Assembly (NCBI GenBank): GCA_024763245.1
Contig: JANTFW010000016.1
Span: forward strand, 1-32,271
Direction of reading: 5' to 3'
DNA: 32,271 nucleotides
Source: Flavobacteriaceae bacterium
GTDB taxonomy: Bacteria; Bacteroidota; Bacteroidia; Flavobacteriales; Flavobacteriaceae
Shown here: positions 1-32,271 of the stretch, piece by piece
Layout: the number at the start of each line of letters is the position of its first letter
Position numbering within the stretch: the stretch's first letter is position 1
Program-made: the position numbers and the translations under genes
The notes under the pieces: model-generated
Databases searched by the model: none
Seen by the model: only the letters and a program-made list of their open reading frames with translations
What the model was told of the DNA's origin: nothing

Positions 1-5
1 TTTTT

Positions 6-257
6 TCATAATATATTATTTTTTGGGTTGTTTGTATTATTATTTTTGAGATTGCCACGTCGTTCGTTCCTCTCTCCTCGCAATGACATGTAAACGCCAT
101 AAGTTATAGCGAACAGTGTGGCTAGTCCTATAAAACCATCAATGGGTAAACCTGGTGGGGGTGGGTTTGGGGGTGGAGGTGTGGTTTGAGCCAAACTGCT
201 GATACCAAATAACAGCACAAACATACGTAGGAGAAAAACAAATATACTTCGTAGCAT
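6..257 (-). CDS. Small PID-motif membrane protein, tail encoded by a short repeat
   Basis: An 83-residue protein. Residues 1-24 form a signal peptide (hydrophobic core, ends SSLAQ). A proline-rich linker follows (residues 26-37), then the motif PIDGFIGLA leading into a second hydrophobic segment at about 38-56. From memory, many flavobacterial small proteins have this plan (signal peptide, proline run, PIDGG-like motif, one membrane helix ending in a short basic tail); their function is unknown. Residues 57-70 are encoded by a short repeat (48-88) and the last 13 residues are Asn-rich, so the C-terminus is probably not ancestral. The gene diverges from recX. Real-gene status rests on the architecture; the role is unknown. 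Confidence 0.7.
   Translation of the reverse strand: MLRSIFVFLLRMFVLLFGISSLAQTTPPPPNPPPPGLPIDGFIGLATLFAITYGVYMSLRGERNERRGNLKNNNTNNPKNNIL
48..88 (-). repeat. Short dispersed-type repeat inside the PID-protein gene
   Basis: Read on the minus strand the stretch begins TGTCATTGCGAGGA, continues through an AACGAACGACG core and ends GGCAATCTC. I recall closely similar sequences (GTCATTGCGAGGA...GGCAATCT) scattered between genes in many bacterial genomes. The ends form an imperfect inverted repeat (ATTGCGAGGA against the reverse complement of CGTGGCAATCTC). Here it lies in frame and encodes residues 57-70 of the small protein. Only one copy is in this window, so its repeat status is from memory. 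Confidence 0.55.
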
Positions 258-351
258 ATCAAATGGATTTTTTTGGTTTTAGCTTGCTAAATTACTAAAA
301 ATTAAGAAACTACTTCTTTTTTTTTAAAAAAAATTAACCACGAGCTTTTTA

Positions 352-359
352 TATCTTTG
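352..359 (+). promoter_or_regulatory. Bacteroidota -7 box of recX
   Basis: TATCTTTG matches the Bacteroidota -7 consensus TAnnTTTG exactly and sits only four bases before the recX ATG. No good TTTG -33 box is visible at the usual distance upstream. If used, the transcript would start at or within a few bases of the ATG, giving a leaderless or nearly leaderless mRNA. Confidence 0.5.
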
Positions 360-363
360 TAAG

Positions 364-870
364 ATGAAACGCCAAACCTCTTATAGCCTACAAGAAGCTC
401 AACAAGTACTGGAGCATTTTTGTGCCTATCAAGAACGAACCCATCAAGAAGTGCAGCACAAACTCCGTGCTATGGGAATGATTCCCGAAGCGCAAGAACG
501 CATTATTTTGCACCTACTCCAACACAATTTTCTCAACGAAGAACGCTATGCCAAAGCCTTTTCCGGAGGAAAATTCCGTATTAAAAAATGGGGTAAAGTA
601 AAAATAGAGCAAGCCCTTAGACAAAAGGGTGTTTCGGCTGCCAATAGACAGCTGGCCTTACAAGAAATAGAAGATGATGCCTATCATAAAGCTCTGGAAG
701 AAGTGGCTATAAAATGGCTGAAATCTAAGCGATTGGTTCCTGAACCTACAACTACTTTAAAGGCTCATATTTTAGAAATACCCTATACGACCCGGCAAAA
801 ACTCATTCGGTATTTACAACAAAAAGGCTATGAGTTGGCACTTATCTATCGTTATATTAACGGGAGTTAG
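364..870 (+). CDS. recX: Regulatory protein RecX
   Basis: A 168-residue all-helical protein with the RecX plan: repeated three-helix units. The first contains a KLRAMGM-like segment and the family-typical HNFLNEERYAKAFSGGKFRIKKWG region at about residues 54-78; the second follows at KIEQALRQKGVS. RecX binds RecA filaments and limits recombinase activity in the cytoplasm. Length is normal for the family. The start is ATG at 364; the next in-frame ATG is far inside the conserved region. The last four codons and the stop (ATT AAC GGG AGT TAG) are the terminal inverted repeat of the 214-bp element starting at 856, so the native C-terminus was probably replaced. No recA is nearby; recX appears to be monocistronic. 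Confidence 0.9.
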   Translation: MKRQTSYSLQEAQQVLEHFCAYQERTHQEVQHKLRAMGMIPEAQERIILHLLQHNFLNEERYAKAFSGGKFRIKKWGKVKIEQALRQKGVSAANRQLALQEIEDDAYHKALEEVAIKWLKSKRLVPEPTTTLKAHILEIPYTTRQKLIRYLQQKGYELALIYRYINGS

Positions 871-1069
871 ATATAAACTATGTCAATACTTTTTTTGATA
901 TAGGACTGTAATTCCGATATTTTTTATTTTGAACAAAATGAAATGAAGTTGAAATTTTTAACTTCTCAACGTGAAGATTTCTCCATTCCAGTCGAAAAGA
1001 CAATGAACGTAACAACAAAACTCATAACTAGCTGATATGCAGTGTGTATTATGTAGAACTAACGTTAAT
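856..1069 (+). mobile_element. 214-nt MITE-like inverted-repeat element, copy A
   Basis: Begins ATTAACGGGAGTT (856-868) and ends AACTAACGTTAAT (1057-1069); the two ends are inverted repeats with 11 of 13 matches. It aligns without gaps to the reverse complement of 10174-10387 with 167 of 214 identities by hand count; the longest identical block is 23 nt (975-997). The interior (about 945-1000) can fold into an imperfect stem. TAT flanks both ends (853-855 and 1070-1072), a possible target duplication. It has no convincing ORF. I read it as a non-autonomous miniature element; a conserved structured non-coding element is the alternative. Confidence 0.7.
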
Positions 1070-1130
1070 TATAATAGGGACTATGATACATCTCGATTTC
1101 GTCGAAATACTCTAGCACCTTTAATTCTAC

Positions 1131-1272
1131 TTCAATATCGGGGCTTAGATACTATTTTACTCCTTCTTCGTAAAATCACTCAGCTGCCTTTGATTCTTCT
1201 GAAATCACAAAACAACTGAGTGGATTTTCTGAGTGAAGGGAAGAAAATTGGTACCGAAGTGCCGATTTTTAT
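1131..1272. repeat. Long imperfect inverted repeat downstream of the T9SS protein gene
   Basis: The best core is AAAATCACTCAG (1172-1183) facing CTGAGTGGATTTT (1216-1228), separated by about 32 bases. The pairing extends outward with mismatches and gaps to about 1131 (ATATCGGGGC) and 1272 (GTGCCGATTTTT). It begins about 17 bases after the stop of the minus-strand gene that ends at 1289, so it could act in 3'-end formation, although no clear T-run follows the core. It may also be a decayed mobile sequence. Together with the element at 856-1069 it fills the gene-free stretch 871-1288. Confidence 0.45.
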
Positions 1273-1288
1273 TATCCCAAGTTATTCC

Positions 1289-4200
1289 CTACTCTACCAG
1301 TATTTTTTTAGTAAATGTAGCTCTTTGGGTTTGAAAATTGATTAAATAAAAACCTTTTGCATAATTAGACACATCTATTTGCTGCTGAGTAAGGGGCGGA
1401 ATTTGTCGTTTCAGCAATTGCTTACCTGTTAAATCAAACACTCGAGCGGTAACCGGTTGGTCGTTCGCCCAATCAATTGTAAAAATCCCCTGTGTTGGGT
1501 TAGGGTACAGTTTTACCTGAGCGGCTAAGTAATCATCGATACCCACCGTTTCTCCCAAAATCACAAAATCATCAATCAAGGCCCCTTCACCGTTAACACT
1601 TTGGTCGGAGGCAAAATGAAAACGGAAAATAATATTCGATTCATTGGTCAGTGCGGCTAAATCGTAGGTATATTCGGTCAATGTGGTAGCTGTACCTGAC
1701 CATTGTCCACCAATAGTCAATGCGTGATCCGAATAGGTATTGTTGTACCAATTGGGATCGCTTGCTGTACCTAGCACTTGCCAAGTTTCACCATTATCTA
1801 TTGAATATTGCATATACAACACATCCCAATCTACTTCAATATCAAATGCCATTTGAAAACTCATCACCGGATTGTTAATTGTTGTTAAATCATAACAAGG
1901 AGAGATTAAATTACTCACTGTATTATCCGGATAATTACCGGAAGGATTTGTAATATAGGCTTGGGTTCCGGAAGCTACAGTATTTAAGAGCGTACTATTG
2001 GGTTCGGCTCGTTTCCAAAGATTGGAATCGGTCAACCAAGTATCGGCTACATTCTCGAAAGTATTGGTAAGGGTAGGTGTATCGTTGCTCTGTGTTGTAT
2101 TAAAAGAGACCGAAAGTGCATTGTTATCACTGTAGGTATCATTCGCTATACTTACCGAAACCTCCATCACATGATTGCCAAGATCAAGATCTATCGTTTG
2201 CAAAGGGACACTTACTTCTTCTTCACTTAGTAAATTACCATTCCAGGTCTCATTATAATTTGTTCCATCTACAGAATAGCTTATTGCCACACTTGTAATG
2301 GGGTTTAACCCATTATTATTAATCTTGATAATGGGGCTAACCGCTCCACATGAGATTCCTTGACCCGGCTTAACGATACTGACTAAGCGCACATCATCAT
2401 CGGCTAAAACCACGGGTATTGTCGATTGCCAAACCCCACGTCCATAGGTAGCTGCAGTAAGGATCGCATCGTTTTCGTTAACCTCTAAATCGGTTACTTG
2501 TACATTGGGTAAATTGGTACTAAATACTTCCCAATTAGACATCGTATCATCTCTGTAATATACCCCTAAATTAGTACCCACATATACAGGATTATTCGGA
2601 TGGTATTTTTGATGACGAATTACATTTTTTGATTCATTCGGTAAATTGTCGGTGATGTTTGTCCAATTAGCACCTTTATCTGTAGATTTAAAGACCGATG
2701 ACGAGGTGGTTAACCACAGTATATTGCTATCTGAGTTGTGCACTTCTATAGATGTAATTGTATTAGAAAAAGATTGACTTGTAAAATTCAGTCCGGAATC
2801 ATCACTAATAAATAAAGTGCTTCCTCTTGACACATACACATTTTGAACATTCGAGGGATCAATTTCAATATTTCTTAAATTACCTCCAAAGTCAAAAAAT
2901 GTATTTGATACACGCACCCAAGTATTATCAACAAGCTTATACAACTTACTATAACCGGCATGCAACACACCGGTACTACTCATTACCAAAGGGGTTACCC
3001 AAGCACCCCCCGATTCAGCTTGCGGTGTTCCTATAACATATTGTCCGTTGAGCCCACCTTGCGTAGATTTATATAAAGATGAACCATTTTGAATAAAGCC
3101 GTAATATGTGTTTTGATCGTTAGGATCAACAGCAGCATCCATACCATCTGCACCATAAAAATTATACCATTTTCCCGTACTGTATCCAAAACCCCCATTA
3201 TCTTGCAGACCCCCGACCATATTTCCGGCAGATTGTTTTGATACGGCTATTTTATAAAATTGACCTATGGCAATACCCTCAGTAAGGTTCGTGAAACTTG
3301 ACCCATTATCGGTAGATCGGGATACCCGACCATCGGTACCGGCAAAAAGCACCCCGTTATAATATCTTAAAAAATGAATATCACCATGCGTATAAGCGGC
3401 ACCAGAAGGGTTACTCCACTGGTTTACTTCGGTAAAAGAATCTCCTCCGTCAGTAGATTTCCAGATATTTAGATTTCCGGTAAACACGGTATTTTCATCT
3501 ACATCAGAAACCCCTAGAGCTAAATCATACCAGGATTGACTACTGCCATTAAAAATATCATTAACTTCGGCCGTACGGGTAAAGTTTTCGCCACTATCTA
3601 TCGATTTATAAAGCCCCTGAAAAGATAGATCTGATTTGGCACTCAACACATACACATAATTGCTATTTGCCGGGGTTACATCTATAACCAAACGGCTAGA
3701 ACTGGAGGGTAACCCACTGGTTATTGTCGTAAAGCTATTACCGGCATCGGTACTTTTATAAAAAGTGTTAATAGTAACCGCGTAAATGGTGTTTGAATCA
3801 CCGGGTTTTAATCTAAAATCTTTGATATTACCCCCTAATTTATTCGTCCAAGATGCACCGGCGTTATTGGATTGGTACAATCCGGTGTCGGTTGCCACCC
3901 AAATCACATCAGAGTCTGTGGGATCTATTCTAATTTCATTTGCAGAATTTCCGGAAATAGCACCCGTCATACCCCAGTTTAAACCGCCATCAGTAGATTT
4001 CATAACGCCAACAAAATACGAGTCGCCGGCATCATCATCACCTGTGGTGACATAAATAATATTATGATTATTGGCATCTATGGCAATTCCCGATATACCA
4101 ATTTGGGGGAAATCATCGGTAAGAGGTGTCCAAGATGCTCCGGCATCTACAGATTTCCAAAGGCCTCCTGCAGGAGCACCCATATAATAAATGTTGGAAT

Positions 4201-4633
4201 CTGTGGGATCTACAACTACCGTATTAACCCTACCCTGCCCGGTAGACCAAGAACCCGAGTTGGTATAATCATAAGGACCTCTAGGTTGCCAATCGCTAAC
4301 GACTTGAATATTTCTAGCCGTTTGACCTTGTTGCATCTCCATTTTCTGTCTCCAAGCCGCCCATAGTTTATCGGGCTTGGCTAGGGTTCCATCGGGTTCT
4401 AGATAAAAGCCCCAATGATACTCCGATCGTTTAAAGGGTTTATAACCACTTCCTTTTTTGTCTCTATCAATTTGATTAAAAAATGTGTTTGCCCTAGCCG
4501 AAATTTCGGTCAAGGTAAGGGGTGCGTTTCGCTGTGCTTCGTTAGCTGCCGGCATCCAAGGAGCATCATTAGAAAATTGTGCTAAGGATAAAAAGGAAAC
4601 TAAGAAAAAAAGAGGGAAAAATACTTTTGTCAT
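1289..4633 (-). CDS. T9SS-secreted protein with sortilin/Asp-box beta-propeller and C-terminal sorting domain
   Basis: A 1114-residue secreted protein. The N-terminus MTKVFFPLFFLVSFLSLAQ is a signal peptide. From about residue 110 to 760 there are many Asp-box repeats (for example SVDAGASW, STDGGLNW, SNNAGASW, STDAGNSF, STDKGANW), as in VPS10/sortilin and sialidase-like propellers. An Ig/CARDB-like segment follows (about 775-860), then a MAM or choice-of-anchor-like segment (about 880-1030), and a type A T9SS sorting domain from about 1035 (LYPNPTQGIF, then VFDLTGKQL, ending FTKKILVE). It is therefore probably exported by the Por/Spr system and released or anchored at the surface. Its ligand or substrate cannot be read from the sequence; no protease or glycosidase catalytic set is evident. 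It starts 45 bases after the cdaA stop and may be co-transcribed or have its own promoter. Confidence 0.9.
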   Translation of the reverse strand: MTKVFFPLFFLVSFLSLAQFSNDAPWMPAANEAQRNAPLTLTEISARANTFFNQIDRDKKGSGYKPFKRSEYHWGFYLEPDGTLAKPDKLWAAWRQKMEMQQGQTARNIQVVSDWQPRGPYDYTNSGSWSTGQGRVNTVVVDPTDSNIYYMGAPAGGLWKSVDAGASWTPLTDDFPQIGISGIAIDANNHNIIYVTTGDDDAGDSYFVGVMKSTDGGLNWGMTGAISGNSANEIRIDPTDSDVIWVATDTGLYQSNNAGASWTNKLGGNIKDFRLKPGDSNTIYAVTINTFYKSTDAGNSFTTITSGLPSSSSRLVIDVTPANSNYVYVLSAKSDLSFQGLYKSIDSGENFTRTAEVNDIFNGSSQSWYDLALGVSDVDENTVFTGNLNIWKSTDGGDSFTEVNQWSNPSGAAYTHGDIHFLRYYNGVLFAGTDGRVSRSTDNGSSFTNLTEGIAIGQFYKIAVSKQSAGNMVGGLQDNGGFGYSTGKWYNFYGADGMDAAVDPNDQNTYYGFIQNGSSLYKSTQGGLNGQYVIGTPQAESGGAWVTPLVMSSTGVLHAGYSKLYKLVDNTWVRVSNTFFDFGGNLRNIEIDPSNVQNVYVSRGSTLFISDDSGLNFTSQSFSNTITSIEVHNSDSNILWLTTSSSVFKSTDKGANWTNITDNLPNESKNVIRHQKYHPNNPVYVGTNLGVYYRDDTMSNWEVFSTNLPNVQVTDLEVNENDAILTAATYGRGVWQSTIPVVLADDDVRLVSIVKPGQGISCGAVSPIIKINNNGLNPITSVAISYSVDGTNYNETWNGNLLSEEEVSVPLQTIDLDLGNHVMEVSVSIANDTYSDNNALSVSFNTTQSNDTPTLTNTFENVADTWLTDSNLWKRAEPNSTLLNTVASGTQAYITNPSGNYPDNTVSNLISPCYDLTTINNPVMSFQMAFDIEVDWDVLYMQYSIDNGETWQVLGTASDPNWYNNTYSDHALTIGGQWSGTATTLTEYTYDLAALTNESNIIFRFHFASDQSVNGEGALIDDFVILGETVGIDDYLAAQVKLYPNPTQGIFTIDWANDQPVTARVFDLTGKQLLKRQIPPLTQQQIDVSNYAKGFYLINFQTQRATFTKKILVE

Positions 4634-4678
4634 GGATGTGTTACTTTATGATTAAAATTTTTTATGGATGTATAGCGT

Positions 4679-5458
4679 TTAGGATAAATCCATGCGGATT
4701 TTTTCTATTAAATCAGCTTCATTTTTATAGAGAATAAATTCTCCGTCTTTAATATAAGAAACTTTTCCTGTTTCTTCTGAGACGACCAAGGCTAGAGCAT
4801 CGGTTCGCTCCGTAATCCCAATGGCTGCTTTGTGTCGCAAACCAAACCTTTTGGGTATCTTTTTTGTAGAAACCGGTAATACAATACGTGTAGAACGGAT
4901 TTGATTTTCTTTAATTATTACAGCGCCATCGTGCAAAGGACTGTTTTTAAAAAAAATACTTTCTAAAATAGGAATATTTACTGTTGCATTCATACGGTCT
5001 CCAGAATTCTTAACAAAATCAAGACTATTAGTACGCTCTATAACAATTAAAGCCCCTGTTTTAGTTTGACCCAAATTAAAACAAGCTTTTACAATACTAT
5101 CTACATCGGTATCGGTATGTACTTCGGATTTAATAAACCGAAGTTGTTTTAAAAAATTCCGCTTATTCGAATAATTGGTAGAACCAATCATCAGTAAAAA
5201 TTTACGAATTTCTTGTTGGAATACAATCATTAAACCTACTGCTCCTACCCCTAGCAAACCTCCCAAGATACCACTAAACATTTTAAGCCCCATAGTAAAT
5301 GTTATTCTATATATTATAAACAACAAGGCAATCCCAATAAATATATTAATGGCTACCGTTCCTTTTACTAATTTATAGACATAATAAAGCAGCACCGCTA
5401 CCAAAACAATGTCCAAGAGGTCTAAAAAATCGAAACTGATAAAATCAAATGGGTTCAT
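4679..5458 (-). CDS. cdaA: Diadenylate cyclase CdaA (c-di-AMP synthase)
   Basis: A 259-residue membrane protein that makes cyclic di-AMP from two ATP. Three hydrophobic helices (about 15-30, 35-52, 60-80) precede the DAC (DisA_N) catalytic domain. The catalytic DGA motif is at 177-179 (HDGAVI). The ATP-binding motif that is usually RHR reads RHK (208-210, GLRHKAAIG). The frame is open to 5512, but I chose ATG 5458: residues from MNPFDFISFD fit the family start, and a promoter-like pair (5477-5506) lies between the two possible starts. No cdaR or glmM is adjacent, unlike in Firmicutes; the upstream gene pair folP-LOG is typical of Bacteroidota as I recall it. Confidence in family is high; the start is an inference. 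Confidence 0.93.
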   Translation of the reverse strand: MNPFDFISFDFLDLLDIVLVAVLLYYVYKLVKGTVAINIFIGIALLFIIYRITFTMGLKMFSGILGGLLGVGAVGLMIVFQQEIRKFLLMIGSTNYSNKRNFLKQLRFIKSEVHTDTDVDSIVKACFNLGQTKTGALIVIERTNSLDFVKNSGDRMNATVNIPILESIFFKNSPLHDGAVIIKENQIRSTRIVLPVSTKKIPKRFGLRHKAAIGITERTDALALVVSEETGKVSYIKDGEFILYKNEADLIEKIRMDLS

Positions 5459-5476
5459 ACGATTATATTCCTGTGG

Positions 5477-5506
5477 TAAAAGTACAATTAATTTAGTCGA
5501 AACAAA
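5477..5506 (-). promoter_or_regulatory. Probable cdaA promoter
   Basis: On the minus strand TTTG (5503-5506) and TACTTTTA (5477-5484, one mismatch to TAnnTTTG) are separated by 18 bases, close to the Bacteroidota spacing. It lies in the gap between the lipoprotein stop and ATG 5458, supporting that start rather than 5512. Confidence 0.45.
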
Positions 5507-5532
5507 AGACAAACCTTACACATAAAATCTAT

Positions 5533-6186
5533 TTATTTTAGGATATACTCTGTATTTTCAATACTAATATCTTTAGGTAAGAAAGTCTTTAATTCTAAAC
5601 GATATTGCAAATAAGATTGATAACTAATCTGTTGATCAAAAAGCAATTGCATACAACCGGGTGACAAGGACTCTACTAATTGCTTACGCCACTCACTGGG
5701 AAGATATTTTTTTTGATTTAATACAATAGCATCCTCTGTAAACTTAAGAATATAATCACAAGGCTTCTCTTTTTCCATTGTCTCTAAATCCGACTGATCC
5801 AAGGTCATATACTGAATCGTGTCAATTTGAAATAAGGCTATTTTTTTATCAAGAATATCCGAATAACTCAAATAATCGCGCACACCCTCTACGCTGTGAA
5901 TTGTTTTTTTAGCGCGTTTGGCTTTAACCATTTGTAACACAGGAATTACTTCTCGCATCGGTAATCGTTTATCTATATTAATAATCCAATGCGTACTTGT
6001 AATGGTGTTGTTCTTATTAATTTCGCTCTTAATCTTATCATCATCAAATTTGTAAAACACCCAAATTTCGGAATGGTTTTGGATTTCAGAGATACCGGAT
6101 ACAGCAACTTGAGGTAATTGTATCGTTTTATTGGCACAGGCACTTAGGAGTACCAACAACAAGAGTCCTACTACATATTTTTTCAT
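5533..6186 (-). CDS. Uncharacterised lipoprotein between folP and cdaA
   Basis: A 217-residue protein with a lipoprotein signal peptide; the lipobox LLSAC puts the lipidated cysteine at residue 17. No run of acidic residues follows the cysteine, so surface export by the Bacteroidota lipoprotein export signal is not suggested and a periplasmic position is more likely. The mature part is mixed alpha/beta in appearance, with a conserved-looking WIINIDKRLPMREVIPVLQ segment and a second cysteine pair (about residues 142 and 178: KPCDYIL and SPGCMQL). I do not recognise the family. Gaps are 109 bases to folP and 74 to cdaA, so it may be in the same transcription unit. Confidence 0.8.
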   Translation of the reverse strand: MKKYVVGLLLLVLLSACANKTIQLPQVAVSGISEIQNHSEIWVFYKFDDDKIKSEINKNNTITSTHWIINIDKRLPMREVIPVLQMVKAKRAKKTIHSVEGVRDYLSYSDILDKKIALFQIDTIQYMTLDQSDLETMEKEKPCDYILKFTEDAIVLNQKKYLPSEWRKQLVESLSPGCMQLLFDQQISYQSYLQYRLELKTFLPKDISIENTEYILK

Positions 6187-6294
6187 CTGTCTAGATTTTG
6201 ATTTATGTACTGTGACAGGTTCAACGTCCTAAAAGTTATTCTTTTTTTAGTAAAAGTTTGATTAGCTCGTTTCATTAGTTTTAGGGGTTACTAT

Positions 6295-7119
6295 TTAATT
6301 ATTTTGATATTGTTTTATTACTTTGACCACCTCTACGGCTTCTTTTACATCATGAACTCTCAGTATGTCCGCACCGTTTAGTGAAGCGATGGTATTAGCT
6401 ATGGTAGTAGCATTTAACACGTTGTTCGGGGTGCTATCTAACAATTTATACAGCATAGATTTACGGGATAAACCTACCAATAACGGCTTGTTAAAATGCT
6501 TAAACGAAGCCAGATTCTTTAAAAGCTCATAATTTTGATCTAAAGTTTTACCAAAGCCAAAACCGACATCCAAAATTACATTATTTACCCCTAACAAGGC
6601 TAAGTCTTGCACTTTTTTTTGAAAAAAGGAGTTTACATGTCGGGTAACCGCCGTTGTTATGGGCTTGTTTTGCATCGTTTGTGGTGTACCTTGCATATGC
6701 ATAAGCACATAGGGTACCTTTAGTTCTGCTATCGTTTGAAACATGTGATGATCGAGATTCCCCCCCGAAATATCATTGATAATATGTGCCCCAACATCAA
6801 CAGCTTTTTTGGCAATACTACTTCTAAAAGTATCCACAGAAATAACAGCATTAGGAAATGCTTTACTGATGGCTCTAACTACGGGAAGTAATCTATCTGA
6901 TTCTTCATCTACAGATATATGTTTGGCATTAGGTCTGGAAGAATAGGCACCAATATCTATAATATCTGCTCCTTCTATAAGCTGTTTTTCTACTTGAAGT
7001 AGTATGGATTTTTCTGTAGTAAATTTTCCCCCATCATAAAAAGAATCGGGGGTGCAATTTAGAATAGCCATTACCAAAGGCCTGTTTGCAGTTACTATGA
7101 ATTGACTGGTTTGTATCAT
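6295..7119 (-). CDS. folP: Dihydropteroate synthase
   Basis: A 274-residue TIM-barrel enzyme that joins p-aminobenzoate to dihydropterin pyrophosphate in folate synthesis (cytoplasm). The family signatures are present in order: MAILNCTPDSFYDGG (about 17-31), DIGAYSSRP (about 56-64), ISVDTF (about 94-99), INDISGG (about 114-120), LMHMQGTPQTMQ (about 138-149), ILDVGFGFGKT (about 182-192), LVGLSRKSML (about 213-222) and RVHDV near the C-terminus. Length is normal. It starts 10 bases after the stop of the LOG-family gene, so the two are almost certainly co-transcribed. Confidence 0.96.
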   Translation of the reverse strand: MIQTSQFIVTANRPLVMAILNCTPDSFYDGGKFTTEKSILLQVEKQLIEGADIIDIGAYSSRPNAKHISVDEESDRLLPVVRAISKAFPNAVISVDTFRSSIAKKAVDVGAHIINDISGGNLDHHMFQTIAELKVPYVLMHMQGTPQTMQNKPITTAVTRHVNSFFQKKVQDLALLGVNNVILDVGFGFGKTLDQNYELLKNLASFKHFNKPLLVGLSRKSMLYKLLDSTPNNVLNATTIANTIASLNGADILRVHDVKEAVEVVKVIKQYQNN

Positions 7120-7129
7120 CTTCAGACGT

Positions 7130-7711
7130 TTAACTACCCACAGTATTAACTACTTTGGTAACCTTTGGTGCTCGGTAATTTCCCATAGCTTTTATCAAAT
7201 CGGGAATGGACTCATGAACCAAAACCATAGCTCTGTTTTCAGGTCTCAAAAAACCCTCTTGTACCATCAAATCCAATTGCCGGAGCATCGGATTGAAAAA
7301 ACCATTGGTATTTAATATCCCTACAGGTTTGGTTTCAATACCCAATTGACCTAGCGTTAAGGCTTCAAAAATTTCATCTAGCGTTCCAAAACCACCGGGA
7401 AGTGCTATATAGGCATCTACCATTTTACTGATAATGACCTTACGTTCGCTCATCGAGTTAGAGATAATCATTTGTGTGACGCCTTGATGCTCTACCTCTT
7501 CGTGTCGTAATAAATGGGGAATAACGCCTATTACCTCACCCTTATTTTGAAGCATTTCATCGGCGATAGCACCCATCATCCCTATTTTTCCTCCACCAAA
7601 AACCAAGGCAATGCTATGTTGCGTAAAATAGGCTCCCAAAGCAATGGCTTGTTCGCTATACAGCTTTTTAAAGCCGGTACTAGCACCACAAAAAACGGCT
7701 ATTTTTTTCAT
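7130..7711 (-). CDS. LOG family protein (TIGR00730 Rossmann fold; cytokinin-type phosphoribohydrolase)
   Basis: A 193-residue protein of the LOG family. It shows FGGGKIGMMG near residues 37-46 and the catalytic-site motif PGGFGTLDE at about residues 101-109 followed by ALTLGQLG. Characterised members hydrolyse nucleoside 5'-monophosphates to base and ribose 5-phosphate; the physiological substrate in flavobacteria is uncertain. First gene of the minus-strand group that continues into folP. A weak -7-like box, TACCTTTA, lies at 7735-7742 upstream. Confidence 0.92.
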   Translation of the reverse strand: MKKIAVFCGASTGFKKLYSEQAIALGAYFTQHSIALVFGGGKIGMMGAIADEMLQNKGEVIGVIPHLLRHEEVEHQGVTQMIISNSMSERKVIISKMVDAYIALPGGFGTLDEIFEALTLGQLGIETKPVGILNTNGFFNPMLRQLDLMVQEGFLRPENRAMVLVHESIPDLIKAMGNYRAPKVTKVVNTVGS

Positions 7712-7734
7712 TTCTGTATCTAATAAATGGTCTG

Positions 7735-7742
7735 TAAAGGTA
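7735..7742 (-). promoter_or_regulatory. Possible -7 box of the LOG-folP unit
   Basis: TACCTTTA on the minus strand, one mismatch to TAnnTTTG, 23 bases before the LOG start. No clear -33 box. Confidence 0.3.
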
Positions 7743-8004
7743 TAAAATTATTGGAATAAGAGCTACGCAGAATGATTTAGAAATACGATATCAATTCCTT
7801 GTTTCGCTTTACTTCTAGTTTTTTAATAAATCTAAAGCCTCATTAACAACAGCTTACATTACCTTGCATTTCTATCGGGTTTTAATTTTAACAACTGATT
7901 ACTTTTTTTGAGAGTCTTACACTATTGATAGTCACTATTCATCCCTACAATTCTAAAATGATGTTTCTATATAAGACAGCATTTGAATTTTTAAAATATT
8001 ACAC
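7743..8004. other. Intergenic stretch between divergent units, no gene seen
   Basis: AT-rich sequence between the LOG gene and the tRNA promoter. I see no ORF with coding character, no strong hairpin and no copy of the 214-nt element. Confidence 0.5.
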
Positions 8005-8034
8005 TTGCTAATTCAAAAGAATAATGTATCTTTG
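8005..8034 (+). promoter_or_regulatory. Promoter of the initiator tRNA gene
   Basis: TTG (8005-8007) and TATCTTTG (8027-8034) are separated by 19 bases, a good match to the Bacteroidota -33/-7 pair. It ends 11 bases before the mature tRNA 5' end. Confidence 0.7.
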
Positions 8035-8045
8035 CCTTCCTAAAT

Positions 8046-8118
8046 CGCGGGATGGAGCAGTAGGTAGCTCGCTGGGCTCATAACCCAGAGGTCACAGGTT
8101 CGAGTCCTGTTCCCGCTA
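8046..8118 (+). tRNA. tRNA-Met (CAU), initiator type
   Basis: A complete cloverleaf of 73 nt without encoded CCA: acceptor CGCGGGA/TCCCGCT, D stem GAGC/GCTC, anticodon stem CTGGG/CCCAG with loop CTCATAA (anticodon CAT at 8079-8081), and T arm ACAGG-TTCGAGT-CCTGT. Two features mark it as initiator: three G-C pairs next to the anticodon loop, and an unpaired first acceptor position (C1 opposite T72). It is a single gene with its own promoter and terminator. Confidence 0.95.
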
Positions 8119-8122
8119 CTAC

Positions 8123-8155
8123 AAAAGAGAATCATTAAATTGATTCTCTTTTTTG
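8123..8155 (+). terminator. Intrinsic terminator of the tRNA gene
   Basis: Stem AAAAGAGAATCA (8123-8134) pairs with TGATTCTCTTTT (8141-8152) around a 6-base loop and runs into a T tract. It starts five bases after the tRNA. Confidence 0.85.
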
Positions 8156-8218
8156 TTTTTGAACTCCTTAAATCTTGATAAATTTTATCAAATTCTTATA
8201 TCAAACTCAGGTTTATAG

Positions 8219-8226
8219 TATCTTTG
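8219..8226 (+). promoter_or_regulatory. -7 box of der
   Basis: TATCTTTG, exact match to TAnnTTTG, 27 bases before the GTG start of der; follows the tRNA terminator. No clear TTTG at the -33 position. Confidence 0.55.
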
Positions 8227-8253
8227 TCCCAAATTAAATAAACACGAAGCCTT

Positions 8254-9558
8254 GTGAACAGTATTGTAGCCATTGTAGGAAGACCGAATGTAGGAAAATC
8301 GACCTTGTTTAATCGGATGGTAAAGCGTAGGGATGCCATAGTAGATGCTGTTAGTGGCGTAACCCGTGACCGACATTACGGCAAAAGTGATTGGAACGGA
8401 AAAGAATTTTCACTAATCGATACCGGAGGATACGAGGTAGGATCGGATGATATTTTTGAAGAGGAGATTCGAAAACAAGTACAATTGGCTATTGAAGAGG
8501 CCGATATTATCATTTTTGTAGTAGATGTTGAAAATGGAGTTACACCTACAGATTCTATAATTGCCGATTTACTACGAAAAGTAAAAAAACCTATTTTTCT
8601 TGCGGTAAACAAAGTAGATAACGCTATGCGTGTTAACGATGCCGTCGAATTCTACAGTTTGGGCCTTGGTGAATATTATGGAATTTCGTCTATTAATGGT
8701 AGTGGTACGGGCGATTTGTTAGATGCTGTGGCTCAAAAAATACCGGAAGATACAATAGAAGAAGAAGACGAGTTACCTCGTTTTGCTGTAGTTGGAAGAC
8801 CCAATGCCGGCAAATCGTCGTTTATCAATGCCTTAGTTGGCGAAGAGCGAAATATCGTTACCAATATTGCCGGAACTACGCGGGATTCTATCGACACCAA
8901 ATACAACCGATTTGGCTTTGAATTTAATCTGGTTGATACGGCAGGAATCCGTAAAAAATCTAAAGTAAAAGAAGATCTCGAGTTCTATTCTGTTATGCGT
9001 GCTGTGCGTGCCATAGAACATGCTGATGTTATATTACTTCTGGTTGATGCCACCCGTGGCTTTGAAGGGCAGGATAAAAATATTTTTTGGTTAGCCGAAA
9101 AGAATAAGAAAGGGGTCGTTATCCTTATCAACAAATGGGATTTAATCCAAAAAGAAACCAATACCTTACGTGATTTTGAGGCTATGGTTCGTCACGAAAC
9201 AGCTCCTTTTACCGATGTGCCTATTCTTTTTATTTCGGCCTTGACCAAACAACGGGTTTATAAAGCCATTGAAACGGCTGTACAAGTGTTTGAAAACCGA
9301 AAAAACAGGGTGTCTACAAGAAAGCTCAATGATGTGATGTTACCGATTATAGAACATAATCCGCCTCCTGCCAATAAAGGAAAATATATCAAAATTAAGT
9401 TTTGCACACAATTACCTACACCCACTCCGCAATTTGCTTTTTTTGCTAATTTGCCCCAGTATATCAAGGATCCCTATAAACGATTTGTAGAAAATAAGTT
9501 ACGAGAAGCTTTTGATTTTAACGGTGTGCCAATTGTTATCTATTTTAGAAAAAAATAA
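8254..9558 (+). CDS. der: Ribosome biogenesis GTPase Der (EngA)
   Basis: A 434-residue GTPase with two tandem G domains and a C-terminal KH-like domain, needed for 50S ribosomal subunit assembly. First G domain: GRPNVGKS (9-16), DTGGYE switch II, NKVD. Second: GRPNAGKS (about 182-189), [15 protein letters not shown]. The C-terminal domain ends PIVIYFRKK, typical of the family. The start is GTG at 8254: residues [16 protein letters not shown] begin just before the first P-loop, as in relatives, and no ATG fits. The next gene follows after 14 bases. Confidence 0.97.
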
Positions 9559-9572
9559 GTACGCTTAGCAAA

Positions 9573-10178
9573 GTGACTGCTTCAACACATAACACCAAAG
9601 GTCATTTACACGGGCTTATCCTTATAGGAGGTGAAAGCAAACGTATGGGTCGGGACAAGAGCCTATTAGCCTACCACGGAAAACCGCAATGGAAATACTT
9701 ACAAGAACTCTTAGCTCCCAAAGTAGATACCGTTTTTGTCTCGGTAAGAACATCAAATCAGGTGGCTTATCCATATCAAATAAGTGATAAAATTCCGGGA
9801 TTGGGCCCTTTTGGAGCCCTACTATCTGCCTTGGAATTGTATCCGGAAGATTCTTTTTTGGTCTTGGCAACGGATATTCCTTTTATCGATAGAACACTTA
9901 TTGATATCTTACTTAAGAATCGGGATACATTAGGTCACGCAACCGCTTTGCAAGGCATAGGAAAACCCTATCCAGAGCCTCTAGTCTGTATTTGGGAATC
10001 CAAATCCCTACCCATACTTCAAGATTTATATAAACGAGGTATCTATAGACCTATTAAAGCCCTAGATGATATGACGGTAAAAACAATTCAAGTATCCGCA
10101 GAGTTATTACAAAATGCAAATACCTTGGAAGACTATAAAGCGATTAAAAATACATTGGATAGCCAAAAAAATAACTAA
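9573..10178 (+). CDS. mobA: MobA-like molybdenum cofactor guanylyltransferase
   Basis: A 201-residue nucleotidyltransferase with the MobA signature near the N-terminus: LIGGESKRMGRDKSLL (about 17-32), in place of the common LAGGxSxRMGxDK. Further family features are GLGPFGALLSAL (about 75-86) and the metal-binding LATDIPFID (about 96-104). MobA attaches GMP to molybdopterin in the cytoplasm. The start is GTG at 9573, 14 bases after der. No other molybdenum cofactor gene is in the window, so the substrate assignment rests on the family alone; related nucleotidyltransferases with other substrates are possible. Its stop codon (10176-10178) lies inside the end of repeat element B. Confidence 0.82.
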   Translation: MTASTHNTKGHLHGLILIGGESKRMGRDKSLLAYHGKPQWKYLQELLAPKVDTVFVSVRTSNQVAYPYQISDKIPGLGPFGALLSALELYPEDSFLVLATDIPFIDRTLIDILLKNRDTLGHATALQGIGKPYPEPLVCIWESKSLPILQDLYKRGIYRPIKALDDMTVKTIQVSAELLQNANTLEDYKAIKNTLDSQKNN

Positions 10179-10387
10179 CTTGAGCTTGATGATCTACACG
10201 CTGTATATCGGCTAGTTACGGGTTGTATTGTTACATTTATTGTCATTTCGACTGGAATGGAGAAATCTACACATTAAAAATTTAGATTTTTCTACTTCAT
10301 TTCATTTCGCTCAGGATGATAAATAGCCGAATTACAGTCCTATATTAAAAATAGTAATGACTCTGTTTATATCGAACTGACGTTAAT
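10174..10387 (-). mobile_element. 214-nt MITE-like inverted-repeat element, copy B
   Basis: The reverse complement begins ATTAACGTCAGTT (10387-10375) and matches copy A at 167 of 214 positions without any gap. The 23-nt identical block is at 10246-10268. Its left end (from ACTAACT at 10174) is more diverged from the terminal repeat than in copy A. The centre (10241-10320) holds facing arms TGTCATTTCGACTGGAATGG and TTCATTTCATTTCGCTCAGG that can form an imperfect stem. It follows mobA directly and provides its stop codon. With the hairpins at 10416-10430 and 10437-10478 it fills the gene-free stretch 10179-10497. Confidence 0.7.
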
Positions 10388-10415
10388 TATATCTCAACAA
10401 ACATTCCACAAACAA

Positions 10416-10430
10416 TACCTTTGCAAGGTA
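10416..10430. other. Small hairpin with embedded -7-like box
   Basis: TACCTT-TGC-AAGGTA is a perfect 6-bp hairpin; read on the plus strand its first eight bases TACCTTTG also match the -7 consensus. No gene lies downstream on that strand before the ATP synthase terminator, so the box is probably accidental or the remains of a lost unit. Confidence 0.3.
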
Positions 10431-10436
10431 CAGTTG

Positions 10437-10478
10437 AAAAAAAAGCGCCGCTCTAAAATGCTTTTAGAGCGGCGCTTT
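10437..10478 (-). terminator. Strong intrinsic terminator of the ATP synthase operon
   Basis: A perfect 17-bp GC-rich stem (10442-10458 with 10462-10478) around loop TGC; on the minus strand it is followed by a run of T (A run at 10437-10444). It lies 19 bases after the atpG stop. The hairpin would also stop plus-strand transcripts coming from mobA, although the T run on that side is short. Confidence 0.9.
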
Positions 10479-10497
10479 ACTAAAAAAATTATATATT

Positions 10498-11358
10498 TTA
10501 ATTATTTAAAGCTTCTGCACCACCCACGATTTCTAGAATTTCACCGGTAATGGCTGCCTGACGGGCTTTATTATAAATTAAGGTCAATTCATCTTTCATT
10601 TCTCCTGCATTATCAGTAGCCTTGTGCATGGCTGTCATACGTGCGCCATGTTCTGCAGCATACGAATCTCTAATAGCTTTATAGAGCTGCATTTTTAATG
10701 ACTTAGGAATCAATTGCTCCACAATAACCTCTTTAGAAGGCTCAAAAATATAATCGGTATTTGATTCCGTTTTATCTCCTTGTGACTCAATCGGCAAAAA
10801 GGCTTCGTGAGTCTGTATTTGTGTAGCCGCATTTTTAAAACGATTATAGACTAAATCAATCTTATCGAATTTACCGGCCGCAAAGCTATCCATTATCTTT
10901 TGTGTTAATACTGAGACGTTTTCAAAGCTCAAGTGGTCAAAAATGGCACTTTCATTCATAAAAATCTCATTGTCCTTAGACAGGATATCATTTCCCTTTT
11001 TTCCGATGGTCAAGATAGCTACTTCCTGATTTTTATAATTCTCTAGGCGAATTCTTTGGGTATCTTTAATAATATTAGAATTAAAGGCACCACACAAACC
11101 GCGATTGGAGGTAATCACTACTAAAAGAACTTTATTAACGGCTCTTTTTTCAGCAAATACACTACCGGCATCTCCTTCTAATGTAGCACTAAGGTTTTGT
11201 AATAACTCCGTTAGCTTAGTCGCATAAGGGCGCATATTGGTGATAGCATCCTGAGCCTTTTTAAGTTTGGCAGCAGACACCATTTTCATAGCACTTGTAA
11301 TCTTCATGGTAGAACCAATGGAGACTATTCGGTTACGTATTTCTTTTAAATTCGCCAT
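10498..11358 (-). CDS. atpG: ATP synthase F1 subunit gamma
   Basis: A 286-residue central stalk subunit. The N-terminal helix MANLKEIRNRIVSIGSTMKI and the long C-terminal helix with RMTAMHKATDNAGEM (about 238-252) and IYNKARQAAITGEILEIVGGAEAL are the family signatures; these two helices form the coiled coil that rotates within the alpha/beta ring. SNRGLCGAFN at about 83-92 is also typical. Last gene of the operon, 31 bases after atpA and just before the terminator. Unlike in most bacteria, atpD and atpC do not follow. Confidence 0.97.
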   Translation of the reverse strand: MANLKEIRNRIVSIGSTMKITSAMKMVSAAKLKKAQDAITNMRPYATKLTELLQNLSATLEGDAGSVFAEKRAVNKVLLVVITSNRGLCGAFNSNIIKDTQRIRLENYKNQEVAILTIGKKGNDILSKDNEIFMNESAIFDHLSFENVSVLTQKIMDSFAAGKFDKIDLVYNRFKNAATQIQTHEAFLPIESQGDKTESNTDYIFEPSKEVIVEQLIPKSLKMQLYKAIRDSYAAEHGARMTAMHKATDNAGEMKDELTLIYNKARQAAITGEILEIVGGAEALNN

Positions 11359-11389
11359 AATTGTATTACTTTATTACTAAAATAGAATA

Positions 11390-12964
11390 CTAAAAAGTAT
11401 CAGAAATTTCTGCTGCTACTTTAGTCATGGTTTCAATAGCCGTATCGGATAATTTTCCTGATTTGATTTCATCCAAAACATCGCTGTGCTTGGCACGTAG
11501 CATTTCTAAATAATGACTTTCAAACGCTTTTACTTTATCAAGAGGCACATTTTTCAACAAGTTTCTACTTCCTGCAAAAATGATAGCTACTTGATCTTCT
11601 ACTTTAAATGGAGTACTTAAGTTTTGTTTTAAGATTTCCACATTACGTTTCCCCTTTTCAATCACATTAAGCGTCGCTGCATCCAAATCAGAACCAAATT
11701 TTGCAAAAGCCTCTAACTCTCGGAATTGCGCTTGGTCTAATTTTAAAGTACCGGCTACTTTTTTCATCGATTTAACTTGTGCCGATCCCCCTACACGAGA
11801 TACTGAAATACCTACGTTAATAGCAGGACGTACACCCGAGTTAAACAAATCACCATCTAAGAATATCTGTCCGTCAGTAATAGAAATTACATTGGTTGGA
11901 ATATAAGCCGATACATCACCTGCTTGGGTTTCGATAATAGGTAAAGCTGTTAAAGAGCCGCCACCTTTTACCATACCTTGCAGTGTTTCGGGTACATCAT
12001 TCATTTTTGCCGCAATAGCATCATCCGTTGTTATTTTTGCCGCACGCTCTAAAAGACGAGAGTGCAAGTAAAATACGTCACCAGGATAGGCTTCACGTCC
12101 CGGTGGGCGTCTTAATAATAAGGAGATTTCACGGTAAGCCACAGCTTGTTTTGACAAATCATCATATACAATTAATGCCGGACGACCGGTATCACGAAAA
12201 TACTCCCCTATAGAAGCTCCAGCCATTGGTGCATATACTTGCATCGCTGCAGGGTCAGAGGCGTTAGCTGCCACCACTGTGGTATAGGCCATAGCTCCTC
12301 TTTCTTCAAAGAGATTTACTAATGCTGCCACTGTAGAGGCTTTTTGCCCTATAGCTACATAAATACAATACACAGGTTCGCCTGCATCGTAGAATTCTTT
12401 TTGATTTAATATGGTATCCACCGCTACGGTAGATTTTCCGGTTTGACGGTCACCAATAATCAACTCACGTTGTCCACGACCGATAGGAATCATGGCATCA
12501 ACTGCTTTTATTCCGGTTTGTAAAGGTTCGTTAACCGGTTGGCGGAAAAGTACGCCCGGTGCTTTACGTTCCAAAGGCATTTCATAGAGTTCTCCTTGAA
12601 TAGAACCTTTACCGTCAATAGGCGATCCTAGTGTATCTACAACACGACCTACAATACCTTCTCCCACATTAATGGAAGCAATTCGATTGGTACGTTTTAC
12701 GGTAGAACCTTCTTTAATATCTTCAACAGGGCCTAAAAGCACCACCCCTACATTGTCCTCTTCTAAGTTTAGTACTATGGCTTCTAATCCATTTTCGAAT
12801 TGTACTAACTCTCCATATTGTGCATTAGCTAACCCGTAAATACGGGCAATACCATCACCTATTTCGAGTACGGTTCCTACTTCGTCTAAAGATTCTTTTC
12901 CCTCGAATCCTGCCAATTGTTGTTTTAAGATTGCTGATATCTCAGCGGGTTTTACTGCTGCCAT
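11390..12964 (-). CDS. atpA: ATP synthase F1 subunit alpha
   Basis: A 524-residue subunit of the catalytic hexamer, carrying the non-catalytic nucleotide sites. The Walker A motif GDRQTGKS is at 171-178, followed by the family segments [15 protein letters not shown] and [16 protein letters not shown] (Walker B region), and the ATP synthase alpha/beta signature [17 protein letters not shown]. Length is normal for Bacteroidota. Start ATG 12964, 51 bases after atpH. Confidence 0.98.
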
Positions 12965-13015
12965 AATTTCTTTTTATTGTGTTTTCTGTAGAACCAAAGT
13001 TCTGATATTCTCGTT

Positions 13016-13561
13016 TTATATATATACCGTTTCTTTTAAGTCTCTTTTTAATTTCTTTAGCTTATTAGCAATACTAGTATCTATCTGAATATCACCAACA
13101 CGGAGGATAAAACCTCCTAATATAGTTTTATCGATTTTATTTTCTAAATCGATTTTCTTTCCGTCTGCCAATGTTGTGGCTTTGTCCAAAACTTGTTTAC
13201 GCATAGCCTCGTCAATAGCAACAGCTGTGGTTACGGTAGCTTTAACTATACCTTTAGATGTATTGTACAGTAGGTTATATTGAGTGGCTACGGCTTGTAA
13301 TATAGCTAAACGTTTATTTTCTGCTAATAAATCAATCAACTTTTTTGAAAGCCCGCTCAAAGTCGTAAAGATATTTTCTAATGCTCCTTTTTTAGCCGCA
13401 TTTGTAATAATAGGGTTGTTTAACATAACCTGTAAGTCCCCACTCTCAGAAATGCTTGTATATATATCCTGCATATCTTTAAAAACGGCATCTTCTTGCT
13501 TTTGTTCTAAAGCTAAATCTAATAATGCTTTTGCGTAACGATTAGCGGCTCTGGTATTCAT
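13016..13561 (-). CDS. atpH: ATP synthase F1 subunit delta
   Basis: A 181-residue OSCP-type subunit linking the peripheral stalk to the top of F1. It starts RAANRYAKALLDLALEQ, the usual N-terminal helical signature, and has the C-terminal LGGFILRVGDIQIDTSIANKL segment (about 149-169) typical of the family. Its start ATG shares one base with the atpF stop (13561), so translation is probably coupled. Confidence 0.95.
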   Translation of the reverse strand: MNTRAANRYAKALLDLALEQKQEDAVFKDMQDIYTSISESGDLQVMLNNPIITNAAKKGALENIFTTLSGLSKKLIDLLAENKRLAILQAVATQYNLLYNTSKGIVKATVTTAVAIDEAMRKQVLDKATTLADGKKIDLENKIDKTILGGFILRVGDIQIDTSIANKLKKLKRDLKETVYI

Positions 13562-14061
13562 TAGTTTAATTTTACGTCTTTCAGCATTTTTTCAATCAGT
13601 TGCACTTGATTGTCTTTAGATGCCAATTGTTCTTTTAGTAATTTTTCAGCAATATCTACCGATAGATCAGCTACCTGACTTTTTAAATCGGAAATGGCTG
13701 CATTCTTTTCAGTTTCGATGCTTACTTTGGCTTTAGCAATTAGCTTATCCGCTTCTGTTTGCGCCTCACCTTTAGCCTCTTCAATCATTTTATCACGCAT
13801 TTGGCGTGCTTCTTTTAAAAGTTCTTCGCGTTGGTTACGGGCTTCTTTTAAAATACGTTCGTTATCGGCTTTAAGGTTTTGCATTTCCTTACGCGCATTT
13901 TTAGCTTCTTCCAAGGCATTTTTAATACCTTCTTCTCGTTCGCTAATAGCACTTAAGATGGGTTTCCAGGCAAATTTGCGCAATAACAACAATAAGCCTA
14001 TAAATAGGATCGTCTGCCAAAAGAACAAACCAAAAGAAAAATCATTTATTAATTTATCCAT
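13561..14061 (-). CDS. atpF: ATP synthase F0 subunit b
   Basis: A 166-residue peripheral stalk subunit: one membrane helix at about residues 8-27 (FSFGLFFWQTILFIGLLLLL), the conserved KFAWKPI just after it, then a highly charged coiled coil to the end. Gap of 85 bases from atpE; overlap of one base with atpH. A second b-type gene is not seen. Confidence 0.96.
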   Translation of the reverse strand: MDKLINDFSFGLFFWQTILFIGLLLLLRKFAWKPILSAISEREEGIKNALEEAKNARKEMQNLKADNERILKEARNQREELLKEARQMRDKMIEEAKGEAQTEADKLIAKAKVSIETEKNAAISDLKSQVADLSVDIAEKLLKEQLASKDNQVQLIEKMLKDVKLN

Positions 14062-14146
14062 TCTATATTTTATTTATATCAATATATGTATTATTTGATA
14101 AACAACAGCTGTAAGCAACCCTTACAACTGTTGTTCGTTTGTTTTG

Positions 14147-14338
14147 TTATACTGCAAATAAAGCAGCAAAACCAATACCTTCAATAAGCGCTGCTGCAAT
14201 AAGCATAGCGGTTTGAATTTTTCCGTAAGCTTCGGGTTGACGAGCGATAGCGTCCATTGCTGAACCACCAATTCTACCGATACCGATACCGGCACCAATT
14301 ACTACTAAACCTGCACCTACAATAGCTGGAATCTCCAT
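14147..14338 (-). CDS. atpE: ATP synthase F0 subunit c
   Basis: A 63-residue hairpin of two membrane helices forming the rotor ring. The polar loop has ARQPEA (about 32-37) and the ion-carrying carboxylate is Glu53 in ALIEGIGF. The Gln of helix 1 and the Ser after the Glu that mark sodium-binding rings are absent (Ile and Gly at the aligned places), so proton coupling is inferred. It is slightly shorter than the E. coli subunit (79 residues). Gap of 30 bases from atpB. Confidence 0.96.
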   Translation of the reverse strand: MEIPAIVGAGLVVIGAGIGIGRIGGSAMDAIARQPEAYGKIQTAMLIAAALIEGIGFAALFAV

Positions 14339-14368
14339 AATATATATATTAAAAATTAAACATTCAAA

Positions 14369-15460
14369 TTAATGGTCATCATGCTCTTCTACGGCAAAGC
14401 CAAAATAAAGAGCGGATAACATCGTAAAAATATAAGCCTGTAATAAGGCTACTAACAATTCAATTAACGAAATGGCAAAGGACAAGAAAAAGCTTAAACC
14501 ACTACCAATCCAATTATTAAATATAAACATCAAACCTATCAAACTCATCAATACGGTATGTCCTGCAAAAATATTGGCATACAAACGAATCATTAAGGCA
14601 AAAGGTTTTATAAACACTCCTAATAGTTCAATAGGAGCTAAAATAATTTTCATCGGCCAAGGTACACCCGGCATCCAGAAAATATGCATCCAATAGTTTT
14701 TATTACCTGTAAATTGTGTCAAGAAAAATGTCACCAGAGCCAAGGCAAAAGTAATGGTAAAGTTACCGGTTACATTAATACCAAGTGGTGTTAAACCCAA
14801 TAGATTAAAAAACCACACAAAAAAGAACACCGTCAACAGGTAATTCATATATCTCTTGTAGTGCTTTTCACCAATATTAGGAATGGCTATTTCATCACGA
14901 ATATAAAGGATAATCGGTTCCAAAAAACCAGCAATACCTTTTGGAATACCATCATTTTTACTATACGATTTGGCGATTTTCACAAATAACCAAAGCATAA
15001 AAGCCGCTAAGATAAAAATACTAAACACGTTTTTGGTAATAGAAAAATCTAAAGGTTTTTCATTCAAAGGGTGATGGTGTTCGTCGTACTCTAGAGTCCC
15101 TTCCGCATCCGTTTTGTAGATTTTTCCGTGGTGTAAGGCATAGTATGCATCATCAACTTTGGCAACACTTTCACCGTGGTGAAATTTAGAGGACATAAAT
15201 ATTTTAAGACCGTTATCCCACAGAATTACCGGAAGCGAAAAGCCATAATGTTTACCTGATTCAGAATCCGAGAGAAAAATAAAATCGTGAGCGTCTTTTA
15301 AGTGATGTTGAATCCCTTCTTTAATTTCGGCTCTAATATCTTTTTCTTCGTGTTGGTCTTTTACGGCATGCTCCGCAGAAGTATGGGACGTTTCATGTTG
15401 TGCATACAGATTAAAACTGATGCTTAAAACGGCTATTATTTGTAGTACTTTTGTTCGCAT
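14369..15460 (-). CDS. atpB: ATP synthase F0 subunit a, with long N-terminal periplasmic extension
   Basis: A 363-residue proton channel subunit. The essential arginine is Arg292 in FALMIRLYANIFAGH; hydrophobic helices occupy about 145-355. The first 140 residues are extra relative to E. coli: a signal-like sequence (1-20, ending NLYAQ) followed by a His- and acid-rich hydrophilic region. From memory, Bacteroidota subunit a proteins commonly carry such an extension. The C-terminus is also His/Asp-rich (EEHDDH). A promoter-like box (15492-15499) just upstream suggests that the core synthase genes can be transcribed without the upstream genes. Confidence 0.96.
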   Translation of the reverse strand: MRTKVLQIIAVLSISFNLYAQHETSHTSAEHAVKDQHEEKDIRAEIKEGIQHHLKDAHDFIFLSDSESGKHYGFSLPVILWDNGLKIFMSSKFHHGESVAKVDDAYYALHHGKIYKTDAEGTLEYDEHHHPLNEKPLDFSITKNVFSIFILAAFMLWLFVKIAKSYSKNDGIPKGIAGFLEPIILYIRDEIAIPNIGEKHYKRYMNYLLTVFFFVWFFNLLGLTPLGINVTGNFTITFALALVTFFLTQFTGNKNYWMHIFWMPGVPWPMKIILAPIELLGVFIKPFALMIRLYANIFAGHTVLMSLIGLMFIFNNWIGSGLSFFLSFAISLIELLVALLQAYIFTMLSALYFGFAVEEHDDH

Positions 15461-15491
15461 TCTAAATTTATAAACGTGCTAAAAAATCGCT

Positions 15492-15499
15492 GCAAATGT
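15492..15499 (-). promoter_or_regulatory. -7 box of the ATP synthase core operon
   Basis: TACATTTG on the minus strand, exact match to TAnnTTTG, 31 bases before the atpB start. A TTG lies upstream but at 14 bases, shorter than usual. The 126-base gap between 15460 and 15587 is otherwise AT-rich without a hairpin. Confidence 0.55.
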
Positions 15500-15586
15500 A
15501 GTGTTTATAATTTACAAGTAAAAATTAATTTTAAAGTTATTTCTGTATGTCTTTTAAAGGAAAGTAAAATCAATACTTTCAAACAA

Positions 15587-15970
15587 TTAGACTTTGTTAA
15601 GCAACCTGCTTAAATAGATAGTTTCAAATACTAATCCCAGGCCATACGGTACAAAAAAAAGTAAAAATTCGTAAGTTGTAATCATACCATCTGCTTTAAA
15701 AACAGGATAAAAATACACGAAGAAAATACCGAATTTAAAAAGACTCCCTATCATAAATAAGAAACCTATATAATGTTTTAACTTTTTAATATAATGTCCC
15801 AATACGAAAACAATTCCAAAGGCAAGCAGAAAATTTACTACATACGAAATAAGTAACAATTGACTATCATAATCCACGGCTATGGTATAGTAGACAAACT
15901 TATGTATCAAAAGGGCAAGTACAAGACTCAATCCCAATGTTAGTCCAAAAAAAGATAATCTTTTGGTCAC
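15587..15970 (-). CDS. Four-helix membrane protein of the ATP synthase locus (possibly DUF6168)
   Basis: A 127-residue, very hydrophobic protein with about four membrane helices (8-32, 40-62, 68-90, 100-124). Its position between atpZ and atpB, where some bacteria have atpI, suggests a helper role in F0 assembly or ion supply, but it shows no AtpI signature that I can see. I think the family is named DUF6168 but I am not certain. Its start overlaps the atpZ-like stop by four bases (ATGA type), so the two are translationally coupled. Confidence 0.8.
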   Translation of the reverse strand: MTKRLSFFGLTLGLSLVLALLIHKFVYYTIAVDYDSQLLLISYVVNFLLAFGIVFVLGHYIKKLKHYIGFLFMIGSLFKFGIFFVYFYPVFKADGMITTYEFLLFFVPYGLGLVFETIYLSRLLNKV

Positions 15971-16197
15971 TCTTTTGTAATTCGATTTAGCTGTTTAACA
16001 AGGATATACATCGATAGAAAAACACCGAAAAGGGTTATAAAAATGGTATAGTAATGTCTTTCATTTGGATACACAATATCCAGTTTTTTTCCTACTATAC
16101 TTGCTAAATATATAGTAATGCCCATCTGAGCAGCTACACCTGTTAAGGATAAATATTTAAGAAGCTGATTTTTCTTCTTTGGTTTGTTTTCCCTCAC
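15967..16197 (-). CDS. AtpZ/AtpI family protein
   Basis: A 76-residue protein: a basic N-terminus (KPKKKNQLLKYLSLTG), then two membrane helices (about 17-36 and 45-66), with the family-like segment GVAAQMGITIYLASIVGKKLD. AtpZ/AtpI proteins accompany F0F1 operons and have been linked to c-ring assembly and to divalent cation supply. Its ATG start lies 41 bases inside the end of the bactofilin gene in another frame, and its stop overlaps the next gene by four bases; the arrangement is tightly coupled. Confidence 0.85.
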   Translation of the reverse strand: MRENKPKKKNQLLKYLSLTGVAAQMGITIYLASIVGKKLDIVYPNERHYYTIFITLFGVFLSMYILVKQLNRITKE

Positions 16198-16561
16198 TTT
16201 TTAAGGCTTTAATACCTTTCATACTACAAGATGCATTAAAGGTTGCACCCGGCTCTACGGATAGTTTATCAATAAAAACTTCACCATCAATTACTGCGGT
16301 TGATTTTAAACTTAGTGTCTCAGAACAAGTAAGTTTTCCGGATATTTTACCTTCAATATCTGCATTAGCACAAATAATAGTACCTAATATTACACCGTCC
16401 TTACCGACGATTAATCGACCGGTTGTTTTGACATTTCCTTCGACTTTTCCATCAATTCTAAAATCACCATCGGAGGTAATATCTCCGGTTATTTCGGTTC
16501 CTCTTCCAATAAGGTTTCTTTGTGGTTGTTGAGTCTGGTTTGATTTTTTTTCTGCGAACAT
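16157..16561 (-). CDS. Bactofilin (polymer-forming cytoskeletal protein)
   Basis: A 134-residue protein with a short polar N-terminus and a central bactofilin (DUF583) domain of regular beta-helix turns at about 19-115: LIGRGTEITGDI, GDFRIDGKVEGNV, GRLIVGKDGVILGTI, ADIEGKISGKLTC, and so on. Bactofilins polymerise without nucleotides and act as membrane-associated scaffolds. The C-terminal tail is Lys/Glu-rich. It lies 23 bases after sprE and overlaps atpZ by 41 bases. Confidence 0.93.
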   Translation of the reverse strand: MFAEKKSNQTQQPQRNLIGRGTEITGDITSDGDFRIDGKVEGNVKTTGRLIVGKDGVILGTIICANADIEGKISGKLTCSETLSLKSTAVIDGEVFIDKLSVEPGATFNASCSMKGIKALKSEGKQTKEEKSAS

Positions 16562-16584
16562 AATTACATGGGGTTTAAGGTTAG

Positions 16585-18960
16585 TTAATGATTTTTTTCT
16601 TTTTCATTATTTCGCAATTGTGGCGGTCCTTTTTTCTTCATCAATTCCAGCACTTTTTTTTTCTTTTCCTCATCGGACAAAGGTTTTAAAGATGTCTTAA
16701 TACTTTTTGAATTATCTGAATTCTCTTTAGCAGAAGGTGTTTTTGCTGGCGTATTTTTAGTTTGGGGTTTTTCTTTTTTTACACCATTAATTAAGCCTAA
16801 AATTTCTTGTGCGTGCGTACTTTCTTTCGTTTTTGGATAATTGGCTACGACAAATTCAAGCCCTTTTATAAAGGATTCTTTATCATTTGATTTTAATAAT
16901 GCATAGGCTTTTAACAACTCGAATTTTGCCTGAATCGGTTCATTATCATAACGAATAATTGCTTTTTCGCATTCCTCAATTACTTGAGGATATTTTTCAT
17001 ACTCGTAGTCGCAATACACTTTTTCATAAGACGCTTCGGGAGTTTCAAAAGTGTCAAAGCTTATTTTGTTCGGGTTTTGTATGAGTTGCGCATAGCGAGA
17101 ATTTGGATATTCTTTAATTATTTCACTCTTTATTTGTGCTAAATCCGGATTACTAGTGATCTCGTACATTTTGTATAAGTGATATTTTGCCGGAAGTATT
17201 AATTTCTCCTTTGGTTCTTCAGCTAAAAATCTCTTGAGCCTTTTAATAGCTAAAGGATATTCTTGAAATTTTTCTTTATAAATAAGCCCCAATTGATATA
17301 AGGCATGACTTGTCGAAGCTCTCATCTTTTGTAAAACATCGGCATCTGTTGGTATTTGATCCATATAATAAGAAACATCATACTTTTTAGAATCGTCTAC
17401 AAGAGGTGTATTATTCTCTTCTGTTATCGCATTATCTTCTTCATCGATCCCTTTACTGATATGGCTAGACCATCTCCAATTATCTTGCAGGGTTCTATTT
17501 CCCCATACTTTAATAAACTCGGCTTTACCAAAACCTACAGTTTGTGCATTATAGAAATACCATTTTCCTGATTTTGTGTTTTGCTTACCTGTGGTACCGG
17601 CATTACCGGACACGCCGGATCTTTCTGCATTTTCCTTTAAAATAGCGGCTAATTCGTCTGCTTTTTTTAATTTATTTACATAATCGGTAAAGTAGGCTTT
17701 TCGTTCATCGCCGGACATGGCAACCAACTTAAAAATACTGTCATTCTGCTGTAGAGTGGTTTCGTACAACACAACTTCTTCTAAACTTTTTCTTTTGCGA
17801 TTAAGCCTTCGTATACGCTTAGTGTTGGGATTGGTAACATTTGGAATGACACTATCATAATAAGCACCGGCTTTTACAAAATCAGCTTTATCAAAGTAGT
17901 AACTACCTAAATCTTCATAAGCCAAAAGTTTTTGGAATTTTTTTGATTTAGGAGTGTGTATGGATTTTTGTAAGTTAGCCAATGCGTCCTTATTTTTTCC
18001 TTCTTTAAAGTCTAACTGAGCCAATTGATAGTAAATTTCATCGAAATAGTTTTTGTTTAGGGTATTTTTCAGTAATTTTTGAAACTGTTTTCTCAAGGGT
18101 TGTAAATCGGTACTATCGGTTGCAATTTGGGCCTGTTCAATATAGGCATGTATCTTATATTTTCGAGGCGCTTTCTTGAAATTAGCTAGCTGCTGAAAGG
18201 CGAGTTGAGAGGAATCTAAATTATTTTCAATTCGATACAACTGTCCTAAGATAAACAGATTTCTACTGTGTTGTTTTTTGTTCTCGTGTGTGGCAACAGC
18301 TACTTCGAGTTGTTCTCTGGCATTAGCTATACTATCCATAGCCAAATAAGCCATTGCTAGGGCTGTAGCAGCTTCTTCTTTTATGTTTTTATCTAGTTTT
18401 TTCGATAAAAGCAAGCTTTTTAATGCCACAATAGCTTGTTCTTCATTTTGTAATCTTATTTGTGTTTTGGCTTTCCAAATACGTAATTCAGGATTTAAAT
18501 CACCTTCGGGATAATGCTTTAACACATAATCAAAAGCTTCTAATGCCGGAACAAACCTTTGAGAATAATAACGGGCCTTTCCCAACAAAAAATAGGCATC
18601 ATCTATTTGTTTATTGTGTTCGCTTCCGGCTATGTACATCCCATGTTTTTGTACGGCTTTTACCGCTTTGCGTTCCGCTATATCAAAATAATCTTCCGTA
18701 CTTTCTTTACTCTTCCCCGGTAATACATACTGTGAGTCATCGACCTCAAGGGGTTCTACAGGTAGCAACTTCCAAAAATTATCTTTATATTTAGAATCTA
18801 GCTGTGCAATTCCTTGTTCTAAAGCAACATTTCCATTATACAACACATTGTATTTAGTTGTCATATTGTGGTATCCACGATTAATGAATGTATCTTTTTT
18901 AGTGGAGCAACCTGCTAAGAGAATAAACCCTAAGAATAGTATGCTAATTATCTTTTTCAA
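16585..18960 (-). CDS. sprE: TPR lipoprotein SprE/PorW, T9SS and gliding component
   Basis: A 791-residue lipoprotein; lipobox LLAGC gives Cys18. The N-terminal region FINRGYHNMTTKYNVLYNGNVAL is what I recall as the hallmark of SprE (Flavobacterium) and PorW (Porphyromonas). Tetratricopeptide-type helical repeats run from about 115 to 390 and again from about 560 to 720 (for example ALEAFDYVLKHYPEGDLNPE, ALYQLGLIYKEKFQEYPLA). The last 60 residues are a Lys-rich low-complexity tail. SprE/PorW is required for T9SS secretion and gliding, and works at the periplasmic side of the envelope. A TACTTTTA box at 19027-19034 may be its promoter. It begins the group that runs into the ATP synthase genes. 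Confidence 0.88.
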   Translation of the reverse strand: MKKIISILFLGFILLAGCSTKKDTFINRGYHNMTTKYNVLYNGNVALEQGIAQLDSKYKDNFWKLLPVEPLEVDDSQYVLPGKSKESTEDYFDIAERKAVKAVQKHGMYIAGSEHNKQIDDAYFLLGKARYYSQRFVPALEAFDYVLKHYPEGDLNPELRIWKAKTQIRLQNEEQAIVALKSLLLSKKLDKNIKEEAATALAMAYLAMDSIANAREQLEVAVATHENKKQHSRNLFILGQLYRIENNLDSSQLAFQQLANFKKAPRKYKIHAYIEQAQIATDSTDLQPLRKQFQKLLKNTLNKNYFDEIYYQLAQLDFKEGKNKDALANLQKSIHTPKSKKFQKLLAYEDLGSYYFDKADFVKAGAYYDSVIPNVTNPNTKRIRRLNRKRKSLEEVVLYETTLQQNDSIFKLVAMSGDERKAYFTDYVNKLKKADELAAILKENAERSGVSGNAGTTGKQNTKSGKWYFYNAQTVGFGKAEFIKVWGNRTLQDNWRWSSHISKGIDEEDNAITEENNTPLVDDSKKYDVSYYMDQIPTDADVLQKMRASTSHALYQLGLIYKEKFQEYPLAIKRLKRFLAEEPKEKLILPAKYHLYKMYEITSNPDLAQIKSEIIKEYPNSRYAQLIQNPNKISFDTFETPEASYEKVYCDYEYEKYPQVIEECEKAIIRYDNEPIQAKFELLKAYALLKSNDKESFIKGLEFVVANYPKTKESTHAQEILGLINGVKKEKPQTKNTPAKTPSAKENSDNSKSIKTSLKPLSDEEKKKKVLELMKKKGPPQLRNNEKEKNH

Positions 18961-19070
18961 ATAATAATGATTTTGTGTTACAGTATTAAACCTTCTATTT
19001 CTTAAAAAATTGTATAAAAAGGTGTGTAAAAGTACAAAATTTCTACAATACTTTTTTGGTAATGACCATT

Positions 19071-20624
19071 TTAAGCCTCACTATCTATTTTTTTAAGCCA
19101 GCTACTGATGGAAACGGTATCGTTTATCAATTGTTTTAGTGCTGTAATTTTGACTCTTTTTTGTTCCATCGTGTCTCGATCTCTAAGGGTAACCGATTGG
19201 TCTTCTAAAGTGTCGTGGTCAACCGTAATACAAAAGGGTGTGCCTGCAGCATCTTGTCTTCTGTAACGACGCCCAACAGCATCTTTTTCATCGTAAATAA
19301 CATTAAAATCAAACTTGAGGTCGGCAATAATCTGATGCGCAATTTCGGGTAATCCGTCCTTTTTTACCAAAGGAAGAACGGCCGCTTTAACAGGAGCTAA
19401 AACTGCAGGTAATCGCAAAACGGTTCTAGTACTACCATTTGGTAGGGTTTCTTCTTGTAAAGATTTAGCAAAAACAGCTAAAAACATTCTATCCAAACCA
19501 ATAGATGTTTCTACTACATAAGGCACATAACTCTTATTTAACTCAGGGTCAAAGTATTGCAATTTTTTTCCTGAGAATTTCTCGTGACTGGATAGGTCAA
19601 AGTCCGTTCTGGAATGAATCCCTTCTAATTCTTTAAATCCAAACGGAAAATTAAACTCAATATCTGCTGCAGCATCAGCATAATGAGCCAGTTTTTCATG
19701 TTGGTGAAAACGATAGTTTTCTTCCCCAAGTCCTAAAGAAAGGTGCCAAGAAAGTCGTCTTTTTTTCCAAGTTTCGTACCATTTCATTTGTTCCCCTGGA
19801 CGCACAAAAAATTGCATTTCCATCTGTTCAAACTCACGCATTCGGAAAATAAATTGACGGGCTACAATTTCATTCCTAAAGGCTTTTCCTGTTTGAGCAA
19901 TCCCAAAAGGAATTTTCATTCTTCCTGATTTTTGAATATTTAAAAAATTAACAAAAATACCTTGAGCGGTTTCCGGTCTAAGAAAAAGATCCATAGCCGA
20001 ATCAGCAGATGCGCCAATCTTGGTACCAAACATCAAGTTAAATTGCTTGACATCAGTCCAATTTTTAGATCCTGAAACCGGACAGGCTATTCCCTTTTCT
20101 TCAATAAGTGCCTTAACGGCAGCTAAATCATTTGCCTCTAAATACCTACCCATATCACTAAGTACTTGTTGGTGTTCGGCTAAATAGTTGACCACCCTTG
20201 GGTTGGTCGTTTTGTATTGTTCTTCATCAAAGGCATCCCCAAAGCGTTTGGCCGCTTTTTTGATTTCTTTTTCTGCTTTTTGAAGTAGTTTTTCGGCATA
20301 ATCTTCAAGAAGCACATCGGCTCTATATCTTTTTTTAGAATCTTTATTATCTATTAAGGGGTCATTGAATGCATCGATATGTCCTGAAGCTTTCCAAGTG
20401 GTAGGATGCATAAAAATAGCGCTGTCTATGCCAACGATATTTTCGTGAAGTTGCACCATAGCTTTCCACCAATACTCCCGAATATTCTTTTTGAGTTCCA
20501 CACCGTTTTGTGCATAATCATATACAGCCGCTAAACCATCATATATTTCACTTGATTGCACAACGTAACCATACTCTTTTGCATGAGCCGTTACTTTTTT
20601 AAAATGATCATCTTGTTTTGCCAT
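19071..20624 (-). CDS. glyS: Glycyl-tRNA synthetase (dimeric, class II)
   Basis: A 517-residue enzyme of the eukaryotic/archaeal-like dimeric type that charges tRNA-Gly. It starts AKQDDHFKKVTAHAKEYGYVVQSSEIYDGL, followed by YWWKAMVQ. Class II motif 2 lies in the IAQTGKAFRNEI to FRMREFEQMEMQFFV region (about 240-275) and motif 3 in ETSIGLDRMFLAVF (about 370-383). The C-terminal anticodon-binding domain contains RYRRQDAAGTPFCITVDHDTL. The N-terminus matches family starts, so ATG 20624 is firm even though the -7 box lies only four bases before it. Single-gene unit on current evidence. Confidence 0.96.
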   Translation of the reverse strand: MAKQDDHFKKVTAHAKEYGYVVQSSEIYDGLAAVYDYAQNGVELKKNIREYWWKAMVQLHENIVGIDSAIFMHPTTWKASGHIDAFNDPLIDNKDSKKRYRADVLLEDYAEKLLQKAEKEIKKAAKRFGDAFDEEQYKTTNPRVVNYLAEHQQVLSDMGRYLEANDLAAVKALIEEKGIACPVSGSKNWTDVKQFNLMFGTKIGASADSAMDLFLRPETAQGIFVNFLNIQKSGRMKIPFGIAQTGKAFRNEIVARQFIFRMREFEQMEMQFFVRPGEQMKWYETWKKRRLSWHLSLGLGEENYRFHQHEKLAHYADAAADIEFNFPFGFKELEGIHSRTDFDLSSHEKFSGKKLQYFDPELNKSYVPYVVETSIGLDRMFLAVFAKSLQEETLPNGSTRTVLRLPAVLAPVKAAVLPLVKKDGLPEIAHQIIADLKFDFNVIYDEKDAVGRRYRRQDAAGTPFCITVDHDTLEDQSVTLRDRDTMEQKRVKITALKQLINDTVSISSWLKKIDSEA

Positions 20625-20628
20625 GCTG

Positions 20629-20636
20629 CAAATGTA
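20629..20636 (-). promoter_or_regulatory. -7 box of glyS
   Basis: TACATTTG on the minus strand, exact match to TAnnTTTG, four bases before the ATG. It follows the terminator of the TonB gene. Use of this box would give a leaderless mRNA. Confidence 0.5.
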
Positions 20637-20672
20637 AAAAAGCTTTTACTTTATTTTGATATCTATAGGGAT

Positions 20673-20708
20673 AAAAAAAATGGAAATACGCAATGTATTT
20701 CCATTTTT
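20673..20708 (-). terminator. Intrinsic terminator of the TonB-protein gene
   Basis: A 14-bp perfect stem AAAAATGGAAATAC (20676-20689) with GTATTTCCATTTTT (20695-20708), loop of five bases, T-run on both strands. It lies 19 bases after the stop at 20728 and separates that gene from glyS. Confidence 0.85.
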
Positions 20709-20727
20709 AGTAAGTATTGTTACTTTG

Positions 20728-21816
20728 TTAAGGCACTATAAAAGTAATAGGCACGCTATAGTTTATTTTAACGGGACTACCATTTTGTCTTGCAGCAGTC
20801 ATTTTGGGCAAACTTTTTACCACTCGTTCTGCTTCTTTTTTAAGGGCTTTAGAAGCCGTATTAGAAATTCCACTAGGAGTCCGTGCATTTACATTTATTA
20901 CATTTCCATACTTATCTACATCAAAGCTAACCCAAATCCGCTTCTTTCCAGAATTAATATTAAAGTCATCAATAATATCTGTATTAAATTTTTTACCAAC
21001 ATGTGATTTCACTTTTTTAGTAAAGCAGGCTTTCTTTTCGGAGGCATTTCCTTTGCAACCCGGATAAGTAGGAGGTGTTTCTACCCGAACAAAATTAGTG
21101 TATTCCTCTGTTTTTTTCGCAGGAACAGGAGTAGTAACAACTTCTTTAGGCTTCTCTTTTTCTACAGCAGCAACATCTTCCGTTTTCTCAGGTTCTGAAA
21201 TAGTTTCGTTAGGAGTTACCTCTGCTTCAGGAGTAACAACCTTCTCAGTTACCGGTCTTTGCGGTTGTGTTTGATTTCGAGTGTTTTCCTGTTTTTTAGG
21301 TTTTTCCTTTATCTGTTCTTTCTGTTTCGTTTCTTCCTTTTTGGTTTCTTCAGCTAAATCTGCTTGGGCTTGATCTTCGGCACTAATTGTAGCATTTTGG
21401 TCTAGAGAAGAAGGAGGCACTAATGGAGCAGATTCGTTAAAAACAATAGCACTACTCTCTTTTAAACTTTTTATTTGTTGTTCGTATTTAGTAATTCTAG
21501 TAAAATCTTCACCGGAAACATTTTTAATAGAATCTCTATACCTAATAATACGATCACGTTCTGCTCTGAGTTCGTCGGCCAAAAAATCATTATCTTCAAT
21601 GGCAAGATTGTATTTTTCAATCATTTCATTAAGATCTTGTTCTACTTGTTTTTTGGCATTTAACAAATAAGCAATAGAGTTAGTGATTCGTTTTTGTTGA
21701 TAATAAATATATGCACCTGCTCCAATAACAACAAGCAATAGTACGGCAACTAAAATCTTAGGAATGGAATAACCTTCATCTTCCTCTTCTATTTCGGGTT
21801 CATAAATATAGGACAT
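20728..21816 (-). CDS. TonB-domain protein with N-terminal coiled coil
   Basis: A 362-residue inner-membrane protein. A short cytoplasmic N-terminus, one membrane helix at about 17-42 (ILVAVLLLVVIGAGAYIYYQ), a coiled coil at about 48-125, a long Pro/Glu/Lys-rich linker (about 130-240) and a C-terminal TonB domain (about 255-362) starting TYPGCKGNASEKKACF and ending KINYSVPITFIVP. It should transmit proton motive force energy to outer-membrane receptors, with ExbB/ExbD encoded elsewhere. The coiled coil between helix and linker is unusual for TonB, and resembles the neighbouring 302-residue protein (RDSIK and RDSVK segments in the same register). Single gene with its own terminator. Confidence 0.88.
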   Translation of the reverse strand: MSYIYEPEIEEEDEGYSIPKILVAVLLLVVIGAGAYIYYQQKRITNSIAYLLNAKKQVEQDLNEMIEKYNLAIEDNDFLADELRAERDRIIRYRDSIKNVSGEDFTRITKYEQQIKSLKESSAIVFNESAPLVPPSSLDQNATISAEDQAQADLAEETKKEETKQKEQIKEKPKKQENTRNQTQPQRPVTEKVVTPEAEVTPNETISEPEKTEDVAAVEKEKPKEVVTTPVPAKKTEEYTNFVRVETPPTYPGCKGNASEKKACFTKKVKSHVGKKFNTDIIDDFNINSGKKRIWVSFDVDKYGNVINVNARTPSGISNTASKALKKEAERVVKSLPKMTAARQNGSPVKINYSVPITFIVP

Positions 21817-21922
21817 AATATAGGGTTTTAGAGCAAATTAAATACACGGGTTCTACTCAAATCTCCGTAAAAGTATTAAATCTTGTTTAATAAACAAAAA
21901 ATGAAACTTATTTTGCTAAAAA

Positions 21923-22831
21923 TTATTTCAAACTCACTTTAGTCGTTCCTAATAATTTTTCTTCTATATATACCTTGATATAATAATCACCTTTTGTAAT
22001 GCTGTTATTGGGCACGGTAGTTACAGCAATTACTTCAATATCTTGATTTTGGTAATCAACATCTGTCGTGTCGGTAAACAAGACATCTTGTCCTGTGCTA
22101 TCCGTAAATGATTCTACACCTCCAATAACTTTTCCTGAAGCATTTTGAATCACAATGTGTGCTTTTTTTAGACCTGGTTCTGCAATGGCATTTTCTCTAA
22201 TTTTAAAACTGGTTCTAAAAGCATCGGTACGTGAGGCTCTAGTAGTTTCTTTTAATTGCCCGTTGCTACGCTCTTTCATTGCAATAGCTTTAACAGTACT
22301 AATTTTCAAGGCCGCACCTTTAGACACTTTATCTGCTAAGTTATTGTTTTGAGCTGCCAAGCTATCGTTTTTATAAGCTTGTTGTTGAATGGTTTCCGCT
22401 TGTCTATCAATATTGGCATGAGCACTATCTACCTCTACAGATAAATTGAAATTAGCCAATTTTAGAGAGTCTGATAATTTTAGCAACTTATTATTGCTGG
22501 CTTCTAAAACAGCCAATTTATGCTTATAGCGTCTTATTATTTTGTAATTAAGTGTCTTTAGATCTTTAACCGAATCTCTAAAAGCAACAATGTTATTTTT
22601 AGCTTCCGTTAGTTCATCCTCCATAGTCGTATTGTCAGAAATAGCTTTTTCTAATTCAACTATTTTAGCATCTAGATCCGCTTGAATTTGCAGTTTTTCT
22701 TCTAATAATGCCTCTTCAGAATTTTTGTTTTTTTGATAATTTTGATAAGCAAAGAAAGCAAGAGCTGCTAACAAAATAGCTAAAATAATAATAGTGATTT
22801 TTGAACCGTTGTTTTGTTTTGTAGATTCCAT
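21923..22831 (-). CDS. Membrane-anchored coiled-coil protein, partner or paralogue of the TonB protein
   Basis: A 302-residue protein: membrane helix at about 11-30 (ITIIILAILLAALAFFAYQN), a long coiled coil at about 35-175, and a C-terminal beta-rich domain (about 220-302) with IVIQNASGKVIGG and GDYYIKVYIEEKLLGT. Related proteins are common in flavobacteria next to glyS and ComF genes as I recall, but without known function. Its N-terminal 110 residues line up with those of the downstream TonB protein (EKLQIQADL with KKQVEQDL; AFRDSVKDL with RYRDSIKNV), suggesting an old tandem duplication with swapped C-terminal domains. Gap of 106 bases between the two. Confidence 0.8.
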   Translation of the reverse strand: MESTKQNNGSKITIIILAILLAALAFFAYQNYQKNKNSEEALLEEKLQIQADLDAKIVELEKAISDNTTMEDELTEAKNNIVAFRDSVKDLKTLNYKIIRRYKHKLAVLEASNNKLLKLSDSLKLANFNLSVEVDSAHANIDRQAETIQQQAYKNDSLAAQNNNLADKVSKGAALKISTVKAIAMKERSNGQLKETTRASRTDAFRTSFKIRENAIAEPGLKKAHIVIQNASGKVIGGVESFTDSTGQDVLFTDTTDVDYQNQDIEVIAVTTVPNNSITKGDYYIKVYIEEKLLGTTKVSLK

Positions 22832-22910
22832 AATAAGTTGGGGTTTATTGTGTTTTGATTAATTAAAACGCTAAAATACTAATTTTATTATTACAATTCT
22901 AGGTTATTTT

Positions 22911-23645
22911 ATGATTTATTCCTTAGTTTTGGGATCTCAAAAATTGCTACTTTTGAAATTTTTACAATCAATACTAAACCTGTTTTATCCTAAACAATGT
23001 TTGCACTGCCATAGGCATTTATTGGCTGATGAAGTCTTGCTATGTAGTGCGTGTAGACATCATCTTCCCGAAACCGGTTTTTGTGAAAGGACCGATAACC
23101 CTGTTGAGACTATTTTCAAAGGAAGAGTACCCATTATTCAAGCCACTGCATTATTATTTTTTAGAAAAAAAGGAATAAGCCAAGAACTCATTCATCACTT
23201 AAAGTATAAAGGAAGACAGGATGTAGGTGTGTTCTTTGGTAAATGGATGGGAGCTGAGTTAAAACAGAGTAAACGATTCTCTTCTTTAGATGTGATTATT
23301 AAAGTACCTCTGCACCCCAAAAAGAAAAAATTGAGAGGCTATAACCAATTGACAAGCTTTGCAGAAGAACTCTCTAAAAACCTTTATTTGCCCGTGGTTG
23401 AAGGTATTTTGATTAAAGTAGGAACATCCACAAGTCAAACCAAGAAAGGCCGTTTTGGAAGATTTGAAAAAATAGATGAAAAATTTCATTGTAAAGATAC
23501 CAAATCACTTAGAGGAAAACACATTCTTTTGGTAGATGATGTGATTACCACTGGAGCCACTTTGGAGGCCTGTACTAACGAATTATTAAAAATCCCCGAA
23601 GTGAGAATAAGTTTAGCCGCAATGGTAATTTCTGATGGACAATAG
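22911..23645 (+). CDS. ComF family protein (phosphoribosyltransferase fold)
   Basis: A 244-residue protein. A zinc-finger-like N-terminus has C30-x2-C33 and C45-x2-C48; the phosphoribosyltransferase part has VPLHPKKKKLRGYNQ (about 132-146) and the PRPP-binding motif LLVDDVITTGAT (206-217). ComF proteins assist DNA uptake in competent bacteria, with some evidence for a role in single-stranded DNA handling. The start is uncertain: ATG 22911 is the only ATG, but relatives begin about 14 residues later (LKFLQSILNLFYPK), and a TTG at 22953 is in frame. A promoter-like TTTG-N16-TACTTTTG runs through 22928-22955, inside the first codons. Confidence 0.88.
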   Translation: MIYSLVLGSQKLLLLKFLQSILNLFYPKQCLHCHRHLLADEVLLCSACRHHLPETGFCERTDNPVETIFKGRVPIIQATALLFFRKKGISQELIHHLKYKGRQDVGVFFGKWMGAELKQSKRFSSLDVIIKVPLHPKKKKLRGYNQLTSFAEELSKNLYLPVVEGILIKVGTSTSQTKKGRFGRFEKIDEKFHCKDTKSLRGKHILLVDDVITTGATLEACTNELLKIPEVRISLAAMVISDGQ

Positions 23646-23728
23646 ATCTTTTAATATTTAATTCACTTTTTTAGTGCTTACATATTAGATAAAAATTGTT
23701 TCTTTGCTTGTAGCAATTTTTAAAAACG

Positions 23729-25324
23729 ATGTTCAAACCATTTTTTTTTCTTTTGGTAAGCCTTTTTGTGTATTCTTCTTGTGCCAGAGTAGGGCGTCCT
23801 ACCGGAGGTGAAAGAGATCGCAAACCACCCATCACACTCAGTGCAACCCCCGATTTTAATACGGTAAACTTTCAATCAGATAAAATTAAAATTCAATTTG
23901 ATGAGTATATTAAGTTTAAAGACCTGAACAAACAACTGATTGTTTCACCTCCCCTAAAATATCCCCTTGACATAACACCTCTTGGTACCGCAAGCAAATA
24001 TATTTTGCTAAAAATAAAAGATACTCTCCAAAAAAAAACCACATACACCATTAATTTTGGGAATGCTATTGTAGATAATTCAGAAGGAAATATATTAAAA
24101 CAATTTAAATATGTATTTTCTACGGGAACTTTTATTGACTCACTACAAGTTTCAGGTACTGTAAAAGATGCCTTTAAGAAAAAAGTTGAATCGACTATCT
24201 CCATTCTTCTTTATGCTATTGATAGTACTTATAGAGACTCTATTATCTATAAGAAAAAACCTAATTATATCACTAATATTCTTGATACTACAGCTTTTTC
24301 TATCACAAACATTAAAGAGGGAAAATACCTATTGATTGCCCTGCAAGATGCGAGTAGCAATATGCATTATGATCAAAAAGAAGATAAAATAGCTTTCTTA
24401 GATTCAGGTATCCGGTTACCCTCAGATTCCAGTTACAACTTACGCTTATTTAAAGAGAAACCGATATTTAAACTTAAAAAACCGGAAGAAATTAGCAAAA
24501 ATCATAGTATAATAGGCTTTGAAGGAGATTTTTTAGAAACAAGTGTAGTAGCAGTTTCAGACAAAAAACAAACACCGGTTCCTTTTTTTAGTTACAGAGA
24601 TCGGCTCACCGATAGTATTCATATATGGTATAAAGATGTAAAAACCGATACCTTAATTTTTAATTTAAAGACACAAGATTCGCTTCAATCCTTTTTTGTA
24701 CGGCATCGTGCTAAGGAAGTAGATAGTTTGCAATTGGTCCGAAGTAGTAGGCAAACCCTTCCTTTACGGGACTCTTTATTTGTTTTATCTAATATTCCTA
24801 TCGAAAAAATCGACAAGAAATACATTACATTCATTGATAAAGACTCTACATCAATACCTTTCCAGATAAGTAAAAGTCCTTTACAAGATAAATTCCAAAT
24901 CGTTTTTAAGAAACAATACAGTACCAATTATTACTTGAATCTATATCCTAAAGCGGTCACCGATTTTTTAGGACATGTGAATGATACCCTTTCTATTTCT
25001 TTTAACACCAAAAAACCAGAGGACTACGGTGAAATTAATTTAAAACTAAAACGTCAAGAAAACACACCGGTTATTTTAGAATTATTTACTGATAAAGGAG
25101 TACTGGTTTCTAGAGATTACGTAGAACAGGATAAAACATTAAAATATACATTACTTACACCCTCCAAATATTACTTTAGAGCTATTCTTGATACCAACAG
25201 AAACAAAAAATGGGATTCTGGAAATTTCTTAAAAAGAAGGCAACCTGAAAAGGTAATCTATTATGCAAAAGAAATTGAAGTACGAGCAAATTGGGTTATT
25301 TCAGAAGAATTTATTGTTAAATAG
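23729..25324 (+). CDS. Ig-like domain lipoprotein (SbsA/Big_5 type)
   Basis: A 531-residue lipoprotein; signal peptide to the lipobox YSSC (Cys18). The mature start RVGRPTGGERDRKPP is a pattern I recall for this Bacteroidota family. An Ig-like domain of the SbsA type follows at about 35-130 (VNFQSDKIKIQFDEYIKF, INFGNAIVDNSEGN), and the rest is beta-rich, with a final part about 440-531 containing ILDTNRNKKWDSGNFLKRRQPEKV. Probably on the outer membrane; function unknown. 83 bases after ComF; a short AAAAATTG/CAATTTTT stem (within 23692-23724) lies in the gap. Confidence 0.85.
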   Translation: MFKPFFFLLVSLFVYSSCARVGRPTGGERDRKPPITLSATPDFNTVNFQSDKIKIQFDEYIKFKDLNKQLIVSPPLKYPLDITPLGTASKYILLKIKDTLQKKTTYTINFGNAIVDNSEGNILKQFKYVFSTGTFIDSLQVSGTVKDAFKKKVESTISILLYAIDSTYRDSIIYKKKPNYITNILDTTAFSITNIKEGKYLLIALQDASSNMHYDQKEDKIAFLDSGIRLPSDSSYNLRLFKEKPIFKLKKPEEISKNHSIIGFEGDFLETSVVAVSDKKQTPVPFFSYRDRLTDSIHIWYKDVKTDTLIFNLKTQDSLQSFFVRHRAKEVDSLQLVRSSRQTLPLRDSLFVLSNIPIEKIDKKYITFIDKDSTSIPFQISKSPLQDKFQIVFKKQYSTNYYLNLYPKAVTDFLGHVNDTLSISFNTKKPEDYGEINLKLKRQENTPVILELFTDKGVLVSRDYVEQDKTLKYTLLTPSKYYFRAILDTNRNKKWDSGNFLKRRQPEKVIYYAKEIEVRANWVISEEFIVK

Positions 25325-25346
25325 CAGGTTATATAAAAAAAAACTA

Positions 25347-25354
25347 TATTTTTG
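25347..25354 (+). promoter_or_regulatory. -7 box of the beta-barrel protein gene
   Basis: TATTTTTG fits TAnnTTTG, 19 bases before the ATG at 25374, after the stop of the Ig-like lipoprotein. No clear -33 element. Confidence 0.4.
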
Positions 25355-25373
25355 TGATTGAAATACAATCAAA

Positions 25374-26150
25374 ATGCGATTTAAAATCTTATTACTTTCG
25401 GCCTTATTCAGTGTGAATTTTCATTCTTTTTCACAAAATAGTCTTCAACTTGAAAATAGTTTTGAAGCAGGAATTCATTTAGGAGTAGCCTCCTTCCAAA
25501 CCGATTACGGTGAACGAGGAGACTTTAAAAGTGGTGTAACAGGGAATATCGGTTTTGCTATAGGTGCTGCCTTTTATATGAATTTTTTTAGCAGACAATA
25601 TGAGTGGAATGCCAAGTCAGATTGGTTGGCCGACCATATTAAACTAAAAGGAGAATTTTCATATTTACGTGCTGATTTAGAACATTTTATTGAAGGAGAC
25701 TCCCCTACAGCCATACAACTCCAAGCTATGCATGGTAGTAGTTCTGTTGTAAATTTAGGGGCTATTGTAGAATATCATTTTTTGAATTTAACGTCTTTTG
25801 GTTCTAGTTATGGAAATACATATTCACCCTTTGTGGGGCTTGGTGCTATGATGAATTTTAGCAAACCTACCTTTGAGTCTTCTTTGGGAGACTATCTGAC
25901 AGATCCCAGTATATTACCCCTTAAATATCGTAGTAATGCAATATATACTGATCCGGAAACTGTCTTTTCGGTACTAATGGCTGTGGGAACAAGAATTAAT
26001 GTGGGTAGAACTTCGGATATTGTTATAGACTCTAGATGGCAATATTTTACCAGTAATAAAATTGACGGTCTAGATCCTAAAGATGACGCCAATAAATATA
26101 ATGATTGGATGTATTACCTAAGCATAGGGTATGTCTTTTATCTGAACTAG
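25374..26150 (+). CDS. Outer-membrane beta-barrel protein
   Basis: A 258-residue protein with a signal peptide (about 1-20, ending HSFSQ) and alternating amphipathic beta-strands to an aromatic C-terminus (MYYLSIGYVFYLN), as for outer-membrane barrels. The segment DYGERGDFKSGVTGNIGFAIGAAFYMNFF (about 45-73) is characteristic; I think this is the THC0290_0291 family, without known function. It converges on the PLP-enzyme gene with only 17 bases between stops. Confidence 0.82.
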   Translation: MRFKILLLSALFSVNFHSFSQNSLQLENSFEAGIHLGVASFQTDYGERGDFKSGVTGNIGFAIGAAFYMNFFSRQYEWNAKSDWLADHIKLKGEFSYLRADLEHFIEGDSPTAIQLQAMHGSSSVVNLGAIVEYHFLNLTSFGSSYGNTYSPFVGLGAMMNFSKPTFESSLGDYLTDPSILPLKYRSNAIYTDPETVFSVLMAVGTRINVGRTSDIVIDSRWQYFTSNKIDGLDPKDDANKYNDWMYYLSIGYVFYLN

Positions 26151-26167
26151 ATTGGTGGCCTCTATCT

Positions 26168-27310
26168 TTATTTTTTAAGTGCCTGCTCTAAATCTTCCAA
26201 TAAATCATTTGGGTCTTCTATACCTACACTTAAACGTATCAAAGAATCGGTAACACCTGTTTTTTCACGTTCTTCTTTGGGTATAGATGCGTGAGTCATT
26301 GTAGCCGGATGACCACAAAGGGATTCCACTCCTCCCAAGGATTCTGCTAGTGTAAAAAGCTTTAAATTTTCTACAATTTTAATAGCATCTCCCTTAGTAT
26401 TTCCTCGAGTACTAAAGGAAACCATACCCCCAAAATCACGCATTTGTTTTTTTGCAATACTGTGGTTAGGATGTGATTCAAATCCCGGCCAGAAGACTTT
26501 GTCAACTTTAGGATGTTTGGCTAAAAAACGGGCAATAATAGCACCATTCTCACAATGCCTTTGCATACGTACATGTAAAGTTTTAAGACCGCGAAGCACC
26601 AAAAAACTGTCCATAGGGCCACAAACAGCCCCACTGGCATTTTGAATAAAGTACAACTGATCAGCCAAGGCTTTATCATTGACTACTAAAGCACCCATAA
26701 CCACATCAGAATGGCCCCCAAGATATTTTGTGGCGGAATGCATTACAATATCTGCCCCAAGATTTAAGGGTTGCTGTAAATAAGGGGTCGCAAAAGTGTT
26801 ATCCACAGCTACCCTTATCTGGTTTTTTTTGGCTATTTGAACTACTGCTTCTATATCGATGATATTAAGCATGGGGTTAGTGGGTGTTTCAACCCAAATT
26901 AATTTTGTGTTTGAATTGATAAGATGCTCTATATTTTCAATAACATTCAGTCCAGTAAAATGAAAAACAATACCAAATCTTTTAAAAATCTGAGTAAATA
27001 ATCTGTAAGTCCCTCCATATAAATCATTTGTAGCAATAACCTCATCACCGGGTTTTAAAAGCTTAATTACCGCATCAATAGCGGCTAAACCGGAACCAAA
27101 GGCCAGTCCGTACGTGCCATTTTCTATACTGGAAAAAGCATTTTCTAAAGCTTGACGAGTAGGGTTTCCTGTACGAGAGTATTCAAAACCCTTGTGGTCT
27201 CCGGGACTTTTTTGTGCATACGTTGAGGTTTGATATATAGGAGGCATGACAGCACCGGTACTTGGATCATGGTGTTGATTCCCATGAATTACTTTTGTAT
27301 TAAATCGCAT
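26168..27310 (-). CDS. Trans-sulfuration PLP enzyme (cystathionine gamma-synthase or gamma-lyase)
   Basis: A 380-residue Cys/Met-metabolism PLP enzyme. Family features: YSRTGNPTR (44-52), GSGLAAIDA (72-80), AVDNTFATPYLQQPL (168-182) with Asp170 at the PLP nitrogen, the PLP lysine Lys195 in HSATKYLGGH, and ESLCGHPATMTHASIP near the C-terminus. Members interconvert homoserine esters, cysteine, cystathionine and homocysteine. Whether this one is a synthase (metB) or a lyase cannot be decided from the sequence alone. It has a good promoter and stands alone. Confidence 0.9.
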   Translation of the reverse strand: MRFNTKVIHGNQHHDPSTGAVMPPIYQTSTYAQKSPGDHKGFEYSRTGNPTRQALENAFSSIENGTYGLAFGSGLAAIDAVIKLLKPGDEVIATNDLYGGTYRLFTQIFKRFGIVFHFTGLNVIENIEHLINSNTKLIWVETPTNPMLNIIDIEAVVQIAKKNQIRVAVDNTFATPYLQQPLNLGADIVMHSATKYLGGHSDVVMGALVVNDKALADQLYFIQNASGAVCGPMDSFLVLRGLKTLHVRMQRHCENGAIIARFLAKHPKVDKVFWPGFESHPNHSIAKKQMRDFGGMVSFSTRGNTKGDAIKIVENLKLFTLAESLGGVESLCGHPATMTHASIPKEEREKTGVTDSLIRLSVGIEDPNDLLEDLEQALKK

Positions 27311-27338
27311 TGTTAGCTATTATTGATGATTCAAGAAG

Positions 27339-27370
27339 CAAATGTAAGTAATCTAGTATTGCTTCCCAAA
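27339..27370 (-). promoter_or_regulatory. Promoter of the PLP-enzyme gene
   Basis: On the minus strand TTTG (27367-27370) and TACATTTG (27339-27346) are separated by 20 bases, an excellent Bacteroidota -33/-7 pair, 28 bases before the ATG at 27310. Confidence 0.75.
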
Positions 27371-27397
27371 TCTATACGAAACATCCTCTAATTATTG

Positions 27398-27405
27398 TAT
27401 TTTTG
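27398..27405 (+). promoter_or_regulatory. -7 box of the ArsC-like gene
   Basis: TATTTTTG fits TAnnTTTG, 27 bases before the ATG at 27433; divergent from the PLP-enzyme promoter. Confidence 0.45.
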
Positions 27406-27432
27406 CAATGCAAATCAAGATCACAACTATAG

Positions 27433-27795
27433 ATGAATAAAATTTATTATCTAAAAACCTGCGACACCTGTCAACGTATTTTAAAACAGCTTCCATTACA
27501 AAATTTTGAATTACAAGACATTAAATCAAACCCCATTACCGTTATGCAATTAGACAGCATGCAACAGTTAGCCGGAAGTTACGAAGCCTTATTTAGCAGA
27601 AGAGCAAAAAAGTATCATCAGATGGGGTTAAAAAACCAATCCTTAACCGAACAAGATTACAGAAGATTATTACTGGATGAATATACATTTCTAAAACGAC
27701 CGGTGGTGTTATTAGGAACTGAAATATTTGTAGGAAGCAGTAAAAAAAATGTTCAAAACTTGTTGGATGCTGTTCAAAAAACTAGGACAAAATGA
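27433..27795 (+). CDS. ArsC/Spx family thioredoxin-fold protein
   Basis: A 120-residue protein with a thioredoxin-like fold: YYLKTCDTCQRIL gives a C10-x2-C13 pair, and LKRPVVLLGTEIFVGSSKKNV (about 87-107) is the family's C-terminal motif. Such proteins are annotated as arsenate reductases or Spx-like regulators. The usual second-half arginine pattern of classical ArsC and an arsenic resistance neighbourhood are missing, so a stress-related or unknown redox role is more probable. Its stop overlaps the start of the next gene by four bases. Confidence 0.85.
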   Translation: MNKIYYLKTCDTCQRILKQLPLQNFELQDIKSNPITVMQLDSMQQLAGSYEALFSRRAKKYHQMGLKNQSLTEQDYRRLLLDEYTFLKRPVVLLGTEIFVGSSKKNVQNLLDAVQKTRTK

Positions 27796-28031
27796 AAACG
27801 TTTCTAAGAATACTACTGATTCTGTTAGGGATTAATTTTATAGTGGGGTTTTATCTGCAAAGCAAAGGTATTGCCATAGCGCCCAAAATCATTGGATTAG
27901 GAGTGTTAGTTTTTGCATTGGTGTTACTTCCCTCTTTCCTATACCACCGCTATCGTAATAAGAATATTAAAGACTATACTTTGGATAAAGAAAAGATTAA
28001 TCAGATATTTGATAATCTACGAGATTTGTAA
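27792..28031 (+). CDS. Small two-helix membrane protein
   Basis: A 79-residue protein: hydrophobic segments at about 5-25 and 32-52, then a polar tail (YRNKNIKDYTLDKEKINQIFDNLRDL). It starts with ATGA overlapping the ArsC-like gene and ends exactly against the stop of the opposing gene (no base between 28031 and 28032). Likely a real gene because of the coupling and membrane pattern; the function is unknown. Confidence 0.75.
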   Translation: MKTFLRILLILLGINFIVGFYLQSKGIAIAPKIIGLGVLVFALVLLPSFLYHRYRNKNIKDYTLDKEKINQIFDNLRDL

Positions 28032-28781
28032 TTATAGAAATTTACGTTCTATCAACAACATAAAGCGTTCTTCATATTCCGACTTGGCGGACCAATTGTA
28101 TTCCGGTTTTACCATAGTAGTAATAAATTGCTCTGCTTGATCTTTACTATTAAACGAATTTAATTGTGAAAGCACACGATTAAAATCTGTTTGACTTCCA
28201 TTAAAAAGATGCTTGACAAAAGCAATACGGTCATTTAAACCAATTTGAATCTGAGCTTGTGAAAGTTTGTCGTTTAGCGATTTTTTTGTAATTTCAATCT
28301 TCTCAGCTTTTTCAAATAAATCAGCAGCATAGTCGGCAGCGATGGCATCCTTAAATTCCTCTTCTAAATCCTGAGTCGGCATCGTAATTGTTTCTTCGGG
28401 TTCTTTAACTTTGGGGTCTTCAACTTGAGGTTCTTCGACTTTAATATCTTCATCACGTAGAGTTTGTTTTGCAGGAGTGGTATCTAGATCTAAAACTGTA
28501 TCAGATTCAAATTGAGGTGCACTATCCATAATTTGTTTAATACGTTCTTGCACACTAAGCTCTTGTTCTTCCATTACAGGTTTATCAACAGTTGCAACCG
28601 GTTTAGGAGTACTCGTTTCTTTTGGGTTGTTTTCTACTAAACTATCTTGGTAGTGTAATACGATTGCTTTTTCATACAGTATTCTCGCTTTATCCAGTAA
28701 TTCTTTACTGTTAGTCTGATCAGAAGTACTGCTAATTTGATGAGCCAGTTTACGAATTGATTGTTTAGAGATATTGTGCAT
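28032..28781 (-). CDS. Acidic hypothetical protein
   Basis: A 249-residue soluble protein without signal or membrane segment. The N-terminal part is helical (about 1-50), the middle is a Glu/Pro/Val-rich low-complexity linker with repeated EEPQ-VEDP-KVKEP units (about 110-140), and the C-terminal 90 residues (about 160-249: IQIGLNDRIAFVKHLFNG, TDFNRVLSQLNSFNS, YNWSAKSEYEERFMLLIERKF) look like a conserved helical domain. I recall similar C-termini in flavobacterial hypothetical proteins next to tdk, without function. Divergent from tdk. Confidence 0.8.
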   Translation of the reverse strand: MHNISKQSIRKLAHQISSTSDQTNSKELLDKARILYEKAIVLHYQDSLVENNPKETSTPKPVATVDKPVMEEQELSVQERIKQIMDSAPQFESDTVLDLDTTPAKQTLRDEDIKVEEPQVEDPKVKEPEETITMPTQDLEEEFKDAIAADYAADLFEKAEKIEITKKSLNDKLSQAQIQIGLNDRIAFVKHLFNGSQTDFNRVLSQLNSFNSKDQAEQFITTMVKPEYNWSAKSEYEERFMLLIERKFL

Positions 28782-28821
28782 AAGTTACCTTAATTAAATA
28801 AATTTACAAAGGATATTTTTT

Positions 28822-28829
28822 TACTTTTG
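28822..28829 (+). promoter_or_regulatory. -7 box of tdk-alr
   Basis: TACTTTTG, exact match to TAnnTTTG, 53 bases before the tdk ATG. No clear -33 element. Confidence 0.5.
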
Positions 28830-28882
28830 TAAAGATAGTAAAATGGTATATATCTGATACCTGAAATTAAAAAAAGTATAAC

Positions 28883-29485
28883 ATGTTTCTTGAAAACACG
28901 GTAAATCAAAGTGAGCAATTCGGTTGGATTGAGGTAATTTGCGGCTCAATGTTTTCGGGTAAAACCGAAGAATTGATAAGGCGTTTAAAACGCGCTACTT
29001 TTGCCAAACAAAAAGTTGAAATTTTTAAACCGGCTGTTGATACCCGATATGACGAGGATAATGTGGTCTCACATGATGCTAATGAAATTAGGTCTACGGC
29101 CGTACCTTCGGCTGAGAATATTCGCTTGCTCACCAGCGATGTGGACGTAGTAGGTATTGATGAGGCACAGTTTTTTGACGATGAAATTGTCGCTGTTTGC
29201 AATGATTTAGCCAACCGGGGTATACGTGTTGTGGTTGCCGGTCTTGATATGGATTTTCAAGGCAATCCTTTTGGCCCTATGCCGGCATTAATGGCCACTG
29301 CAGAGTATGTAACCAAGGTACATGCCGTTTGTACACGAACCGGCAACTTAGCCCATTACAGTCATCGTACCTCAGCTAGTAAAGATTTGGTAGTATTGGG
29401 TGAAACAGATGTATACGAACCTTTGAGTAGAGCTGCTTATTATAAAGCGATGCAGCAAACTAATGAAAAAGAGCAAACAGAATAA
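28883..29485 (+). CDS. tdk: Thymidine kinase, TK1-like
   Basis: A 200-residue enzyme that phosphorylates thymidine in the salvage pathway. P-loop GSMFSGKT (21-28), catalytic Glu94 in GIDEAQFF (91-98), and the [15 protein letters not shown] segment (119-133). The zinc site of the TK1 family is mostly lost: of the usual two Cys pairs only Cys150 remains (CTRTG), with Thr153, Ser182 and Ala185 at the other places. From memory this is common in Bacteroidota. The downstream alr starts seven bases after the stop, so the two form an operon. Confidence 0.95.
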
Positions 29486-29491
29486 CGAAAT

Positions 29492-30592
29492 ATGGATGTG
29501 CTAAAAAACACCTATTTACAAATTAATCTAGATGCCTTAGTTGCCAATTATCATTTTTTTAAAAAACAAATCGGTAAAAGCACAAAGGTGATGGCTGTTG
29601 TTAAAGCCTTTGCTTATGGGCATGAAGCTGTTTCTATTGCGAAAAAACTTGAAAAAGAAGGCGTGGCCTATTTTGCCGTTGCCTTTACCTCAGAAGGTAT
29701 TCATTTACGAAAGGCCGGTATAAAAACCCCTATATTAATCTTACACCCACAACCTTTAGAAGTGTTAGATTGTATTCAGTATAAGCTGGAGCCTACTATT
29801 TACAGTTTTAGAGTTTTACAATCTTTTAAAGAGCATACCCATCAAGCCTTACCGGTTCATCTAAAATTTAATACCGGATTAAACCGCTTAGGTTTCGCAA
29901 AGAAAGATATTGACGCAGTACAAAGCGGATTGTCTGAAAACCCACATCTACAACTAACTTCTATTTTTTCGCATTTAATTGCCAGTGAAGATCCGGCAGA
30001 AAAAGAACTTACCCAAGGACAGATTAAAGCGTATCAAAACATTATTACAGCGTTTAAAAAGACCTATAAAGAACCCTTTATACAACATCTGGCCAATACA
30101 TCAGGCACCTTAAATTATCCGCAAGCCCGTTTTGATATGGTACGTATAGGCATTGGATTATATGGCTATGCCAATGCTCAAAAATGGACCAATCAATTGC
30201 AAAATGTAGGGAGTTTGTACACCGTAATTTCACAAATACATACTGTAACTAAAGGTGATTCCGTAGGCTATAATCGAGGGTTCATAGCCGCCAAAAAAAC
30301 CGTAACAGCAACCTTACCCATAGGTCATGCCGACGGAATCCCTAGAACCTGGGGCAAAGGAAAGGGGTTTGTGATGATTAACAATCAGATCGCTCCTATA
30401 GTAGGCAATGTATGTATGGATATGATCATGGTAGATGTAAGCGAAATAGATTGTAAAGAAGGTGATCCTGTGATTCTTTTTGATACCCAAACTACAGTAG
30501 AAAAATTAGCATTGGCTACCCAAACGATTTCTTATGAGGTATTAACCGCTATTTCGCAACGTGTACCCCGAATGATTACGACTAACACCTAA
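29492..30592 (+). CDS. alr: Alanine racemase
   Basis: A 366-residue PLP enzyme producing D-alanine for peptidoglycan. The PLP lysine is Lys38 in AVVKAFAYGH (the more usual form is KADAYGHG), and the catalytic tyrosine of the other face is Tyr260 in GDSVGYNRGF. NVCMDMIMVDVS (about 307-318) is also a family signature. Starts seven bases after tdk. Here it is a stand-alone racemase, not a fusion to MurF. Confidence 0.96.
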   Translation: MDVLKNTYLQINLDALVANYHFFKKQIGKSTKVMAVVKAFAYGHEAVSIAKKLEKEGVAYFAVAFTSEGIHLRKAGIKTPILILHPQPLEVLDCIQYKLEPTIYSFRVLQSFKEHTHQALPVHLKFNTGLNRLGFAKKDIDAVQSGLSENPHLQLTSIFSHLIASEDPAEKELTQGQIKAYQNIITAFKKTYKEPFIQHLANTSGTLNYPQARFDMVRIGIGLYGYANAQKWTNQLQNVGSLYTVISQIHTVTKGDSVGYNRGFIAAKKTVTATLPIGHADGIPRTWGKGKGFVMINNQIAPIVGNVCMDMIMVDVSEIDCKEGDPVILFDTQTTVEKLALATQTISYEVLTAISQRVPRMITTNT

Positions 30593-30613
30593 GTGTAATA
30601 CTGAAATTTTTGT

Positions 30614-30621
30614 TACATTTG
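30614..30621 (+). promoter_or_regulatory. -7 box of mscL
   Basis: TACATTTG, exact match to TAnnTTTG, 30 bases before ATG 30652. Because it lies after the upstream in-frame ATG at 30610, it supports the start at 30652. Confidence 0.5.
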
Positions 30622-30651
30622 TACGTATTAATAATTAAAACCCATTTAAAA

Positions 30652-31059
30652 ATGTTAAAAGAATTTAAGAAATTTATTATGGGCGGCAACGTAATTGAGT
30701 TTGCTGTCGCAGTAATTATGGCCGGAGCCATAGGTTTGGTTGTAAAAGGTTTTGTAAGTATGATTGTCATGCCTTTTGTCAGCCACTTTACAGGAGGTGT
30801 TAGTTTTAAGGAATGGAAAATCGTTATGGACGATGCTGTTCTGGATGCCGCCGGAAAAGTGGTAACACCCGAAAACGCCATTATGTATGGCCAGTGGATC
30901 GATACGATTATCAATTTATTAATTGTTGGCTTCGTTATGTTTATGATTGTAAAAATCTATAACAAAATGAAGAAAAAAGAAGAAGAAAAACCGGAAGCTC
31001 CTGCAGGACCTTCTCAAGAAGAATTATTGACAGAAATTAGAGATCTATTAAAAAAATAA
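30652..31059 (+). CDS. mscL: Large-conductance mechanosensitive channel MscL
   Basis: A 135-residue channel that opens under osmotic downshock. The start MLKEFKKFIMGGNVIEFAVAV is the family N-terminus; the first membrane helix is at about 13-42 and the second at about 83-105. The cytoplasmic tail ends with the usual helix EELLTEIRDLLKK. The frame is open upstream to 30610, but those 14 residues are not family-like and precede the promoter box. Own promoter and terminator. Confidence 0.95.
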   Translation: MLKEFKKFIMGGNVIEFAVAVIMAGAIGLVVKGFVSMIVMPFVSHFTGGVSFKEWKIVMDDAVLDAAGKVVTPENAIMYGQWIDTIINLLIVGFVMFMIVKIYNKMKKKEEEKPEAPAGPSQEELLTEIRDLLKK

Positions 31060-31079
31060 TACCTATTTGTTTTTTTTTC

Positions 31080-31114
31080 AAAAGGCTATCCTGATTGGGA
31101 TAGCCTTTTTTTTA
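31080..31114 (+). terminator. Intrinsic terminator of mscL
   Basis: Stem AAAAGGCTATCC with GGGATAGCCTTTT, loop TGATT, followed by T8. It starts about 20 bases after the mscL stop. Confidence 0.92.
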
Positions 31115-31578
31115 ATAAATTTAATAATGATTAGGTATCACACCCGTGCTAATCGCAAAACCACTTTAAGATATTGGAATAGCTTACTTGGTATAATCGA
31201 ATTCTTTCCTTTTGGTATGTCCGATTAGTTTAGTATAATATATTTACTATCCAAAATCAACTTAAATTAATATAGACTTCGCTGTGCGAATACCCCTAAG
31301 ACTTAGCACAGTTTTATAATAAAACAATGCTTATTTTTACTTTTTATTTAAAGCTAAATCTAAAATGAACACTCAAAGGGCTTTAAATATGACAACATAT
31401 TTAAAATATGATAAATCGTTTTAAGGCGCAAAGTGAGGGCACTTCGCACAGCGGGTTTTTTCCCATTCTCATTAGGGCAACTTATAGTGGAATAGGGTCA
31501 GCTATGATTAAGTTTGATGGCCTATATTACATCTTAAATATAAAGATCCATAAAAAATAATACTTAATTATTATAATC
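31115..31578. other. Gene-free structured stretch with inverted repeats
   Basis: About 460 bases without a convincing gene. Structure seen: CGCTGTGCGAA (31280-31290) facing TTCGCACAGCG (31443-31453), an 11-bp perfect inverted repeat 152 bases apart; a local hairpin CTGTGC/GCACAG (31282-31287 with 31306-31311) followed by TTTT; and a second hairpin GCGCAAAGTG/CACTTCGCAC (31426-31435 with 31440-31449, loop AGGG, two mismatches) followed closely by GGG and T6. A GATTAG/CTAATC pair sits near the left edge. This could be a decayed mobile sequence or a non-coding RNA; base composition is not distinctive. Confidence 0.4.
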
Positions 31579-31731
31579 ATGAAGAATTCTAAGATAAAAT
31601 TATTAATAGTAGTTGGAGTTACTATTTTATCGATTGTTGGTACACTTTCAAAAGATTTTATTGAAGCTAAACGAATAGTACGATACCTAGAACCTGAGTT
31701 CGACCTAAGCTTTGCTCACAGTTTCAGATAA
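31579..31731 (+). CDS. Possible 50-residue single-helix protein
   Basis: ATG at 31579 opens a frame of 50 codons. It begins MKNSKIKLLIVVGVTILSI: basic start, then a hydrophobic segment at about 7-23, then a polar tail ending AHSFR. It ends 15 bases before a strong bidirectional terminator, which gives it the shape of a small transcription unit. No family is recognised. It could be chance, as AT-rich DNA easily gives such frames. Confidence 0.4.
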   Translation: MKNSKIKLLIVVGVTILSIVGTLSKDFIEAKRIVRYLEPEFDLSFAHSFR

Positions 31732-31745
31732 TTAGATTCTAAAAT

Positions 31746-31797
31746 AAAATATAGCAGCCGTCTAAAAAGCAATTGTTAGACGGCTGCTATATTTTTA
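31746..31797. terminator. Bidirectional intrinsic terminator before gdhA
   Basis: A perfect 20-bp stem (31746-31765 with 31776-31795) around a 10-base loop, centred on GCAGCCGTC, with A and T runs at the ends. It serves the minus-strand gdhA, whose stop is 14 bases away, and any plus-strand transcript coming from the 50-residue ORF. Confidence 0.9.
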
Positions 31798-31810
31798 AAA
31801 ATAACCCGGA

Positions 31811-32271
31811 TTAAATCACACCTTGATCTAACATCGCATCAGCGACCTTTACAAAACCGGCAATATTTGCACCTTTTACATAATTTACATAGCCATCTGC
31901 TTCTGTGCCATATTTTACACAAGCGGCATGAATATTTTTCATTATTCCGTGTAATTTGCCATCTACTTCTTCTCTACTCCAATTGTAGCGTAAAGAGTTC
32001 TGACTCATTTCTAAACCGGAAGTAGCTACACCACCTGCATTTGAGGCTTTTCCGGGAGAAAATAGTAATTTACCCTTTTGGAAAATTTCAACAGCATCCT
32101 CAGTACAAGGCATATTAGCTCCTTCGCCAATCAAAATACATCCATTATCAACTAACTGTTGTGCATCTTGTGCGTTCAATTCATTCTGAGTAGCACAAGG
32201 TAAAGCGATATCTACCTTTTGTTCCCAAGGTTTTTTACCGGCATAAAAAGTAGCTTCGGGAAATTCTTCCG
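31811..32271 (-). CDS. gdhA: Glutamate dehydrogenase (GdhA), C-terminal part, cut by window end
   Basis: The frame is open from the right edge of the window, so this is the last 152 or so residues of a longer protein (family length about 445). It shows the hexameric NADP-type features: FYAGKKPWEQKVDIALPCAT, QNELNAQDAQQLV, GEGANMPCTEDAVEIF, SPGKASNAGGVATSGLEMSQN and GANIAGFVKVADAMLDQGV at the end. The enzyme interconverts 2-oxoglutarate plus ammonium and glutamate. A TTG at 32179 is an internal codon and should not be taken as a start. Confidence 0.95.
   Translation of the reverse strand, partial: EEFPEATFYAGKKPWEQKVDIALPCATQNELNAQDAQQLVDNGCILIGEGANMPCTEDAVEIFQKGKLLFSPGKASNAGGVATSGLEMSQNSLRYNWSREEVDGKLHGIMKNIHAACVKYGTEADGYVNYVKGANIAGFVKVADAMLDQGVI

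Follow-up and report, generated by a model that had tools for sequence, protein, structure and literature searches.

A family of ageing IS982-type miniature transposable elements in a Flavobacteriaceae genome

The window analysed here, a 32,271-nt stretch from the draft genome of a Flavobacteriaceae bacterium, contains two related stretches in opposite orientation, copies A and B, which are, with a probability of about 0.9, decayed insertions of a non-autonomous miniature transposable element (MITE) with 17-bp IS982-type ends that was moved in trans; the family to which they belong is one of ageing IS982-type MITEs. What was observed directly is the number of copies, their end sequence and target duplications, the empty site in one congener, and the same ends on IS982 elements in other genomes. 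According to the proposed mechanism, the element ends would be bound by a DDE transposase of the IS982 family, provided in trans, which would then move the 206-bp element, and insertion would leave a TA-rich target duplication of 5-8 bp. The copies in this genome were probably moved by an IS982 transposase that is now lost or missing from the draft assembly.

A repeat search of the window recovered positions 856-1072 and 10171-10387 as an inverted repeat pair of 217 nt, 78% complementary and free of gaps, as an earlier sequence-only reading had claimed for the two stretches. When the genome was searched with copy A as the query, copy B was matched at E=2.5e-48, which excludes chance. The earlier reading had delimited an element of 214 nt; the repeat pair is real, but the IS982 end rule, taken together with the way sister copies are duplicated at their targets, puts the element itself at 206 bp with AC...GT termini (Table 1), the outer ATTA/TAAT of the match being the target site and lying outside the element. 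The terminal inverted repeats of copy A extend over 21 nt with 76% complementarity and are better preserved in younger relatives, and its left end differs from TTAACGTGAGTTCGATATAA at two positions. The flanks of copy A agree at four of six positions and form no clean duplication, which has decayed or is absent. No open reading frame of at least 80 aa lies inside the 206-bp element.

Table 1. Coordinates of copies A and B, their component parts and the adjoining genes in the window.
Feature	Position	Strand	Basis or remark
recX	364..870	+	Pfam RecX; comparison with six congeners
Copy A, left target-site flank ATATTA	854..859	.	Flank comparison
Copy A, 206-bp IS982-type MITE	860..1065	+	AC...GT ends, family alignment, genome search; directly behind recX
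Copy A, left terminal inverted repeat ACGGGAGTTAGATATAA	860..876	+	Part of 21-nt inverted repeat 856-876/1049-1069
Copy A, internal palindrome module GTCTTTTCGACTGGAATGGAGAAATCT	975..1001	-	
Copy A, right terminal inverted repeat	1049..1065	-	Inverted repeat 856-876/1049-1069
Copy A, right target-site flank TAATTA	1066..1071	.	Flank comparison
mobA-like NTP transferase	9573..10178	+	Pfam NTP_transf_3; sequence
Copy B, left target duplication TAACTA	10172..10177	.	5/6 versus right copy
Copy B, 206-bp IS982-type MITE	10178..10383	-	Between mobA and atpG; orientation opposite to A
Copy B, internal palindrome module GTCATTTCGACTGGAATGGAGAAATCT	10242..10268	+	
Copy B, right target duplication TAATTA	10384..10389	.	

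Seven copies of the family were found in the 2.28-Mb draft genome (142 contigs, 91% complete), namely A, B and those on contigs 44, 109, 24, 101 and 7, the contig-44 copy (C) being matched by copy A at the same E value as copy B. Six are complete, measuring 206 bp (A, B and C), 195 bp (contig 101, copy F), 306 bp (contig 109) and 328 bp (contig 24), and the last two (D and E) share roughly 100 bp of inserted internal sequence; the contig-7 copy is partial. All five complete copies other than A are bordered by a direct repeat of 5-6 bp that is of TATTTA type. It is exact in C (TATAG, 5/5) and on contigs 109 and 24 (TATTTA, 6/6 in both), where the rate expected for an exact duplication of at least 5 bp in random flanks of the same composition is 0.85%, and it contains one mismatch (5/6) in B (TAACTA/TAATTA) and F (TAAATA/TAAAAA). 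These clean repeats in the sister copies depend on placing the element boundaries at AC...GT, and the ends fit the pattern AC(N)6T (ACGTGAGTT), with the exception of copy C, which starts with AT. Two inverted copies lying 9.1 kb apart in the same window could also have arisen by plain segmental duplication of intergenic DNA that is not itself mobile; however, the copies on other contigs have exactly the same ends within different flanks, and five of the six complete copies carry their own short direct repeat. Shared ends and target duplications together refute this explanation, which retains practically no probability.

The family resembles bacterial MITEs, which are roughly 70-300 bp long without a transposase gene, in its size of 206 bp (sister copies reaching 306-328 bp), its terminal inverted repeats (21 nt in copy A, against 15-30 bp for such elements), its target-site duplications (exact in C, D and E, 5/6 in B and F) and its seven dispersed copies with common ends; the ends common to an IS982-family element, which define an IS982-type MITE, were found through other genomes of the family. 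Both the earlier proposal of a miniature transposable element and that of an already diverged, actively mobilized family are borne out by the terminal repeats shared with IS982, the target duplications, the empty site and the multiple copies. The search of the genome and its relatives that had been suggested as a check yielded the seven copies and, in other genera, mini-elements with the same ends.

The 3' end of recX (its last residues and stop, INGS*) extends into copy A, which accounts for the unusual end of this gene in the present genome, and the mobA stop codon TAA takes one of its bases from copy B. No element was found behind recX in any of six congeners, and in the closest of them (G006) recX nearly abuts the homologue of the Por-tail gene of the window, corresponding to an empty site for A. 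The Por secretion tail also belongs to the gene content that points to Flavobacteriaceae as the family of the window. A composite transposon formed by A and B was considered since recX and atpG adjoin in some congeners, and was dropped because G006 has recX beside the Por-tail gene without any element. Two other features adjoin the copies. Directly behind copy A, an unrelated dispersed repeat at 1138-1267, containing the inverted arms ACTCAGCTG/CAACTGAGTG, recurs on contig 17 (26727-26856, 82%) and contig 109 (4-124, 80%), and contigs 17 and 7 also carry shorter pieces of it. A strong hairpin resembling a terminator, its 17-nt arms perfectly matched, occupies 10442-10478 behind copy B, in the interval that separates mobA from the convergent atpG.

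The link to IS982 comes from related genomes. With up to two mismatches, the end motif (ACGTGAGTTCGATATAA) is present in 45 of 299 family-level genomes, while a reversed control gave almost none, and in other genera it bounds both mini-elements of about 130-380 bp and insertion sequences of 1.0 kb. In several cases a pair of ends brackets about 1.0 kb that encodes a DDE transposase matching NCBIfam IS982; in the 1.0-kb insertion sequences with identical ends, intact transposases match NF033520 at E values of about 1e-73 to 1e-77. Starting independently from IS982 transposases, the motif was found to flank both sides closely in eight of the 22 loci examined, six of which have exact direct repeats of 5-8 bp. 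IS982 transposase matches also occur in 45 of the 299 relatives, and both ends and transposase coincide in 20 genomes, with 6.8 expected (Fisher p=1.4e-7). Published IS982 ends start with AC(N)6T and are accompanied by variable direct repeats (PMC7335449), a rule to which the end motif conforms. The search for an insertion sequence carrying ATTAACGnnAGTT ends, proposed from the sequence alone, was successful, but in other genomes: the present genome holds no intact IS982 transposase, only a remnant of 40 residues, and a direct parent was not found, the MITE being unlike known insertion-sequence ends past about 17 bp. The remnant, C-terminal in origin, is enclosed in a 226-bp inverted-repeat element with AACCCGTTTAGCGGTT ends on contig 60 (L116, 1422-1647), which may represent another MITE early in its formation. 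At a C12 locus with end-like matches, the enclosed gene is that of an ordinary 16S rRNA methyltransferase and not of a transposase.

The loci retrieved gave 35 distinct mini-elements with lengths of 151-382 bp, a few of them from the genome itself and its genus; 22 are bordered by an exact duplication of 5-8 bp, in most cases of the form TA...TA. Their interiors group into lineages common to several genera, and one genome (G065) combines an intact 1020-bp IS982 with about ten mini-elements of 202-209 bp. A second IS982-type MITE family, with ACCTGAGTTCGACCTAA ends and a length of 258-265 bp, occurs in the present genome on contigs 6, 19, 21 and 23 (L050, L054, L055 and L056) and at several contig ends, as well as in the congener G005. 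It is younger, since its copies are 92-98% alike, and its position at contig ends indicates that it probably breaks the assembly. It shares with the window family the type of ends and of duplication (TAATA, TAATAA), whereas its interior is unrelated and devoid of the GTCAT module.

Several mini-elements, from the present genome and from G065, G153, G207 and G076, carry this GTCAT..CGA-like module at a distance of 59-65 nt from one end. The GTCATTTCGA palindrome is also found inside same-genus mini-elements with unrelated ends, AAGCCGTCTCATAAGC and AGGCTGTCTGAAAA (L031, L032, L035, L036 and L037, in genomes G003 and G002). Its occurrence both in IS982-type MITEs across genera and in these elements raises the tentative, rather doubtful possibility that the element is modular, the palindromic cassette that begins with GTCAT(T)TCGA being a further mobile or functional unit, such as a terminator-like hairpin, carried along by MITEs that belong to different transposase families. 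The same occurrence under other ends would suit a palindromic repeat of the REP/RAYT type centred on GTCATTTCGA, to which the IS982-like ends are secondary. This is very improbable, as six of the seven pattern matches to the module in the genome fall within the MITE family and it is the outer ends of the element, not the module, that the target duplications flank.

The missing gaps between A and B had been taken to suggest, as one of two options, that length or fold is constrained. Over the remaining copy pairs 0.13 gap events occur per substitution, a rate at which about 5-6 gaps would be expected for A and B, and none was found; copy B and the contig-44 copy likewise align without gaps. The gaplessness of these three copies is somewhat unusual, yet it is no family-wide rule: complete copies range from 195 to 328 bp, so that length is not fixed and the gaplessness of A and B is a property of that pair. 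A strict length constraint is rejected, since related MITEs across genera differ by several indels, and even pairs of equal length gain from small compensating gaps, the pair from G065 and G153 rising from 57% ungapped to 74% with two 1-nt gaps. No signal of helical phasing with a 10.5-bp period was detected in MITE lengths (R 0.24, p 0.15), and a length period of 11 bp (p 0.008) is not claimed, because three periods were tried and the data are not independent. The target duplications of C, D and E are intact at 17 of 17 positions while the elements themselves differ by about 17-19%, which suggests that part of the divergence predates insertion and arose in active source lineages that filter out broken copies, although the duplication boundaries were picked for best match, which biases the comparison.

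A structured RNA or protein-binding element, with length and fold under selection and copies retained for a host function, is highly unlikely. In its favour, a length of exactly 206 bp recurs in copies A, B and C, which are about 80% identical, the B strand gives a better fold than shuffled sequences do (z -2.6) and the core helix (helix 5) shows little variation, but the other complete copies differ in length, strand A is no better folded than shuffles (z -0.5) and the element is missing behind recX in the congeners. The covarying base pairs proposed as a check did not rise above shuffle level (score 0.121, versus 0.111 in shuffles; 106 of 500 shuffles attain the same score), with a single base pair changed on both sides, in three sequences, and the covariation term of the consensus fold is unfavourable. 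An Rfam scan gave tRNA as the sole match and no family for the element. The consensus structure is a foldback of the entire element, as expected for any palindromic MITE, with no need of an RNA function.

Among known systems, the IS982-derived MITE of about 240 bp in Cardinium is the closest in kind: it is also gene-less, multicopy and mostly intergenic, with IS982-type inverted repeats in a Bacteroidota genome, although there 169 copies accompany the intact parent ISCca4 (PMC9769881), whereas here there are seven old, diverged copies; the comparison of the two is one of descriptions. The IS982 insertion sequences ISFba2, IS1187 and relatives, about 1 kb long in Flavobacteria, share with the window element the AC start, T at position 9 and variable duplications (PMC7335449), while the latter is 206 bp long and lacks a transposase gene. 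No earlier description of the window family in Flavobacteriaceae was found in the open-access literature, to which the search was confined. The family, spread across several Flavobacteriaceae-like genera, thus appears to be undescribed so far, the kind of element being known from Cardinium. The sole IS982-derived MITE found in the searchable literature is that of an endosymbiont, to which the present work adds a non-autonomous IS982-type family in free-living Flavobacteriaceae-like bacteria, with exact ends and a target preference that can serve the annotation of intergenic repeats in these bacteria.
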